Origin: Rhizobium sp. BK316
Lineage (GTDB): Bacteria > Pseudomonadota > Alphaproteobacteria > Rhizobiales > Rhizobiaceae
Reading direction: 5' to 3'
Length of the DNA stretch: 64,000 nt
NCBI RefSeq assembly: GCF_014193695.1
Contig: NZ_JACHZR010000001.1
Coordinates: forward strand, 409,309 to 473,308
The notes under the pieces were generated by a model. It saw nothing but the letters and a program-made list of their open reading frames with translations. It was not told the DNA's origin and made no database searches. Shown here in pieces: positions 1 to 64,000 of this stretch (within the stretch, counting starts at the first letter, position 1; each line of letters starts with the position of its first letter). A program made the translations under genes and the position numbers.

Positions 1-2
1 TC

Positions 3-806
3 GACAACGTCATCCCGCCGTCGATCGCCTTCCTGATTCTGGCGACCGCCACCAATCTTTCGGTAGGCTCCCTGTTGGTCGGCGGCTTCTTTGCCGGCGG
101 GCTCATGGCCATCTGCCTTGCCGTTGCCATTCATCTGACTGTCCGCGATCAGGCACCGTTGCCGCGCGCCACGGCAGCGCAGCGCTGGCAGTCGGCCATC
201 CAGGCGATCCCGGCCTTCGGTCTCGGTGTCATCGTCGTGGTCGGCATCCGCATCGGCATCGTCACGACGACGGAGGCTGCGGCACTTGCCGCCTTTTACA
301 CCTTCCTGCTCGGCATCGACGCGCGGCTTGGCGTCCTCTCGCTCTACGCCGCCTTCCGGCAGGCGGCTATCGAGGCTGCGGCGATCGGCCTGCTAATCGG
401 CACGGCCGGCCCCTTTGCCTTCCTGCTCGCCGTCGATGATGTCTCAGGCCTGATCTCCAACCTGATGATGGCGCTTGGCGGAAGTGCTCTCGCCGTGATC
501 CTGCTCTCCAACATCATTCTGCTCGTCGTCGGGCTGGTTCTCGATATCGGCGCTGCGATCCTGCTGTTCGGGCCGATCCTGCTGCCAGCCGCCGTCGCCG
601 CCGGCATCGATCCCATCCATTTCGGCGTCATCATCGTGGTCAACCTGATGATTCACGGCCTGACACCACCTCTCGGCATGCTGATCTTCGTCGTCAGCGG
701 CGTGACCCGTATTCCAGCCTCCGCCCTCTTCAGGGCGGTCGTTCCCTATCTGCTTGCCCTTCTCGTCTCGCTCGCAATCCTTTGCGCCTGGGCGATCCTC
801 TTCTAA
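3..806 (+). CDS. TRAP transporter large permease (DctM family), 3' part
   Basis: The reading frame is open from the window edge, so the gene begins outside; about 267 C-terminal residues are present. The protein is almost wholly hydrophobic, with repeated transmembrane helices and a PPSIAFLIL stretch near the visible start, as in DctM, the 12-helix channel subunit of tripartite ATP-independent periplasmic (TRAP) importers. It uses ion gradients to move an organic acid or similar solute across the inner membrane. The TRAP binding protein starts 17 bp downstream on the same strand, which supports the assignment. A small DctQ subunit would be expected upstream. The substrate cannot be told from sequence. 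Confidence 0.88.
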   Translation, partial: DNVIPPSIAFLILATATNLSVGSLLVGGFFAGGLMAICLAVAIHLTVRDQAPLPRATAAQRWQSAIQAIPAFGLGVIVVVGIRIGIVTTTEAAALAAFYTFLLGIDARLGVLSLYAAFRQAAIEAAAIGLLIGTAGPFAFLLAVDDVSGLISNLMMALGGSALAVILLSNIILLVVGLVLDIGAAILLFGPILLPAAVAAGIDPIHFGVIIVVNLMIHGLTPPLGMLIFVVSGVTRIPASALFRAVVPYLLALLVSLAILCAWAILF

Positions 807-823
807 CCGACAGGACCTCATTC

Positions 824-1822
824 ATGGACAATCTCAACCGACGCAATTTCCTGAAGACCGCCGCGATTGCCGGCACTGCCCTTGCCGCACCGGCCTTCGT
901 TCGCACGGCGTCCGCCCGTACGACGACGATCACCATCGCCTCGCTCCTCGGCGACGACAAGCCGGAGACCAAGATCTGGGTGAAGATCAGCGAGCTGGTC
1001 GAAGCCAAGCTGCCCGGCCAGTTCAAATTCAACATCGTCAAGAACGGCGCGCTCGGCGGCGAAAAGGAAGTGGCAGAGGGCGTTCGGCTTGGCTCCATCC
1101 ACGCCAGCCTTTCGACGGTCTCATCGCTCTCCGGCTGGGCGCCGGAACTGCAGATCCTCGATCTTCCCTTCCTGTTCCGCGATGCCGATCATGTGCGCCG
1201 TACCGTCAGCAGCGATATCGGCGCCGATCTGAGGGATAAGCTGCAGGCGCAGAATTTCGTCGTCGGCGATTTCATCAATTATGGCGCCCGTCATCTCCTG
1301 ACCAAGGAGCCGGTGACGCGCCCGGAACAGCTCAAAGGCAAGCGCATCCGCGTTATTCAGAGCCCGCTGCACACCAAGCTCTGGAGCGCCTTGGGCACGA
1401 CGCCGATCGGCATCCCGATCACCGAAACCTATAATTCGCTGGCAACCGGTGTTGCCGATGCCATGGATCTCACCAAGTCCGCCTATGCCGGCTTCAAGCT
1501 CTACGAGGTCGTACCCTACATGACCGAGACCGGCCACATCTGGGCGTCAGGCATCATCTATTATTCCTCGACCTTCTGGGGCGGCCTCAACGATGAGCAG
1601 AAGACCGTCTTCCAGCAGGCGTCCAGCGAAGGTGCAGCCTATTTCAACCAGCTGATCGTCGATGACGAGGCGGCATCCGTCGAAGTCTCGCTGAAGAACG
1701 GCGGCAAGCTGTTGAAGCCGGAAGCCTTCGAGGAATGGCAGAAGGGTGCCAAGAGCGTTTGGGACGATTTCGCTCCCATCGTCGGCGGGCTGGACCGCAT
1801 CAAGGCCGTCCAGTCGGCCTGA
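824..1822 (+). CDS. TRAP transporter substrate-binding protein (DctP family)
   Basis: A 332-residue periplasmic solute receptor for the TRAP permease just upstream. The N-terminus carries a twin-arginine-like signal (RRNFLK at residues 6-11, then a hydrophobic stretch to an Ala-rich cleavage site near residue 31), so export may use the Tat route. The DctP hallmarks are the GALGGEKE region and the central part around VIQSPLHTKLWSALG, followed by ETYNSLATGVADAMD, where the family's substrate-contacting arginine and helix lie. The start at 824 is chosen because the signal begins there; an in-frame start 42 bp upstream would lie inside the permease gene. The ligand is unknown. Confidence 0.88.
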   Translation: MDNLNRRNFLKTAAIAGTALAAPAFVRTASARTTTITIASLLGDDKPETKIWVKISELVEAKLPGQFKFNIVKNGALGGEKEVAEGVRLGSIHASLSTVSSLSGWAPELQILDLPFLFRDADHVRRTVSSDIGADLRDKLQAQNFVVGDFINYGARHLLTKEPVTRPEQLKGKRIRVIQSPLHTKLWSALGTTPIGIPITETYNSLATGVADAMDLTKSAYAGFKLYEVVPYMTETGHIWASGIIYYSSTFWGGLNDEQKTVFQQASSEGAAYFNQLIVDDEAASVEVSLKNGGKLLKPEAFEEWQKGAKSVWDDFAPIVGGLDRIKAVQSA

Positions 1823-1835
1823 AGAAACTTTGACC

Positions 1836-1863
1836 GCAAGGCTGGCCCGCCAGTCAGCCTTGC
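1836..1863. terminator. Hairpin between convergent genes
   Basis: A perfect 9-bp inverted repeat (GCAAGGCTG / CAGCCTTGC, 10-nt loop) lies between the convergent TRAP receptor and cupin genes. The right arm sequence CAGCCTTGCC is repeated directly at 1871-1880. There is no T-run on either side, so it could be a bidirectional stop or an mRNA 3' stabiliser. Function is inferred from position only. Confidence 0.35.
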
Positions 1864-1913
1864 CTACCAGCCAGCCTTGCCCACCCCTTGGGGCGCCGCT
1901 GATGCCGTCGAGT

Positions 1914-2267
1914 TCACGCCGGTTCCTCTTCCAGTATTTTTACCGGCCGGTCCCACTGGATGAGCACGACACAGCCCGTATCGCTCCATACCGAATGTTC
2001 GGTACCCGGTGCATTGACGATGTAACTGCCGCGGCCGTAATCGCCCGCTTCATCGGATTGGACGCCGTCAAGCACAAGGATCGTTTCCAGCCCCTCATGG
2101 CGATGGCGGGGAACGCTGGCGCCGGCCTCGTATTTCAGCAGTGCGACGCCTGGCTGATCGCCTTCGAAGCGGCGGATCCAATGGATGGTGACCTCGTCGC
2201 GGAAGGGGCCGAATTCCAGATCCTTCCAGCCGCCGGATGTCAGCAATTCGCGGGTCGTTTCAGGCAT
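1914..2267 (-). CDS. Cupin-domain protein (ChrR-like)
   Basis: A 117-residue single-domain cupin. The metal-binding cupin motif 1 is visible as [16 protein letters not shown], and motif 2 as [12 protein letters not shown], so a metal-bound small beta barrel is likely. It most resembles the ChrR-type cupin domain found as a stand-alone protein in many rhizobia. It is the last gene of the biuret/amidase operon and its start overlaps the end of the preceding hydrolase by 8 bp, so it is translationally coupled. An ATG at 2330 gives a longer frame, but that extension reads across the upstream gene. Its role is unknown; a stress sensor or accessory enzyme for the amide pathway is possible. Confidence 0.75.
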
Positions 2268-2928
2268 GAGCGATGCTTTCCAGGATATCGTCGACACGGG
2301 CCGTCCAGCCGACGATCGCGCCCTGGGCACGGATCATGGCGATGGCGGCCGCCTTGAATTCGGGGAAATAACTCTCTGTCGCCTCCTCGGCGAGCAGGCA
2401 TTCATAGCCGCGGTCATTCGCCTCCCGCATGGTCGTCTGCACGCAGACTTCGGTCGTCACACCGGCGAAGACAAGCTGCTTGATACCTTTGTGCTGCAGC
2501 ACTTCGCCGAGATCGGTGGCATAGAAAGCGCCCTTGCCTGGCTTTTCGATGACCACTTCGCCCTTGACCGGCGCAAGCTCCGGCAGGATCGCCGTGCCGG
2601 GTTCGCCCGAGATCAGGATCCGGCCCATGGGGCCTTCATCGCCGATCCGGAGCGTCGGGTTGCCGCGATCGCGTTTTGCCGACGGCAGGTCCGAGAGGTC
2701 GGGCCTATGACATTCCATCGTATGGATGACCGGCAGGCCGGCATTGCGGAAGCCCTGGATGAGGCGTTTGACATCGGGCACGATCCTGGTGATGCGACTG
2801 ACATCATTGCCGAGGCTGGCGCCGAAGCCGCCAGGCTCGGCGAAGTCGCGCTGCATGTCGATGATGATGAGGGCGAGCCGGTCGTGCTTCACCGGAAAGG
2901 CGAAGGGTTCTGCCTTGATCTCCGCCAT
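2260..2928 (-). CDS. Isochorismatase-family cysteine hydrolase (BiuH paralogue)
   Basis: A 222-residue cysteine amidohydrolase. The Asp-Lys-Cys triad of the isochorismatase-like fold is visible as D24 (IIIDMQRDF), K129 ([10 protein letters not shown]) and C162 ([19 protein letters not shown]). It is clearly related to the BiuH encoded two genes upstream, sharing the HRPDL.DLP, RIL..GEPG and PGKG.F.ATDL blocks, but lacks BiuH's N-terminal extension and has different residues between positions 85 and 100. Plausible substrates are other urea-like amides such as triuret or carbamoyl compounds, but sequence alone does not decide this. It is coupled to the ABC ATPase gene by a TGATG junction. Confidence 0.85.
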
Positions 2929-4478
2929 CAGTGGTGTCCCGCCATGTGGGCGCCGATGACGCTGATATCGGCGGAAAGGGCCGGGGTCTCGTAGACCAGC
3001 CTGCCCTCGGAAATCACCATGATGCGGTCCGACATTTCGAGCAGCTCGTCGAGGTCTTCAGAGAGCAGCAGCACGGCCGTACCGGAATTACGCGCCCTCA
3101 TGATGCGGGCGCGGATTTCGGCGACGGCCGAGAAGTCGAGGCCGAAACAGGGATTCGAAACGATCAGCAGATCCACTTCGCCGGTCAGCTCGCGGGCCAG
3201 AACGGCGCGCTGCACATTGCCGCCCGAAAGAGCTGCGATCGGCGATGAGGAGGAGGCTGTCTTCACCTTGAAGTCGGAAATCAGCGCTATGGCGCGTTTC
3301 TTCATCTTGCCCTTGTTCAGCCAGATCGCGTCCTTGCCGTCGGCCTTCAGATCGAAGGTCCGGAAGGCGAGGTTCTCGCTGACTGTCATGCGCGGGGCGC
3401 AGGCATTCTGCAGCGGCTCTTCAGGGATGAAGCGGACATTGTTCTTGCGGGTCTCCGGACGTGTCGCGCCATAGATCTCGCCGTTGACGCTAACACGACC
3501 GGTATCCGTCGGCCGCTGTCCTGCAAGGATTTCCGTCAGCTCCTTCTGGCCGTTGCCCGATATGCCGGCGATGCCGACGATCTCGCCCGAGCGGACCGTG
3601 AGATTGTCGATCTCGATGGTCTTGAGGCCTGAGCGGTCCGGTGCTTTGACTTGCTCGACGGTCAGGACCGGCTTGGCGCTCTCGGAAACCGGAACGCGGG
3701 TGTCGAGTTCAGCGAGCTTGACGTCGCCTATCATCATTGCCGCCATATCGGCGGTGGAGAGCTCGCCGACCTTGCCGGTGCCGACCAGCTTGCCGCGCCG
3801 CAGGATCGACACGGCATCGGCGAATTTCGTCACCTCGTGGAATTTGTGGGAGATCATCAGCACGGTCAACTCGCCGCGCTCGGTCATGCCACGCACGAGG
3901 CCGAGCATTTCATCGGCTTCGGCGGGCGTCAGCACCGAGGTCGGCTCGTCGAGCACCAGGAAGGAACGACCGAGATAGAGCTGCTTGACGATCTCCAGTT
4001 TCTGCTTTTCGCCGGCGGCAAGCTCGCTCACCGGACGATCAAGCGGGATCTTGAACGGCATGCGCTCCATGAAGGTCGCAAGGTCTTTCCGCTCTTTCGC
4101 CCAGTTGATGATCGCCGGGACTTCCGCACGGCTGATGACGAGGTTTTCAGCACCCGTCAGCGACGGGACCAGCGTGAAGTGCTGGTAAACCATGCCGAGG
4201 CCATAGGTCGCTGCATCCTTGGGTGAAGCGACCGCCACTTCGCGGCCGTCGACGGAAAGCGAGCCCGATGTCGCGTGGTAGAAGCCCATGATACATTTGA
4301 CGAGTGTCGATTTGCCAGCGCCGTTTTCGCCGAGCAGAGCATGAAAGCTGCCCGAAGGCACCTTGATCGAGACGTGGTCGAGCGCGGTGAAGCTGCCGAA
4401 GCGCATCGTCATGTCGATCGTGTCGATGCCGACGGCTTTGCCGGCTTGCGGGAGGGGAGTGTCGCGGACGGTGCTCAT
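2928..4478 (-). CDS. BMP-type ABC transporter, duplicated ATPase
   Basis: A 516-residue protein with two fused nucleotide-binding domains, as in the simple-sugar/nucleoside importer class that pairs with BMP-family lipoprotein-like receptors. The first domain has Walker [10 protein letters not shown] (residues 50-58), signature [16 protein letters not shown] and Walker [10 protein letters not shown]. The second has a degenerate P-loop ([16 protein letters not shown]), signature [16 protein letters not shown], and SNPCFGLDF in place of a normal Walker B with catalytic Glu, so only the first site is likely catalytic. Genes on both sides are coupled by 1- and 4-bp overlaps. It energises uptake through the two permeases at 6240-8296. 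Confidence 0.9.
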
Positions 4479-5176
4479 GGCAGCTGGCTCACAAGCGTTT
4501 CGGAGTTGGAAACGGAGCCGAAGACGCCGCCCTGCATCTTCACCATCTTGATGGCTGCGAGGTGGTTACCATAATCGGTCGCGCCGCAGCAGTCCTCCAA
4601 GAGCAGGCACTCGAAGCCGCGGTCGTTCGCCTCGCGCATGGTGGTGGAAACGCAGACATCGGTGGTGATACCGGTGAGGATGATGTTCTCGATACGCTTC
4701 TGGTTGAGGATCAATTCCAGATCGGTGGCACAGAAGGAGCCCTTGCCGGGTTTGTCGATGATCGTCTCACCCTCGATCGGGTAGAGTTCGGGAATGATGT
4801 CCCAGCCGGGTTCGCCGCGGGTCAGGATGCGCCCACAAGGCCCGGGATCGCCGATACCAGCGCCAACGCGCTGCGAGCGCCAGCGCTTATTGGCTGGCAG
4901 GTCGGCGAGATCGGGACGATGGCCCTCGCGGGTGTGAATGATGGGGTAGCCCTTGGTGCGCATGGCGGCCAGCACCTTCTTGATCGGCTCGATGGGTGCC
5001 TGGACCAGTGACAGGTCGTAGCCCATGTGGTCGACATACCCGCCTTTGCCGCAGAAATCCGTCTGCATGTCGATGATGATGAGGGCGGTATTGTCCGGCC
5101 GCAGGGCGCCGTTATAGGGCCAGGCATAGGGATCGGCGTCAATATAATGTCCTTTGCTCTCGACCATGGCGTCCAT
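4475..5176 (-). CDS. biuH: Biuret hydrolase (biuret amidohydrolase)
   Basis: A 233-residue isochorismatase-family enzyme that hydrolyses biuret to allophanate and ammonia. The triad falls at D36, K142 and C175, the numbers I recall for the structurally characterised Rhizobium leguminosarum BiuH, and the N-terminus ([19 protein letters not shown]) also matches that enzyme closely. The conserved core [18 protein letters not shown] surrounds the nucleophile. Start 5176 has an AGGAGAAG ribosome site upstream. Unlike cyanuric-acid clusters, no atzD, atzE or allophanate hydrolase gene is present in this window, so allophanate must be processed by an enzyme encoded elsewhere. It lies in a transporter operon, suggesting imported biuret. 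Confidence 0.88.
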
Positions 5177-5188
5177 CGTCTTCTTCTC

Positions 5189-6205
5189 CTATTCACCCGC
5201 GAGTTTGAATGTTTCGCCGTAGCGGCGCGTCGGCGTGTCGAAGCCACAGGACGTACCGTCCGTGACCTTCACCTGATCCTCCCAGGGGAGGCGGTATTTG
5301 CCGGCGATGAGGTCGTGCATATAGGTGTAGGGCGCATCATCAGCGCCGCCGGCCACGGCGACATAGCCGCGGTGGCCGAACTGGTAGATGTTGTTTTCGA
5401 CACCCCAGCCGAGGCGGGCTTCGCGCACGAGATCGGGGCGGACTTCGGCGGTGATAATCTCATTGACGCGGCCCGATGTTCCGTGAGCGATGATCGAGCC
5501 GTCGAAATTGCAGATCATGCCTTCGCCCATCGAGTCGAAGGTGCCGTCCGAGCCGCACATGCAGACGCTCGCCGTGACCATGAGGTTGCAGAAGGCGTTC
5601 GACTGGTTGGTGAATTTCCAGCTCTCACGGATTGGCGCCGTATAACCTGCGGTGCGGATCATGATCTCCGCACCCTTATAGGCGCATTCGCGCGCCATCT
5701 CCGGGAACATGCCGTCATGGCAGATGATGAGCGCCAGCTTTGCGCCCTTCGGCCCGTCGATGACGGGAATGCCGAAATTGCCTGGTTCCCAGGGCTCTAC
5801 CGGCACCCAAGGGTGCATCTTGCGGTAATAGAGCTTCAGCTCGCCCTTGTCGTCGATGATGACACCCGAGTTGTAGGGCATACCATCGGGGTTCAACTCC
5901 ATGATCGAGAAGCAGCCCCAGATCGCGTTCTCCCTGCACGCCTTCTTGAATGCTGCGACCTCCGGTCCGTCGAGCGTGCACATGATCTCGGGATTGATGT
6001 CCATCGACAGGCCATGCAGGGCATATTCCGGGAAAACGACGAGGTCCATGCCCGGCTGATTGCGCCGCGCCTTGCCGACGAGATCGACGATCGCCTGCGT
6101 CTGGCGGGCGAGGTCTTCCCTCGTGACGGTGACGGGAAGCTGCAGCTGCACGAGACCGATGCCGACGCCATGTTCCGATTTATTCAATCCGCCGAGGCCA
6201 TTCAT
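5189..6205 (-). CDS. Formamidase (AmiF-type, nitrilase superfamily)
   Basis: A 338-residue nitrilase-superfamily amidase very like the Helicobacter formamidase AmiF in length and sequence (start MNGLGGLNKS; ending with PWEDQVKVTDG and a GFDTPTRR.G region). The catalytic triad is E60 (VVFPEYALHG), K129 (YYRKMHPW) and C162 (LIICHDGMFPE), positions close to those of AmiF. The reaction expected is formamide to formate plus ammonia; a related short aliphatic amide is the alternative. The start has a good AAGGAG site. It sits 12 bp upstream of biuH and 34 bp downstream of the permease, in one operon that should deliver ammonium from imported amides. Confidence 0.85.
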   Translation of the reverse strand: MNGLGGLNKSEHGVGIGLVQLQLPVTVTREDLARQTQAIVDLVGKARRNQPGMDLVVFPEYALHGLSMDINPEIMCTLDGPEVAAFKKACRENAIWGCFSIMELNPDGMPYNSGVIIDDKGELKLYYRKMHPWVPVEPWEPGNFGIPVIDGPKGAKLALIICHDGMFPEMARECAYKGAEIMIRTAGYTAPIRESWKFTNQSNAFCNLMVTASVCMCGSDGTFDSMGEGMICNFDGSIIAHGTSGRVNEIITAEVRPDLVREARLGWGVENNIYQFGHRGYVAVAGGADDAPYTYMHDLIAGKYRLPWEDQVKVTDGTSCGFDTPTRRYGETFKLAGE

Positions 6206-6239
6206 GGTTTGGCTCCTTTCATGCTCATTTCGTTCGGGC

Positions 6240-7166
6240 TCATTTCGTCAGGGAGAGCGCGCCGGGCGCACCGGCGAGCGAGCGTGTCGGCGACGAGGTC
6301 GCGATCATGATGACCAGGGTCAGCACGTAAGGGGCGGCGTAGAAGAGGTAATAACCCTGGGTCACGCCGACCGATTGCAGCGCCGGGCCGAGTGCGCCGG
6401 CGCCCCCGAAGAGAAGAGCGGCAAGAAAGCAGCCGATCGGGTTCCAGCGGGCGAAGATGACGAGTGCTACAGCCATCAGGCCCTGGCCGGAGGAAATGCC
6501 CTCGTTCCAGGAGCCGGGATAATAGAGCGAGAGATAGGCGCCGCCGATCGCCGCCAGCGAGCCGCCGACGGCGGTGGCAAGCAGCCGCACGCGATCCGGA
6601 TCGATGCCCATGGCGCGCGCGGCATCGGTACTGTCGCCGACGACCCGCAGGATCAGGCCGACACGGGTGTTGCGAAAGGCCCACCAGAGGATGAAGGCGA
6701 GAGCAGCACCGAGGATGAAGAGCACGTTGATATTCAGCGCTGCCTGGATCTGCGGCATGCTAGACCAGAAACCCAGCGGGATTGCCGGCAGATGCGGAGC
6801 GGCAGGCTGGATGAAGGACTTGCCGAGGAAGAAGGCAAGGCCGAGGCCGAACTGCATCATGGCGATGCCGATCGCGATATCGTTGACCTTCGGCCATTTG
6901 CAGATCCAGCCATGGACAAGGCCGAAGACCGCGCCTGTCGCCATGGCCGCCAGCACGCCGAGCCAGGGCGAATTGGCCATGACGGCAACGGCGTAGGCCG
7001 TCATGGCACCGAAGACGAGTGTGCCCTCGAGCCCGAGATTGATGCGGCCGGAACGTTCGGTGATCGTCTCGCCGAGGCTAACGAAGATGAAGGGTGTGGA
7101 AACGCGAATGGCGCCCGCGAGGATGGCGAGGGGGACGCCCCAGATGCCGATGCCTGTCTCTTCCAT
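6240..7166 (-). CDS. BMP-type ABC transporter permease (second)
   Basis: A 308-residue inner-membrane permease with about eight to ten hydrophobic segments and the family stretch ERSGRINLGLEGTLVFGA, typical of the permease that pairs with BMP-family receptors. The start at 7166 is fixed by an AAAAGGAG site and by a 1-bp overlap with the stop of the other permease gene; a much longer open frame upstream is only read-through of that gene. It would form a heterodimer with the product of 7166-8296 and be energised by the duplicated ATPase. Confidence 0.9.
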   Translation of the reverse strand: MEETGIGIWGVPLAILAGAIRVSTPFIFVSLGETITERSGRINLGLEGTLVFGAMTAYAVAVMANSPWLGVLAAMATGAVFGLVHGWICKWPKVNDIAIGIAMMQFGLGLAFFLGKSFIQPAAPHLPAIPLGFWSSMPQIQAALNINVLFILGAALAFILWWAFRNTRVGLILRVVGDSTDAARAMGIDPDRVRLLATAVGGSLAAIGGAYLSLYYPGSWNEGISSGQGLMAVALVIFARWNPIGCFLAALLFGGAGALGPALQSVGVTQGYYLFYAAPYVLTLVIMIATSSPTRSLAGAPGALSLTK

Positions 7167-8296
7167 CAGAGGCTCCTTTTCCAGAGGTCGGGATTGAAGA
7201 TCCTGAAGCGGCCGTAGAAGGTCTCGCAGAAGAGGATGACGATGAAGAGCGTTCCCTGCAGCACCAGCACGGTGGCATCGGGCAGGCCCATGCGGCGCTG
7301 GATGAGGCCGCCCGAGGCATCGATCCCGCCAAGCAGGATTGCGACCGGGATGATCGCCAGCGGATTGTGGCGGGCGAGGAAAGCGACGAGGATGCCGGTA
7401 TAGCCGTATCCTGCGGCCAGCGAGGCATTGGCGCTGCCCTGGACGGCGGCAACCTCGATCATGCCCGCAAGCCCTGCAAAACTGCCGGCAATCGCCGTGA
7501 ATCCGACAATGAGCCTGCCGACCGGCAGGCCCTGAATCTGGGCGGCGCGCACATTGCCACCGGCGATGCGGGCAGCAAAACCGTAGCTTGTCACTTCGAT
7601 CAGGATCCAGGAGGCGATGCAGGCGACGGTGCCGATGAGGAGGCCCCAATGCACGTCCATGCCGGGGATATTGCCGAGCATGTATTCTGGTTGCAGCGGC
7701 CTGGTCGAAGGCTTGTTGAGGCTTGCCGGATCACGCAGCGGCCCTTCGACGAACTGGTTCATCAGGGCGATGGCGATATAGGAAAGCAGCAGCGACGAGA
7801 TCGTCTCGTTGACACCGCGGTAGTGGCGTAGGAAACCGGCAAGGCCGATCCAGATGCCACCGATGACCATAGCGGCAAGCCCCATGAGAATGAGGGTCGG
7901 GAAGACAGGGGCGAAGCCGGCAAGCGGCATGGCCATCGCCGCGGCGGCAACGCCGCCCAGCACGACCGCTCCTTCCCCGCCGATGATGACGAGGCCGAGG
8001 CGGGCGGGCAGGGCGACGCAGAGTGCCGTCAGGAGAAGGGGTGCGGCACGACTTAAGCAGTTCTGCATCGAAAACCAGCTGCCGAAGCCGCCGGTGTACA
8101 TGAGCTGGAAAAGTACTGCTGGCGATTTGCCGATCGCCAGGATGAAAAGAGAGAAGAGCGCAAGACCGATCAGGATGGCCGCAAGGCCGATGACGATGGG
8201 TTCCGCCCGCCGCGCGATCCATTCGAGGATGGGACGGAGCGAAGCCGGTTTTTCTGAAATAACTGATATTGCGGGATCATTGGCCTGAACAGTCAT
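7166..8296 (-). CDS. BMP-type ABC transporter permease (first)
   Basis: A 376-residue permease with a long N-terminal segment before the first membrane helix and the family motif LGLVIIGGEGAVVLGG, plus an HNPLAIIPVAILLGGIDASGG block near the C-terminus. It is the larger of the two permeases in the usual receptor-permease-permease layout. The start at 8296 gives a soluble leader MTVQANDPA followed by the first helix; a start 48 bp upstream adds an Arg-rich segment with no support. The gap to the receptor gene is only 19 bp. Confidence 0.9.
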   Translation of the reverse strand: MTVQANDPAISVISEKPASLRPILEWIARRAEPIVIGLAAILIGLALFSLFILAIGKSPAVLFQLMYTGGFGSWFSMQNCLSRAAPLLLTALCVALPARLGLVIIGGEGAVVLGGVAAAAMAMPLAGFAPVFPTLILMGLAAMVIGGIWIGLAGFLRHYRGVNETISSLLLSYIAIALMNQFVEGPLRDPASLNKPSTRPLQPEYMLGNIPGMDVHWGLLIGTVACIASWILIEVTSYGFAARIAGGNVRAAQIQGLPVGRLIVGFTAIAGSFAGLAGMIEVAAVQGSANASLAAGYGYTGILVAFLARHNPLAIIPVAILLGGIDASGGLIQRRMGLPDATVLVLQGTLFIVILFCETFYGRFRIFNPDLWKRSL

Positions 8297-8315
8297 GGCG
8301 CTTCTCCCTTCGCGG

Positions 8316-9443
8316 TTACGCCGTGGACCCGACGACGCCCTCAACCAGATAATTCATGCTTTCGAGCTCGATCGCGTCTTCGGCGTAGTTCTTGTCGGCG
8401 GTTACGACCGTGTTGCCCTTGTTGTCCTTCAGCGGACCCTTGAAGACCGAGAAGCCGCCCTTCATCATCTCCGCCTGCGTGGCTTCGAAAGCCTTGCGGC
8501 CTTCGGCGGAAACACCGGGGCCGAGCGCGCTCATCTTCACGAAGCCGTCCTTCAGCCCGCCGCGCACGAAATTGCCGAGCTTCTCGCCGGCCTGCGCCTT
8601 CTTGACGAAATCGCTGTAGACGTTGCCCCAGGCCCATTCGGCGCCGGTGAGATATTTTTCGGGGGCAAGCGGGCTCTGGTTGGCGTGATAGCCGCAGACG
8701 AAAGCACCGCGGCCGGCGGCCGTCTCGACGACGACTTTGGGGCTGTCGACGTGGCAGGTGATGACATCGGCGCCCTGATCGATCAGCGCGTTGGTGGCTT
8801 CGGCCTCCTTGACGGCAAGCGACCATTCACCGGTGAAGATGACTTGGCAGGTGATACCAGGATCGACCGTGCGGGCGCCGAGCAGGAAAGCGTTGATGTT
8901 CTGCAGAACCTGCGGGATCGGCTTGGCGGCGACAAAGCCGATCTTCTTGCTCTTCGTTGCATGGCCGGCGGCTATGCCGTTCAGATACTGGCCCTGGAAG
9001 ATATAACCGAAATAGGAGCCGGTATTGGGCGGGTTCTTGCCCTCCTGCCAGAGGCCGCCGCAATGGCGAAACTGGATATCGGGGTACTTCGCGGCTATCG
9101 CCAGCATATGCGGGTCGAAATAGCCGAAGGAGGTGGGAAAGAGCAGGGTCGCGCCATCGAGGTTGATCATCGATTCCATCGTTTTCTGGACGTCGACAGT
9201 CTCGGGGACATTCTCTTCTTCGACGACGGTGACACCCGGCAGTGCCTTCACGGCAGCCGCACCTTCGGCATGCGACTGGTTGTAGCCGTAGTCGTCCTTG
9301 GGGCCGACATAGATGAAACCGACGGTGAGCGCGGTCTGCCCAAGCGCGCGCGATGAGAGGAGGCCCGGAGTAGCGCCGACAAAAGCGGTGGCAGCAGAAG
9401 CCTGGAGGAAATGGCGGCGGTTCATGGAAAGGAGTTTGGTCAT
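8316..9443 (-). CDS. BMP-family ABC transporter substrate-binding protein
   Basis: A 375-residue periplasmic receptor of the basic membrane protein (PnrA/Med) family. The N-terminus has a Tat-type signal (RRHFLQ at residues 9-14 followed by an Ala-rich core). The mature part begins with TVGFIYVGPKDDYGYNQSHAEG, a typical BMP start. Family members bind nucleosides and related heterocycles; with biuret hydrolase and formamidase in the operon, a ureide or amide is possible here. It is the first gene of the operon, with GGGGAG upstream of its ATG and a sigma-54 promoter about 55 bp upstream. Confidence 0.9.
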   Translation of the reverse strand: MTKLLSMNRRHFLQASAATAFVGATPGLLSSRALGQTALTVGFIYVGPKDDYGYNQSHAEGAAAVKALPGVTVVEEENVPETVDVQKTMESMINLDGATLLFPTSFGYFDPHMLAIAAKYPDIQFRHCGGLWQEGKNPPNTGSYFGYIFQGQYLNGIAAGHATKSKKIGFVAAKPIPQVLQNINAFLLGARTVDPGITCQVIFTGEWSLAVKEAEATNALIDQGADVITCHVDSPKVVVETAAGRGAFVCGYHANQSPLAPEKYLTGAEWAWGNVYSDFVKKAQAGEKLGNFVRGGLKDGFVKMSALGPGVSAEGRKAFEATQAEMMKGGFSVFKGPLKDNKGNTVVTADKNYAEDAIELESMNYLVEGVVGSTA

Positions 9444-9490
9444 CGGAATGCTCCCCTTGCGGCGGTTTCGCCGGCTCAATTGGTTACAGA

Positions 9491-9502
9491 AAAGTGTATG
9501 CA
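9491..9502. promoter_or_regulatory. GTGTATGCA box 1, overlapping the -12 element
   Basis: The 12-mer AAAGTGTATGCA occurs here and again 79 bp away at 9570. This copy overlaps the TTGCA of the sigma-54 promoter and the region just downstream. A protein bound here would block the start of transcription. The likely binder is the divergent GntR-family regulator; that is inference. Confidence 0.6.
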
Positions 9503-9514
9503 ATGACCGTGCCA
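9499..9514 (-). promoter_or_regulatory. Sigma-54 (RpoN) promoter of the biuret operon
   Basis: Read on the minus strand the site is TGGCACGGTCATTGCA, matching the sigma-54 consensus TGGCACG-N4-TTGC(A/T) at every conserved base, with GG and GC at the -24 and -12 spacing. It lies about 55 bp before the receptor ATG, so transcription should begin near 9488. This implies nitrogen control through an enhancer-binding protein such as NtrC. I found no clear NtrC site in the adjoining 220 bp. Confidence 0.85.
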
Positions 9515-9569
9515 AGTTTTATCTGATTGATTTTCCTGTAAATATTTAAGGATGCTTGAAGATATGTAA

Positions 9570-9581
9570 AAAGTGTATGCA
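9570..9581. promoter_or_regulatory. GTGTATGCA box 2
   Basis: Exact second copy of AAAGTGTATGCA, followed by T-rich DNA in the spacer between the biuret operon and the regulator. Repetition of a 12-mer within 80 bp of AT-rich intergenic DNA is unlikely by chance. Confidence 0.6.
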
Positions 9582-9740
9582 TTTTTAAGCTCAATAAGAT
9601 CAAAATCTGTGCATCGTCTATAAATTAATCCGATTTTGACATCACGACATACATGCCTCTGTAGAGCCAGTTGCTGAATGGTAGATTCTCTTATTTAAAA
9701 CAATATATTATTGCTAATATTTGACTTTGATTCGTAGGCG

Positions 9741-10457
9741 ATGCATGTGTATGCAGCAGGTAATAGGCAGGATCGTACCTTGAGGCAGGTCAGGCGCAGA
9801 GAGATCATCCGGGCAGGAACGACCGTCGAGCAGATGGTGCGGGCAATTGCCGACATGATCGTGACCGGGCAGATGCTGCCGGGTGACAAGCTTGACGAAA
9901 TCTCGCTTGCTGCCCGTTTCGAGGTGTCGCGTACACCGGTACGCGAGGCACTTCGTGAGCTTGGAGCGATGGGGCTTGTCGACCGGGAACCCAACCGCAG
10001 CGCTGTCGTCACCACCGTGACCGAGTCCTATCTGCACTCGATGTTCGAGGCTATGGCGGAACTTGAAGGGGTCTGCGCGCGGCTTGCCGCCGAACGGATG
10101 ACGGTTGACGAGCGGCGCATGCTGGAAATGGAACACCGTGCTTCCGCTCGCCTTGTGCATCAGGGTGCGAAAGAGGACTACGCCGTCCACAATACCGAGT
10201 TCCACACGCGGCTCTATCGCGGTGCGCATAACGAGCATATCTATGAACTGGTAACCCAGAGCCGGGCCAGGCTTGCGCCGTTCCGTCGTGCGCAGTTCCG
10301 GCTGCCGGGTCGGCTCGCGAAATCCTATGACGAGCACGACATGATCGTGACCGCGATCATGCGAGCAGATGGCGCAGCCGCTGCAAAGGCGGCCTATTCG
10401 CATGTGGAAATCGTCAGCGATGCCAGCGTCGTCTTTGCGTCCGCGAGAGAAAAATAG
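9741..10457 (+). CDS. GntR-family regulator, FCD subfamily
   Basis: A 238-residue transcription factor. The winged helix-turn-helix spans about residues 28-90, with LDEISLAARFEVSRTPVREALRELG cut here to its core RFEVSRTPVREALRELG, the GntR recognition helix. The rest is an all-helical FCD ligand domain. It is divergent from the biuret/BMP operon and is the natural candidate to bind the GTGTATGCA boxes. Start choice is uncertain: the ATG at 9741 has no clear ribosome site and overlaps a dyad, whereas TTG at 9780 has AGGA about eight bases upstream and would give about 225 residues. Confidence 0.85.
   Translation: MHVYAAGNRQDRTLRQVRRREIIRAGTTVEQMVRAIADMIVTGQMLPGDKLDEISLAARFEVSRTPVREALRELGAMGLVDREPNRSAVVTTVTESYLHSMFEAMAELEGVCARLAAERMTVDERRMLEMEHRASARLVHQGAKEDYAVHNTEFHTRLYRGAHNEHIYELVTQSRARLAPFRRAQFRLPGRLAKSYDEHDMIVTAIMRADGAAAAKAAYSHVEIVSDASVVFASAREK
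9742..9755. promoter_or_regulatory. GTGTATGCA box 3 with dyad symmetry
   Basis: TGCATGTGTATGCA contains a third GTGTATGCA and is an inverted repeat with arms TGCAT and ATGCA around GTGT. It overlaps the ATG at 9741. If the regulator starts at the TTG at 9780, it lies in the promoter or leader instead. Autoregulation is inferred. Confidence 0.5.
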
Positions 10458-10629
10458 CTGCCACGGCCGGCATGGCTGTGCAAAGTGGCAATCCTCAGCC
10501 GCAACGTCCGGAACTGCAGATCATCAGACGCAGATGATCAAATCCCCGGTTATGAGGATACTGCGGAATTGACAGCATCCGGACTACGCCATAAGCCGAA
10601 TTGTGACCAGCAATTGAAGAGGCAGTATA

Positions 10630-11004
10630 GTGTCGATCTGGATTGGACGAGTTCTGTCAGCGGCGGTCGTCGTTCTGCTTCTCGCTGATGCGGCCACTAA
10701 TCTTTTTGCACCCGATTTCATAAGGGCGGAAATGGAAGCGACCGGTTTCCCCGTCAATCTGGCCTCGGCGCTCGGTATTATCATCGCGATCTGCGCGATC
10801 CTCTATGCCGTTCCGAAAACAGCCTTCCTTGGTGCAATACTGATAACCGGTTTTCTCGGCGGCGCGATCTGCACGCACTTCCGCCTGGGCGAGTTTTTTA
10901 CGCCTCCACAGATCGTCAGCCTTCTTCTCGGCATTGCCGCTTGGGGTGGCCTGTATCTGCGCGATCCGAGACTGCGCCAGTTGATGCCGCTGAATATGGT
11001 TTGA
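10630..11004 (+). CDS. DoxX-like small membrane protein
   Basis: A 124-residue protein with four predicted membrane segments and the layout of the DoxX_2 family: an N-terminal helix ending in ADAATNLFAP, then ATGFP, a second helix, and helices near residues 68-85 and 95-110. It begins with GTG preceded by GAAGAGG, a reasonable ribosome site. The function of these proteins is not known; they are often near redox or stress genes. It stands alone here between the regulator and the porin. The 172 bp before it hold no other gene I can support. Confidence 0.7.
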   Translation: MSIWIGRVLSAAVVVLLLADAATNLFAPDFIRAEMEATGFPVNLASALGIIIAICAILYAVPKTAFLGAILITGFLGGAICTHFRLGEFFTPPQIVSLLLGIAAWGGLYLRDPRLRQLMPLNMV

Positions 11005-11215
11005 GCGCGTAGGGATCTCGTCCCGGAGTATGAAAGCGGCGGGCAATCGCCCTGTCCTTGTTCAAGAACAGGCGCGCGCGTTCGCAATCTGTGACCACGA
11101 CGATAGCTATGCTTACCGGCTGCATTTTTTCCCGCAGGAAATCGGCGGCTGGGTTCTTCAGACTCTCAGCCGCCGACAGAGCCTCCGTCCGTCGGACAAT
11201 CCAGTCCCATCAAGT

Positions 11216-11244
11216 AAAAAGCTCGCCCTCGTGTGAGGGCGAGC
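11216..11244 (-). terminator. Intrinsic terminator downstream of porin region
   Basis: On the minus strand a perfect 10-bp stem (GCTCGCCCTC / GAGGGCGAGC, 4-nt loop) is followed directly by TTTTT. This is a textbook Rho-independent terminator. It lies about 115 bp beyond the porin's own terminator, so it must end either read-through or a separate short transcript. Confidence 0.8.
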
Positions 11245-11358
11245 CAAAACCATCTACAGGAGTGGAGCTCTGTATCGATGGGTGAGGCCGATCCGGCAGG
11301 GAACCGGACCGACCTCTTTCTTCTGAATTGGAGGTCACCAAACCAGAAGCTCGTGATG
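11216..11358 (-). ncRNA. Candidate small RNA downstream of the porin
   Basis: Between the porin terminator and the terminator at 11216 lies about 140 bp without a gene. It contains a 13-bp stem at 11284-11316 in which all pairs form on the minus-strand RNA (two as G-U), but two are broken on the plus strand. This suggests a folded minus-strand transcript, either a small RNA or a processed porin 3' UTR. No promoter is evident and the family is not recognised. Confidence 0.35.
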
Positions 11359-11385
11359 AAAAACCCCGAGATGCGATCCCGGGGT
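11359..11385 (-). terminator. Intrinsic terminator of the porin gene
   Basis: Starting 14 bp after the porin stop, the minus strand has ACCCCGGGAT, loop CGC, ATCTCGGGGT, then a T-run. All ten pairs form on the minus-strand RNA with one G-U pair, which orients it with the porin. Confidence 0.8.
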
Positions 11386-11399
11386 CTTCAATATTCAGA

Positions 11400-12476
11400 T
11401 TAGAACGCACGCTGCAGACGGAAGTAACCCGTCGTGGTGTCGTCGCCATCTTCCGGATCCAGCCACTGGACGGAAGCCTTGGCGTAGAAGTTTTCGACGA
11501 TCTGGTAGTCAACCGTCAAACCGGCCTTCCAGGCATCGCCGAGACCGTCGAAGTTCTCCGGAACATCCGTGCCGCCGCCGAAGTAGTTGCCGTAGTACTG
11601 AACGCCGGGGGTGATCTTCAGCTTGTCCGTTGCCTTGATGGCGTATTCGCCAGCAACTGCCCATTCAGCCGACGAGTAGTAGGAGTTCGGGCCGCTGGAG
11701 TAGACAACAGCGAGGCCGAGCGTGCCCGGGCCGAGTTCAGCCGTACCCATAGCGCGGATTGCGCCGTCTTCGTTGTCGAAGTCCCAGCCGCCGGTGACCT
11801 GGTAGCTGAAGGCGCCGGCCGTACCGCCGATGCCGAAGGCAACGCCGACGTTGTTCGGACCATCGTCCGGAGTGAAGACGGTGGTGCCATCGGCGGCGGT
11901 AGCAAAGGTGCCCTGGTAGACGCCGTCTTCCAGTTCGTCGACGCTGAGGCCAGCGTAGAAGGTACCGGTTTCGTACTGATAACGGATCGAGTTATGCAGC
12001 GTTACGACGGAACCGATGTCGTCCGTTTCGCCGGAGAGACCATCGTCCCACCAGGAGTAGAAGAGACCAGCGCGGAAGCCCGCGACGTCGAGGTAAGCGG
12101 AGTCGAGGATCGTGTCCTGGTCCGTTGCGTTGTCGGCGTTGGCCTGGAAAACGATCACGCCGGTGAGCGGGCCGTATTCGGTGTCGCTCTTGGCCGTGAA
12201 CTGAACCTGACCGCGGGTTACAGCATCCCAGCTGGAGTCGTTGGTGGCGGGGGTGCCGCCGGCGTTCGGGCCGACGTTAACCTGGAAACGGATGTAGCCT
12301 TCGATCTTCAGGCAGGTTTCCGTGCCCGGGATGTAGAAGTAGCCGGTGCCGTAAGCGTCGCAGACGCGAACGTATTCAACCGGTTCCGGCTCGGCAGCAA
12401 CGATTGCGTCTGCTGCGAATGCCGGTGCAGCGATGAGGGCCGCTGCGGAACCAAGCAACATCATACGAATGTTCAT
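11400..12476 (-). CDS. Outer-membrane porin (Porin_2 / RopA type)
   Basis: A 358-residue beta-barrel porin. A Sec signal peptide ends at AAPAFAA (about residue 21). The mature start includes EYVRVCDAYGTGYFYIPGTE and a second Cys soon after, the cysteine pair typical of rhizobial Porin_2 proteins. Alternating beta strands with many Gly/Asp/Asn turns follow, and the protein ends in an aromatic, RLQRAF, as needed for outer-membrane insertion. It allows passive entry of small hydrophilic solutes. The start is fixed by AGGAG upstream of 12476 and the signal peptide. Confidence 0.92.
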   Translation of the reverse strand: MNIRMMLLGSAAALIAAPAFAADAIVAAEPEPVEYVRVCDAYGTGYFYIPGTETCLKIEGYIRFQVNVGPNAGGTPATNDSSWDAVTRGQVQFTAKSDTEYGPLTGVIVFQANADNATDQDTILDSAYLDVAGFRAGLFYSWWDDGLSGETDDIGSVVTLHNSIRYQYETGTFYAGLSVDELEDGVYQGTFATAADGTTVFTPDDGPNNVGVAFGIGGTAGAFSYQVTGGWDFDNEDGAIRAMGTAELGPGTLGLAVVYSSGPNSYYSSAEWAVAGEYAIKATDKLKITPGVQYYGNYFGGGTDVPENFDGLGDAWKAGLTVDYQIVENFYAKASVQWLDPEDGDDTTTGYFRLQRAF

Positions 12477-12990
12477 GGAAAGCCAATCTCCTAAGTTCGA
12501 GTGCGTTCCACGAAAGAACGTCCCCTCCAATTAAAGCCCGATCAATTCGGTAAGGCCTAAAATAACCGAAAGACGGGAGGGCTCAACATTGAATGCTCTC
12601 ATTTTACAGAGAATTCTAACTAAACCGCCATGTGTGTGACAGAAGTACAACACTCCTTGGGCGGGTATTAACGAGAGGTAAAGTAGAGTGGCGAAATATC
12701 GCTATTTTAGTACGACTTACCCGGATTGGCCGAGCGCGAATGGGTTACAGGTGGTTGTCGCCTGAATGCTGAATCTATCGAATATCCTGCTGCTGCGAGC
12801 CTGTATTTGCCCATCTGCACGGGCTGCCGTGAGAAAATGCGGCTGGAAAATAGGCATTAGCTGGCAGGCGGCGCCGCCATTCGACCCTGCCGCAATTCGA
12901 TTCTGAGCGATGATTCGCGGCCGCCGAGGCAAGCCTCGCCAAAACATACCCGACTCCAAAGGAGGCGCTTCTGTTTCGCGTCTAGGAAAC
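12477..12990. other. Intergenic stretch without a gene
   Basis: About 510 bp between the porin start and the end of the amide operon. The porin-proximal half is AT-rich and should hold its promoter and leader. At 12925-12938 there is a short perfect stem (CGAGGC / GCCTCG) without a T-run. I see no coding frame with convincing composition. Confidence 0.6.
12559..12586 (-). promoter_or_regulatory. Possible porin promoter
   Basis: On the minus strand TTGAGC and TATTTT are spaced by 16 bp and would start transcription about 75 nt before the porin ATG. The match to the housekeeping consensus is moderate. Confidence 0.4.
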
Positions 12991-14667
12991 TCAAACCTGC
13001 GCTCGCCGCGCTTCCGGATCGGGGATCGGAACGGCAGCCATCAGGGCCTTCGTGTAATCCTCTGCCGGATTTTCGAAGATTTGGCGGCGGGTGCCGGTTT
13101 CGACGATCCTGCCGCTGCGCATGACGGCAACCTTATGGGACATGCGTTCGACGACTGCCATGTCATGCGAGACGAAGAGGTAGGAGAGCCCCATGCTTTC
13201 CTGCAGTTCCAGCATGAGGTCGAGCACGCGGGCGCGGACGGACACGTCGAGTGCGGCAACGCTTTCGTCGGCGACGATCAGCTTCGGCTCGAGCGCAAGG
13301 GCGCGGGCAATGCAGATGCGCTGGCGCTGGCCACCGGAGAATTCATGCGGATAGCGCGTGGCGGCATCCGCCGTCAGGCCGACGCGGCGCAGGAGTTCCG
13401 CGACCCTGTCGCGCCGCTCGGATTTACTGGCGATGCCATGAATGACCAATGGTTCGGCGATTGCGGTCCCGACCGCCATGCGCGGGTCGAGCGAGGCATA
13501 GGGGTCCTGAAAGATCATCTGCGCAGTGCGGCGTATCGGCTGCATTGCGCGATGGCTGAGGCCTGCAATATTGCGGCCGTCGATGATCACATCGCCCGTG
13601 AAGGGGATGAGGCCGAGTACAGCCTTGCCGGTCGTCGATTTTCCCGATCCGCTTTCGCCGACGAGGCCAAGCGTTTCGCCCGGCAGGATATCGAAGGAGA
13701 CGTCGCTAACGGCCGCAGCCGGCGCCTTGCCCTTGAAGAGAAGGCTTGCCGCACTGCCATAGGTGACGTTGAGGCCACGCACATTCAGGACCGGGGTGTG
13801 GTCAGGATGCAGGGTTTCGACGTTGCGTGACGTGATGCGCGGCGGACTATCCGTGCCGGCAAAAGCACCAAGGCGCGGCACGGCCGAGAGCAGTTGCTGC
13901 GTATAGGTCTGGCGCGGTGCGCGGAAAATAGCGATTGCCAGGCCTTGCTCGACGATGCCGCCATTCTGCATGATGATGACGCGGTCGGCCATCTCGGCGA
14001 CGACGCCCATGTCATGGGTGATCAGGATAATCGAGGTGCCGAATTCCGACTTTAGCTCGCGCATGAGTTTGAGGATCTGCGCCTGCACCGTCACGTCGAG
14101 CGCCGTCGTCGGCTCATCGGCGATCAGCACCTTGGGACGGCAGGACAGCGCCATAGCGATCATCACGCGCTGACGCATGCCGCCCGAGAGCTCATGTGGA
14201 TATTGCTTCAGCCGCCGGGCCGGATCAGTGATCTGAACGGCATCGAGCATCCGCAGCGCGGTCGCCTCGGCATTCTCGCTGCCCTGATGTTCGCGGATCG
14301 CTTCCGTCAACTGCGCGCCGATCGACATGACAGGGTTGAGCGACGTCATCGGTTCCTGGAAGACCATGGCGATATCGCCGCCGCGCACGCTGCGCATGGC
14401 CCGGTCGGAAAGTTTCAGCAGATCGCGCTCGCCGAGCACGATGTTGCCGGAGGAAACCTGGAGCGAGGTCTTCGGCAGCAATCCCATGATCGACAGCGAC
14501 GTCACCGACTTGCCCGAGCCGGATTCTCCGGCCAGGCAGAGTGTTTCGCCGCCGGCGAGATCGAAGCTGATATCTTTGAGAACCGGTTTGCGTCCATCAG
14601 GCGTTCGCGCATCGACGTTGAGATTGCGAACGCTGAGGATAGGCGCGGCGGGCATGGCTTCGATCAC
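12991..14667 (-). CDS. Dipeptide/oligopeptide-type ABC transporter, fused double ATPase (DppD-DppF)
   Basis: A 558-residue protein with two complete ATPase domains, equivalent to fused DppD and DppF. The first has Walker A GESGSGKS (residues 47-54), signature [15 protein letters not shown] and Walker [14 protein letters not shown]. The second has [12 protein letters not shown], signature [15 protein letters not shown] and Walker [14 protein letters not shown]. Both sites look active. It ends the amide operon and would energise the permeases at 17318-19089. The start is a GTG at 14667 with a 4-bp overlap with the amidase stop; an ATG at 14655 is the alternative. Confidence 0.92.
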
Positions 14668-15608
14668 GCGAATACGATCCTCGGGAAGTAGAAGGAAACG
14701 ACCCAGTTCGGCATGTCGACGATTTCGCTGATGCGCAGATCGCCGCAGACCGAGCAGAGCAGATAGGCGTCCACTGCGCTCATCCCGTGCTCCGCCGTCA
14801 GAAGATCGATCATACGCATCACGCTTTCACGCGCGCTTGTCATCAAATCCGGGCCGATGCCGGTGGTGACTTCGTAGCCGGCGCCGTCGAGATGGCGGGT
14901 GACAGGTTCTGTCGTCGTAAAGCGAGGCGTCTGCAGGCGTGCATCCTTGACGAGCTCGATCGTTGCCTCGACATTCATCTGGCTTTCGATCGCCGTACCG
15001 CAGACCTCGCCGTCACCCTGAGCGGCGTGTGTGTCGCCGATGGAAAAAAGCGCGCCCTCAACCTCGATCGGTAGATAAAGAGTGACGCCGGCGGTCAGGT
15101 CACGGATATCCATGTTGCCGCCGACGCGGCGCGGCGGCACGACGGAATGCGTGCCGGGCTCGGCAGGGGCAACGCCGATGGTGCCGGCAAAGGGCTTCAG
15201 CGGCACACGGCCGCCGGGGCCGTAGAGGGCTGGTGTCATGCTGTTGGCGTCATAGGACCAGACATGCAGCGCCGGATCCTTGAACTGGTCGGCGAGCAGG
15301 CCGAAACCCGGAATATTGGCCGTCCAGCCGGTGCCCGAGGGAATGAATTTGCGCAGCGTCACTTTCAGCGCATCACCGGGCTGCGCCCCCTCCACATAGA
15401 TCGGGCCGGAAACCGGATTGATCTTGTCGAAATCCAGATTGTTCAGCGTATCCAGCGTTGCATCGCCGCCGAGCTGGCCACCGGAGGAATCCAGGCATTC
15501 GAAATGAATGGTCTCGCCGGGTTTGGCGACGACGGCGGGTGCGAAATCCTTGTTCCAGCCGAAATTATGCTGGGCGCGGTGAATGGTGTGGGTGCAGGCA
15601 ATGCACAT
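14664..15608 (-). CDS. Acetamidase/formamidase family protein (FmdA/AmdA)
   Basis: A 314-residue amidase of the FmdA_AmdA family, unrelated to the nitrilase-type formamidase at 5189. Recognisable blocks are the N-terminal HNFGWN, GGQLGGDATLDTL, the GPIYVEGAQPGDALKV block and GDTHAAQGDGEVCGTAIE, the metal-binding core of the family. The reaction expected is hydrolysis of a short amide such as formamide or acetamide to the acid and ammonia. It is encoded inside an operon with the AmiC/AmiR amide sensor pair and a dedicated ABC importer, which supports an amide substrate. It belongs to the cytoplasm; no signal peptide is seen. Confidence 0.9.
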   Translation of the reverse strand: MCIACTHTIHRAQHNFGWNKDFAPAVVAKPGETIHFECLDSSGGQLGGDATLDTLNNLDFDKINPVSGPIYVEGAQPGDALKVTLRKFIPSGTGWTANIPGFGLLADQFKDPALHVWSYDANSMTPALYGPGGRVPLKPFAGTIGVAPAEPGTHSVVPPRRVGGNMDIRDLTAGVTLYLPIEVEGALFSIGDTHAAQGDGEVCGTAIESQMNVEATIELVKDARLQTPRFTTTEPVTRHLDGAGYEVTTGIGPDLMTSARESVMRMIDLLTAEHGMSAVDAYLLCSVCGDLRISEIVDMPNWVVSFYFPRIVFA

Positions 15609-15631
15609 AAGGTGTCTCCCTCGATTTTATG

Positions 15632-15658
15632 ATGCCTTCCCGGCGGCCGGGAAGGCAT
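15632..15658 (-). other. Intercistronic hairpin behind the amide receptor gene
   Basis: A perfect 12-bp stem (ATGCCTTCCCGG / CCGGGAAGGCAT, 3-nt loop) lies between the receptor stop and the amidase start. No T-run follows on the minus strand. Such structures commonly stabilise the upstream mRNA and raise receptor levels over the downstream genes. Confidence 0.75.
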
Positions 15659-15672
15659 TGTTTCCTTAAGGT

Positions 15673-17292
15673 TTATTGCTTCACATAGATCGCGTCGTAA
15701 TTGATGACGCGCGTCGGATCGATATAGATATTGTCAGCACCGCCCATTCGCAGCGACTTGGCAACGACGCGACGTTCATTGATGACGGGAACCCACGGCG
15801 CATCGGCCATGATATCGGTGAAGACCTTGCCCCAGGCAGCGGTGCGTTCTGCGGACTTTGCCGGATCGGACATGGAGTCGGCCGCTACAGCACGCTTGTC
15901 GAGATCGGCGTTGCAGTACCAGGACCAGTTCCAACCGCCCTGAACCGCGCCGGCGCAACCAAGGATCGGGCCGTAGAAGTTCGACGGATCCGGGAAGTCG
16001 GCAATCCAGGCCATGCCGCCCGACCAGATCATCGGCGCCTCGCCTTCTGTGCCGCCGGCCGAGATGACATTGGCCTGTGCGAGAGCACGAATTTCGGCCT
16101 TGACGCCGATGGCGGCGAGATCCTGCTGGATCGCCTGGGCGATACGCGGCTGCGGATCAGTGTTGGTCGAGTAGAGCACCGTTTCGAAGCCATCCGGGAA
16201 GCCTGCTTCCGCGAGCAATGCCTTGGCCTTGGCAACATCATAGGCATAGCCGGTGAAGGACTTGTCGTAGCCCGGCATCAGCGGCGGCAGCGGCTGGTTG
16301 GCAGGTGTGGCGCGGCCGTTCAGGATGCGGGTGATGCGTTCCTTATTGATGGCCATATTGACGGCCTGGCGCACCTTCACATTGTCGAAAGGCTTCACCT
16401 TGGTGTTCAGAGTGATGTAGCCGGTGTGAAGCTGTTCGCCGTCGACGATCATCTGCGGGCCGTCGGCAGAGTTCTTGATTTCCAGGAATTTCGCTGGCGG
16501 GATGCCGTCGCCAGCGATATCGACTTCACCCTTCTGCAGGCGCAGCAGCGCGACCAGCGGCTCCTGGCCCACTTCGACCTTGAAGCTGTCGATATGCGGC
16601 ATGTCCTTGACGAAGTAATCCTTGTTGCGCTCGAAAACGAGCTGCTGGCCGATCGTCCAGTCTTTCAAGATAAAAGTGCCGGAGCCAACAGGCTTTTTGC
16701 CGAAATCGCCGCCGGCGGCATCGACGGCTTCCTTCGGCACGACCGATGCGAAGTTGATGGCGAGAACATGTAGAAAGGTTGCGTCCGGACGCGACAGGTG
16801 GAAGATCACCGTGCCGTCATCGGGCGTTTCGATGCCCGAGAGTGTCTCGGCCTTGCCGCCTGTCTCATCATCGAAGCCCTTGATAGCGCCGAAGAAGCCT
16901 GCACCCGGTCCCTGGGTCTTCGGATTGACGGCCCGTTCGATCGAATATTTCACGTCCGAAGCGACAACTTCGCGACCGTTCGAAAACTTCACGCCCTTGC
17001 GCAGCTTGAACGTATAGGTGAGGCCGTCAGGCGAAACGGTAAAGCTCTCGGCAAGCGAGGGAACGAGGTTCGGCGTACCCGGCTCGTAGTCCATCAGGCG
17101 GGAATAGAGGCTCTTGATCATCGACCAGTTGACCCAGTCATAGCCGATGGCCGGGTCGAGCGTGGTGATGTCGTCTTTATAGGTAACGACAATATCGCCG
17201 CCCTGCTTGGGCGTTTCCTGTGCCGTGGCGGCGAGCGGCGCGAGCGCCACCATCGTTGCCATGGTTGTGTGTCGAAGCCAGCGTTTGAACAT
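15673..17292 (-). CDS. ABC transporter substrate-binding protein, family 5 (peptide/nickel type)
   Basis: A 539-residue periplasmic receptor of the SBP_bac_5 class. A Sec signal with core MATMVALAPLAATAQ ends near residue 24. The mature part has GGDIVVTYKDDITTLDPAIG, a typical start, and the class block FTFKLRKGVKFSNG appears near residue 95. In the amide operon it probably delivers an amide or amidated peptide-like compound to the Dpp-type permeases. The start at 17292 is set by GAAGGGGAA upstream and the signal peptide. Confidence 0.9.
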   Translation of the reverse strand: MFKRWLRHTTMATMVALAPLAATAQETPKQGGDIVVTYKDDITTLDPAIGYDWVNWSMIKSLYSRLMDYEPGTPNLVPSLAESFTVSPDGLTYTFKLRKGVKFSNGREVVASDVKYSIERAVNPKTQGPGAGFFGAIKGFDDETGGKAETLSGIETPDDGTVIFHLSRPDATFLHVLAINFASVVPKEAVDAAGGDFGKKPVGSGTFILKDWTIGQQLVFERNKDYFVKDMPHIDSFKVEVGQEPLVALLRLQKGEVDIAGDGIPPAKFLEIKNSADGPQMIVDGEQLHTGYITLNTKVKPFDNVKVRQAVNMAINKERITRILNGRATPANQPLPPLMPGYDKSFTGYAYDVAKAKALLAEAGFPDGFETVLYSTNTDPQPRIAQAIQQDLAAIGVKAEIRALAQANVISAGGTEGEAPMIWSGGMAWIADFPDPSNFYGPILGCAGAVQGGWNWSWYCNADLDKRAVAADSMSDPAKSAERTAAWGKVFTDIMADAPWVPVINERRVVAKSLRMGGADNIYIDPTRVINYDAIYVKQ

Positions 17293-17317
17293 TAGGGTTC
17301 CCCTTCTTTGGTTGCTG

Positions 17318-18238
17318 TCAACGTGTGCGGATGCGTGGATCGATGAGCGGCGCCACGAGATCGGCAAGCAGATTGCCGATGACGATGGCGAGCGCCGACG
17401 TCAGCGTGACGCCCATGATGATCGGTATGTCGACCTGCTGGATTGCCTGCCAGGCGAGCTGGCCGATGCCCGGCCAGCCGTAGACGGCCTCGACGACGAC
17501 CACGCCACCCATGAACTGGCCGATATCGATGCCGATCATGGCGATGATCGGCAGGATGGCGTTCGGCAGGGCGTGGCGGAAGATGATGCGGCGCGAGGAC
17601 AAGCCCTTGGCGCGGGCAGTGCGGACATAGTCCTGATTGAGCACGTCGATCATCGCCGATCGCACCATGCGCGCATACCAGCCGGCGCCGAGGACGCCGA
17701 GGGTGGAAGCCGGCAGCACGACATGGGCGAACGTGCCGTAACCACTCATGGGCAGCCATCCGAGCGTTACGGCAAAGACATAAAGAAGCAGCAGGGCGAC
17801 GACGAATTGCGGTGCCGAAACTCCGACGAAGGAAGCCATCATGACAAGCCGGTCGACGAAACCGCCGCGGCGCACGGCAGCAATCGTGCCGAGTGTCAGG
17901 CCGAGTACCACTTCCACCAGGACGCCGGTGAGCATCAGCATCAGTGTTGCTGGCAGGCGGGCGACGATCAGCGTCCAGACCTCAGTCTTCTGTGCGTAGG
18001 AACGGCCAAGATTGCCATGCACGAGATTGGCGAGATAGGTGCCGAACTGCACGAGAAGCGGCTCGTCGAGGCCGAGCTCATGACGGATGTTTGCGACCGT
18101 CTGCGCCGTGGCGCTGCGACCGGCGATCATGCGCGCCGGATCGGCCGGCAGTGCGTAGAGCAACACGAAGGTGATGGCGGCAACGCCGAGAAGAATGAGG
18201 GCAGCCTGCACCAGCCGACGGAGGATGAGGAAGAACAT
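17318..18238 (-). CDS. Dpp/Opp-type ABC permease (DppB family)
   Basis: A 306-residue permease with a first helix in the N-terminal 30 residues and a large periplasmic loop, as usual for DppB. The cytoplasmic EAA loop that docks the ATPase reads DYVRTARAKGLSSRRIIFRH. It pairs with the DppC-like product of the preceding gene and is joined to it by a TGATG junction. It is 25 bp before the receptor gene. Confidence 0.92.
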   Translation of the reverse strand: MFFLILRRLVQAALILLGVAAITFVLLYALPADPARMIAGRSATAQTVANIRHELGLDEPLLVQFGTYLANLVHGNLGRSYAQKTEVWTLIVARLPATLMLMLTGVLVEVVLGLTLGTIAAVRRGGFVDRLVMMASFVGVSAPQFVVALLLLYVFAVTLGWLPMSGYGTFAHVVLPASTLGVLGAGWYARMVRSAMIDVLNQDYVRTARAKGLSSRRIIFRHALPNAILPIIAMIGIDIGQFMGGVVVVEAVYGWPGIGQLAWQAIQQVDIPIIMGVTLTSALAIVIGNLLADLVAPLIDPRIRTR

Positions 18239-19089
18239 CAGCCTCTCCCGCGCTGAGTCGGATCGATAATATCGCGCAGTGCATCTCCGACGAGATTGAA
18301 GGAGAGCGCCGTCAGCAGGATGATCGCGCCGGGGAAGAAGACCAGCCAGGGGGCCGCCTGGAAGTAACTCTGGCTCTCAAAGATGATATTGCCCCAGGAC
18401 GGCTGCGGCGGCTGCACGCCGATGCCGAGGAAGGAAAGGGTTGCTTCAAGCAGGACGGTCGTTGCGATGCCAAGCGTGCCCCAGACGATTGCCGTTGGAA
18501 CGAGATGCGGCAGGATATGCAGGAAGAGCACACGCATATGGCCGGCACCGAGCGAGCGCTCGGCCATGATGAAGTCGCGCTCCACCAGCCCGCGCGTCTC
18601 CGTATAGACGATACGGGCGACCTGCACCCAATTGACGAGCGCAATCACCATGGCGACGATCCAGAGGCTCGGCCGCAGCAGCGCGGCGAGCACGATCGCC
18701 AGCAGCAAAGCAGGGAACGCCATCATCAGATCGGTGAAGCGCATCAGGATATTGCTGACGAGACCGCGCATGTAACCTGCGAGGATGCCGATGAAGAGGC
18801 CGATCGCCACCGCGATGCCATTGGCGACAAGGCCGATGACCAATGAGGTCCGCGCACCGAAGAGCATGCGCGAAAAGAGATCGCGGCCGAGCGTATCCGT
18901 ACCGAGCAGATAGGGGCCGCCCGGCGGCAGTGGCGCGCCTTCCAGCGACAGGCCGTCGAACATCTGCTCATCGGGGTTGAATGGAGCGACCCAGGGTGCG
19001 GCCATCGCAAGGGCGATGACGACGAGCACAATGATGAGGCCGAAGAGGGCGGTGGGCTGCCGCAGCATGGCTTTGATCACACGCATCAT
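18238..19089 (-). CDS. Dpp/Opp-type ABC permease (DppC family)
   Basis: A 283-residue permease with DppC features: an early GTDTLGRDLFSRMLFGAR motif after the first helix, and an EAA loop around ERDFIMAERSLGAGHMRVLF. It forms the heterodimeric channel with the DppB-like protein. Its start overlaps the amiR stop by 4 bp, so transport and regulatory genes are translationally coupled. Confidence 0.92.
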   Translation of the reverse strand: MMRVIKAMLRQPTALFGLIIVLVVIALAMAAPWVAPFNPDEQMFDGLSLEGAPLPPGGPYLLGTDTLGRDLFSRMLFGARTSLVIGLVANGIAVAIGLFIGILAGYMRGLVSNILMRFTDLMMAFPALLLAIVLAALLRPSLWIVAMVIALVNWVQVARIVYTETRGLVERDFIMAERSLGAGHMRVLFLHILPHLVPTAIVWGTLGIATTVLLEATLSFLGIGVQPPQPSWGNIIFESQSYFQAAPWLVFFPGAIILLTALSFNLVGDALRDIIDPTQRGRG

Positions 19090-19667
19090 CCGGCCTCCGG
19101 CAGGGGTTCTATGCCGCCGAGGATGAAGGCGGAGATCTGTTCCATCGGCAGGCGGCGACGCATGGCGCAGTTGCGCAGGATCGAATAGGCGCGTTCCTCA
19201 TCAACCCCATGCGCCTGCATCAGTTTTTCGACGGCGGCATGGACGAGCGGACGCAGGCGCACGCGCTCTTCGAGATATTGCAGGCGTTCAGCCACGCTCT
19301 TGCGCTCCTGATGAACGGAGACGGCCATGACGAGGGCTGGATAGACAGCAGAGGCAGCAATCGGCTTGGCGACGATCGCGCCGGCGCCCTGGGCCAGCGC
19401 CCAGGCAATGCGACCCGGCGCTTCCGAACCGAGCAGCGCAACGACGGGGCATGTCGGGGCGCTGCCGCTCCATGGCATGAGATCGTCAAAGCCCTGGTCG
19501 GCATCGACGATGACGATGTCGGGCACGCTTGCTGCAGAAAGCGGCGCCCATTGCAAGGTGGCTGAGAGGCCGAGAAGCCGGAGTTGGCGTATCAGTTTTT
19601 CCGTATTGCCGTCCTCACGATGCAGGACGACGGCATGCCAACCGGTGAAATTGGGTGTCTCCTTCAT
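19086..19667 (-). CDS. amiR: ANTAR-domain antiterminator (AmiR)
   Basis: A 193-residue RNA-binding regulator. Residues 1-120 look like a degenerate receiver domain, with DIVIVDADQGFDDL in the position of the phospho-acceptor strand. A coiled-coil linker (VAERLQYLEERVRLRPLVH) leads into a C-terminal ANTAR domain: KLMQAHGVDEERAYSILRNCAMRRRL matches the three-helix ANTAR pattern (Ala/Tyr, Leu, Arg core). In the known Pseudomonas system AmiC sequesters AmiR until an amide binds, then AmiR prevents termination in the leader. Both genes here overlap by 4 bp, and the leader has the expected terminator. Confidence 0.85.
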   Translation of the reverse strand: MKETPNFTGWHAVVLHREDGNTEKLIRQLRLLGLSATLQWAPLSAASVPDIVIVDADQGFDDLMPWSGSAPTCPVVALLGSEAPGRIAWALAQGAGAIVAKPIAASAVYPALVMAVSVHQERKSVAERLQYLEERVRLRPLVHAAVEKLMQAHGVDEERAYSILRNCAMRRRLPMEQISAFILGGIEPLPEAG

Positions 19668-20797
19668 GATACTACCCGCAATTTCGGCAAAGCCGGCTTA
19701 TTGCGGCCGGTCAAATAGGGATCTGCGGCAAGCGGCGGGCGGGATGCGATCACATCGAAACCGTTCTGGGTATTGATACGGCCGAGATGGAAGGGCAGGG
19801 CGGCATGGTTCGTTTCCTGGTCGATGTTGAGCGCGCCGAAGGGTGTCGCCCAGCTCTTGCCATGGAGTTCCCGACGCACGGCGGAGGGCTCGTCCCCACC
19901 CGCAGCCACAATCGCATCGACGCAAAGGCGCATAGCCGTGTAGGCGCTGGCAAAGACGCTCGAGACGCGGCGAGGCGCGCCATAATGAGCGACGATACGC
20001 TGCTTGAAATCGATATTCTCGGAGGTCGCGACGCTGTCAAAGTAGGAGGCTGCACAAAGCTGGCCGATCGCAGCGCCCGGCGCGATATCGTCAAGCTCAC
20101 ATTCCATCAGGTCGCAGCTGACGACAGGGCAGTTTTCGGGCCGGAAGGCGGCGTCTCGATCGGCAAGCCGACGGATTGCCTCATGGAAGGCGTAACTCGA
20201 TGGGCCGATCAGATTGTTGAGGATGAAACTCGGGCGGCGCTGCTCGATATCGGCGACGATGCGCTCGACCGCGGTCTCTTCGAGCGGCAGGTAGCGTTCG
20301 CCGAGCACTTCTCCGCCCGCATTGGCGATCAGTTCGCGGGCGAGCCTATTCATCTCCCAGCCCCAGACATAGTTGGCGCCGACGAGATAGGGACGGTTGC
20401 CATAACGCGGAATCAGATGCTCGAAGAGCGGCAGCAGATGCTGGTTGGGGCAGCCACCGACATAGATGACGTTCTCGTTCGCCTCGAAACCTTCGTAGGG
20501 GCACATGTACCACAGCAAACCGTCATGCTTCTCGATGACCGGGATGACCTCCTTGCGCGCGGCGGAGGTGATCGTGCCGACGATGTGGCGGCAGCCGTCG
20601 CGTAATAGATGCCGGGCGCCGTCGAGATAGGCAGCAAGATCGGCCTGCGGATCGAAGAAAACCGGTTCGACCGAACAACCGCTCGCTGCGGCAAATTCGG
20701 CGATTGCGAATTCCGCGCCGTCGCGTGCGTCACGCCCCATCGAGCCGTAGGGACCCGTGGTCGAGTAAAGAATGCCGATTTTCAAAGCATCATTCAT
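19664..20797 (-). CDS. amiC: Cytoplasmic amide sensor (AmiC-like)
   Basis: A 377-residue type-I periplasmic-binding-fold protein without a signal peptide, as in AmiC, the amide-responsive repressor of AmiR. The N-terminus reads KIGILYSTTGPYGSMGRDARDG cut to its core GILYSTTGPYGSMGRDA, and CPYEGFEANENVIYVGG matches AmiC and the urea/short-amide receptors. It is the first gene of the operon. The start at 20797 is preferred: an ATG at 20824 lies inside the leader hairpin. Confidence 0.85.
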   Translation of the reverse strand: MNDALKIGILYSTTGPYGSMGRDARDGAEFAIAEFAAASGCSVEPVFFDPQADLAAYLDGARHLLRDGCRHIVGTITSAARKEVIPVIEKHDGLLWYMCPYEGFEANENVIYVGGCPNQHLLPLFEHLIPRYGNRPYLVGANYVWGWEMNRLARELIANAGGEVLGERYLPLEETAVERIVADIEQRRPSFILNNLIGPSSYAFHEAIRRLADRDAAFRPENCPVVSCDLMECELDDIAPGAAIGQLCAASYFDSVATSENIDFKQRIVAHYGAPRRVSSVFASAYTAMRLCVDAIVAAGGDEPSAVRRELHGKSWATPFGALNIDQETNHAALPFHLGRINTQNGFDVIASRPPLAADPYLTGRNKPALPKLRVVS

Positions 20798-20818
20798 TTG
20801 TAAGCCAAAAACCAAAAA

Positions 20819-20859
20819 CCCCATGAGGGCATCCCGTCAGCGACGGGGCCGTCATGGGG
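20819..20859 (-). terminator. Leader terminator before amiC
   Basis: On the minus strand, an outer 8-bp stem (CCCCATGA / TCATGGGG) encloses a perfect 6-bp stem (CCCGTC / GACGGG, 3-nt loop) and is followed by TTTTTGGTTTTT. It lies 21 bp before the amiC ATG, so it should stop transcription before the operon unless prevented. Position and shape match the leader terminator that AmiR overrides in Pseudomonas. Confidence 0.75.
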
Positions 20860-20886
20860 CGAAACTGCCCAGCGACTATCGAAGTC
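20857..20886 (-). promoter_or_regulatory. Possible antiterminator hairpins (ANTAR target) in the amiC leader
   Basis: On the minus strand a stem GGGC / GCCC with six-base loop AGTTTC (20857-20870) shares bases with the outer arm of the terminator, so the two cannot both form fully. A second small hairpin (GACT / AGTC, five-base loop) lies just upstream at 20874-20886. Two small hairpins, the second competing with the terminator, is the known ANTAR target design. The loops do not show the published A1/G4 pattern, so the exact contacts are uncertain. Confidence 0.5.
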
Positions 20887-20927
20887 ATGTAAAAATGCGG
20901 GGTTCTCTGCCTAATCCGCAGGCTTGA

Positions 20928-20956
20928 ATAAAATACAGGCACTCCTGTTTTGTCAA
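20928..20956 (-). promoter_or_regulatory. Sigma-70-type promoter of the amide operon
   Basis: On the minus strand TTGACA (20951-20956) and TTTTAT (20928-20933) are 17 bp apart. Transcription would begin near 20921 and give a leader of about 125 nt containing the hairpins above. Confidence 0.65.
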
Positions 20957-21034
20957 GCGCGCCTCAAGCGAATTCTGGGCAGTCGGGCAAGATCAACGAC
21001 TGCACGCAACTAGCCCTGGAAATCAGCCAATATA

Positions 21035-21184
21035 TTAGCCTAATCCAGGCATGGCGTGGCGCGACACGCGCATACGCTCGATGATGTGATGGCCGGAGCC
21101 GCCGACATGTTTGGCGATGGCCTGAGCGGCACCTTCGACATCCTGTGCCTTGATGCAGGCGATCAGCTCGCAATGGTGAAACTC
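21035..21184 (-). pseudogene. C-terminal remnant of a GntR-family (FCD) regulator
   Basis: The minus-strand frame reads EFHHCELIACIKAQDVEGAA, then a HVGGSGHHIIERM ending, about 49 residues. This is the typical last part of an FCD ligand domain, where a histidine pair and the sequence AA.AI..HV recur. No winged-helix part or start exists; upstream in this frame the DNA belongs to the end of the GH95 gene. It is best read as the 3' stub of a regulator gene lost by deletion, with the junction near the GH95 stop at 21163. Confidence 0.55.
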
Positions 21185-23397
21185 TCTCCGGCGGCGAGAT
21201 CGATCTTGCATCGTGTTTCGCCGAAGCGAAGGATCGTGCTTACATCTCGCGATGCTGTGAGCTTGATCTTCACCGGCCGGCCATTCTCCCAATCGAGGTC
21301 GAGAAGCACACCGCCGCGTGCCCGCAAACCGCGCAATGAGCCGCGCGGCCATGCCTTGGGCAAAGCCGGGAGCAGGTGAATTTCGCCTGGGCGCGACTGC
21401 ACCAGCATTTCCAGGATGCCGGCGGTCCCACCGAAATTGCCATCGATCTGGAAGGGCGGGTGGGCGTCGAAGAGATTGGTGTAGGTTCGCTCGGGGCTGA
21501 TGAGCAGCTTGATCACATCGAGCGCATGATCGCCGTCGCGTAGCCGCGCCCAGAGATTGATGCGCCAGCCGATACCCCAGCCCGTCGCATCGTCACCGCG
21601 GATTTCCAGCGAACGGCGGGCGGCCGCGGCAAGCTCCGGGGTCTTGTCCATGTCGATCTGCCAGCTCGGATAGAGGCCGTAGAGATGCGAGACGTGGCGG
21701 TGATGCATCTCCGGCGCCTGCAGGTCCCAGTCTTCCAGCCATTCCTGCAACTGGCCTGCAGATCCGATCCTGTCGGGCGGCAGGCGCAGCAGGATGCGGT
21801 CGATCTCCGAGACGAGCGCATCCTCGCCGCCGATGGAGGTGGCGACGGGCCGAAGCAGATTGAGAAAATCCCGGATGATCTGGCTATCCATGGCCGGCCC
21901 CGCACAGAGCGAGGCGCCGTGCGGGTGGACATTCTCAGGTGAAAGCGAGGGGTTCGTCACCAGATAGTTCGTGCCCGGAAGCGGCACAAGTACATCGAAG
22001 ACAAACTCTGCAGCCCCCTTGGCAAACGGAAAGAGCCGCCGGCGCAGGCCATCGGCATCATCAAGATAGTCCGCAAGATCGAGCAGTTGCGCCATGAGCC
22101 AGGCGCCGCCGGTCGGCCACAGGCCCCATTTGGCACCGTCGATCGGTCCGGTCGCGCGCCAGAGATCAGTGTTGTGGTGCATAACCCAGCCACGGGCGCG
22201 ATAATGCACCTGCGCCGTCTCGCGGCCAGTTTCGGCAAGCTCTTCCGCCATTGCGACAAGCGGTTCGATGCATTCCGGCAGATTGGCCGGAGCCGGCAGC
22301 CAGTAGTTCATCTGCAGATTGATGTTGGCCGTATATTTGCTGCCCCAGGGCGGATCGGTTTCATCGTTCCAGATGCCCTGCAGGTTGGCAGGCTGTGTGT
22401 CGGGGCGCGAAGAGGCGATCATCAGATAGCGGCCGAACTGCACATAGAGGGCGGCAAGTGCGGGATCATGTCCCCCGGCATAACCCGCAATGCGGCGATC
22501 GGTGGTCTCGACGGCGGCCGGCGTCGTGCCGAGATCGATGGCAAAGGAACCGAAAAGCTTTTGATGTTCGGCCATATGGTCCCGGCGCATAATCTCGTAG
22601 CTGCGGGCAGAGGCCTTTGAAAGACGCGCCGAGATGGTGCCGTCCGGATCGCCGGAGACATCGTCATAACGCCGGAAGCTCGTCGCTGCATCGAGCAGGA
22701 TCACAAGCTCGTCGGCATCGTCTACGGAGATGCCATTGGAGAAACTCAGCATTCCTCCCTTGTTGATCACTCGGATGCCAAAGGCGAAGCGCAGGGCGCC
22801 GGCAATGCCCCACTCGGCCTTGCCGGTGCCGGAAAAGGTCAGTTGCGAGGCTTGTCCTGCGACCAGTTGACCTTGTTGCGGGCTGTCGAGCGATATCCGG
22901 CATTTTATGGAGCGGGGTCGATCGGCCGAAAGGCGCAACACAAGCACGCCGTCGACGGCGGAAATGAAGGCTTCGCGAAAAAAGGTCGTGCCATCGGCGA
23001 CATAAGAGGTCGCTGTGATTGCGGTGTCGAGATCGAGCATGCGGCGATAGCTCATCGCGGTATGCGAATGCAGGAAGTCGATATGGAGATCGCCGATCGG
23101 CTGGTAGGACATCTGCTTGATCGGCCGGGCCATAAGATGCTCCTCGGCCATTGCTTCTGCTTGCGCATAGTGCCCGGCGAATATCAGCTCACGTACTTTT
23201 CCGAGATGGCTGTAGGCATCGGGATTGACCGGCCGGTAAGGGCCACCCGCCCAGAATGTGGATTCATTGATCTGCAGCCTTTCTGAAACCGGAGCGCCAA
23301 ACACCATCGCGCCGAGCCGGCCATTGCCGAGCGGCAGCGCGTCTGTCCAGAGCCGGGCTGGCGCATCGTACCAGAGAAGATTGTCCACCATGGTCAT
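21163..23397 (-). CDS. Glycoside hydrolase family 95 protein (alpha-L-fucosidase type)
   Basis: A 744-residue enzyme without a signal peptide. The N-terminal domain starts with WYDAPARLWTDALPLGNGRL, GAMVFG and INESTFWAGGP, the classic GH95 opening. The (alpha/alpha)6 barrel carries HHNTDLWRATGPIDGAKWGL and later FQIDGNFGGTAGILEML, containing the Asn and Asp residues used in the inverting mechanism of GH95. Family enzymes cleave alpha-1,2-linked L-fucose, some L-galactose. It ends the operon, overlapping the ATPase gene by 4 bp. Being cytoplasmic, it should act on an oligosaccharide already imported. The end is close to the GntR remnant, but no catalytic block is missing. Confidence 0.85.
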   Translation of the reverse strand: MTMVDNLLWYDAPARLWTDALPLGNGRLGAMVFGAPVSERLQINESTFWAGGPYRPVNPDAYSHLGKVRELIFAGHYAQAEAMAEEHLMARPIKQMSYQPIGDLHIDFLHSHTAMSYRRMLDLDTAITATSYVADGTTFFREAFISAVDGVLVLRLSADRPRSIKCRISLDSPQQGQLVAGQASQLTFSGTGKAEWGIAGALRFAFGIRVINKGGMLSFSNGISVDDADELVILLDAATSFRRYDDVSGDPDGTISARLSKASARSYEIMRRDHMAEHQKLFGSFAIDLGTTPAAVETTDRRIAGYAGGHDPALAALYVQFGRYLMIASSRPDTQPANLQGIWNDETDPPWGSKYTANINLQMNYWLPAPANLPECIEPLVAMAEELAETGRETAQVHYRARGWVMHHNTDLWRATGPIDGAKWGLWPTGGAWLMAQLLDLADYLDDADGLRRRLFPFAKGAAEFVFDVLVPLPGTNYLVTNPSLSPENVHPHGASLCAGPAMDSQIIRDFLNLLRPVATSIGGEDALVSEIDRILLRLPPDRIGSAGQLQEWLEDWDLQAPEMHHRHVSHLYGLYPSWQIDMDKTPELAAAARRSLEIRGDDATGWGIGWRINLWARLRDGDHALDVIKLLISPERTYTNLFDAHPPFQIDGNFGGTAGILEMLVQSRPGEIHLLPALPKAWPRGSLRGLRARGGVLLDLDWENGRPVKIKLTASRDVSTILRFGETRCKIDLAAGESFTIAS

Positions 23398-24491
23398 TCT
23401 GCGGGAATGCTGTTGGCAGGCCTGATATCGCGCACGCGCATGCCGTCGACGCTGAAGAGCAGTGCCTTCCTGGCCGGAAAGGCAGCGCTTACCGTTTCAC
23501 CGGGGCGCAGAGCCCTTTCCGAGCGGTCTTCGACGATTGCCGATTGGCCTGAGGTGAGCGTGCCGTAGATGAAACGGGTTCCGCCGAGGTTTTCCACCAC
23601 GTCGACCTTGACGTCGATCGCGCCGCCACCCTCGTCCTGTCCGGTGAAATGTTCCGGGCGGATGCCCACTTTGACCGGCATTTCCTTACCCGCGCCGACA
23701 ATGCCGACTCGAAAAGCCGTGCCGCAATCGAGTTTGATCACTCCATCCGTACCGAGCTTGCCATCGAGGAAATTCATGCGCGGCGAGCCGATGAACCCGG
23801 CGACGAAGAAATTGTCCGGATCGTTATAGAGTGCATCTGGCGTGCCGGCCTGTTCGATCTTGCCGGCGCGCATGACGACGATCTTGTCGGCGAGTGTCAT
23901 CGCTTCGGTCTGGTCGTGGGTAACATAGATCATCGTCGCGCCGATGCGCCGATGCAGCTTGGCGATCTCGACGCGCATGGAGACGCGGAGTTCGGCGTCG
24001 AGGTTCGACAGCGGTTCGTCAAACAGGAAAACGGCGGGGTTGCGGACGATCGCCCGGCCGATCGCAACGCGCTGGCGCTGGCCGCCGGAGAGTTGAGCGG
24101 GCTTGCGCTTGAGCAGCGATTCGATCTGCAAGGTCGCGGCAGCGGCGGCAACGCTCTTGTCGATATCGGCCTTGCCCATGCCGGCCATGCGCAGCGAAAA
24201 GCCGATATTCTGTTCGACTGTCATATGCGGATAGAGCGCATAGTTCTGGAAGACCATGGCGACGCCGCGTTCGATCGGATCGGCTTCGTTCATGCGTCGT
24301 CCGCCGATCGTGAGGTTGCCGGCGGTGATCTTTTCCAGACCGGCGATCATGCGTAGAAGCGTCGATTTTCCGCAGCCGGAGGGACCGACGAAGACCGTGA
24401 ATGAACCATCGTCCACGCTCAGGTTAAGCCCCTCGATCGCCTGAAAGCTGCCGTAGGACTTGTCGATATCATGCAATTCTACGCTGGCCAA
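23394..24491 (-). CDS. Carbohydrate ABC transporter ATPase (MalK/UgpC family)
   Basis: A 365-residue ATPase with Walker A GPSGCGKST (residues 36-44), Q-loop in VFQNYALYPHMTV, signature LSGGQRQRVAIGRAI, Walker B FLFDEPLSNLDAE and H-loop THDQTEAM. A C-terminal TOBE/OB region (from about residue 240, with GIRPEHF) places it in the MalK/UgpC group. It should energise the MalF/MalG-type permeases at 27760-29537. The LacI gene and one hydrolase gene lie between it and those permeases. Confidence 0.93.
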   Translation of the reverse strand: MASVELHDIDKSYGSFQAIEGLNLSVDDGSFTVFVGPSGCGKSTLLRMIAGLEKITAGNLTIGGRRMNEADPIERGVAMVFQNYALYPHMTVEQNIGFSLRMAGMGKADIDKSVAAAAATLQIESLLKRKPAQLSGGQRQRVAIGRAIVRNPAVFLFDEPLSNLDAELRVSMRVEIAKLHRRIGATMIYVTHDQTEAMTLADKIVVMRAGKIEQAGTPDALYNDPDNFFVAGFIGSPRMNFLDGKLGTDGVIKLDCGTAFRVGIVGAGKEMPVKVGIRPEHFTGQDEGGGAIDVKVDVVENLGGTRFIYGTLTSGQSAIVEDRSERALRPGETVSAAFPARKALLFSVDGMRVRDIRPANSIPAE

Positions 24492-24528
24492 AGCTTCCTC
24501 CCTTTAACCGCCTGGCAGGCAGAACGCG

Positions 24529-25563
24529 TCAGGTGATCCGTCGCGTCGAGCCCCGCAAAATGATGTCGCATTCGAGTACGACGCTGCGCGTCGCCCCTCC
24601 CGACGGTTCCGTCAGGCGTTCCACAAGAATGTCTGTGATGGTTTCCGCAATGCTTGCCACCGGTTGGGCGACGGCAGTGATGCCGGCTTCATACAGCCGG
24701 AAGATCGCCACATCGTCGAAGCTCGCAAGCGAAATATCCTCGGGCACATGCCGGCCGTTCTCCTTCAGCCAACTCAGTCCTCCGACTGCCATGCCGTAGT
24801 TGGCCGAAAAGATCGCGGTGGGCGGATTTTCGAGCGACATCAACCGTTTGGTCGCCTCATAACCGCCATCCATACGCCAGTTGCCGCGGGCAGCCAGTGT
24901 CGGATCGATCGTTATGCCCCGGTCACGCAGCGCCTGTTCATAACCTGCCAGCCGCTCGATGCCGGAGGAATTGCGCGGATCGCCCGTCAGGATTCCGATG
25001 CGGGTGTGACCGAGATCGATGAGGTGGCTGACGATGCGGTAGCTCGCGCGATGGTTCTCCACCATCACCCGGTCTGCTGCCAGCCCACGGACGTCGTTGT
25101 TGTAGAAGATGATCGGAATGTCATGGTGGATCAGGTCGTCAACGCGGTCGTAGACTTCCGCTGTACCGTCCATCACCAGCGCATCGACGCGCTGCGCGGC
25201 GAAGAAATCCAGGGCTTCCGCAACCACACGCGGATCGCCACCATGGCAGTAGGTCAGAAGTGCTCGGCCGGTCTGGCGCACTGAATGGGCGAGATGCTCC
25301 AGCATGCGAGCATGGAATTCGTCGAAGGTCGGCACCAGGAAGCCGATCATATGGGTAAGGTCGGTGCGGATCGAGGCGGCAGCGGCGTTGCGCCGGTAAC
25401 CGAGGTCCTGGATGGCCCTCTCGATTTGCTCCCGGTTGGAGCGGCGGATCGTCTGGCCGTTGAGATAGCGGGACACGGTACCAACAGCGACATTTGCCAC
25501 CTTGGCAACGTCGATGATCGTGGCTCCGCGCCTCCTTCCGGCCGTCTGGTCCGTTTGTCGCAT
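24529..25563 (-). CDS. LacI-family transcriptional regulator of the glycan operon
   Basis: A 344-residue repressor. The helix-turn-helix and hinge read TIIDVAKVANVAVGTVSRYL and then NREQIERAIQDLGYRRNAAA, standard LacI features. The rest is a sugar-binding periplasmic-like domain. It lies in the operon between the two hydrolase genes. Candidate operators are the AAACGTT sites upstream of the first gene. The start at 25563 is chosen for the AGGAG site and normal LacI length; a further 47 codons upstream have no support. Confidence 0.88.
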   Translation of the reverse strand: MRQTDQTAGRRRGATIIDVAKVANVAVGTVSRYLNGQTIRRSNREQIERAIQDLGYRRNAAAASIRTDLTHMIGFLVPTFDEFHARMLEHLAHSVRQTGRALLTYCHGGDPRVVAEALDFFAAQRVDALVMDGTAEVYDRVDDLIHHDIPIIFYNNDVRGLAADRVMVENHRASYRIVSHLIDLGHTRIGILTGDPRNSSGIERLAGYEQALRDRGITIDPTLAARGNWRMDGGYEATKRLMSLENPPTAIFSANYGMAVGGLSWLKENGRHVPEDISLASFDDVAIFRLYEAGITAVAQPVASIAETITDILVERLTEPSGGATRSVVLECDIILRGSTRRIT

Positions 25564-25703
25564 TTCGAGCAGGCTCCTGCACTTATTCCCGGGAAATGGC
25601 GCCCGATCAGGCGCCTTTCCGTCGTATAGCCCAGCACTCCGCCGCCCACCAGTATTGCGGGCAGTATGTGCAAAGTCCGACGGCTCCCTGACCTCGATCT
25701 GCA

Positions 25704-27755
25704 TCAGGCGCCTTCGAAGACGACGGCGCTATGGATGCGCAGCCGCGGCACCGTGATGCTGATGGCGCCGTCGTCGCCGACATTCCAGGCTAGATCCTCA
25801 CCCGTCATCGCATCGAAGACGCGCTTCGGTTTTGCCGGCAGGCGCACTGTGGCATTGACCGGGCCGATCGCCGGAATGTCCTCGATCATCTCCATCACGC
25901 GGGTCGAGCCGTCATCGCCGCGCACGTCCTTGCCGCGGATCTGCGGCGGACCATAGAGCAGATGCAGAATATGACGGTCATGTTCGATCTGGCGCGTCAG
26001 CGTTGCTCGACCGGACGACGGCAGGTCGGTCGCCATTGCCGGGTTGGGAACGAGACGGTCGAGTAGCCCGCGAACGACGTATTTGTAGAGCGGCTGGCCC
26101 ATCGCCCGGTAAAGCCGGAAAATCGGGTAGGCAATGTAGGCCGCACCCTTATGTACGGTCACCGCAGCACCGACCATCTCGGCATCTGTGTCGTCGGGCG
26201 CATGCTGGTGCGAGCAGAAATGTTTGTAGGAGCGATTGAAGTAGGATGGAAAGATACCTGCCAGAACAGTCGCACCGACCGACCGGACGGTTTCCGCGTC
26301 GTCATAAAAGACGAAAGCCGTTTCCGGCATGGAGGCGTCGAGGTCTTTGCCCGCCTTTACGTAGCTCGGTCTGAAAGCGACGGGTGCCGCGCCTCTTTCG
26401 ATGCCGAAATCAACAGCGAATTTACCGTTCTCGTCGAGGCCCGAATGCCAGGAGGCGATGATCTTGCCGCCACCGGCTAAATACGACTTCAGACGTACGG
26501 CGAGCGCCGCATCGACGGGGATCTCGTCGGGCAGGATAAGCAGGCGATATTGTTCAAAGCGGCCCGATATATCGAGGACATCGAAGGGGCGTTTCAATTC
26601 CTGCAGCACCTGTGCCGCACCATCATCGCTTGGATGATTGCGTGCTCCCCCGGGGTTCATATGTTCCGCCGAAAGGATGGCGATCTCGGAGATTTGTTTT
26701 GCTCCTTCCAGGAAGGGTTCGAGCTTTTTGACGCGATGATAGGCCGGTGCGATCGACGCATAGGTATCGGGATTGATCGCGCCATTCGGATGCAACTGGT
26801 CGCCGACCAGGCATTTGGAGCCGAGCGCAATCATCTGGGCGCATTCATATTCCAGCGCATCCGGATGTTTGAAGCCGCCAAATTCGCCCCAGGACGTATG
26901 GAATTTGCCGGTATGGGCGAGGAAATCCATGCCCAATGTGGCCGCGTAGCGCGCGCTCGAAGGGAAGTGGTCGTAACCCCAGCCGCCGGTCGGCAGGCTT
27001 TCGAGCTCGAGATGCGAATAGGTCGAGAAGCGTTCCGGCCCCTGCTTGTGGATGTGGCCACAATTGTAGAAGACGCGCAGGCCTGGAAATTCCGCAAACA
27101 GCGCCTCGCTGGTCTCGCGACGGAACTGCTCGTTGACGGCCTCGTCATTCTTCAGGCGGTCGGCCGGATTTTCCGGGTCGAGGCCCTCGCACAGCATGCG
27201 TTCGACGCAGGCGGGGCAGACGCAGTCAGGCGTCAGAATGATATCGAAGAAGAGCCCCTGTGTCGGATAGCTCTGCGCCACCTCGCGCGCCTGTTCGAGA
27301 ATATAGTGCCGCAGGCCCGCATGGTTGAGGCAGAGCGTATGCCAGGCGGGGCTAAGCTGCTTGCCGGCGGAGGGATCTGCCGGCCGGTCGTGGTGGTAGC
27401 GGTTCGAGGCGCTCATGGCGCGCCATTCGGGATGTTCGCGGGCCGTCAGCTCGTCCCACTGCACGGAAATGTAGATCGGGCTTTCGATATCAGCCGCCGC
27501 CAGCGCCTTCACCATGTCGCCGAGCAGGTCCGGGCGGGCAAGCTTCGGATGCGGCTTGCCGACCTTGGTCGGATAATAGGACCAGCCGTGATGGCACTTG
27601 GCGAAAATGGTAATGGAATCGACATGGGCTCCCTTCAGCGTCGAGACGAAAGCATCCGGATCGAAATCGGCGCCGATGCCCGGAATATGTTCCGACGTAT
27701 GGAAGTCGAGATGGATCTGGCGGTAGCGCAGCGGCTTGTTCGTGGTCTTGGGCAT
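25704..27755 (-). CDS. GHL6/GH151-like glycoside hydrolase, possible alpha-L-fucosidase
   Basis: A 683-residue cytoplasmic enzyme. The N-terminal part (RQIHLDFHTSEHIPGIGADF, then TIFAKCHHGWSYYPT) is that of the hypothetical-glycosidase 6 barrel found in GH151, a family that includes alpha-L-fucosidases. FFDIILTPDCVCPACVERML probably lies near the active site. From about residue 380 there is a beta-galactosidase trimerisation-like alpha/beta domain (ILSAEHMN, LILPDEIPVDAAL, LKSYLAGGGKIIASWHSG). With the GH95 gene in the same operon, fucosylated glycan breakdown is the best guess. The specific activity is not proven by sequence. Confidence 0.65.
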   Translation of the reverse strand: MPKTTNKPLRYRQIHLDFHTSEHIPGIGADFDPDAFVSTLKGAHVDSITIFAKCHHGWSYYPTKVGKPHPKLARPDLLGDMVKALAAADIESPIYISVQWDELTAREHPEWRAMSASNRYHHDRPADPSAGKQLSPAWHTLCLNHAGLRHYILEQAREVAQSYPTQGLFFDIILTPDCVCPACVERMLCEGLDPENPADRLKNDEAVNEQFRRETSEALFAEFPGLRVFYNCGHIHKQGPERFSTYSHLELESLPTGGWGYDHFPSSARYAATLGMDFLAHTGKFHTSWGEFGGFKHPDALEYECAQMIALGSKCLVGDQLHPNGAINPDTYASIAPAYHRVKKLEPFLEGAKQISEIAILSAEHMNPGGARNHPSDDGAAQVLQELKRPFDVLDISGRFEQYRLLILPDEIPVDAALAVRLKSYLAGGGKIIASWHSGLDENGKFAVDFGIERGAAPVAFRPSYVKAGKDLDASMPETAFVFYDDAETVRSVGATVLAGIFPSYFNRSYKHFCSHQHAPDDTDAEMVGAAVTVHKGAAYIAYPIFRLYRAMGQPLYKYVVRGLLDRLVPNPAMATDLPSSGRATLTRQIEHDRHILHLLYGPPQIRGKDVRGDDGSTRVMEMIEDIPAIGPVNATVRLPAKPKRVFDAMTGEDLAWNVGDDGAISITVPRLRIHSAVVFEGA

Positions 27756-27759
27756 GGTC

Positions 27760-28581
27760 CTATTCCTTTGCGCCGGTGCGTGTCTGCGAGCCGGCGGCGA
27801 ACTGACGTTGGAAAATGAGGAAGACAAGCAGTGGTACGATGGTGGTAATCATGGCCGCCACCGATCTCAGGTCCCAGTTGATCTCGTAGCTGCCGGAAAT
27901 GCGGGCGAGCAGTACGGGAAGAGGTACATCGCTGCGCAAAAAGAGCATGGGCAGCAAGAGCGCATTCCATGTCCACAGGAACTGCAAGATGCCGACGGCG
28001 AAGATCGGTGATAGGCTGTTCGGCAACACCACATGGCGGAAGGTCGCGAGCGGTCCGCAACCGTCAATCTTGGCGGCTTCCACCAATTCCCTAGGGAAAT
28101 CTTCGAAGAAGTTTTTGACGAGGAAGATCGACCAGGCGAATGACAGTCCGACATAGGGGATGAGCACAGAGAGGATATTGTCGATCAGCCCCATATCGCG
28201 CCAGAGCGTGAAGAGCGGAATGATGACGACCTGCTGCGGCAGCACGAATGCGTTGATGATGATGATCAGCAGCACCCGGCGGAAGGGAAATGTCAGGAAG
28301 TGGAAGGCATAGGCGGCGGCCGGCGTCAGCAGCATGGTCAGCGCCGTCGCAATGCCAGCCGTCTTCATCGTCACCCACATGGAGTCTGCGAGCGGATATT
28401 TGTCCCAGACGCGGCGCCAGGCATCCAGCGTAAGATCGAAATGGTCGAAGCGCCACCAGCCGAGCGACACGCCCTCCGGCGGGCGCAGTGACGTGACGAC
28501 GATGCCGATGATCGGGATCACCCAGATGAAAGCGACGATGCCGACGACGACGATAATCCAGCGAGGAGCCTTTCCGATCAT
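27760..28581 (-). CDS. Carbohydrate ABC permease (MalG type)
   Basis: A 273-residue permease with six membrane helices and the CUT1 EAA loop ELVEAAKIDGCGPLATFRHV. The true start is at 28581, overlapping the MalF-type stop by 4 bp; a much longer open frame upstream is antisense-like extension into that gene. It forms the channel with the MalF-type partner. Confidence 0.92.
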   Translation of the reverse strand: MIGKAPRWIIVVVGIVAFIWVIPIIGIVVTSLRPPEGVSLGWWRFDHFDLTLDAWRRVWDKYPLADSMWVTMKTAGIATALTMLLTPAAAYAFHFLTFPFRRVLLIIIINAFVLPQQVVIIPLFTLWRDMGLIDNILSVLIPYVGLSFAWSIFLVKNFFEDFPRELVEAAKIDGCGPLATFRHVVLPNSLSPIFAVGILQFLWTWNALLLPMLFLRSDVPLPVLLARISGSYEINWDLRSVAAMITTIVPLLVFLIFQRQFAAGSQTRTGAKE

Positions 28582-29537
28582 TTCGCACCTGCCGTTCGCT
28601 GGATGATGGCCGGGATCGAAACGATGAGAACCGCAAGGAGCAGGATAACGGTGGCCGCCGCTCCGTAGCCCAGTTTGAACTGGGTCATGGATTCCCGGTA
28701 CATGAAATAGCCGACGGTTTCCGTGGAGCGCACCGGCCCGCCGCCGGTGAGAATATAGATGATATCGAAGGCGCGCAGTGCCGTCAGAAGGTTGATGAAG
28801 ACGGCGACGCGGACACCCGGCATCGACAGCGGCATCATGATATGTCGCATGGTCGAAACCGGTTTGGCGCCATCCATGTAGGCGGCTTCGAGCACGGATT
28901 TCGGTATTGCCTGAATGGCGGCGAAGATCAGCATCAGGGGCAGGCCGACACCGCTCCAGGAAGCCGCGACGATCAGAGCCCAGAGGGCCGTGTTGGCATC
29001 CCCCAACCAGGCATGCGCAAAGCCCGGAAAGCCCAGGAGCTGGATCAGCGAATTGAGCAGGCCGCCGGCATCCGCCCGATAAATGCCGATCCACATATAG
29101 CCGGAAACCGCCTCCGAAATGCCGAAGGCCGCGAAGATCATCACCCGGAAGGGCAGAGTCTGCTGCGGCGCAAAAGCACACAGCATCGCCAGAGCCCAGC
29201 CGATCGCCACTGAGATGACAGTCGTGCCGATGGTGAAGATCAAGGTCGTCAGCAGCGTGTTGCGAAATGCCGCGTCGGCAAAGAGCCGCACATAATTGCC
29301 GAAGCCGATGAAAACAGGCTTTCTCAGCCCCTGGATATCCCAGAAGCTCAGCCGGATCGTCTCCACAAGCGGGTAGATCACGGCAATCGCAAACAGCACG
29401 ATAACAGGCGCAATCAGGATCAGTGCGGCGGGCGTGTCCTTGAGCAGACGCCGACGGCCCTGGATGCCAGCCGCCAGCGGAGAACCCTGCATCACGCCCG
29501 CCGCTTCCCGCACCGGGGAGGCGGATGTGTCAGCCAT
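28578..29537 (-). CDS. Carbohydrate ABC permease (MalF type)
   Basis: A 319-residue CUT1 permease. After a soluble N-terminus of about 35 residues come six helices, with the EAA loop SVLEAAYMDGAKPVSTMRHI facing the ATPase. It overlaps the receptor gene stop by 1 bp (TGATG) and the MalG-type gene by 4 bp. Confidence 0.92.
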   Translation of the reverse strand: MADTSASPVREAAGVMQGSPLAAGIQGRRRLLKDTPAALILIAPVIVLFAIAVIYPLVETIRLSFWDIQGLRKPVFIGFGNYVRLFADAAFRNTLLTTLIFTIGTTVISVAIGWALAMLCAFAPQQTLPFRVMIFAAFGISEAVSGYMWIGIYRADAGGLLNSLIQLLGFPGFAHAWLGDANTALWALIVAASWSGVGLPLMLIFAAIQAIPKSVLEAAYMDGAKPVSTMRHIMMPLSMPGVRVAVFINLLTALRAFDIIYILTGGGPVRSTETVGYFMYRESMTQFKLGYGAAATVILLLAVLIVSIPAIIQRTAGAK

Positions 29538-30844
29538 CAGTAGGAACCCTGGGCCTTGGTTTCGATAGCGGCAAGAACCGTGTCGATATTGGCATCGGAC
29601 GGATCCTGCAGGAATTTCTGCAGCTGCACGCGATACTCGTCGACGAGATCGCCCGGCAGAAGGTCGCCGAGCACGAATTGCAGCTTCGAGTTCGCGACGG
29701 CCTGCGTCGCCACTTTCTGTACTTCGCCATAGAGCGAAGCATCGACGTTGCTGCTCGGTGAAGCGTAGCCGGCCTTGGCGAGAATGTTGGCGGCCTCGGC
29801 ACTCGTCCAGAAATCGAGGAAGGCGTCTGCCGCCTTCGGATTGGGGCCGTTCGTCGTCACCAGCAATTCCTTGGCGTCGACGCTTGACGTATCGTCATGG
29901 CCCATGCCGAGAGACGGGAACTGGAAGAGACCGTAATCCTTTCCTTCGGTGAGTTTGTAGTCGTTCTTGGCGCGGTTGTTCATCCACATGCCGATCAGCA
30001 GATAGTTCTTGGCATTGGCCTGAAAGATCTGATCGGCTTCGCCGTCCCAGTCATTGGCGAGCATCGTATTCGGCGCGCCGCAGCAGCCGGATGTGAGCAT
30101 CTGCGCGTATTTGGTAAGCGCCGTCTTCACAGCCGGATCAGTCCACGGAATTTCATGGGTGGCAAGCTTTGTCGTCGTCTCGATGCCTGCGGTTCTGAGC
30201 AATAGGGTTTCAAACCACTCGGCATGTGCCCAGTATTTGCCGGGGATCGCGACCGGCGCTGCATAGCCGGCTTGGGTGAGCTTTGCGAAGGACCCGACAA
30301 ACTCGTCCCAGGTCTTCGGCGGCTCGGCAATGCCAGCCTTGGCGAGGTGCTCCTTCTTGTACCAGATGCCGGAGCGGTCGCCGAACGTATAGGTCAGGCC
30401 GTAAGTCTTGCCGTCGATGGCGCCGAGATCCTTCCAGGACTGGCTGATGAGCTTGTCCCAGCCGAAGGATTTCCACTGGTCGTCGATGGGCCGCAGCATG
30501 CCGGCATCGGCAAGTTCCTTGCGGAAGGCCGGCCATGTGTTGAAGAGCACGTCGACGACTTCGCCGCCCATCAGTGCGGTACGGATGCCGCCGCGCATGT
30601 CGCCTTGGCCGGTGACGACGACTTCGCGGATCGTCACATTGGGATATTTCGCCAGAAAGGCCTTCTGGATTGAATGCATCATGTCGAGTTCGGAGCCGCC
30701 GAGCCAGTTGAGAACGACAAGTTCACCACTCACTGCGTCCTGTGCCCGTGTCGCACCGGTCATGGCCAATAAGGCGGTGCTTCCTGCTCCGGCGAGCAGC
30801 GTGCGGCGACGAATTTCGGGATTAAATTTACTGCTGCTGGTCAT
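29537..30844 (-). CDS. Carbohydrate ABC transporter substrate-binding protein (family 1)
   Basis: A 435-residue periplasmic receptor. The N-terminus has a Tat-like RRRTLLAGAG motif and a hydrophobic core ending near residue 34. The mature region has LVVLNWLGGSELDMMHSIQK, a usual SBP_bac_1 start, and repeated Trp/Tyr residues in the binding cleft region. It is the first gene of the glycan operon, so an oligosaccharide, probably fucosylated, is the likely ligand. The start at 30844 is chosen because the signal begins there. Confidence 0.88.
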   Translation of the reverse strand: MTSSSKFNPEIRRRTLLAGAGSTALLAMTGATRAQDAVSGELVVLNWLGGSELDMMHSIQKAFLAKYPNVTIREVVVTGQGDMRGGIRTALMGGEVVDVLFNTWPAFRKELADAGMLRPIDDQWKSFGWDKLISQSWKDLGAIDGKTYGLTYTFGDRSGIWYKKEHLAKAGIAEPPKTWDEFVGSFAKLTQAGYAAPVAIPGKYWAHAEWFETLLLRTAGIETTTKLATHEIPWTDPAVKTALTKYAQMLTSGCCGAPNTMLANDWDGEADQIFQANAKNYLLIGMWMNNRAKNDYKLTEGKDYGLFQFPSLGMGHDDTSSVDAKELLVTTNGPNPKAADAFLDFWTSAEAANILAKAGYASPSSNVDASLYGEVQKVATQAVANSKLQFVLGDLLPGDLVDEYRVQLQKFLQDPSDANIDTVLAAIETKAQGSY

Positions 30845-30857
30845 GCCACGTCCTCCC

Positions 30858-30902
30858 AAACGTTGACTGTTACCGTCATGCATTCAATTTAGTTGAAACG
30901 TT
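30858..30902. promoter_or_regulatory. Candidate LacI operators before the glycan operon
   Basis: Two AAACGTT sequences (30858-30864 and 30896-30902) lie upstream of the first gene, with their CG centres 38 bp apart. The second reads TGAAACGTTATCA, close to the CG-centred LacI-family palindrome. Binding by the operon's own LacI protein is inferred. Confidence 0.4.
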
Positions 30903-31030
30903 ATCATCTATATTGTGTGCCGCAAGTGTTTTTATCGATAATAAACAACTATGAGTCTAACATATTGGGAACAAACAATAAAATCGGGAGTTGATGATTA
31001 TCTTTTGCGGCATTGCAGGACCTGCAGTAG

Positions 31031-31429
31031 AAGAAGGGTTTCTCCTTCCTCTTCATCGCCCATGACCTCGCCGTCGTGCGGCACATCGCTGATCGCGTGG
31101 CTGTGATGTATCTCGGCGGGATCGTGGAGATCGGCGACAAGCGAAAGGTCTATTCCGCCTCGCTGCACCCCTCTACGCTAGCGCTGCTATCAGCTGCGCC
31201 CGAACCCGATCCTGATCGCAAAAGTCGCCGTATCGTACTCGAGGGCGATGTGCCGAGCCCATCGCGCATTCCATCTGGCTGCAGCTTCCATACGCGCTGC
31301 CCGATCGCCCAGGACATCTGCAAGGTCGAGCGGCCGGTATGGCGGGAAGTCGCGAGCGGCCAGATGGCCGCCTGCCATCTCGCCACTCCCAATCCGATCC
31401 CGCTACAGGTGTGGGAAGCCGTCTCCTAG
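31031..31429 (+). pseudogene. C-terminal remnant of an oligopeptide ABC ATPase (OppF-like)
   Basis: Right after an in-frame TAG the plus strand reads [20 protein letters not shown], which is the H-loop region of an OppF/DppF ATPase, followed by [11 protein letters not shown] and a C-terminal oligopeptide-transporter domain with [14 protein letters not shown], complete to its stop. The Walker A, signature and Walker B parts are absent, so about two thirds of the gene is gone. The stub overlaps the end of the GH94 gene on the other strand by 4 bp. The preceding 180 bp are AT-rich without a gene. Confidence 0.75.
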
Positions 31430-34400
31430 CCTTTTTGCTTCGGCGCCTTTGACGCAGCCTTCAGCCGGCGCCAGGGTGTATGATCCGTCTTGATCGTGAT
31501 CGATGCGGAAGGCGGCAGCAGCGGTACACGCTTGCGGCGTCCGAAGTGGCGTTTGAAGCCGAGGATGTTTTCGACGAAGCTCCGGGTAAAGAGGCCTGGG
31601 CCGCTGGAGTAAATGCGCCAGCCGCCATCGACGTCGATCTTGCCTTTCTTGACCTGATCCCAGTCGCTCATCGCCTGATAACGATCAGGGAAAGCGGCGT
31701 CGCTGCTGCTGAAGTAGGTGTTGCGCTGGCGCAGTGACGCATGCGCCAGGGCGTCCGTGACAGCGATCGGGTTGGCGACGCCGATCGTCTTCCAGAGGGC
31801 CTTTGCATCCTCGGCGATGGCAAGCGTTTCGCAGTAGCGCAGATGCGCATGCACATACATGAGGCCGATCTCGCGGCCGAAGAAGGACGAGGATTCCGCG
31901 CGCCGGAACAGCGTTTCCGGGCCGCCGGCATAGGTCGCGGGCTTCTCCATCAGGCGTACGCCGTCGGGGAAGAACAGGTGTTTTTCAATCAGCTTCATGT
32001 GCTGTTGCCGCTGCTCCGGCGTGAAGAGTTTGCCGAGCATCGCCTGCGTCATCGAGATCAGCGAGTAGTGCAGCCCCGTGCGTTGGTCGTCAGGATGCAG
32101 CAACAGTTCGACGCCATCGTGGGCGGGATCGAAGATGCCGTAGCCGGCGACAACGCCATCGCGGATGAGGTGCTTGTTGAAGTCGCGCCGCATGGCGGTG
32201 GCGATCTTGCGCAAGCCGGTTGCGTTCGCGCCCTGGCCGATCCGGCGCAGGATGGCGGAGTAGCGCACGAGTTGCTCGTAGAGCAGGGAAACGGTCCAGC
32301 TGCTCACCATCCAGTCGCGCAGATGTGGATCGGCCGGCTGCAGGGAATCGTTCCAGTCGCCCTCGCCATAGCGGATCAGATGCGTGCCGGGGATGAAACG
32401 CTCGCGCACGGTATCGAGTAGCTTGTCGACATGCACGGCGATCGTATCGGCCGGTGCCTTGCCCATGGTCTTGTCATCGCGCCAGGAGACCTTTTCATCG
32501 AGGATGGCAAGGTCACCGGTCGCCTCGATATAGTCGCAGAGCGCCTTCAGCGGCCAGACGACGATATCGCCATGGCTGTCGCCGGAGCGGATGTTGGAAT
32601 AGGGCTCCAGCATGAACCATTGCGGCCAGTCGCCCTTTTCGAGATACTGCTCGCTGAAGACCGTCTTCACCACTTCCTTGGCTTCGCTATCGTGCTCATA
32701 GGCAAGCAGGAATTCAATCGGTCCCTGGCAGGCGTCACGCGTACCCCAGGCGGCACCCGTATATTGTTCGAGCCCATGCGGCACACTCAGATGCACGATC
32801 GCATCATGCGCCAGCCATGGCAGCATTGCCGCATGCGCTTGAGCCTCGGCTTTCGGCTTGTCCAGCGTCAGGCCGCGGATGGTGTGCTGCCAGAAGTGCG
32901 ACGCCGGTGTCAGCATCGCTTCCTGCGTTACGCCGCTTGCGTAGCGTTCGGCCAGACGCTCAGCCTCCGCCTTATCTGTCATCGAGCCGACGACAGCGAA
33001 GGAAAACGATTGTGTTTCCTTCGACCGCAGGGCGATGAAAGCGCCGTTACGGGCGATGCCATCCTCATAGAGAAGCTCGTCTCCGCCGATTGCCTCCAGA
33101 ACATCGGGTGTCGGGCTCACCAGCCAGTAGCTGGCATCGGGATAGCGTTCGCCCCAGAGCCAGTGCGGATCCGGACGGAAGAGAATGCGTTTGGCATCAT
33201 TGTCGAATTCGACATGGCCGCTCGCATCATATTCCCGCTCTCCGAGAACGAGATGGCCGAAGACGAGGAACCGGCAGGGCTTGCCCTCAACCGAGACCGC
33301 CCATTGCATCGCGGCATCCTCCCCGGACGCCGCGGCTGTCACGGTGATGGTGCGATCGGCAAGACGATAGATCCAGCGGCAGTCGCTGAGGCCTATCTCG
33401 AAGGCGGAGGGAACAGCGAGAAGCTGCCAGCCCTGGCCTGCGTCGGTCAGGATGCGCAATCCGGTGGTCCGCGTCAGGTTATAGGGATCGCGGGAGACGG
33501 AAAACAGCTTGTGGAAGGAGGTATTGCCGATCGTCAACTGTGCCGCGAAGATGCCCTGCATCCAGCAGGTAGAGGCCAGTGTCGCGTCGTCGAGCAGCAT
33601 ATTCTGTCCGCTGCGCACGATCGCGCCGTGGCGGCGTGCGACCAGCAGCTCTTTCTCCTGAAGGACGACGTGGCGGTTGAGTGCACCCTCGGCTACGAAA
33701 AAGGAGAGGAGTTTTCCACCCTTACGCTCATCGAGCATGCGCTCGGGATAGAGGCGGGCGATTGCCTTGTCGTCGAGTGCGTCGACATCAAGAAGCGCGG
33801 CATCCTGCAGGATGCTGCGCGGCGGCGTTCGCTCTGCCGGTCCGGAACCGTTCTTTTCGATCGTGCTCAGATGGTCGAGGCGGGAAAGATCGGCATCATC
33901 AGATGCCGCCTGATGATCATTAAGGAACAAGCCGAAGAAAGTCGCCGTCACGCCCTCGGCAGATATGGACAGCGGCTTCGATTGAAGTGCAGGGCAGGCC
34001 ATTTCATGCTGACGGCGCTGGCACGGCAGGTCCGTGCCGAAGGGGCCAACCAGCAGATCGTCGCTCCGGGCGGCCGATTGCACGAGTTGGATTGCGTCGG
34101 TGGCATAGGCGGCGACGCCTTCGAGGCAGCCCTGCGCGAGCCATGGATTGCGCCCTCCGCCTTGCTTGAGGTTCTGCCTGTTCATTACGACAAAACCGAA
34201 TGCCGGATGCTCGGCAATATGGTGGTCGACATATTGCGAGGCATAGGCTTCGCTGTTCATCAGGAAGCCACGATCGCCGAGGCCGATATCCTGAACCAGC
34301 ACGAGATCGGCCGGCAGCGTCTCCTTGCCGGTATGCGTCAGCGTAACCTGCCAGAACCACGTCGTCTCGGAGGGAGTAAGCACGAGGCTCACCTGATAGT

Positions 34401-34719
34401 GGACATCTCCGACATCGCCGCTCCAGGAAAAGCCCGTCTCACCATGGCCGAAGCGACCTCGCGCCCGAGGCCCGACGATCTCTGCAACGGCAGGCTTCTT
34501 GCCGCCGATCCGCAGGTAAAGACGCCCGACGCCGCCGGAAAGCGGCGATCCCTGGATCTGGTTGATCTGCACCGATCCGAGGCCATCGACATAGTCGATG
34601 GAAAAGAGCGCGCCGTTCGGCAGTGCGGATATGGAGAGGCCGGAGCCATTGGCGATTGTCAGAAGGCCAAGGTCGTCGCGGCGGGGCATCTGCAATTTGC
34701 GATTCAGTCTCGAAGACAT
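31426..34719 (-). CDS. GH94-type phosphorylase, similar to 1,2-beta-oligoglucan phosphorylase
   Basis: A 1097-residue enzyme with an N-terminal beta-sandwich and a C-terminal (alpha/alpha)6 barrel. The barrel has [20 protein letters not shown] and [20 protein letters not shown], where the Asp of DWND is the GH94 general acid. Length and these blocks are like the 1,2-beta-oligoglucan phosphorylases of Listeria and Clostridia rather than the shorter cellobiose phosphorylases. It would release alpha-glucose-1-phosphate from short beta-1,2-glucans, compounds rhizobia make as cyclic glucans. No signal peptide is seen, so it acts in the cytoplasm. It stands alone, not in an operon. Confidence 0.75.
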
Positions 34720-34768
34720 GTGAGATCTCGTGTCGCCTAACAGGGAATCGGAGAATGACGCAAAAATG

Positions 34769-34856
34769 TTTGAGCCAAATAATACCCGTTGTCACTGAGT
34801 TAGATCAGTGACGTGCTGACGAACTTTCCCTGGAGCGCAATAAACATTGGCTCAAA
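34769..34856. repeat. Inverted repeats upstream of the GH94 gene
   Basis: A perfect 10-bp inverted repeat, TTTGAGCCAA (34769-34778) and TTGGCTCAAA (34847-34856), encloses a perfect 8-bp dyad GTCACTGA / TCAGTGAC (34791-34812, 6-bp spacer). They lie 50 to 140 bp before the GH94 start and are not part of a gene. Operator sites are the simplest reading; the binder is unknown. Confidence 0.6.
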
Positions 34857-34979
34857 ATCGAGGACAGCAGAACCAATCCGCCTCGGCGCCTCGACGACGC
34901 GAGTATTAAAGCGCATCACCTTCCGAACGTCGAGGAACAAGATTTTCTCGGGGAGGGCAGATGCATCGAAGACATCCGA

Positions 34980-35008
34980 GGCCGGTCCGGCGTAACACCG
35001 AACCGGCC
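34980..35008 (-). terminator. Terminator-like hairpin behind the SDR gene
   Basis: An 11-bp stem (GGCCGGTTCGG / CCGGACCGGCC on the minus strand, 7-nt loop) begins 7 bp after the SDR stop. All pairs form on the minus-strand RNA with one G-U pair, but one is broken on the plus strand, which orients it with the SDR gene. There is no T-run. Confidence 0.5.
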
Positions 35009-35015
35009 TGGCTGA

Positions 35016-35771
35016 CTAGATATTCTGACCGCCAGACACTTCAATGCGCTGTGCCGTGACCCAGCCATTGTCAGGGCCAATCAGGCTGGCGATCATCGGG
35101 CCGATATCGTCGGGCAACCCGACGCGGCCGAGGGCGATCATGTTTGCGAATGCCTCGTTATAGGCTGGCGTATCGCGAACCGCGCCGCCCAGGAAATCTG
35201 TCGCAATCGCACCTGGAGCGACCGTATTCGCTGTAATACCGCGACTTCCGAGCTCTTTCGCCAGGTAGAGCGTGAGGATTTCGACCGCTCCCTTAGCTGC
35301 GGAATAGGCGGAAAATCCCGGATAGGAAACGCGGGTGAGGCCGGACGAGAAATTGACGATACGGCCGCCATCGACAAGGAGCGGGAGCAGGGTCTGAGTC
35401 AGGAAGAAGACGCCCTTGACGTGGACATTGAAGAGATTGTCGAACTGCGCTTCCGTAGTCTCCGCGAAACCCGCCATCTCACCATGACCGGCATTGTTGA
35501 TGAGGTGATCGAAGTTGGTGCGCGACCATGTCACCGTCAGAGCGGATCGAACGGCTTCCGCGAAGGCCGGGAACGCCGACGTGGTACCGACGTCGAGCTG
35601 CAGCGCCACTGCCTTGCGGCCGAGAGCTTCTATTTCGGCCACGACAGCCTTGGCTTCTTCTGCGCCATTTCGGTAGGTCAAAATGACATCGCCACCATGC
35701 TTGGCGATGCTGATGGCGGTATTGCGTCCAAGGCCGCGGCTTCCGCCGGTTACGATTGAGATTGTCGTCAT
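35016..35771 (-). CDS. Short-chain dehydrogenase/reductase (SDR)
   Basis: A 251-residue classical SDR. The nucleotide-binding motif is TGGSRGLG (residues 8-15), NNAG follows near residue 92, and the catalytic set is S143, Y156 and K160 (YSAAK). The C-terminus has NTVAPGAIATDF. The Arg after the glycine motif and absence of an acidic residue after strand two suggest NADPH, weakly. It is divergent from an AraC-family gene and is its likely target. The substrate is unknown; aldehyde or quinone reduction is plausible given the YqhC-like partner. Confidence 0.88.
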   Translation of the reverse strand: MTTISIVTGGSRGLGRNTAISIAKHGGDVILTYRNGAEEAKAVVAEIEALGRKAVALQLDVGTTSAFPAFAEAVRSALTVTWSRTNFDHLINNAGHGEMAGFAETTEAQFDNLFNVHVKGVFFLTQTLLPLLVDGGRIVNFSSGLTRVSYPGFSAYSAAKGAVEILTLYLAKELGSRGITANTVAPGAIATDFLGGAVRDTPAYNEAFANMIALGRVGLPDDIGPMIASLIGPDNGWVTAQRIEVSGGQNI

Positions 35772-35784
35772 AGGTCAACTCCTT

Positions 35785-35809
35785 TTGTGCTGATTGCTAA
35801 TCAACACAA
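35785..35809. promoter_or_regulatory. Near-perfect 25-bp dyad before the SDR gene
   Basis: The arms are TTGTG-C-TGATT and AATCA-A-CACAA around GCT, so 10 of 11 positions pair. It sits 14 bp upstream of the SDR start, next to its AAGGAG site. It could be an operator or a leader hairpin. Confidence 0.55.
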
Positions 35810-35833
35810 TGCCCCCAGGCCAATGCGAACTGC

Positions 35834-35867
35834 TGCCTATTTCTCCAAACGAATTGCCTATTTATCC
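35834..35867. promoter_or_regulatory. Direct repeats in the SDR/AraC spacer
   Basis: TGCCTATTTCTCC (35834-35846) and TGCCTATTTATCC (35855-35867) match at 12 of 13 bases and are 21 bp apart, two helix turns. This is the layout of AraC-family binding sites. The adjacent AraC-type protein is the likely binder. Confidence 0.55.
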
Positions 35868-35991
35868 GAAACCGAAGCGTCGCATCGTCCTGCGCGCTTG
35901 CGATATGGCTCAAATGCTTGCTAATCTGGCGTCATTCAAGGCAGGCAGACAATCTCAACTTGCCTTTTTCTCCATTGCTGTAGGAGTTCTG

Positions 35992-36879
35992 ATGAGTTTG
36001 CTGGAGATCGTCCGCCGTCATGCAGACATCAACGTCGATCGCTTCGGACTGGCAGCAACTCCGATCCCCGGTCTGACGGCTATCCGCGCCCTGAACCCAA
36101 GCGAAATCCAGTTTGCGATCAACAGGCCTCTGGTTGCACTGGTTCTACAGGGGCGAAAGAGAGTGAGCATCGGGCCGGAAACGTTCGACTTCGGCGCAGG
36201 TGATAGCCTCCTGATCACCGCTGACGTCCCCACGGTGAGCCAGATCACAACGGCACGCCGCATTGCTCCCTATTATTCTCTCGTTCTCGAACTCGACCTC
36301 GCCCTGATCCGCGAACTGGGTTCGGAAATTGGCCCAATGACAGTTTCGACCTCGAAACCCGTTAACGTAGACCCGACGGAAACTGAGGTCGCGGACATCG
36401 CCGCCAAGCTCATGGGCCTCATCGATCGGCCCTCAGTCATGCCGATCCTGGCGAGGCAGCATCTAAGGGAGATGCACTTCTGGCTGATGACCGGCAAGCA
36501 CGGCGCCTCAATCCGGGCGCTCGGTCAGACAGATGGCCACGCGGAGAGAATTGGGCGTGCCGTTGCCGTCATCCGCGAAGATTTCGCTCGTCCCTTACGA
36601 GTGAATGAACTTGCCGAGACGGCGGGCATGAGCCTTTCGTCATTTCATCAGCATTTCCGCACAGTGACCACATTGTCACCACTTCAGTTCCAGAAGCAGT
36701 TGCGCCTGATCGAGGCGCGAAGGCAGATGATCTCGGAAGGCGTTCCGGCCAGCTCGGCTGCGTATTCCGTCGGCTATGAGAGCGTCACGCAGTTCACCAG
36801 GGAATATGCCCGCCAGTTTGGGGCACCGCCCGTTCGTGATCTCAAGGCGTTGCTGGAAAATGGCGTAACCGCTGCGTGA
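35992..36879 (+). CDS. AraC-family transcriptional regulator (YqhC-like)
   Basis: A 295-residue regulator with an N-terminal AraC_N cupin-like domain (RPLVALVLQGRKRVSIG, GDSLLITADVPTVSQI) and a C-terminal pair of helix-turn-helix motifs (RVNELAETAGMSLSSFHQHF and AYSVGYESVTQFTREYARQF). This architecture is that of the YqhC group, which control aldehyde reductases in E. coli. The start at 35992 has TAGGAG six bases upstream and gives the usual family length; the frame extends to 35794 but would cross the direct repeats. Confidence 0.88.
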   Translation: MSLLEIVRRHADINVDRFGLAATPIPGLTAIRALNPSEIQFAINRPLVALVLQGRKRVSIGPETFDFGAGDSLLITADVPTVSQITTARRIAPYYSLVLELDLALIRELGSEIGPMTVSTSKPVNVDPTETEVADIAAKLMGLIDRPSVMPILARQHLREMHFWLMTGKHGASIRALGQTDGHAERIGRAVAVIREDFARPLRVNELAETAGMSLSSFHQHFRTVTTLSPLQFQKQLRLIEARRQMISEGVPASSAAYSVGYESVTQFTREYARQFGAPPVRDLKALLENGVTAA

Positions 36880-36920
36880 ATTTGACAAGACAAGCTTTTG
36901 TTCATCGTCCCGGCGCTTCC

Positions 36921-38396
36921 TTAAGCCCGGGCAAACAACGGCAGATTGGCTTCAGCCATCAGGTGGCAAGCGGCAAAAACCTCCCCCACGCCAATCAGTA
37001 CGGGCCGGTCGAGGCCGATTTCCGCCATGGCCGAAGAAAGGCCGTCCAAACTGCCGGCCCAGCGCCGCTCGTCGGCATTGGCAACAGAACTGACGATCAC
37101 AACAGGCGTTCGTGCATCGAGACCAGCCTCGATCAGCCTGTTCTGGATTGCTCCGGCTGTCCGTCCACCCATGTAGAAGATCGTCGTTTTTCTTGTGTCT
37201 GCGATAGCCTGCCAATCGATCGTCTCGGGCAGGTTGCCATGACGCGAATGGCCGGTGACGAACTGTACGGCTTGCGCGTGATCGCGATGGGTAAGCGAAA
37301 CGCCGAGCCGTGACGCCATGGCGCTTGCGGCCGTGATGCCGGGTATGACTTCGACCGGGATATTATGCTGCTTCAGATAGGCGATTTCCTCTCCGGCGCG
37401 GCCAAAGATCATCGGATCGCCGGATTTCAGCCGCGCGACATTCTTGCCGGCCTTGGCGAAGGTGAGCATCATTTCGTTGATATCCTCCTGCCGGCAACTT
37501 GTTCGGCCGCCGCGCTTGCCGACGAGCAGACGTTTTGCCTCGCGCCGCGCAAGTTCGAGAACCTCGTCCGACACGAGATCATCGAACAGGATGACATCGG
37601 CCGCCTGTAATGCCCGCACTGCCTTCAGCGTCAGATATTCCGCATCGCCGGGACCGGCGCCGACGAGCGTTACTCGTCCAACGGGGCGTGTCGGAGCTGG
37701 CCGTTTCATATCGACAAGCAGATCGCGTACGCACGCTTCAGTCGGCGCAGTTGCAAAGGCACGATCGACGAAATGCTCCCAGAAGGCGCGACGCTCTGCT
37801 CCGGGTTTGAGACGAAGGGCAATCTCCTCACGCAGCGATTGGGCGAGGGCCGCCCAGGATTTGAGCGATGCCGGCAGCAGCGTTTCGATGCGGCGGCGAA
37901 TGGCCTGCGCGAGGATGGGGGCTGCGCCATCCGTCGAGATCGATACCACGACGGGCGAGCGGTTGACGATGGAGCCGAACTGGAACTGGCAGAAAGCCGG
38001 CTTGTCGATCACGTTGACCGGAACCCCGGCCCGCTGCGCGGCCTCGAAAAATAGCCTGGCCTCGGTCTCGTCATCGCAGTCGGCCACGGCAATGGCTGCC
38101 CCCGCAAATGCATCCTCGTGCCATGCTGCGGGGCGATGGATGAGTGCGCCTTTCGGATGCGCGGATCCTTGTTCGACGAGAGCCGCACAGGCCTCGCCGA
38201 GCTGTTCAGCATAGATCTCGACCTTCGCGCCGCAGGCAGCGAGCAGTTCCGCTTTCCAGGCGCAGGCGTCCGAGCCGCCGGCGACAATGACCCGCTGTCC
38301 GGCGAGCGACCAGAAAACCGGCAGTTTGGCGAGCGGTGCCATGCGGGCCGGCGTCCGCTCGGCAATCTCATTCGGCAGCGTCTGCAACACAGGCAT
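36921..38396 (-). CDS. cysG: Siroheme synthase, two-domain (CysG type)
   Basis: A 491-residue bifunctional enzyme that makes siroheme for nitrite reductase. Residues 1 to about 210 are the precorrin-2 dehydrogenase/ferrochelatase part, with PVFWSLAGQRVIVAGG at the nucleotide site. From about 225 the uroporphyrinogen-III methyltransferase begins, with VTLVGAGPGDAEYLTLKA, and continues with LKSGDPMIFGRAGEE and GITAASAMASRLGVSLTHRD. It is the last gene of the nitrate operon. The start at 38396 has an AGGGGG site and overlaps the nasA stop by 29 bp; an ATG at 38342 is the alternative. Confidence 0.92.
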   Translation of the reverse strand: MPVLQTLPNEIAERTPARMAPLAKLPVFWSLAGQRVIVAGGSDACAWKAELLAACGAKVEIYAEQLGEACAALVEQGSAHPKGALIHRPAAWHEDAFAGAAIAVADCDDETEARLFFEAAQRAGVPVNVIDKPAFCQFQFGSIVNRSPVVVSISTDGAAPILAQAIRRRIETLLPASLKSWAALAQSLREEIALRLKPGAERRAFWEHFVDRAFATAPTEACVRDLLVDMKRPAPTRPVGRVTLVGAGPGDAEYLTLKAVRALQAADVILFDDLVSDEVLELARREAKRLLVGKRGGRTSCRQEDINEMMLTFAKAGKNVARLKSGDPMIFGRAGEEIAYLKQHNIPVEVIPGITAASAMASRLGVSLTHRDHAQAVQFVTGHSRHGNLPETIDWQAIADTRKTTIFYMGGRTAGAIQNRLIEAGLDARTPVVIVSSVANADERRWAGSLDGLSSAMAEIGLDRPVLIGVGEVFAACHLMAEANLPLFARA

Positions 38397-41028
38397 TGAT
38401 GATCCCCCTGATTTCGGCGCGGCAGGAACCGCAATTGGTACCGGCCTTGATTTCGCTGCCGATCGCCTCGACGCTGCGGCAGCCGGAGCGCACGGCGGCA
38501 ACGATCTGGTTGACGCCGACGCTGAAGCAGGAACAGACCGTCGCGCCCGGATCCGGCATGTCAGCACCCGGGCGGCCGGCGATGATCGCAAAGCGGCGGC
38601 GCAGGTTGCGGTGGTCGGCGGTCAGCTGCGACACCGCCCAATTGCGGGCGACGGCAACCGGTTCTCTCGCAAGGAAGAGCGCGGCAAGCAGCTTCCCTCC
38701 ATCGAAGAAGGCAAGGCGCCGGTCACCGGATTGACGGTCGGCATAACCTATTGGTTCGACATGGTCAGGGATGGCGAAGGTCTGGCGGCACCATGCCGTC
38801 CAATCTTCGAGTTTGTTGTTGAAAGCGAGTTCCAGCCTCCAGCCACCATCCGCCTTTGCAAGTGCCCAATAGTCCGCATCGGGAGCCTCGGGCCTCGCCA
38901 TGCTAACGGCAAAGCCATAATAGTCTGCGCGATAACGGCTGACAGCGACGGCGACATTCTTGGAGGCGGGCTGACCCGAAACGGTATCGGTCGCCGGCTT
39001 TACGACAGCGCCGATGCGTCCCTTTGCGGAATTCTGGTCGCTCCAGTGCATCGGCACGAAGACGCTGCCGCGTGCCTGCCGGTCAGTTACAAGTGCGCGG
39101 ATGACGGCCTTTCCGTAGGCGCTTTCGACCTGGACCAAGGCGGCATCGGCTATGCCGAGTTCCATCGCATCGCGCGGATGGATTTCCGCGAAGGGTTCGG
39201 CAATGTGGGATGATAGCCGCGCGCTCTTCCCCGTGCGCGTCATTGTGTGCCACTGGTCGCGGATACGGCCGGTGTTCAGCGTAAAGGGATAGGCGCCATC
39301 TGTTTTGTCGGTTGCCGGCGCCTCAACGGCTATGAAGCGCGCCTTGCGATCGGGATGGAAAAAACCACCTTCGGCGAAGAACCGCGTTTCTTGGCTGTCC
39401 GTCCCGGAAGGCTGAGGCCACTGGAACGGTTTCAACGCGTCATATGCCGGAGTACGCGTTTCGGCGTAGGCGCCGATATCGAAGTCGCGGCTGCCGTCAT
39501 TCTCGAAGGCGGAAAGGGCCGCGTGTTCGGCAAAGATGTCCGCCGGCGATGGATAATCGAAGGCGTCGGCAAAACCCATCCTGCGTCCGACTTCTGCCAA
39601 CTGCCACCAGTCGGCACGTGCTTCTCCCGGCAAATCGAGAAAGGGGCGCTGCCTGGATATGCGACGCTCCGAATTGGTGACCGTACCATCCTTCTCGCCC
39701 CAGCCGAGCGATGGCAGGAGCACATGTGCGTGCCGTGTCGTATCCGTCTTGTGCAGGATGTCGGACACGACGACGAAGGGGCAGGCAGCAATCGCCGCCT
39801 CGACCCTGGTGGTATCGGGCAGGGAAACGACGGGATTGGTCGCCATGATCCAGAGTGCCTTGACGCGTCCCTCCTCGACGGCGCGGAACAAGTCGACGGC
39901 TTTGAGGCCGGGCCTTGCGGCAATGTCGGGCGCATTCCAGAAGCGCTGCACCCGGTCGCGATCATCAGCGCTTTCGATCGCCATGTGAGCGGCCAGCATA
40001 TTCGCGAGCCCGCCGACCTCGCGCCCGCCCATGGCATTCGGCTGGCCCGTCAGCGAAAACGGCCCCATGCCGGGTCGGCCGATGCGCCCCGTCGCCAGGT
40101 GGCAATTGATGATGGCGTTGACCTTGTCGGTGCCGGAAACGGACTGATTGACGCCCTGGCTGTAGCAGGTAACGACCTTCTCCGTCGTCTCGAACAGCCG
40201 GAAGAATTCCCTCACCTGCATGGCCGGCAGACCGGTGCGCTCAAGCAGGTCGTCTAAAGTCAGCGCGGCGGCAGCGGCAAAGGCTGTACCAAAACCTTCC
40301 GTATAGGCGCCGATATAGTTCTGGTCGATCGCGGGGCCTGCCGCGAGATGGGCGAGCAGCCCCATGAAGAGCGCCACGTCGCCATCGGGCCGGATGGCGA
40401 GATGCAGGTCGGCGATATCGCACGTCATCGTCCGGCGCGGATCGATGACGACGATCTTCAGGCCCGGCCGGGCTGCCTTGGCGGCAGCGAGCCGCTGGTA
40501 GATGACGGGATGGCACCAGGCAAGGTTGGAGCCGGTCAGTATGACGAGATCGGCAAGTTCAATATCTTCATAGAGGCCCGGCACCGTATCCGAACCGAAA
40601 GCGCGCCGGTGACCGGCGACTGAGGAAGACATGCAGAGACGGGAATTCGTGTCTATATTGGCCGAGCCGATGAAGCCTTTCATCAGCTTGTTGGCGACGT
40701 AGTAATCCTCGGTCAGAAGCTGACCCGAGACATAAAAAGCGACGGCCTCAGGGCCGTGTTCGGCAATGGTCTCGGAAAACCTGCTGGCGACGAGATCGAG
40801 CGCCTCATCCCAGCTTGCCTGTCTGCCATTGATCTCAGGGTGGAGGAGGCGGCCATCGAGATCGATCGTTTCGGCAAGCGCCGAACCCTTCGAACAGAGC
40901 CGGCCGAAATTGGCCGGATGTTCCGGATCTCCCTTCACGGTCACCGTACCTGCCTCGTCCACACGGGCGATCACACCGCAGCCGACGCCGCAATAGGGAC
41001 AGGTGGTCTTGACCTCCGCTCCCATCAT
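38368..41028 (-). CDS. nasA: Assimilatory nitrate reductase catalytic subunit
   Basis: An 886-residue molybdopterin enzyme that reduces nitrate to nitrite in the cytoplasm. The N-terminal [4Fe-4S] site is C10, C13, C17 and C45 (CPYCGVGCGV then RLCSKG). The molybdopterin domain follows with GSNLAWCHPVIYQRL and the active-site region CYSQGVNQSVSGTDK. The C-terminus carries a BFD-like [2Fe-2S] domain, TVCSCFSVGVNQIV and GTNCGSCRAEIRGI, as in many bacterial NasA proteins. That domain can take electrons without a separate reductase subunit. The start overlaps nirD by 4 bp. Confidence 0.95.
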   Translation of the reverse strand: MMGAEVKTTCPYCGVGCGVIARVDEAGTVTVKGDPEHPANFGRLCSKGSALAETIDLDGRLLHPEINGRQASWDEALDLVASRFSETIAEHGPEAVAFYVSGQLLTEDYYVANKLMKGFIGSANIDTNSRLCMSSSVAGHRRAFGSDTVPGLYEDIELADLVILTGSNLAWCHPVIYQRLAAAKAARPGLKIVVIDPRRTMTCDIADLHLAIRPDGDVALFMGLLAHLAAGPAIDQNYIGAYTEGFGTAFAAAAALTLDDLLERTGLPAMQVREFFRLFETTEKVVTCYSQGVNQSVSGTDKVNAIINCHLATGRIGRPGMGPFSLTGQPNAMGGREVGGLANMLAAHMAIESADDRDRVQRFWNAPDIAARPGLKAVDLFRAVEEGRVKALWIMATNPVVSLPDTTRVEAAIAACPFVVVSDILHKTDTTRHAHVLLPSLGWGEKDGTVTNSERRISRQRPFLDLPGEARADWWQLAEVGRRMGFADAFDYPSPADIFAEHAALSAFENDGSRDFDIGAYAETRTPAYDALKPFQWPQPSGTDSQETRFFAEGGFFHPDRKARFIAVEAPATDKTDGAYPFTLNTGRIRDQWHTMTRTGKSARLSSHIAEPFAEIHPRDAMELGIADAALVQVESAYGKAVIRALVTDRQARGSVFVPMHWSDQNSAKGRIGAVVKPATDTVSGQPASKNVAVAVSRYRADYYGFAVSMARPEAPDADYWALAKADGGWRLELAFNNKLEDWTAWCRQTFAIPDHVEPIGYADRQSGDRRLAFFDGGKLLAALFLAREPVAVARNWAVSQLTADHRNLRRRFAIIAGRPGADMPDPGATVCSCFSVGVNQIVAAVRSGCRSVEAIGSEIKAGTNCGSCRAEIRGIINACVADAAE

Positions 41029-41354
41029 TCGGCCGCCATGACAAGGCTTTCGAGCGCGATATAGAGCGTGCCGCCCTCGTTCTTGAGGGGGATCGTGCGC
41101 ACCGCGCCGTCATCGGCCCCGAGGGCTTTGCCGGTCTCCAGCGAGATCACCCAATTGTGCAGCGGGCAGGTGACGGCATTGCCATGCACAATGCCTTCGG
41201 AAAGCGGCCCCCCCTTGTGTGGGCAGCGGTTTTCGATTGCATAGACTTCTTCCTCGCTGGTGCGGAAGACAGCGATGTTCATATGCGGGGTCTTCACGCA
41301 GCGCGAGCCGCGCAGCGGAATATCGGAGATATCGCCGATCGGGTGCCAGTTCAT
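41025..41354 (-). CDS. nirD: Nitrite reductase small subunit
   Basis: A 109-residue Rieske-type protein, the small subunit of NADH-dependent assimilatory nitrite reductase. Two Cys-X-His style motifs are visible, C44/H46 in RCPHKGGPLSEG and C63/H66 in CPLHNW, so unlike some NirD proteins it may still bind a [2Fe-2S] cluster. It is 11 bp after nirB and has GAGGAGA upstream. Confidence 0.94.
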   Translation of the reverse strand: MNWHPIGDISDIPLRGSRCVKTPHMNIAVFRTSEEEVYAIENRCPHKGGPLSEGIVHGNAVTCPLHNWVISLETGKALGADDGAVRTIPLKNEGGTLYIALESLVMAAE

Positions 41355-41365
41355 GATGGTTCTCC

Positions 41366-43816
41366 TCACTCGGCTGCCTGACTGAAACCGATGGTCGCCA
41401 TCGGCCGGAACTCATGCTTGTCCTTGCCGGAGACACGCTCCGACCAAGGGTCGACCTGCGCAAATTTCTGGGAAAAGACGAAGCGCTCGTAATAGGCCTG
41501 GCGCTTGTCATGGTCCTCCATGATCTGCCGGCGGATCTCGTCGAGGCCGATGCGCTTGGCCCATTTGTAGATGCGTTCGAGATAGCGGCCTTGCTCTCGG
41601 TACATCTGTGTCAACGCCACGATATGTTCGAGCGCTTCGTCCTCGGTCTTCACGAGGCCGAGCACCTCGGTGCCCTTGATATCGAGACCTGCGGCGCCAG
41701 CGAAATGGATCTCGAAACCGGAGTCTACGCAGATGACGCCGATATCCTTGCAGGTCGCCTCGGCACAGTTTCGCGGACATCCGGAGACTGCCATCTTCAG
41801 TTTGGCCGGCGTCCAGGAGCCCCACATGAATTTCTCGATGCGGATGCCGAGACCGGTGGAATCCTGCGTGCCGAAGCGGCACCAGTCGGAGCCGACGCAG
41901 GTCTTTACCGTGCGCAGGCCCTTGGCATAGGCCTGGCCGGAGACGAAGCCGGCTTTGCCGAGATCGGCCCAGACGGCCGGCAGGTCTTCCTTCTCGACGC
42001 CGAGCAGGTCGATGCGCTGCCCGCCGGTCACTTTGACCATCGGGATCGCGAACTTGTCGACCACGTCGGCGATGGCGCGTAGTTCGCCGGAATTGGTCAC
42101 TCCGCCCCACATGCGCGGCACGACGGAGTAGGTGCCGTCCTTCTGGATATTGGCGTGGACGCGCTCGTTGATGAAGCGCGACTGGTAGTCGTCGGCATAT
42201 TCGTCCGGCCAGTCGCAAACGAGGTAATAGTTCAGCGCCGGACGACATTTGGCACAGCCGCCGGATGTCTTCCATTCCAGTTCCTGCATGACGGCGGGAA
42301 TGGTTTTCAGCTTCTTTGCCTTGATGAGGCGGCGCACATCGTCATGGCCGAGCTCGGTGCAGGTGCACATCGGCTGGACGGCCTTCGGATTATAGGCGTC
42401 GCCGAGCGTCAGCGACATGAGCTGCTCGACAAGGCCGGTGCAGGAGCCGCAGGAGGCGGATGCCTTTGTATGGGCACGCACGTCATCGAGCGATGTCAGC
42501 CCCTTGGCCGTGATCGTGGACGTGATCTTGCCCTTGCATACGCCGTTGCAGCCGCAGATTTCCGCATCATCCGGCAAGGCTGCAACGGCCGCCATAGGGT
42601 CCAGCGGGGACCCTCCCTGATAGGCCTGGCCGAAGATCAAGGTGTCGCGCATCTCAGAGATGTCGACCGCCTTTTTCTTGAGATCGTTGAACCAGGCGCC
42701 GTCGGAGGTTTCGCCGTAAAGCACCGTGCCGATAATGCGGTTGTCCTTTAGCACCAAGCGCTTGTAGACGCCCGCGGTCGCATCACGCAGCACGATTTCC
42801 TGCCGGTCATCACCGTCGGCGAAATCACCCAGAGAATAGAGCTCGATGCCGGTGACCTTGAGCTTGGTCGGCGTGTCGGAATGCACGAAGCCCGGCTTGG
42901 TATCGCCCGCGAGATGGGCGGCTGCCACGCGGGCCATCTCGTAGAGCGGTGCGACAAGACCGTAGACCATGCCGCCGACTTCGGCGCACTCGCCGAGGGA
43001 GTAGATGTCACCATCGGAGGTCTGCATGCCGGCATCGACGACGATGCCACGATTGACGGCAAGCCCGGCGTCCTTGGCGAGATTGACGTTCGGCCGAATG
43101 CCGACCGCCATGACGACGAGCGTGGCCGGAATGATCGTGCCGTTGTCGAGCTCGACGCCTTCCACTTTGCCGTTGCCGATGATCTGCTTGGTGTTGGCCT
43201 TGCAGATGACCTTGATGCCGCGGTCCTCGACCGCCTTCTGTAAGAGGTAGCCTGCGGCGGGATCGAGCTGGCGCTCCATCAGCGTCGGCATGACGTGCAG
43301 CACGGTGACATCCATGCCGCGTTGTGCAAGGCCGGCGGCCGCTTCCAACCCGAGCAGGCCGCCGCCGATGACGATGGCCTTTTGCCGCGACTGGGCGGCG
43401 AGCAGCATGGCCTGCACGTCGTCGAGATCGCGATAAGTGATGACGCCGGGCAGATCCTTGCCGGGAACGGGAATGATGAACGGAACGGAGCCCGTGGCGA
43501 TGACGAGCTTGTCGTAGCTCTCGGTCACACCGTGATCCGACGTGACCGTCTTCCTGTCGCGGTCTATCGAAACGATCTTGTGGCCCTTGTAGAGGGTGAT
43601 GCCATGATCGATGTACCAGCCGTCGCCGTGGATGACGATCTGCTCGTAGGTCTTTTCGCCCGAGAGGACCGGCGAGAGCATGATGCGATCGTAATTGACG
43701 CGCGGCTCGGCGTTGAAGATCGTGACCTGATAGCGGCCCGGCGCCTGTTCGAAGAGGTGTTCCAGCATGCGCCCAGGCGCCATGCCGTTACCGATGATAA
43801 CGAGTTTTTCGGTCAT
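41366..43816 (-). CDS. nirB: Nitrite reductase [NAD(P)H] large subunit
   Basis: An 816-residue enzyme that reduces nitrite to ammonium. Residues 1-400 form an FAD/NAD-binding oxidoreductase (LVIIGNGMAPGRMLEH at the start and KAIVIGGGLLGLEAAAGL for NADH). A BFD-like [2Fe-2S] domain follows (CGCNGVCKGKI and ASCGSCTGLVEQLM). The C-terminal siroheme/[4Fe-4S] part has TCVGSDWCRFGTQDS and SGCPRNCAEATCKDIG, with the four Cys of the cluster. It lies 3 bp after the ATPase gene, so uptake and reduction are co-expressed. Confidence 0.96.
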   Translation of the reverse strand: MTEKLVIIGNGMAPGRMLEHLFEQAPGRYQVTIFNAEPRVNYDRIMLSPVLSGEKTYEQIVIHGDGWYIDHGITLYKGHKIVSIDRDRKTVTSDHGVTESYDKLVIATGSVPFIIPVPGKDLPGVITYRDLDDVQAMLLAAQSRQKAIVIGGGLLGLEAAAGLAQRGMDVTVLHVMPTLMERQLDPAAGYLLQKAVEDRGIKVICKANTKQIIGNGKVEGVELDNGTIIPATLVVMAVGIRPNVNLAKDAGLAVNRGIVVDAGMQTSDGDIYSLGECAEVGGMVYGLVAPLYEMARVAAAHLAGDTKPGFVHSDTPTKLKVTGIELYSLGDFADGDDRQEIVLRDATAGVYKRLVLKDNRIIGTVLYGETSDGAWFNDLKKKAVDISEMRDTLIFGQAYQGGSPLDPMAAVAALPDDAEICGCNGVCKGKITSTITAKGLTSLDDVRAHTKASASCGSCTGLVEQLMSLTLGDAYNPKAVQPMCTCTELGHDDVRRLIKAKKLKTIPAVMQELEWKTSGGCAKCRPALNYYLVCDWPDEYADDYQSRFINERVHANIQKDGTYSVVPRMWGGVTNSGELRAIADVVDKFAIPMVKVTGGQRIDLLGVEKEDLPAVWADLGKAGFVSGQAYAKGLRTVKTCVGSDWCRFGTQDSTGLGIRIEKFMWGSWTPAKLKMAVSGCPRNCAEATCKDIGVICVDSGFEIHFAGAAGLDIKGTEVLGLVKTEDEALEHIVALTQMYREQGRYLERIYKWAKRIGLDEIRRQIMEDHDKRQAYYERFVFSQKFAQVDPWSERVSGKDKHEFRPMATIGFSQAAE

Positions 43817-43819
43817 GGT

Positions 43820-44617
43820 TTACTCCGCGGCTTCGACGAAGCGGTGACGTTCGTAGAGGAACTTCAGCACGGCTTCGCGGCATTTGAGATAGGTTCGGTC
43901 GGAGGCGAGTTCGATCCGGTTGCGGGGACGGGCAATCGGCACGTCGAGCACTTCGCCGATGCGGGCTGCCGGCCCATTCGTCATCATCACGATGCGGTCG
44001 GAAAGCAGCACGGCCTCGTCGACGTCATGGGTGATCATGACCATTGTGTTGCCGAGCCGGGCGTGGATCTCCATCACGGCGTCCTGCAGATGCGCACGGG
44101 TCAGTGCGTCGAGCGCGCCGAAGGGCTCGTCGAGCAGCAGGATCTTCGGCTCCATCGAGAGTGCCCGGGCGATGCCGACGCGCTGCTTCATGCCGCCTGA
44201 TATTTCGGAGGGGCGTCTGTCTTTCGCATGAGCCATCTGCACGAGGTCGAGATTGGCCATGACCCAGTCGTGGCGCTCCGCCTTGCTCTTCTTATTGCTG
44301 AAGACCTTCGAGACGGCGAGATTGACGTTTTCATAGACCGTCAGCCAGGGCAGCAGCGAATGGTTCTGGAAGACGACGGCACGTTCGGGGCCGGGCTCGT
44401 TGACCTCACGGTTTTCGAGCAGCACGGCTCCCTTCGAGACAGGCGTCAGGCCGGCGATCAGGTTGAGGAGCGTGGACTTGCCGCAGCCGGAATGGCCGAT
44501 GATCGAGACGAATTCGCCCTTGTCGATGACGAGATTGATGTCCTTCAGGACCTCTGTACGGGCGCCGGCCCGGTCGAAATGCTTGTCGATATGGTCGAGC
44601 TTCAGATAGGCGTTCAT
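43820..44617 (-). CDS. nrtC: Nitrate ABC transporter ATPase
   Basis: A 265-residue ATPase of the nitrate/sulfonate/taurine class. Walker A GHSGCGKST (residues 41-49), Q-loop in VVFQNHSLLPWLTVYENV, signature ISGGMKQRVGIARAL and Walker B ILLLDEPFGALDAL are complete. It is shorter than cyanobacterial NrtC, which has an extra receptor-like domain, and in size is closer to NrtD or NasD. It energises the NrtB channel. Confidence 0.92.
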   Translation of the reverse strand: MNAYLKLDHIDKHFDRAGARTEVLKDINLVIDKGEFVSIIGHSGCGKSTLLNLIAGLTPVSKGAVLLENREVNEPGPERAVVFQNHSLLPWLTVYENVNLAVSKVFSNKKSKAERHDWVMANLDLVQMAHAKDRRPSEISGGMKQRVGIARALSMEPKILLLDEPFGALDALTRAHLQDAVMEIHARLGNTMVMITHDVDEAVLLSDRIVMMTNGPAARIGEVLDVPIARPRNRIELASDRTYLKCREAVLKFLYERHRFVEAAE

Positions 44618-44628
44618 GGTCGATCCCC

Positions 44629-45519
44629 TCAATTGGCCGAGGCGCCGCGCGTGACGAGTTTGCCGATGGCTGCCACGAGCTTGTCGAGGGCGAAGCCGAC
44701 GACGCCGATATAGGCCAGGGCCACGATGATGTCGGGCAGGCGGGAGGAGTTCCACGCATCCCAGATGAAGAAGCCGATGCCGACACCACCGGTCAGCATC
44801 TCGGCGGCGACGATCGCCAGCCATGACAGGCCGACGCCGATGCGCAGACCAGTGAAGATGTAGGGGGCTGCCGAGGGCAGCATGATCTTGAAGAAGAACT
44901 CGAACTGGTTGAGCCGCAGCACCTCGGCGACATTGCGATAGTCCTGCGGGATATTGCGCACGCCGACGGCGGTATTGATGATGACCGGCCAGATCGAGGT
45001 GATGAAGATCACGAAGATCGCCGAAGGATTGCTGTCCTGGAAGGCCGCGAGCGACAGCGGCAGCCAGGCAAGCGGCGGCACTGTACGCAGCACCTGGAAG
45101 ATCGGATCGAGGCCGCGCATCGCCCAGACCGACTGGCCGATAATCGCGCCGATGACGATGCCGGCTATGGCTGCAAGGCCGAAGCCATAGGCAACCCGCT
45201 GCAGCGAAACCAGCACGCGCCAGCCGAGACCGATATCCTGCGAGCCGTAGTTGAAGAAGGGATAGGCGATGAGATCATAGCTTTCCTGCCAGACCTGGTG
45301 CGGCGATGGCAGCGAGGCGTTCGGCGAAGAACAGAGGATCTGCCAGAGGCCGAGAATGATCGCGAGAACGATCAGCGGCGGCACGATATTGCGGGCGACG
45401 GCGATCGAAAGAAGCTGCAGATCGATCTTGCGCGCCGGCTTCTTTGCGAGATGGACGACATTGGCCGTTTTCGGCGCAACAATCGTCTTGATGGTTTCAT
45501 TCTTTGCAAGCGCTGACAT
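44629..45519 (-). CDS. nrtB: Nitrate ABC transporter permease
   Basis: A 296-residue inner-membrane protein with six helices after a basic N-terminus (KKPARKIDLQ). The loop DYRNVAEVLRLNQFEFFFKI is the EAA motif that contacts the ATPase, and TVPPLAWLPLSLAAF is typical of NrtB. The start at 45519 has AAGGAG upstream; a longer frame runs backward through nrtA without support. Confidence 0.94.
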   Translation of the reverse strand: MSALAKNETIKTIVAPKTANVVHLAKKPARKIDLQLLSIAVARNIVPPLIVLAIILGLWQILCSSPNASLPSPHQVWQESYDLIAYPFFNYGSQDIGLGWRVLVSLQRVAYGFGLAAIAGIVIGAIIGQSVWAMRGLDPIFQVLRTVPPLAWLPLSLAAFQDSNPSAIFVIFITSIWPVIINTAVGVRNIPQDYRNVAEVLRLNQFEFFFKIMLPSAAPYIFTGLRIGVGLSWLAIVAAEMLTGGVGIGFFIWDAWNSSRLPDIIVALAYIGVVGFALDKLVAAIGKLVTRGASAN

Positions 45520-45546
45520 GCGTTCGCTCCTTGATGGAATAAAAGG

Positions 45547-45569
45547 CCGGCGCGCGCCCCACGCGCCGG
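45547..45569 (-). other. Intercistronic hairpin between nrtA and nrtB
   Basis: A perfect 8-bp stem (CCGGCGCG / CGCGCCGG, 7-nt loop) starts 9 bp after the nrtA stop and is followed by CCTTTTATT on the minus strand. It may weakly terminate or protect the nrtA message so that receptor exceeds permease. Confidence 0.65.
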
Positions 45570-45578
45570 AGGCGGGGA

Positions 45579-46877
45579 TTACGAAGCGGCCTTGATGGAA
45601 AGGCTGTCGAGATAGGCAGACGGGTTTTCCGGATCGAAGACCTTGCCGTCGAAGAAGGTCTCCTTGCCGCGCGACGGCGAGGCCGGAATATCGGCCGCAG
45701 CAACGCCGAGGTCCTTTGCGGCGTCGCGCCAGATGTCCTCGCGGTTCACCTTGTCGACCAGCGCCTTGATGTCCGTATCGGGCGCGAGTTTGCCCCAGCG
45801 GACGTTCTCCGCCATGAACCAGGTATCGTGGCTCTTGAAGGGATAGGAGACGCCGCCAGCCCAGAACTTCATGTAGAGGTCCGTGCCATGGGCGACTCGG
45901 CCATTGCCGTAGTTGATGTCGCCCTTCAGGCGGCCAAGCACATCCTTTGGCGGTACGTTGAACCATTGCCGCTTGCCGAGGATGGTCGCCATTTCCTCCT
46001 TGTTGTCCATGCTGTCGCACCATTGTTGGGCTTCCATAATGGCCATCAGCAGGGCCTTGGCGGCATTCGGGTTCTTTTCCACCCAGTCGGCGCGCATGCC
46101 GAGGGCCTTTTCCGGATGGCCTTTCCACAATTCGCCGGTCGTTGCCGCTGTGAAGCCGATGCCCTGGTTGACGAGTTGCTCGTTCCAAGGTTCGCCGACA
46201 CAGAAGACGTCCATGTTGCCGACCTTCATGTTCGCCACCATCTGCGGGGGCGGCACGACGACGGTCGAGACGTCCTTGTCCGGATCGATGCCGCCAGCGG
46301 CGAGCCAGTAGCGGATCCAGAGATCATGGGTGCCACCGGGGAAGGTCATGGCGGCTTTCACCTCCTTGCCATCGGCCTTCTTCTTTTCGAAGGCGGCCTT
46401 CAGCTTGGAGGAGTCGAGCTGGACGCCGGTATCGGCATATTCCTTGGCGACCGAGATGCCCTGGCTGTCGTAGTTCAGACGTGCCAGCAATGCCATCGGC
46501 ACCGGCTGGTTGTTCTGGGTCACCTTGCCGGTGTGCATGAGATAGGGCAGCGGCGAGAGGATATGGGCGCCATCGATGCCGTTGGCCGCGCCGCCGAGAA
46601 CCAGATTGTCACGCGTTGCCCCCCAGGAGGCCTGCTTCGCCACATCGACTTCAGGAAGGCCGTGTTTTTCGAACAGACCCTTTTCTTTGGCGACGATAAG
46701 TGGCGCTGCATCTGTCAGGGCGATGAAACCAAGCTTGACGCCGGTCACTTCGGGTGCGGCTGCAGCGGCGAAGGCGCCCGAAGGAAATGCCGTCCGAACA
46801 GCGCTCACGAGGGCTGCTGCTGCGGTGGTCTTCAGCATGCTGCGACGGCTGATCGCGGTCGTGAAAATCTTGGTCAT
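45579..46877 (-). CDS. nrtA: Nitrate ABC transporter substrate-binding protein
   Basis: A 432-residue periplasmic nitrate receptor of the NrtA/CmpA family. A Tat signal is clear (SRRSMLKTTAAAALVSA near residues 10-26). The mature protein has GVKLGFIALTDAAPLIVAKE and FPGGTHDLWIRYWLAAGGID, which includes nitrate-contacting residues in the family. It is the first gene of the structural operon and is preceded by a leader with a terminator and a sigma-54 promoter. Confidence 0.95.
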   Translation of the reverse strand: MTKIFTTAISRRSMLKTTAAAALVSAVRTAFPSGAFAAAAAPEVTGVKLGFIALTDAAPLIVAKEKGLFEKHGLPEVDVAKQASWGATRDNLVLGGAANGIDGAHILSPLPYLMHTGKVTQNNQPVPMALLARLNYDSQGISVAKEYADTGVQLDSSKLKAAFEKKKADGKEVKAAMTFPGGTHDLWIRYWLAAGGIDPDKDVSTVVVPPPQMVANMKVGNMDVFCVGEPWNEQLVNQGIGFTAATTGELWKGHPEKALGMRADWVEKNPNAAKALLMAIMEAQQWCDSMDNKEEMATILGKRQWFNVPPKDVLGRLKGDINYGNGRVAHGTDLYMKFWAGGVSYPFKSHDTWFMAENVRWGKLAPDTDIKALVDKVNREDIWRDAAKDLGVAAADIPASPSRGKETFFDGKVFDPENPSAYLDSLSIKAAS

Positions 46878-46916
46878 GCGCGGGCTCCTCTGGGTGGCTG
46901 CCGGAATTTTCGAAAT

Positions 46917-46971
46917 AAAAAAACGCCGCTCGGAGATTGCATCCTCGGGAAGGGAGAAGTCCCGGGCAGCA
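46917..46971 (-). terminator. Leader terminator before nrtA
   Basis: On the minus strand TGCTGCCCGG and CCGAGCGGCG can form nine pairs out of ten (two G-U, one mismatch) with a 28-nt loop, followed by seven T. It lies about 40 bp before the nrtA ATG. As NasT is an ANTAR antiterminator, this is the expected regulated terminator. The long loop makes it less certain than the amiC one. Confidence 0.6.
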
Positions 46972-46993
46972 AAAACCTTGCGACGTCGATGTC
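46952..46993 (-). promoter_or_regulatory. Possible NasT target in the nrtA leader
   Basis: Two short hairpins lie in front of or inside the terminator. GAC-ATCGAC-GTC (46982-46993) has a six-base loop with A at 1 and G at 4, the published ANTAR loop pattern, but only three pairs. GGG-ACTTCT-CCC (46952-46963) also has a six-base loop starting with A and shares bases with the terminator arm. Confidence 0.4.
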
Positions 46994-47059
46994 TTTTGTG
47001 AGCGCTTATTACGCACCCATCCTGCGCCCGGTCGCCGTTGACCGGTACGATTTTAGCCC

Positions 47060-47075
47060 TGCAAGCAGCGTGCCA
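47060..47075 (-). promoter_or_regulatory. Sigma-54 (RpoN) promoter of the nitrate operon
   Basis: Read on the minus strand the site is TGGCACGCTGCTTGCA, which matches TGGCACG-N4-TTGC(A/T) at each conserved base with correct spacing. Transcription would begin near 47048, leaving a leader of about 170 nt before nrtA. This fits NtrC-dependent nitrate assimilation in rhizobia. Confidence 0.88.
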
Positions 47076-47163
47076 GTTTGTTGGTGTTTCTGCAGCCTAT
47101 TGAAATTAAAGGAGATTGTTTCGGATTAAAGCTGCCGCTGTTTTTTGAAGCACGAAATCGCTC

Positions 47164-47180
47164 TGCAAAACTTTTGTGCG
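47164..47180. promoter_or_regulatory. NtrC-like enhancer site
   Basis: TGCAAAACTTTTGTGCG has the 17-bp layout of the NtrC site TGCAC-N7-GTGCA with good outer matches. It is about 100 bp upstream of the sigma-54 promoter, a usual enhancer distance. A second TGCA-N9-TGCA sequence of 17 bp lies at 47207-47223. Confidence 0.5.
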
Positions 47181-47237
47181 ATTGCTCAGTCGCAGATCGA
47201 AAATGCTGCAAGCGATTTATGCAATGCAGCAACCCTT

Positions 47238-48515
47238 TCAGGTCTCATCAGACTGCGGAATGAAGGGCAGATCGCTCTTCACCTCAAAGCCCGCAATATA
47301 ATCCGGCAGTTTCGATGGATCGAAAACGTGACCGTCCATGAAGCGGTCGTTTTCGTCGGCGCCTTCGATGCGCACGTCGGCATCGATGGGCGCGCTGCCC
47401 TCGCCAAGGGCTGCGCGATAAAGGTCCGGGCGGTAGGCGGAAGCGGCTGCGCGTGCGGGGTTGAGTCCGAGTTCGGCCTGGCCCCAACGGATCATCTGGC
47501 TGTAGATCCAGAGCGCTTGGCTCGTGCGAGGATAGTTGGCAAAACCCGCATGGAACATGAAGTAATTATCGATGATGCGCCGGTTGCCCCTCGCATCGAG
47601 GCTGAACTCGCCGGCCAGTACATGACGGATGATGTGAACCGGCGCTGCGATATAGCGGGCATCCGCGAGGGCCTCGGCAAGCGCATCGTGGTTTTCCGGT
47701 CTGTCGCACCAGCGTGCCGCTGCGTCGAGAGCGACGATCAGCCGGGAGACCGTTTCCGGATGGCTGTCCGCCCATTCCGGGCGCATGCCGATCACCTTTT
47801 CCGGCGCAGATGGCCAGATATCCTGTTTGGCAGCGACGATACGCCCGGCACCGCGCTCTGACGCCACCATGTTCCAGGGTGCGCCGACGCAAAAACCGTC
47901 GATCGCGCCGGCAGCCAGTGCATCCGGGGTCAACGGGGGCGGCACGACGACGAGTTTGACGTCCTTGTCCGGATCGATGCCGCCGGCGGCGAGCCAGTAA
48001 CGGAATTCGTAATTATGCGAGGAAAAGGGGTAGGTGACACCGAAGGTCGGCAGCGGCTCGCCGCTTGCCTTCATTTCCGCCAGCACCGTTGAGAGCGCCT
48101 TGGCGTTTTCCAGTGCACTGGCAGTTTCGGAAAGCCCGGCCGCATTCCGCATCCTGTCGAACAGGCGGGTCGAAAGCGTGATCGCATTGCCGCCGCGCCC
48201 AAGGGAGAAAGGCGTGATCGTCGGGGATGGGTTGGAGCCGAGGCCGAGCATGGAGGCAACGGGCATTGGCGAGAGCATGTGAGCAATATCGAACTGCCGG
48301 AAGGCAAGGCGATCACGGACATTGGCCCAGGAGACGTCCTTGACGAGATCGAGCGTCAGGCCTTCCTTCCGGACAAAACCGAATTCGGAGGCGGCGACCA
48401 GTACGGAGGCATCGACAAGCGGGATGAACCCGGCTCTCAATGTTCTGTCGCCTTCGCCATTAAGCCGTGCGGGGGCGGGCAGGCCGGCGCCGGGGCCGAG
48501 ATTTGTCGTCATCAT
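47238..48515 (-). CDS. nasS: Nitrate sensor protein NasS
   Basis: A 425-residue NrtA-like protein without a signal peptide, so it stays in the cytoplasm, as in NasS. It retains the receptor's nitrate-binding blocks (LRAGFIPLVDASVLVAASEF, FSSHNYEFRYWLAAGGID). In the known system NasS binds NasT and frees it when nitrate or nitrite is present. It follows nasT by 43 bp. The start 48515 gives ATGATG with GGAGGAAG at proper distance; a GTG at 48521 is too close to that site. Confidence 0.88.
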   Translation of the reverse strand: MMTTNLGPGAGLPAPARLNGEGDRTLRAGFIPLVDASVLVAASEFGFVRKEGLTLDLVKDVSWANVRDRLAFRQFDIAHMLSPMPVASMLGLGSNPSPTITPFSLGRGGNAITLSTRLFDRMRNAAGLSETASALENAKALSTVLAEMKASGEPLPTFGVTYPFSSHNYEFRYWLAAGGIDPDKDVKLVVVPPPLTPDALAAGAIDGFCVGAPWNMVASERGAGRIVAAKQDIWPSAPEKVIGMRPEWADSHPETVSRLIVALDAAARWCDRPENHDALAEALADARYIAAPVHIIRHVLAGEFSLDARGNRRIIDNYFMFHAGFANYPRTSQALWIYSQMIRWGQAELGLNPARAAASAYRPDLYRAALGEGSAPIDADVRIEGADENDRFMDGHVFDPSKLPDYIAGFEVKSDLPFIPQSDET

Positions 48516-48558
48516 ATTCACTCCGGCTTCCTCCGGACATCAGCACACGGAGCCGCCA

Positions 48559-49146
48559 TCACATCAAAAGCCCCGCCGCCGTGACGACGCTCTGGGCGAT
48601 GTCGGACATTTTCTTCTTCTCGTTCATGGCCGTCTGGCGAAGCAGTGCGAATGCCTCTTCCTCCGACAGTCCACGCATCTTCATCAATATGCCCTTGGCG
48701 CGTTCCACCACTTTGCGTTCTTCGAGCGCCGATTTGGCGTCGGCAAGTTCGCGCTGCAGTCGGCTGAAGGCATTGAAGCGGCTGACCGCCATATCAAGAA
48801 TGGGTTTGACACGCTCCTTCTTCAACCCGTCGACGATGTAGGCCGAAACGCCCGCATCCACTGCGGCCTCGATGGAGGCCGTGTCGGAACGGTCGACGAA
48901 CATGGCGATCGGCCGGCCGACCGTGCGGGTCAGCTGGAACAGATGCTCCATCATGTCGCGATTGGGGTTCTCGATATCGATGATGATGACATCGGGCCGT
49001 AGCGTATCGATGATGCGCGCCACGCCCTGAACCTCGTGAATGACAGTCACGCGCGCGTGGCCAGCCTCCCGCAGCCCCTCTTCGATGATGGAGGCGCGAA
49101 TGGTATTTTCATCGATCACTAGAATGGTCAGATCGAGCCGGCTCAT
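48559..49146 (-). CDS. nasT: Nitrate-responsive ANTAR antiterminator NasT
   Basis: A 195-residue regulator. Residues 1-120 are a receiver-like domain (LTILVIDENT, then PDVIIIDIENPNRDMM). A helical linker leads to the ANTAR domain at about 140-190, ERKVVERAKGILMKMRGLSE and FALLRQTAMNEKKKMSDIA, with the conserved Ala, Leu and Arg residues. NasT binds leader RNA to let transcription pass a terminator. The target here should be the nrtA leader. Gene order is nasT then nasS, the reverse of the usual nasST. Confidence 0.9.
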   Translation of the reverse strand: MSRLDLTILVIDENTIRASIIEEGLREAGHARVTVIHEVQGVARIIDTLRPDVIIIDIENPNRDMMEHLFQLTRTVGRPIAMFVDRSDTASIEAAVDAGVSAYIVDGLKKERVKPILDMAVSRFNAFSRLQRELADAKSALEERKVVERAKGILMKMRGLSEEEAFALLRQTAMNEKKKMSDIAQSVVTAAGLLM

Positions 49147-49396
49147 TGCGCATTTATGACGCAGCGCAGCAAAGTGCACAAGCAAAAAAGGCAAAATTTT
49201 AGGCATAAATACATAATGATAAAAAAATGATCATTTTGCTTTATATCCGTGCAGCATCTGATCCGCGTATGGGCCTTTGAAAACAGGCCGCAACATCCAT
49301 GCCCTTGTCGGCCACTGCGCTACCTATGCCTCAGTATAATGCACGGCCCGATCCATCGCTGTTATCGTCGGGCGATCTTGAAGACGGAGAACGAAG

Positions 49397-51700
49397 ATGA
49401 GCGACGAACGTCCTGATGGTGTTGAGGAATACGGGCGTCCCGCAGGGGGATGGGACGCGCTGAAGGCGGTGGCGAAGACGCTGAAGCATCAGCAGATTGT
49501 CGCGCAGGGCAGCGCCACCCTGCTCAAGGCAAACCAGCCGGAAGGTTTTGATTGCCCGGGCTGCGCCTGGCCCGATCCCAAGCACACATCTTCGTTTGAA
49601 TTTTGCGAAAACGGCGCAAAGGCGATCACCTGGGAATCGACCGCTCGTCGCGTCCCGCCGGAATTCTTTGCCGAGCATACCGTCTCCGAACTTTGGGGAT
49701 GGATCGATCACAAGCTCGAGGATCAGGGTCGCCTGACGCATCCGCTGAAATACAACGGCGTCACCGACAAATATGAGGCCATCGACTGGGACGACGCTTT
49801 CAGCCTGATTGGCGCCGAGCTCAACAAGCTTGCAAGCCCGGATGAGGCCGAATTTTACACATCCGGCCGTGCTTCAAACGAGGCGGCTTTTCTTTATCAG
49901 CTTTTCGTGCGCGCCTATGGCACGAACAATTTCCCCGATTGCTCGAACATGTGCCACGAAGCGACCAGCGTCGGCCTGCCGTTGTCTCTCGGCGTTGGCA
50001 AGGGTACGGTGACGCTTGAGGATTTCGATCATGCCGATGCCATTTTCAGCTTCGGCCACAATCCCGGCACCAACCATCCGCGCATGATGACGACATTGCA
50101 TGAGGCGTCCCGGCGCGGCGTTCCGATCATCGTCTTTAATCCGCTGAAGGAGCGGGCGCTGGAGCGTTTTGCCGCGCCGCAGAACCCGGTGGAGATGGTG
50201 ACCTTCTCCTCGACGCCGATCGCATCAGCCTATCACCAGCTCCGCACCGGCGGCGATCTCGCCGCCCTCAAGGGTCTCATGAAGCTGATTTTCGAGCGTG
50301 ACGAGGCTGATACCGCTGCTGGCGGCGAGGGCGTTCTCGACCGGGCCTTCATTGCCGAACATACCGCCGGTATCGAGGATCTGAAGGTTGATCTCGCCAA
50401 TACCAGCTGGAGCCATATTCTCAGCGTCTCTGGCCTGACAATGGAAGCGCTGGCGAGCGCCGTCGATGTCTACCTCAACGCCCGAAACGTCATCCTCTGC
50501 TACGGCATGGGCATTACCCAGCATGCCAACGGTACGGCCAATGTCCAGCAGCTTGCCAATTTTCTGATGCTGCGCGGCAATATTGGCCGCCCCGGCGCTG
50601 GTCTCTGCCCTCTGCGGGGCCACTCCAACGTGCAGGGCGACAGAACCGTCGGTATCACTGAAATTCCGAACAAGGCGCTGATCGACGGTATGGAACGTGC
50701 CTTTGGTTTCCGACCTTCCGACAGAAAAGGGCACAATGCAATCGAATCCATCGAAGCGATCGCTGCCGGTCGGTCTAAAGCCCTGATCTGCCTCGGCGGG
50801 AATCTGGCCGTTGCCATGTCCGATCCGGATGTCACTTTCGAAACGATGCGCAAGCTCGATCTTGCCGTCCATATTGCGACCAAGCTCAATCGCTCACATC
50901 TGCTGACGGCAAAGACCTCGATCATTCTTCCCTGCCTCGGGCGGACCGACCTCGACACCCAGGCATCAGGCCCGCAGGCGGTGACGGTGGAAGATTCCAT
51001 GTCGATGGTGCATGCATCGCGCGGCTTCCTGAAGCCGCCGAGCGAGTTGCTGAAGTCCGAGCCTGCCATCATCGCAGGTATTGCGATGGCAACGCTGGGT
51101 ACAAAATATGGCATCGACTGGCCCGGGCTGGTCGCCAATTACGACCGGATACGCGACAAGATCGAAGTGGTCTTTCCGGATTTTCATGAGTTCAACAGTC
51201 GCGTCCGTGTTCGCGGCGGCTTCCGGCTCGATGTTCCGGCCTCCTATCGCGTCTGGAAGACGGCAAGCGGAAAGGCGAATTTCCTTGTCGCGCCCGGTCT
51301 CGACGAAGATCCCCGCCTGAAGGACCCGACGACATTGGTGCTGACGACGCTGCGAAGCCACGATCAGTATAACACGACCGTCTATGGTCTCGATGATCGC
51401 TATCGCGGTATCTTCGGCCGCCGTGACGTCATCTTCATGAGCAGTCAGGATCTTGCTGAACGAGGCCTGTGTGATGGAGACCGGATCGATATCCGTTCAG
51501 CCACTGGCAACGGCGGCGGGAAAACCGTCATCGGTTTCACGGCGGTCGAATATAGTATCCCCGTCGGTTCGGTGGCGGGCTATTATCCGGAAATGAATGC
51601 GGTGATCGCGCTCGGTCACTACGATCGCAAGTCAGGCACACCGAGCTACAAAGGCGTTCCCGTCACGATCGCCAAGAGCGAGGTTCAGGCTGCGGCTTAG
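49397..51700 (+). CDS. FdhF/YdeP-family molybdopterin oxidoreductase
   Basis: A 767-residue protein related to the catalytic subunit of formate dehydrogenases. Only two Cys occur in the N-terminal cluster region (FDCPGCAWPDP), so the usual four-Cys [4Fe-4S] motif is incomplete. The molybdopterin part has FYTSGRASNEAAFLYQLFVR and NMCHEATSVGLPLSLGVGKG, where Cys could ligate Mo. Conserved C-terminal dinucleotide-binding region follows (LRSHDQYNTTVYGLDDRYRG). YdeP in E. coli is linked to acid resistance, but the reaction is unknown. It is divergent from nasT with a 250-bp spacer and ends in a 4-bp convergent overlap with the LacI gene. Confidence 0.85.
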   Translation: MSDERPDGVEEYGRPAGGWDALKAVAKTLKHQQIVAQGSATLLKANQPEGFDCPGCAWPDPKHTSSFEFCENGAKAITWESTARRVPPEFFAEHTVSELWGWIDHKLEDQGRLTHPLKYNGVTDKYEAIDWDDAFSLIGAELNKLASPDEAEFYTSGRASNEAAFLYQLFVRAYGTNNFPDCSNMCHEATSVGLPLSLGVGKGTVTLEDFDHADAIFSFGHNPGTNHPRMMTTLHEASRRGVPIIVFNPLKERALERFAAPQNPVEMVTFSSTPIASAYHQLRTGGDLAALKGLMKLIFERDEADTAAGGEGVLDRAFIAEHTAGIEDLKVDLANTSWSHILSVSGLTMEALASAVDVYLNARNVILCYGMGITQHANGTANVQQLANFLMLRGNIGRPGAGLCPLRGHSNVQGDRTVGITEIPNKALIDGMERAFGFRPSDRKGHNAIESIEAIAAGRSKALICLGGNLAVAMSDPDVTFETMRKLDLAVHIATKLNRSHLLTAKTSIILPCLGRTDLDTQASGPQAVTVEDSMSMVHASRGFLKPPSELLKSEPAIIAGIAMATLGTKYGIDWPGLVANYDRIRDKIEVVFPDFHEFNSRVRVRGGFRLDVPASYRVWKTASGKANFLVAPGLDEDPRLKDPTTLVLTTLRSHDQYNTTVYGLDDRYRGIFGRRDVIFMSSQDLAERGLCDGDRIDIRSATGNGGGKTVIGFTAVEYSIPVGSVAGYYPEMNAVIALGHYDRKSGTPSYKGVPVTIAKSEVQAAA

Positions 51701-52719
51701 CTGGAAGCCGCGACGGTCACGCCCGTACTTTCGCGGGCGATGACCTCGAAGCCAAGATCGATCTGGTTCGGTGGCTGGCGGCTCGTCGAATTGAGGGCCG
51801 CCAGCACCTTTTCGGCGGCAAGCTTGCCCGTCTCGAAACGTCTCGTCATGATCGATGAGAGGGACGGTGACGCACAGGCGGAAAATTCCAGATCATGAAA
51901 ACCGATGATGGCGATATCGTCTGGCACGCGGATGCCGCGCTTGCGGCACTCTTGCATGGCGCCGAGCGCCACGTTGTCGTCGGTGCAGAAGATCGCCTCA
52001 GGGCGGTCGCCGCGTTCATGCATCAGGGCTAGGAGATCGGAACCGAGCGCAACCGAGCTGTGCCGCGGCCGCTGGGTGACGATCTCAAGGTTCTCCAGGC
52101 CTGCTTCCTGCATCGCCAGGCGATAGCCGTCGAAGCGAGACTGGGAACGATGGTCGAGGTTGCCAGCCAGGAAGGCGATACGATGGAAGCCACGGTCGAT
52201 GAGATGTTGCGTCGCCGCCTGCCCGGCGCGGTCTTGCAGCATGCCGATATTGAGGTCGATCGGATCTGGCGACAACTCGAATGTCTCGACAACTGGCAGG
52301 TGTGCCCGCGTCAGAAGGTGATGGGAAAGCGGCGTATGATGGATGCCGGCGATGATGATCGCTTCGACCCGTTGGCCGAGCAACACCTTGATGGCGTTTT
52401 CCTCTTCCTGCTCGGAATACCGGCTGTTGACGACGATGACCTGAAAGCCCGCCCCGACGAGCACGTCGTGCAGTGCGAAGAGATATTCGGCAAAGATGAC
52501 GTTATAGAGGGTCGGCACGATGACGCCGATCGCATGCGTACGCGAAGAGGCAAGGCGGCTGGCCGCGATGTTCGGCACATAGCCGAGTTCCTGAACGGCA
52601 GCATTGACACGCCGCCGCAGCGCCTCCGAGACCGCATCGGGCTTGCGAAGTACGCGTGATACTGTAATCGGGCTGACGCCGGCCAGATTTGCCACGTCAT
52701 CCAAAGTTATTCTACGCAT
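51697..52719 (-). CDS. LacI-family regulator of the adjacent sugar importer
   Basis: A 340-residue repressor. The DNA-binding part is ITLDDVANLAGVSPITVSRV, then the hinge AAVQELGYVPNIAASRLAS. The ligand domain is of the ribose/galactose type. It is divergent from the importer at 52955 with a 235-bp spacer that has two matching palindromes, so it should control the importer and probably itself. Confidence 0.92.
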   Translation of the reverse strand: MRRITLDDVANLAGVSPITVSRVLRKPDAVSEALRRRVNAAVQELGYVPNIAASRLASSRTHAIGVIVPTLYNVIFAEYLFALHDVLVGAGFQVIVVNSRYSEQEEENAIKVLLGQRVEAIIIAGIHHTPLSHHLLTRAHLPVVETFELSPDPIDLNIGMLQDRAGQAATQHLIDRGFHRIAFLAGNLDHRSQSRFDGYRLAMQEAGLENLEIVTQRPRHSSVALGSDLLALMHERGDRPEAIFCTDDNVALGAMQECRKRGIRVPDDIAIIGFHDLEFSACASPSLSSIMTRRFETGKLAAEKVLAALNSTSRQPPNQIDLGFEVIARESTGVTVAASS

Positions 52720-52802
52720 TGCCGTCTCGCTTTATACCACAAAGTCATACCGATCCGTAATTTATCTCGCAAGTGCGAAATATTTCTTCTCGGTACTTAC
52801 AG

Positions 52803-52841
52803 TTGACAGCGCTAGCAAATCCGATTTGACAGCGCTGTCAA
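52803..52841. promoter_or_regulatory. Tandem LacI-type operators and promoter
   Basis: TTGACAGCGCTGTCAA (52826-52841) is a perfect 16-bp palindrome. TTGACAGCGCTAGCAA (52803-52818) is a copy with two mismatches, its centre 23 bp away. Each includes TTGACA, and from the perfect one a -10-like TAGGCT is 16 bp downstream, so repressor binding would cover the -35 box of the importer. Confidence 0.8.
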
Positions 52842-52954
52842 CTATGTTAGGCTCAAAGTGCACCGGAAAAGGATGGGATGGAGCCTTCCGGGATCAGCAT
52901 GCCAATCAGAATTTATGGAGGGGCGGCCTGGTCCGCCTGAGGAGGAGACATTCA

Positions 52955-54094
52955 ATGCTCAAGGTGAAGAAAGCGAAGATGGCCCGTATCGCCGCGTTTT
53001 CCGCGTCGGCGTTTGCTCTGCTCTGCAGCACGGCCATGGCGGAGCCAAAGGTCGTGTCCGGTCCCGCCGCCGACCCGAATTGCATGGTACCGTGGTCGGC
53101 CGAAACCCAATTCCTGCAATATCCGAAGAAGGATGGTCCTTATCGCATCGCGCTTGCGAACGGCTATATTGCCAATACCTGGCGCATCCAGATGGTGCAG
53201 ACGGCAAAGGCCTATGCCGCTCAGCCGGATGTCGCCGCCAAGCTGAAAGAATTCAAGGTCGTGTCGACCGGCGAGGACGTTCCGGCCCAGATTTCGGCGA
53301 TCAACAATTTCATCGATGCCGGCTATGATGCCATCGTCGTCAACGCTCAGAACCCGACAGCCTTCGGTCCGGTCATCAAGCGCGCCAAGGAAGCCGGCGT
53401 CGTTCTCGTCGCCTTCGACAATATCCTCGATACCAAGGATGCGATCAACGTCAATGTCGACCAGAAAGGCCTTGGCGTCATCTGGGCCAACTGGCTGGTG
53501 AAGCACCTGCCGCAGGGCGGTAAGATCCTGGAAGTGCGCGGCGTTGCCGGCACCTCCGTCGATACGGATCGCCATAATGGCATTCATGAGGCTCTGGATG
53601 CTTCCGGCAAGAAGTTCACCGTCACTGAAGTCGTCGGCAAATGGGATGACGGTGTAGCGCAGAAGGCAACGGCCGATGCGATTGCCACTAATGGCCCCTT
53701 CGATGGCATTACCGCGCAGGGCGGTGACACCGGCGTCGTGCAGGCGATGATCGACGCGAAGCATCCGTTCGTGCCCTTCGGCGGTGAGACGGAGAACGGC
53801 TTCCGCAAATTCTGTGCCGCCCATGCGGCCGATGGTCTGAAATGCTCGTCGGCAGGCACTGGCCCGGCCCAGGTTGCTGTTGCCATCAAGACGGCCATCG
53901 CGGCTCTCGAAGGTCAGGTCGTGCCTCAGGCCGTCAAGCTGCCGACGGCACTCGTTTCCGATCCCGATTTCAAGGCGGGCGAGGATTATTACCCCAAGGA
54001 ATCCGACAACTTCTTCGTTGGCAACTCCTTCCCGACCTGCGGCATCAACTTCTCCGCACAGGAAATCATGGGGCAGACCAAGGAAAACCAGTAA
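52955..54094 (+). CDS. Sugar ABC transporter substrate-binding protein (RbsB/type I fold)
   Basis: A 379-residue receptor with a Sec signal (core IAAFSASAFALLCSTAMAE, cut near residue 29). The mature part has YRIALANGYIANTWRIQMVQ, and two domains follow with AISAINNFIDAGYDAIVVNA style motifs typical of type-I sugar receptors. The start at 52955 has GAGGAGG upstream. No catabolic gene is in this operon, so the ligand cannot be inferred beyond a monosaccharide or polyol. Confidence 0.88.
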   Translation: MLKVKKAKMARIAAFSASAFALLCSTAMAEPKVVSGPAADPNCMVPWSAETQFLQYPKKDGPYRIALANGYIANTWRIQMVQTAKAYAAQPDVAAKLKEFKVVSTGEDVPAQISAINNFIDAGYDAIVVNAQNPTAFGPVIKRAKEAGVVLVAFDNILDTKDAINVNVDQKGLGVIWANWLVKHLPQGGKILEVRGVAGTSVDTDRHNGIHEALDASGKKFTVTEVVGKWDDGVAQKATADAIATNGPFDGITAQGGDTGVVQAMIDAKHPFVPFGGETENGFRKFCAAHAADGLKCSSAGTGPAQVAVAIKTAIAALEGQVVPQAVKLPTALVSDPDFKAGEDYYPKESDNFFVGNSFPTCGINFSAQEIMGQTKENQ

Positions 54095-54114
54095 GCACCA
54101 CCATCCGGACCTGA

Positions 54115-54136
54115 CTGCGGGCGCTCGTGCCCGCAG
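54115..54136 (+). other. Intercistronic hairpin behind the sugar receptor gene
   Basis: A perfect 8-bp stem (CTGCGGGC / GCCCGCAG, 6-nt loop) lies 20 bp after the receptor stop and 36 bp before the ATPase gene. No T-run follows. It is probably an mRNA stabiliser or processing barrier. Confidence 0.65.
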
Positions 54137-54172
54137 CCTCGATCTCGACGCGACCGAACGGAGGCTGGATGC

Positions 54173-55711
54173 ATGACCCTTTCCGAACCGCTTCTGCGCC
54201 TGGAAGGCATATCGAAGCGTTATGGTGGCGCGATTGCGCTGAAGGAAGCCAATATCGCTGTTCGACCGGGCGCGATCCACGCCGTGCTCGGTGAAAACGG
54301 CGCGGGAAAATCGACCCTCATCAAGATCATGGCCGGTGTGGTGACGCCAGATGAAGGGCGCATGCTGCTGGACGGAAATGAAGTCTCCTTCGCCTCGCCG
54401 GCTGCCGCCAATGCCGCCGGTATTGTCTGTGTTTTCCAGGAGCTGTCGCTCATTCCCGATCTTTCGGTGGCCGACAACATCGTCATCAGCAATCCGCCGC
54501 TGCGTTTCGGCATGATCGATCGCAAAAGACAGCGCCAGATTGCCGAGGCGGCACTTGCCCGCGCTGGAGCAGCCGATATCCATCCGTCGTCCCTCGTCAA
54601 GGACCTGCCGCTTTCCCGCCGGCAGATGGTGGAGATCGCCAAGGCGCTTGCCCGCAAACCGCGGCTGATGATCCTCGATGAGGCGACCTCGGCGCTCACC
54701 CAATCGGATGTCGAGAAGGTTTTCGGGGTGCTGAAACAGCTGCGTGCCGAGGGCATGGCGCTGATCTATATTTCCCATCGCATGCATGAGATCGCGCAAC
54801 TGGCTGATGACTGCACGGTTTTCCGAAATGGCCGCAGCATCGAATCCTATCCCGCCGGCACCAAGACTGATCAGCAGGTCGTGGAGCTGATGATCGGACG
54901 CGAATATACCCATGTCTTTCCACCCAAGCCGCTGCGATCGAAGGCAGACGCGCCGGTTCTGTCCTGCCGCGACCTCTCCTGGGGAGACCGGCTTTCCGGA
55001 ATCGATTTCGATGTCCGGCCTGGTGAAATCATCGGTTTCGGTGGGCTGGACGGGCAGGGGCAGCGCGAATTGCTCCTGGCGCTTTTCGGCGTGCTGCGTG
55101 ACCTGAAGGGCGAAGTGGCAGTCGATGGCCGGCCGGTAAGGTTGAAGAGCCCCGGCGCGGCAAAATCCGGCGAGATCTCCATGGCGCTGATCCCGGAGGA
55201 CCGCAAGACCGAGGGGTTGATGCTGCCGATGACGGTGCGCGAAAACCTGTCGATCGCAGCCCTTGATCGCGTTTCGCGCAACGGCGTGATCGACCGCGCA
55301 GCCGAGCTTCGGGAAATCGACGAACTTCTGAAGCTGCTGGCCATCAAGGCTGCGACGATCGACATGCCCGTCGCCTCATTGTCCGGCGGCAACCAGCAGA
55401 AAGTCGTGATCGCCAAATGGCTGATGAACCGCCCACGCATCATTCTGCTCAACGACCCGACCCGCGGCATCGATGTCGGTACCAAGCAGGAGATCTACGC
55501 TTTGCTGCGCAAGCTTGCCGACGCGGGTGCGGCCATCATCTTCTATTCGACCGACTATGACGAATTGGTCGGCTGCTGCGACCGTGTGTTGGTCATGTAT
55601 GATGGCAGTATCATCCGCATTCTTGAAGGAGACGAGATCAACGAGCGCGAGCTGGTGAGCGCCGCCCTCAACATCGGCGCCGCAGAGGCGCAGCAAAGGA
55701 TGGCCCAATGA
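54173..55711 (+). CDS. Sugar ABC transporter, duplicated ATPase (RbsA type)
   Basis: A 512-residue protein with two ATPase domains. The first has Walker [10 protein letters not shown] (residues 40-48), signature LPLSRRQMVEIAKALA (usual Ser-Gly replaced by Ser-Arg, as in many RbsA N-domains) and Walker B LMILDEATSAL. The second has degenerate P-loop GGLDGQGQRELLLALFG and a canonical LSGGNQQKVVIAKWL. It energises the two permeases that follow, overlapping the first by 4 bp. Confidence 0.93.
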   Translation: MTLSEPLLRLEGISKRYGGAIALKEANIAVRPGAIHAVLGENGAGKSTLIKIMAGVVTPDEGRMLLDGNEVSFASPAAANAAGIVCVFQELSLIPDLSVADNIVISNPPLRFGMIDRKRQRQIAEAALARAGAADIHPSSLVKDLPLSRRQMVEIAKALARKPRLMILDEATSALTQSDVEKVFGVLKQLRAEGMALIYISHRMHEIAQLADDCTVFRNGRSIESYPAGTKTDQQVVELMIGREYTHVFPPKPLRSKADAPVLSCRDLSWGDRLSGIDFDVRPGEIIGFGGLDGQGQRELLLALFGVLRDLKGEVAVDGRPVRLKSPGAAKSGEISMALIPEDRKTEGLMLPMTVRENLSIAALDRVSRNGVIDRAAELREIDELLKLLAIKAATIDMPVASLSGGNQQKVVIAKWLMNRPRIILLNDPTRGIDVGTKQEIYALLRKLADAGAAIIFYSTDYDELVGCCDRVLVMYDGSIIRILEGDEINERELVSAALNIGAAEAQQRMAQ

Positions 55712-56703
55712 GCAGGCAGGTGACTGGTGAATGGCGCTACCGATACGTTCAGCAGAAGGGTACGCTCTTTGCGGCGCTTCTCTTCATCCTGATGTTCATT
55801 CTCTATGTCTCGAACCATCCGGCCGGCTTTACGCCCAATGTGGTTCAGACGGCCGCCAACAAGGCGACGCTACTCGCTTTCGTGGCGATGGCGCAGTGTT
55901 TCGTGGTCATTACATCAGGCATCGATCTGTCGGTCGGCATGATCCTCGTCCTGTGCAATTGCCTCGCCTCATGGCTTGTGGTCGGCACGCCGCTGCAGAC
56001 CGGGCTTGGCATAATTGCCGTGTTGCTGACGGGGCTCGCCTGCGGTCTGCTGAACGGGCTCGTCATCATCTTCGGCAGGTTGCAACCGATCGTCACCACG
56101 ATCGCGACAAGCGCGGTTTTCTACGGTCTGGCGTTGTTGCTGAGGCCAACGCCCGGCGGCTCGGTGAATGAGGATCTCGCCGATGCTTTCACCTCGAAGT
56201 TCTTCGGTCTGATACCGGCAAGCCTCGTGGTGCTCGCTCTCGTCGTCCTGGTGATTTGGATACCCTTCAGCCGATCGGTGCTCGGCCGCACCGCCTATGC
56301 CGTCGGATCGGCAGAAAATGCCGCCTATATGTCGGCCATGCCGGTGAAGCGTGCAAAGCTTGCGGCTTACGCGCTGGCTGGCCTGCTGTCAGCGATCGGC
56401 GGGCTTTATCTGACCTTCTTCTCCTATACGGGTGAGGCGGCCTTTGCGAGCGGCAACGCCTATACGCTCTATTCGATTGCGGCGGTGGTGCTCGGCGGCG
56501 TTTCTCTGGCGGGCGGCAAGGGAAGCGCTGTCGGCGCAGTTTTTGGCGCACTGGCCTTCCGCACCATCGGCGACCTTCTGTTCGTCTTCGATCTCGATCC
56601 GCTCTGGCAGCCACTCTTCCAGGGTGTGGTGCTGATGCTGGCAGTCAGCGTCGGCTGCATCGGCCTATCACGGGTTCGCAATCGTCTGGAGTGGTTCCAA
56701 TGA
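55708..56703 (+). CDS. Sugar ABC permease (RbsC type), first
   Basis: A 331-residue permease with about ten membrane helices. TSGIDLSVGMILVLCNCLAS and GRTAYAVGSAENAAYMSAMP are the RbsC family blocks, the latter being the cytoplasmic loop for the ATPase. ATGA overlaps link it to the ATPase and to the next permease. Confidence 0.93.
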   Translation: MSRQVTGEWRYRYVQQKGTLFAALLFILMFILYVSNHPAGFTPNVVQTAANKATLLAFVAMAQCFVVITSGIDLSVGMILVLCNCLASWLVVGTPLQTGLGIIAVLLTGLACGLLNGLVIIFGRLQPIVTTIATSAVFYGLALLLRPTPGGSVNEDLADAFTSKFFGLIPASLVVLALVVLVIWIPFSRSVLGRTAYAVGSAENAAYMSAMPVKRAKLAAYALAGLLSAIGGLYLTFFSYTGEAAFASGNAYTLYSIAAVVLGGVSLAGGKGSAVGAVFGALAFRTIGDLLFVFDLDPLWQPLFQGVVLMLAVSVGCIGLSRVRNRLEWFQ

Positions 56704-57683
56704 GTGAGGATGCTTCCGCCATGCGGCAAATTCCGTTACCCACCCGGCTGCGCGGTATCGACCCGGCGGTAGCGATCGCCTTCGGCTGCATCATCCTGCT
56801 GCTTTTCGGCGGCTCGCTCTATTCCTCCAATTTTCTGTCCCCGGATTACCTGATGCAGCAGTTGAAGGTTGCCTCTTTCCTCGGCGTCATTGCCACCGGC
56901 ATGATGGCGGTCATCCTGCTTGGACAGATCGACCTGTCGGTGCCCTGGGTGGTGACAACGGGGGCGATGATGGCATGCGCCGCCACCGCTTATGGGACGA
57001 CAGGCGCGGTTCTCGCAATTCCCTTCGGCATTCTCTGTGGTGCTGCAATCGGCCTCATCAACGGCATTGCAGTTGCCTATCTGCGCATCCCCTCGATGAT
57101 CATCACGCTCGCTACCAATGCGGTCGCTCAAGGCCTGATGGTGGTCTATACGGGCGGCTTCTCGCCGCAGGATTCGGCCTCCGCTGCCATGCGCTTCCTG
57201 GCAACGGGCTACACCATACCGGGGCTTCCGAACGGAGTTCTGGTGTGGCTCCTCGTCGGTCTGTTCGCCGTGTTCCTTTTGACGCGCACGACCTTCGGCC
57301 GGGCGCTCTATGCGATCGGCAACCGCGAACGCGCCGCCTACATGTCCGGCATCAATACGCGCAGGATCACCCTTCTGGCCTTCATCATTTCAGGCGGCCT
57401 TAGTGCACTCGGCGGTGTGCTTCTTGCCGGTTATGCTTCGAAAGCCTCCCAGTCCATGGGCGACGCATATCTCCTACCCTCAATCGCCGCCGTGGTGCTC
57501 GGTGGCACCCATGTTCTTGGCGGCAAGGGCTCCTATCTCGGAACCGTCGCCGGCGTCATCCTGATCACGCTGCTGCAGTCGATCCTCTCAGTCATGCAGA
57601 TCGAAGAGGCTGGTCGCCAGCTGATCTATGGTGCTGTCATCATCGGTATGCTGCTGCTTTACGGGCGGCAAAAGGTCTCGTGA
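56700..57683 (+). CDS. Sugar ABC permease (RbsC type), second
   Basis: A 327-residue RbsC-type permease. LLGQIDLSVPWVVTTGAMMA and RALYAIGNRERAAYMSGINT are the family motifs. Two different permeases imply a heterodimeric channel. The start at 56700 overlaps the previous stop by 4 bp. It is the last gene of this operon; no terminator is obvious. Confidence 0.93.
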   Translation: MSEDASAMRQIPLPTRLRGIDPAVAIAFGCIILLLFGGSLYSSNFLSPDYLMQQLKVASFLGVIATGMMAVILLGQIDLSVPWVVTTGAMMACAATAYGTTGAVLAIPFGILCGAAIGLINGIAVAYLRIPSMIITLATNAVAQGLMVVYTGGFSPQDSASAAMRFLATGYTIPGLPNGVLVWLLVGLFAVFLLTRTTFGRALYAIGNRERAAYMSGINTRRITLLAFIISGGLSALGGVLLAGYASKASQSMGDAYLLPSIAAVVLGGTHVLGGKGSYLGTVAGVILITLLQSILSVMQIEEAGRQLIYGAVIIGMLLLYGRQKVS

Positions 57684-57689
57684 CGAAAC

Positions 57690-57975
57690 TCAACTTTTGG
57701 CTTCGTCCAGGCGACTGATTGCCTTGACGTTTTCGGCCAAAGGCCCGTTCGGATAGAAGCTGGAGGCAAGGTAGGTGTCGACGATCGCGTTGGAGCGTTC
57801 GGGGCCGACCGCGCGCCCATATTCGCCATTACAACCTTCCGGACAATCTTCTGCGACGCGTCGGCATAGAAGCCCGGCTCGCTCAGATCCGTGACCGTGA
57901 TGCTTGCTTCCGGTCAGGTGAGAGGTGATGACATCGACCAGCGGTTTGCCGGTGCTGTCGGTCCTGATGCTGTTT
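57690..57975 (-). pseudogene. Frameshifted remnant of an unidentified gene
   Basis: On the minus strand a protein-like sequence is spread over two frames. One frame gives STGKPLVDVITSHLTG and, later, GRAVGPERSNAIVDTYLAS with an ending LAENVKAISRLDEAKS. The part between reads sensibly only in another frame (ITVTDLSEPGFYADASQKIV). Two frame changes within 290 bp and no start indicate a decayed gene end. The family is not certain; it might be the C-terminus of a periplasmic binding protein. It lies between the two importer operons in a 550-bp stretch without intact genes. Confidence 0.45.
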
Positions 57976-58118
57976 TCAGTGCGTGTTTCCTTTCGGCTCT
58001 TCGATTTTCTGTCGGCCCTCATTCATGCGGCTATGTCGCCTTGAGCCTGTAAAAACGGCCTTTTTCGGTGTCGTTCCGGCTCTCGATGTGCCCTGCCATT
58101 TATATGATTAGGCGTTAC

Positions 58119-58147
58119 TTGACATTTGTCGAATGAGAATCGAATAT
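58119..58147 (+). promoter_or_regulatory. Possible promoter of the second sugar/polyol operon
   Basis: TTGACA (58119-58124) and GAATAT (58142-58147) are 17 bp apart, about 90 bp before the ATPase start. The -35 box is part of GACATTTGTC, a small dyad. No dedicated regulator gene is adjacent. Confidence 0.5.
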
Positions 58148-58235
58148 TGTCAGCATCGACATCGGGCGGAGGTTTTCAGGTGTCGATTGGCGCGCTGTAT
58201 GGCGCTCGCCAAGTGCATGCGTGGAGGAGACGGAC

Positions 58236-59714
58236 GTGGAATTTCTGCTGGAAGTGGAGGGGCTCAAGAAGTCCTTTGGCGGTGTCGCAGCCCTGCGTGA
58301 CGGCCGCTTTCAGCTTCGCGCCGGCTCGGTCCATGCGCTGTGCGGCGGCAATGGCGCCGGCAAGTCGACCTTCCTCAAGATCCTGATGGGCATTCACAAG
58401 TGTGATGCCGGCTCGATCCGCCGTCGTGGCCAGGAGGTGGATTTTTCGAGTCCTGCAGACGCGCTTGCCTCCGGTATTGCCATCATCGAGCAGGAGCTGA
58501 GCCCGGTTCCACATATGACCGTCGCCGAGAACATCTATCTCGGCCGAGAACCGTCAGCTCGTTTCGGCGGCATCGATTTTCGCAGCATGAACCGGGCGGC
58601 GCAGAAGCTGCTCGACGAGCTGGAATTCGATATCCGCGCCACCCAATACATGATGAACCTTTCGGTCGCGCAGATGCAACTGGTGGAGATCACCAAGGCG
58701 CTCAGCCACGATGCCGAAGTCATCTTCATGGACGAGCCGACATCGGCCATCGGCGAGCGTGAAGCCCAGCAACTCTTCGCGGCGATCCGCCGCCTGCAGG
58801 CGCAGGGACGCGGCATCGTCTACGTTTCCCATCGCCTCTCGGAAATTTTCCAGATCGCCGATTCCTACACGGTCTTCCGCGACGGCTCCTTCGTCGGTGC
58901 TGGCGCCTTGTCGGAAATCGACCGGCCGAGCCTGATCCGCATGATCGTCGGACGGGAACTTGCCGAAGAATATATCAAGACTAATACACCGACGTCGGAT
59001 ATTGGTCTCGAGGTCAATGCGCTCTCCTGCCCGAACAAGATCGAGGATATTTCCTTTGCCGCCCATAAGGGCGAGATCTTCGGCATTTACGGGCTCATGG
59101 GCTCTGGCCGCACCGAGATTTTCAACTGCCTCTTTGGCCTCGACAAACCGTCTGCAGGGCGCATCTCGGTCGATGGTGCGGCGATCTCGGTTGCAAAGCC
59201 ATCGGATGCGATGGCCCATGGTCTGGCGCTGGTTACTGAAGACCGCAAGCAGACGGGCCTCAATCTCTCGGATTCCGTTCGCGCCAATATCTGCATGGCG
59301 AGCCTGCCTGAGCTGAGCCCAGCCTTTTCCATGGATCATGCAAAGGAAGTGGATGCCAGTAGGCGCATGCGCGAGCAGTTTCAGATCAAGGCAGCGCGTG
59401 ACACCATGCCGGTGTCTGGCCTTTCCGGCGGCAACCAGCAGAAGGTCGTTCTCGGCAAATGGTTCCTGCGCAACCCTAAGGTCCTGCTGTTGGATGAGCC
59501 GACACGCGGTGTCGATGTCGGCGCCAAGCGGGAAATCTATCGCATCATCTGCGACTTCGCCGAAGGCGGCGGTACCGTGGTGATGATCTCATCGGAAATC
59601 GACGAAGTTCTCGGCATGTCGGACCGCATCATGGTGATGCGCGGCGGCAGGAGCGCCGGAATATACAGCCGGGAGGAGACGAATGCCCAATCACTCGTCC
59701 ACCTATCAACCTGA
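58236..59714 (+). CDS. Sugar/polyol ABC transporter, duplicated ATPase (RbsA type)
   Basis: A 492-residue double ATPase. The first Walker A is GGNGAGKST (residues 37-45), with Gly where most have Glu in second place. The signature is LSVAQMQLVEITKAL and Walker B VIFMDEPTSAIGE. The second domain has a degenerate P-loop (GLMGSGRTEIFNCLFG) and LSGGNQQKVVLGKWF. The start GTG at 58236 has GGAGGAG seven bases upstream; a GTG at 58221 overlaps that site. It heads an operon with permease, receptor, dehydrogenase and kinase genes. Confidence 0.92.
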   Translation: MEFLLEVEGLKKSFGGVAALRDGRFQLRAGSVHALCGGNGAGKSTFLKILMGIHKCDAGSIRRRGQEVDFSSPADALASGIAIIEQELSPVPHMTVAENIYLGREPSARFGGIDFRSMNRAAQKLLDELEFDIRATQYMMNLSVAQMQLVEITKALSHDAEVIFMDEPTSAIGEREAQQLFAAIRRLQAQGRGIVYVSHRLSEIFQIADSYTVFRDGSFVGAGALSEIDRPSLIRMIVGRELAEEYIKTNTPTSDIGLEVNALSCPNKIEDISFAAHKGEIFGIYGLMGSGRTEIFNCLFGLDKPSAGRISVDGAAISVAKPSDAMAHGLALVTEDRKQTGLNLSDSVRANICMASLPELSPAFSMDHAKEVDASRRMREQFQIKAARDTMPVSGLSGGNQQKVVLGKWFLRNPKVLLLDEPTRGVDVGAKREIYRIICDFAEGGGTVVMISSEIDEVLGMSDRIMVMRGGRSAGIYSREETNAQSLVHLST

Positions 59715-60759
59715 CCAAGGTCAGCGCATTCGTCCGGCGGCAGAGGAGCAGGCAGTGTCAGTGAGTGAGAACAAGAGTGTGGGCGGTTGGTTCAAGACGG
59801 AGCAGCGGCGTCTGATCTTGCAGGAATACGGCATCTTTCTTGCTTTTCTGCTCCTGGTCGTTATCCTGTCGTTCTCGAACGAGTTCTTCCTGACCGGCGG
59901 CAATATTTCCAACGTGCTGCTGCAGACGTCCATCAACGGCGTGCTGGCGATCGGCATGACCTTCGTGATTCTCACACGTGGCATCGACCTCTCGGTCGGC
60001 TCGGTCGTGGCGCTCGCCGGCATCGTCAGCGCCAGTTTTGCCACCACTTCGGAAACGGCCGGTGTCATCGGTTCGCCCTATCCGGTCGCCATCGGCCTGC
60101 TGGTCGGCGTGCTCGTCGGCATCATCTGCGGCTCGATCTCCGGCGCGATCGTCTCTCGCTTCTCGGTACCTGCCTTCGTCGCCACGCTCGGCATGCTCTC
60201 GGCTGCTCGCGGCATGACGCTGATCTATGGCGGCGGCCGTCCGGTTCCCGCGCTTACACCCGCCTTCCGCTGGATCGGCACTGGTGATGTGTTCGGCATT
60301 CCCGCGCCGGTCATCGTGCTCGCGGTCGTCTTTGCGGTCTCCTGGTGGATCCTCAACCGTACGCGGTTCGGCCGCTATATCTACGCCGTCGGCGGCAATC
60401 CGCATGCGGCCAAGACCTCAGGCATCAACACCGACCGAATCCGCTTCACCGTCTATGTCATCTCCGGCGGCCTGGCAGGGCTGGCAGGCATCCTGCTCAG
60501 CGCCCGCACCGGTTCGGGTCTGCCGCAGGCTGGCGTCGCGTATGAACTGGATGCGATCGCGGCAGTCGTCATCGGCGGTACGAGCCTTTCCGGAGGCGTC
60601 GGCCGCGTAACGGGAACGTTGATCGGCGCCCTCATCATTGGCGTCATGAACAACGGTCTCGATCTGATGGGTATCCAGTCCTACTACCAGCAGGTCCTGA
60701 AGGGTGCCCTCATCGTCGGCGCCGTCATGCTCGACCAGAAACGAAATTTCGGAGCCTGA
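59683..60759 (+). CDS. Sugar/polyol ABC permease (RbsC type)
   Basis: A 358-residue permease with a soluble N-terminus of about 45 residues, then eight to ten helices. ILTRGIDLSVGSVVALAGIV and GRYIYAVGGNPHAAKTSGIN are the RbsC signatures. The ATG at 59683 has GGGAGGAG upstream and overlaps the ATPase gene by 32 bp. Only one permease gene is present here, so the channel should be a homodimer, unlike the neighbouring importer. Confidence 0.92.
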   Translation: MPNHSSTYQPDQGQRIRPAAEEQAVSVSENKSVGGWFKTEQRRLILQEYGIFLAFLLLVVILSFSNEFFLTGGNISNVLLQTSINGVLAIGMTFVILTRGIDLSVGSVVALAGIVSASFATTSETAGVIGSPYPVAIGLLVGVLVGIICGSISGAIVSRFSVPAFVATLGMLSAARGMTLIYGGGRPVPALTPAFRWIGTGDVFGIPAPVIVLAVVFAVSWWILNRTRFGRYIYAVGGNPHAAKTSGINTDRIRFTVYVISGGLAGLAGILLSARTGSGLPQAGVAYELDAIAAVVIGGTSLSGGVGRVTGTLIGALIIGVMNNGLDLMGIQSYYQQVLKGALIVGAVMLDQKRNFGA

Positions 60760-60853
60760 GCTCATCAGCAGAAATTCGGGGCAGGCGGCTCGTTCGCCCC
60801 GTCCGACAGGCAAGCCATGCCGGCAGCCTAAACCCAAGTGGAGGAAACTGAAA

Positions 60854-61840
60854 ATGAAAAATCTTCTGATTGCGCTTGCTTCGGCAACGGCGCTGCTGGC
60901 GACGTCGGCCGCAGCCCAGGAAAAGATCAAGATCGGCGCAGCCCCCTACGGCTTGAACGCGGAGTTCATGCAGATCTGGACAGCAGCCTTGCAGGATCAC
61001 CCGGCTGTCAAGAGCGGTGAAGTCGAACTGACGGTTTTCGATGGCCGCTATGACGCACTGGTCCAGCAGGATCAGTTCAAGACCATGATCACCCAGAAAT
61101 ATAATGCCATCATCTTCGCACCGATCGACGTCGATGCTGGTGCATCTGCCGTTCAGTCCGCGGTCGATGCCGGCATTCCGGTCATCGGCTCCAACACCCG
61201 CGTCAATTCCGACCAGCTGACCTCCTATGTCGGATCCGACGATACCGTGTCCGGCTATCTGGAAGCCAAGAGCGTTCTGGACAAGATCGGTTGCAAGGGA
61301 AATGTCGTCATCATCGAAGGTCCGGTCGGCCAGTCTGCGCAGATCCAGCGCCTGCAAGGCAACAAGAAGGCGCTTGCCGAGTGCCCAGATGTGAAGGTTC
61401 TCGAAGACCAGACAGCGAACTGGTCGCGCGCGGAGGCCCAGACGCTGATGGAGAACTGGCTGACGGCTCACCCGAACCAGATCAACGGCATTATCGGCCA
61501 GAACGATGAAATGGCGCTTGGCGCCATCGAGGCGATCAAGGCCGCCGGCCTCGACGTCAAGAGCTTTGCCATTGCCGGTATCGACGGCGTCACCGATGCG
61601 CTGCGTGCGGCCAAGGCCGGCGAGATGACCTCGATCCTTCAGGATGCCCGCGCCCAGGCGCAAGGTGCTTTGGATCTCGCGATCTTCAATGCCAAGAAAG
61701 GCAACTACAAGCCGGAATCCGATATCTGGACCACTTACAAGGATATGCCTTGGAACGACGGCAAGGATAAGACCTATAATGTTCCGTGGACCCCGGTGAC
61801 GGCTGAAAACGTCGACAAGCTGCTCTCCACGCGCAAATAA
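60854..61840 (+). CDS. Sugar/polyol ABC transporter substrate-binding protein
   Basis: A 328-residue receptor with a Sec signal (LLIALASATALLATSAAAQE, cut near residue 22). The ligand domain is type I, with FDGRYDALVQQDQFKTMITQ and IFAPIDVDAGASAVQSAVDA. The start at 60854 has GGAGGAA upstream. In an operon with a polyol dehydrogenase and a dihydroxyacetone-type kinase, a C4 or C5 sugar alcohol is the likely ligand. Confidence 0.9.
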   Translation: MKNLLIALASATALLATSAAAQEKIKIGAAPYGLNAEFMQIWTAALQDHPAVKSGEVELTVFDGRYDALVQQDQFKTMITQKYNAIIFAPIDVDAGASAVQSAVDAGIPVIGSNTRVNSDQLTSYVGSDDTVSGYLEAKSVLDKIGCKGNVVIIEGPVGQSAQIQRLQGNKKALAECPDVKVLEDQTANWSRAEAQTLMENWLTAHPNQINGIIGQNDEMALGAIEAIKAAGLDVKSFAIAGIDGVTDALRAAKAGEMTSILQDARAQAQGALDLAIFNAKKGNYKPESDIWTTYKDMPWNDGKDKTYNVPWTPVTAENVDKLLSTRK

Positions 61841-61848
61841 TCCTCCCT

Positions 61849-61872
61849 GGGGCGGGATGAAGATCCCGCCCC
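61849..61872 (+). other. Intercistronic hairpin behind the polyol receptor gene
   Basis: A perfect 10-bp stem (GGGGCGGGAT / ATCCCGCCCC) closed by GAAG starts 8 bp after the receptor stop and 28 bp before the dehydrogenase start. There is no T-run, so it is more likely a 3'-end stabiliser than a terminator. Confidence 0.75.
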
Positions 61873-61900
61873 ATATCCCAGACAGATCGAGAACAGAGCC

Positions 61901-62671
61901 ATGACTGACTCCAAACAGGTTGACCTGAACTTTTCGCTGAGCGGCAAGGTCGCTCTGGTCACGGGCGGCGCATCCGGTATCGGCAGCGCCATTGCATCCG
62001 CCATGGCTGCCAAAGGCGCCGTCGTTGCCGTCATCGACATCAATGAATCGGTGGCACGGGCCAAAGCTGAAGAACTCGGCAATGGCGCGAAATCCTTCGT
62101 CTGCGACGTGTCCGATCCGCAGTCCGTCGAAAAAGTGGTTGCCGATGTCGAGACTGCGTTCGGCCATATCGATATCGCCGTCAACAGCGCCGGTGTCGTC
62201 ATGCTCGCCCCTGCAGAAGAACTCAGCCTCGATGCATGGGACAAGACCATCGCCATCAACCTGAAGGGCACGTTCCTGGTGTCCCAGGCTGCCGGCCGCG
62301 CCATGATCAAGGCGGGCAGGGGCGGCAAGATCATCAACATGGCTTCCCAGGCCGGCACTGTCGCCATCGATCAGCATGTTGCCTATTGTGCATCGAAGTT
62401 CGGCGTCATCGGTCTTTCCAAGACGCTTGCTGCCGAATGGGGAAAGCACGGCATCAACGTCAACACGATCTCTCCAACTGTCGTTCTGACCGATCTCGGC
62501 AGGAAGGCATGGGATGGCCCGCGCGGTGAGGCGCTGAAACAGCGCATCCCGTCCGGACGCTTCGCGTTCCCTGAGGAGATTGCTGCGGCGGCGGTATTTC
62601 TCGCCTCCAACGGCGCCGATATGATCAATGGCGCGGACCTTCTGGTCGACGGTGGCTACACCATTATCTGA
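61901..62671 (+). CDS. SDR polyol dehydrogenase (GolD/DthD-like)
   Basis: A 256-residue classical SDR. The nucleotide site is TGGASGIGSA (residues 21-30), and the catalytic set S149, Y162 and K166 (AYCASKFG) is complete. An Asp at the end of strand two (VIDINES) points to NAD. It resembles D-threitol and D-arabinitol dehydrogenases. With a DhaK/DhaL kinase next to it, oxidation of a tetritol to erythrulose, then phosphorylation, is a good model. The sugar itself is inferred. Confidence 0.82.
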   Translation: MTDSKQVDLNFSLSGKVALVTGGASGIGSAIASAMAAKGAVVAVIDINESVARAKAEELGNGAKSFVCDVSDPQSVEKVVADVETAFGHIDIAVNSAGVVMLAPAEELSLDAWDKTIAINLKGTFLVSQAAGRAMIKAGRGGKIINMASQAGTVAIDQHVAYCASKFGVIGLSKTLAAEWGKHGINVNTISPTVVLTDLGRKAWDGPRGEALKQRIPSGRFAFPEEIAAAAVFLASNGADMINGADLLVDGGYTII

Positions 62672-62693
62672 CGCGCGGTAGATAGGAGTTATA

Positions 62694-63689
62694 ATGCAGC
62701 GTTTTATCAACAATCCGGATGAAGTCGTCGAAGATACCGTCAAGGGCTTCGTTAAGGCCCATGCCGACATCGTCAGGCTGTCTTCGGAAAATCCCCGTGT
62801 CATCGCCGCCCGTCACGCGCCTGTCTCCGGCAAGGTCGGTGTCATCACCGGCGGCGGTTCGGGTCATGAGCCCGCCTTCATCGGCTATACCGGCCGCAAC
62901 ATGCTGGATGCTGTCGCTGTCGGCGAACTCTTTTCCTCGCCAACCGCAAAAAGCTTTCTGGATGCGGCGCGCGCGGCCAATGGCGGCAAGGGTATCGTCT
63001 GCCTCTACGGCAATTACGCCGGCGATAACATGAATGTAAAAATGGCGATCAAGCTTGCGGCGAAGGAAGGCATCGAGATCGCCACCGTCGTTGCCAATGA
63101 CGACGTATGTTCGGCAGGTCCCGAGGAGCGCGAAAAGCGCCGCGGCGTTGCCGGCGAAATCTTCATGTGGAAGTGTGGCTCAGCCAAGGCTGCCGAGGGC
63201 GCGAGCCTCGAGGAAGTCCGCGCGACCGCCCAGAAGGCGATCGACAATTGCCGCTCGATCGGCGTCGGCCTCAGCCCCTGCACGCTGCCCTCCGTTGGCC
63301 ATCCGAATTTCGCCATCGAACCGGATACGATGGAGGTCGGCATCGGCCATCACGGCGAGCCCGGCGTGCGTGTCGAACCGCTGAAATCGGCCAAGGAAGT
63401 CGCCGAAGAGATGGCGAAGATCGTTCTCGACGACCATCAGCTTGCGGCCGGAACTGAGGTCGCCGTCATCGTCTCCGGTCTTGGCGCCACGCCGCTCAAC
63501 GAGCTCTATATTCTTCATGACACAATCGAATCCGAGATCACTGGACGCGGACTGAAGATCCACAAGGTCTATATCGGCAATTATTTCACATCGTTGGAAA
63601 TGGTCGGTGCAACGCTGACCGTGATGGCACTGGACGACGAACTGAAACGGCTTCTGGATGTCGACGTCCAATGCCCGGCGATGCTCTGA
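62694..63689 (+). CDS. dhaK: Dihydroxyacetone kinase family, substrate-binding subunit
   Basis: A 331-residue DAK1-domain protein. GGGSGHEPAF (residues 53-62) and GIGHHGEPG (about 217-224) are the substrate site; the His in the latter forms the covalent hemiaminal with the ketone in E. coli DhaK. ATP use depends on the DhaL partner encoded 15 bp downstream. In tetritol operons such kinases act on erythrulose; in others on dihydroxyacetone. Confidence 0.9.
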   Translation: MQRFINNPDEVVEDTVKGFVKAHADIVRLSSENPRVIAARHAPVSGKVGVITGGGSGHEPAFIGYTGRNMLDAVAVGELFSSPTAKSFLDAARAANGGKGIVCLYGNYAGDNMNVKMAIKLAAKEGIEIATVVANDDVCSAGPEEREKRRGVAGEIFMWKCGSAKAAEGASLEEVRATAQKAIDNCRSIGVGLSPCTLPSVGHPNFAIEPDTMEVGIGHHGEPGVRVEPLKSAKEVAEEMAKIVLDDHQLAAGTEVAVIVSGLGATPLNELYILHDTIESEITGRGLKIHKVYIGNYFTSLEMVGATLTVMALDDELKRLLDVDVQCPAML

Positions 63690-63704
63690 AGGGAGGCAGG
63701 CGGA

Positions 63705-64000
63705 ATGCAGCAATTTCAGAATGCCGGGTCGGGCGATATCGTTCTCTCGCTGGCCGACAAGATCATCGAAAATCGCGCCTATCTGAGCGAAATCGACGGC
63801 AAGATCGGCGACGGTGATCACGGCGTCAACATGGCCAAGGGGTTCGGCATGGCTGCCGAACGCATCAAGGGGGCGGACATGTCGCTGGCGCAAGCCTTCG
63901 ACACGCTCGGCACGGTCCTGATGACGGAGATCGGGGGTTCGATGGGGCCGCTCTATGGCGTGATGTTCACCCAATTCGCCGAAACCATTGAAAAGTCTGA
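63705..64000 (+). CDS. dhaL: Dihydroxyacetone kinase family, ATP-binding subunit, 5' part
   Basis: The frame is open to the window end, giving 98 residues of a DhaL/DAK2 domain. SEIDGKIGDGDHGVNMAKGF holds the Asp residues that chelate Mg-ADP, and GGSMGPLYGVMF the Gly-Ser-rich nucleotide loop. The start has GGGAGGCAGG upstream. Separate DhaK and DhaL, without DhaM in view, leave open whether it uses ATP or a phosphotransfer protein. Confidence 0.88.
   Translation, partial: MQQFQNAGSGDIVLSLADKIIENRAYLSEIDGKIGDGDHGVNMAKGFGMAAERIKGADMSLAQAFDTLGTVLMTEIGGSMGPLYGVMFTQFAETIEKS

Follow-up and report, generated by a model that had tools for sequence, protein, structure and literature searches.

Transcription antitermination by ANTAR proteins has precedents in the accessible parts of PMC3369931, PMC8934654 and PMC7496416. 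As far as the accessible text of PMC3369931 and PMC7496416 goes, both hairpins of the target RNAs, the amiE leader included, are C:G-closed hexaloops with an A at position 1 (A1) and a G at position 4 (G4). In the EutV-RNA structure G4 was the sole base-specific contact; it stacks on Tyr164 and bonds Arg142, Lys149 and Glu160, and Met172 serves as a plug (PMC8934654, accessible parts).

We analysed a 64 kb stretch of DNA (the window), which is part of a 6.36 Mb genome and contains both ANTAR proteins of that genome. Like the AmiC-AmiR/amiE system of Pseudomonas aeruginosa, one locus in the window has an AmiC-like sensor, an AmiR-like ANTAR protein, and a hexaloop hairpin with a terminator before the operon. 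Unlike that system, the window operon starts with amiC and has an Opp-type importer and an FmdA-family enzyme. The amiE leader is described as carrying A1 and G4 in each of its two hairpins (PMC3369931, accessible parts), whereas the window leader has a hairpin P2 without G4 and a hairpin P1 with no such hexaloop. With the targets of EutV, NasR and NasT it shares a C:G-closed A1 hexaloop overlapping the terminator, the two structures being mutually exclusive; in contrast to them, the window clade lacks G4, P1 usually lies 4 nt or less from P2, the P1 loop is unconserved and an extra ACAU is present. The plasmid amiC-amiR-ABC transporter-amiE operon of Enterobacteriaceae also has AmiC, AmiR and an importer in one acetamidase operon, a likeness drawn from the genes alone, but its amidase is AmiE (PMC13209695, accessible parts).

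The amiC-amiR operon

The genes lie on the minus strand in the order amiC-amiR-oppC-oppB-SBP-fmdA-oppDF, and amiC starts at 20797:

19664..20797, minus strand: amiC (Peripla_BP_5/6), resembling P. aeruginosa AmiC and urea-binding proteins
19086..19667, minus strand: amiR (AmiR_N and ANTAR), with a 4 nt overlap with amiC
18238..19089, minus strand: oppC-like permease
17318..18238, minus strand: oppB-like permease
15673..17292, minus strand: family 5 solute-binding protein, its start picked by eye within the ORF 15673..17367
14664..15608, minus strand: enzyme of the acetamidase/formamidase family (FmdA_AmdA), scoring under the NCBIfam FmdA cut-off
12991..14667, minus strand: fused OppDF-type ATPase

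An earlier note on this DNA had stated that the operon carries AmiC and AmiR, and the domain searches agreed, finding AmiR_N and ANTAR in AmiR. These two matches were moderate (40 and 44 bits, respectively) and both exceed the Pfam cut-off. The top PDB match of the window AmiR was 1qo0_D, and AmiC also matched PDB 1pea. The gene for an AmiC-type amide/urea-binding sensor adjoins amiR, and AmiR combines a pseudo-receiver AmiR_N domain with ANTAR; by its predicted proteins the locus is an AmiC-AmiR system. The ABC importer plus amidase that had also been proposed held in part: an importer and an amidase-family enzyme are present, but the enzyme is not an AmiE-type one; it belongs to the FmdA/AmdA (acetamidase/formamidase) family. 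What the importer carries is uncertain, as it is Opp/Dpp-like.

Overlaps of 1-4 bases were observed between the ORFs of amiC/amiR, amiR/oppC, oppC/oppB and fmdA/oppDF, which fits a single transcription unit. The nearest relatives carrying amiC and amiR were Rhizobium and Rhizobiales isolates. A scan of species genomes gave 156 relatives, of which the best 80, with an AmiC identity of 69-94%, were used. Among these best 80 of 156 the gene order of the window, importer and amidase-family enzyme included, was kept at 77 of 80 loci; at the remaining 3 the final genes were absent from the sequence stretch compared. The operon and its leader are also present in R. johnstonii (leguminosarum) 3841, a laboratory strain, on pRL11, and no published expression of the R. 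leguminosarum operon was found in the accessible parts of the literature searched. In four of five relatives compared, amiR (19086..19667) was the least identical of the seven conserved operon genes; in L060 its identity was 69%, compared with 82-95% for the neighbouring genes.

Anatomy, conservation and folding of the leader

The earlier note had read a promoter, hairpins and an intrinsic terminator on the minus strand ahead of amiC, with bases shared between the hexaloop hairpin and the outer terminator arm. Both readings were confirmed, the shared bases being 20860-20857:

20927..20956, minus strand: promoter, with TTGACA at 20956-20951 and a weak -10 (TTTTAT/TTTATT) at 20933-20927
20909..20923, minus strand: 5' hairpin P0, GCCT-GCGGATT-AGGC
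20887..20890, minus strand: ACAU element, immediately 5' of P1
20874..20886, minus strand: hairpin P1, GACT..AGTC (GAC(U)..(A)GUC), 3 nt 5' of P2
20857..20870, minus strand: hexaloop hairpin P2, GGGC-AGUUUC-GCCC, the presumed AmiR-stabilised antiterminator
20814..20860, minus strand: intrinsic terminator and U-run, the outer arm common to P2

On the minus strand P2 is composed of GGGC (20870-20867), the C:G-closed loop AGTTTC (20866-20861) and GCCC (20860-20857). The outer terminator arms are CCCC (20859-20856) and GGGG (20822-20819), followed by a T-run (20818-20814) and the amiC ATG at 20797. The loop of P1 in the window is 5 or 7 nt long (UCGAU/UUCGAUA). All 80 relatives (best 80 of 156) carry a TTGAC box upstream of amiC; the leader promoter went unreported in a simple scan of 12000-23000 for promoters. 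The 5' arm of P0 overlaps the likely transcription start, so P0 may be partly outside the RNA. An alternative 5' hairpin, TGCGG..CCGCA at 20896-20920, is mutually exclusive with P0, and by eye both of its arms seem changed in some relatives (e.g. L050, L054, L067). A DNA dyad in the spacer (ACAGG..CCTGT) was considered and rejected, being not kept in relatives such as L044.

When both strands of the 64 kb window were scanned for C:G-closed hexaloops overlapping a terminator, 8 sites were detected, and the terminator stem of the amiC leader was the longest among them (12 pairs compared with 7 to 9). No match at gathering score was obtained from Rfam anywhere in the window; for 20700-21050, with E values up to 5 allowed, the single match had an E value of 0.22, far under its cut-off.

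The leader, with terminator and competing hairpin, was present in 80 of 80 relatives (best 80 of 156). In the alignment of these with the window (A1, 81 rows) 95.4% of the terminator cells were paired and 91 two-sided changes were counted, while versions of the terminator slid along the alignment reached at most 52.4% and 21. For P1 and P2 the paired cells amounted to 98.8% and 100% of the same 81 rows. Variation in P2 was confined to the outer one of its four pairs, where both bases had changed in 3 rows; scored together for covariation, P1 and P2 (0.065) did not exceed one slid version (0.107). We concluded that the terminator is backed by covariation, and P1 and P2 by conservation. The check that had been suggested beforehand, covarying stems in relatives, thus came out positive for the terminator helix but not for P1 and P2, which hardly covary, P2 being mostly invariant. 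In P0 85.2% of cells were paired, with 17 two-sided changes in the 81 rows, and slid versions reached 44.1% or less; its covarying pairs and pair types were matched by 48 and 105 of 500 shuffles.

The loop of P1 varies freely in length (4-9) and sequence, while P2, ACAU and the terminator are mostly constant. ACAU was found just before P1 in 85 of 95 leaders of the window's own AmiR clade (clade A, see below), compared with 14.9 expected from shuffles, and in 13 of 29 leaders of clade B, compared with 4.0, all counts being inflated by kinship.

None of 200 shuffles was predicted to fold as stably as the whole leader (z -2.85), and none as stably as the isolated terminator segment (z -3.36). 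The stretch ahead of the terminator, with just P1 and P2, had no such advantage (z 0.40 and -0.20): 129 and 79 of 200 shuffles folded equally well. P2 and the terminator are mutually exclusive. In the growing transcript P2 was favoured, with a probability of 0.76-0.96, until the last terminator arm emerged. For the isolated segment from ACAU to the U-run the terminator fold gave -35.7 kcal/mol, compared with -30.4 kcal/mol when P2 was enforced, a gap of 5.3 kcal/mol; in the whole window leader the cost of enforcing P2 was just 1.2 kcal/mol, and the probability of P2 dropped to 0 and then climbed to 0.23 at full length. The freed GGGG is able to pair with an upstream CCCC in the window leader, a partner not seen kept in the relatives compared. 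As P2 is favoured early and the terminator wins at full length, P2 is a metastable competitor, which would require help in order to win.

Loop letters and AmiR across clades

For comparison we added 99 AmiC/AmiR loci from other genomes (L167-L265), reading the loops with a finder whose picks do not depend on the loop letters; L209, L257 and L258 were dropped as no AmiC or AmiR was obtained. The groups A, B and C (classic) were set by our own thresholds of AmiR identity to the window, 48% and 35.5%. Clade A (n=95) holds the window, the best 80 of 156 relatives and 14 more loci. Clade B holds 32 loci with 36-47% AmiR identity; L221, L227 and L261 had no site, leaving 29, and the sites of L210, L216, L220, L224 and L259 were chosen by eye, replacing an automatic pick or miss. 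The classic group has 50 loci, 18 of them without a site at 8 pairs or more.

One reading of the leader, which we consider unlikely, is that A1/G4 is a loose consensus and that the leader is read exactly as by EutV or NasR. The C:G closing pair, A1, the hexaloop P2, the terminator overlap and the G4-stacking tyrosine are all kept, as this reading would have it, and for the ANTAR RNAs of actinobacteria a conservation above 50% is described for A1 and G4, which means that there are exceptions (PMC8164766, accessible parts). The loop counts argue against it. A1 was present in the P2 loop of 95 of 95 clade A leaders and G4 in 0 of 95 (position 4 was T in 66, A in 28 and C in 1), across 17 different loops, and 80 of the 95 have no G at position 4 or 5. 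In clade B, A1 was found in 28 of 29 leaders, G4 in 4 (L235, L241, L259, L260) and G5 in 20. The best sites of the classic loci, in contrast, have G4 in 27 of 32; the five without it (L177, L200, L207, L208, L229) are in keeping with a loose consensus. In the antisense control on the same 50 classic loci 6 sites were found, 2 with G4, and with a laxer cut all loci together gave 110 sense and 23 antisense sites.

The P1 hairpins also speak against a canonical target, as no A1/G4 hexaloop was found among 94 clade A or 28 clade B picks; 6-nt loops occur in 16 of the 94, none with A1 and G4. A distance of 4 nt or less between P1 and P2 was seen for 87 of 94 picks in clade A and 18 of 28 in clade B, kinship again inflating both counts. 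The leader thus has the C:G-closed hexaloop overlapping the terminator, and A1 in P2, but lacks G4 in P2 and an A1/G4 hexaloop in P1. Since these two defining features were looked for and are missing, we did not file it as a canonical dual-hexaloop RNA. The earlier note had remarked that the loop departs from the A1/G4 pattern, perhaps as a variant recognition code; the departure runs through the whole clade, and the idea of a variant code is supported in comparative terms.

The AmiR tree was built with 37 of the 95 clade A rows (the window, 22 taken at random from the 80, and the 14 others), 32 of B and 50 of C. Clade A was recovered as one clade (100/100) inside A+B (branch 99/100). L222 and L225, labelled C, fall on the A+B side. 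Support is weak at some forks of the A+B base (81/56 to 97/91). The four clade B rows that have G4 split off close to this base, moderately supported. By parsimony one G4 change suffices for A and B alone (66 rows), which again argues against a loose consensus, and four are needed with the classic rows (98 rows). From the tree and these counts, the loss of G4 is shared and, as far as parsimony goes, single within A+B.

A further point against a canonical reading comes from the window's second ANTAR protein (48559-49206), which lies 1.5 kb upstream of another leader, before the ORF 45579..46877:

47028-47045, minus strand: canonical A1/G4 hairpin CCGGTC-AACGGC-GACCGG, in the leader before the ORF 45579..46877 and followed by a terminator-like region

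The protein is called NasT-like by its position beside nirB, a nitrate-importer ATPase and a nitrate-reductase-like gene. The ORF is nrtA-like by position alone and gave no NCBIfam match at E 1e-20. This leader is likely a NasT-controlled nitrate leader. In one genome, an ANTAR gene thus lies near a canonical loop, AACGGC, and another beside a non-canonical loop.

In clade A AmiR the equivalents of EutV R142, R168, M172 and R175 are kept in 95 of 95 proteins each; Y164 corresponds to Y in 94 and F in 1, and E160 to E in 82 and D in 13. Lost are K143 (94 P), K147 (87 A) and K149 (81 V, 12 I), and none of the 95 clade A and 32 clade B proteins has a Lys at EutV position 149. The loss of K149 was rejected as an explanation for the loss of G4: 17 of 18 classic site-bearing loci without Lys149 have G4, compared with 10 of 14 with it.

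Within the classic group, the position of EutV Met172, reported to be essential for RNA binding, is Thr in 18 of 50 AmiR proteins (e.g. L168, L172-L176, L178). Wherever a Thr172 protein comes with a site (17 cases), the loop is T....A with G4, and T1 and A6 could pair across it; such a loop was seen in 2 of 15 best sites of Met172 proteins. The 18 Thr172 rows form one clade (99/96), so they may represent one event. Many classic loci (e.g. L173, L178, L190, L202) have a hexaloop and terminator after amiR, ahead of the next genes, and some (L182, L187, L190, L194, L204) have them before amiC.

Since G4 is missing throughout the clade of this P2 loop, AmiR probably reads P2 differently from EutV or NasR. 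We give an even chance to the proposal that one alphaproteobacterial AmiR lineage rewrote the ANTAR code, with a single loss of G4 on A+B, P1 as a sequence-free structural hairpin near P2, and recognition via A1, the P2 stem and perhaps ACAU. No description of the amiC leader or of a G4-less AmiR clade was found in a literature search that mostly covered papers open without subscription, and main texts without supplements.

Control of the operon

We consider it quite probable that the amiC leader is an autogenous attenuator, acting by AmiR-dependent transcription antitermination under the control of AmiC. RNA polymerase would start near 20920, and the nascent RNA would fold P1 and then P2. As long as active AmiR is missing, the CCC(C) of P2 would be captured by the terminator's 3' arm, and the full terminator hairpin would abut the U-run and end transcription before amiC. 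On binding its ligand, which is probably a small amide or a nitrogen compound related to one, AmiC would free AmiR. The freed AmiR, the presumed factor, would hold P2 and thereby remove the G:C base of the terminator, and polymerase would read through into amiC, amiR and the importer and amidase genes, giving a self-amplifying loop.

It is very unlikely, in our view, that the leader is a fixed attenuator or a ligand-binding riboswitch independent of AmiR. Its high conservation would suit such an RNA, and the binding of AmiR is itself deduced; the lack of an Rfam match at gathering score in the window, and the free variation of the P1 loop beside a mostly constant P2, ACAU and terminator, argue otherwise, as does the distribution of the leader. 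A covariance model (R1) was built from alignment A1 and searched over 394 family genomes with stricter filters, under which weak copies may be missed. R1 matched 34 of 394 genomes with one match each, and these are exactly the 34 with an AmiC of at least 67% identity (one gene split in two counted). By coordinates every match sits just upstream of amiC, and none was found away from amiC among the 394 genomes under these filters. Many of the R1-positive genomes are sources of the alignment, so the fresh information comes from the 360 genomes without a match.

An out-of-sample test was done with 10 of the 14 clade A loci outside A1, drawn from L239-L263, and R1 matched 10 of 10, with E values of 3e-13 to 4e-6 for nine distant loci and 8e-22 for the nearer L263. 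The pRL11 leader of R. johnstonii 3841, which is close to alignment rows, was matched at E 4e-22. Of six clade B loci, L235, L241, L238 and L219 gave E values of 0.007 to 0.4; L228 and L223, and the classic L190 and L173, were not reported in this search.

Leader-peptide attenuation, in which a short ORF from an ATG at 20888 would run through P1, P2 and the terminator and the ribosome position would decide termination, is hardly credible and was rejected on frame and ATG counts and codon content: the ATG with P2 in the same frame was found in 51 of 81 leaders (the window and the best 80 of 156), but 11 have no ATG, 18 have another frame and 1 was unplaceable, and in the window no Shine-Dalgarno-like sequence precedes the ATG and the peptide has no single-codon run able to sense a nutrient.

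Searches that require A1/G4 in both loops would probably miss these nitrogen-scavenging operons. A clade that lacks G4 and keeps the stacking tyrosine and the methionine plug makes the G4 rule of EutV directly testable. The clade poses the questions of which base, if any, flips out, and how antitermination works with one hexaloop, and the leader offers a route to learning how RNA recognition codes change.
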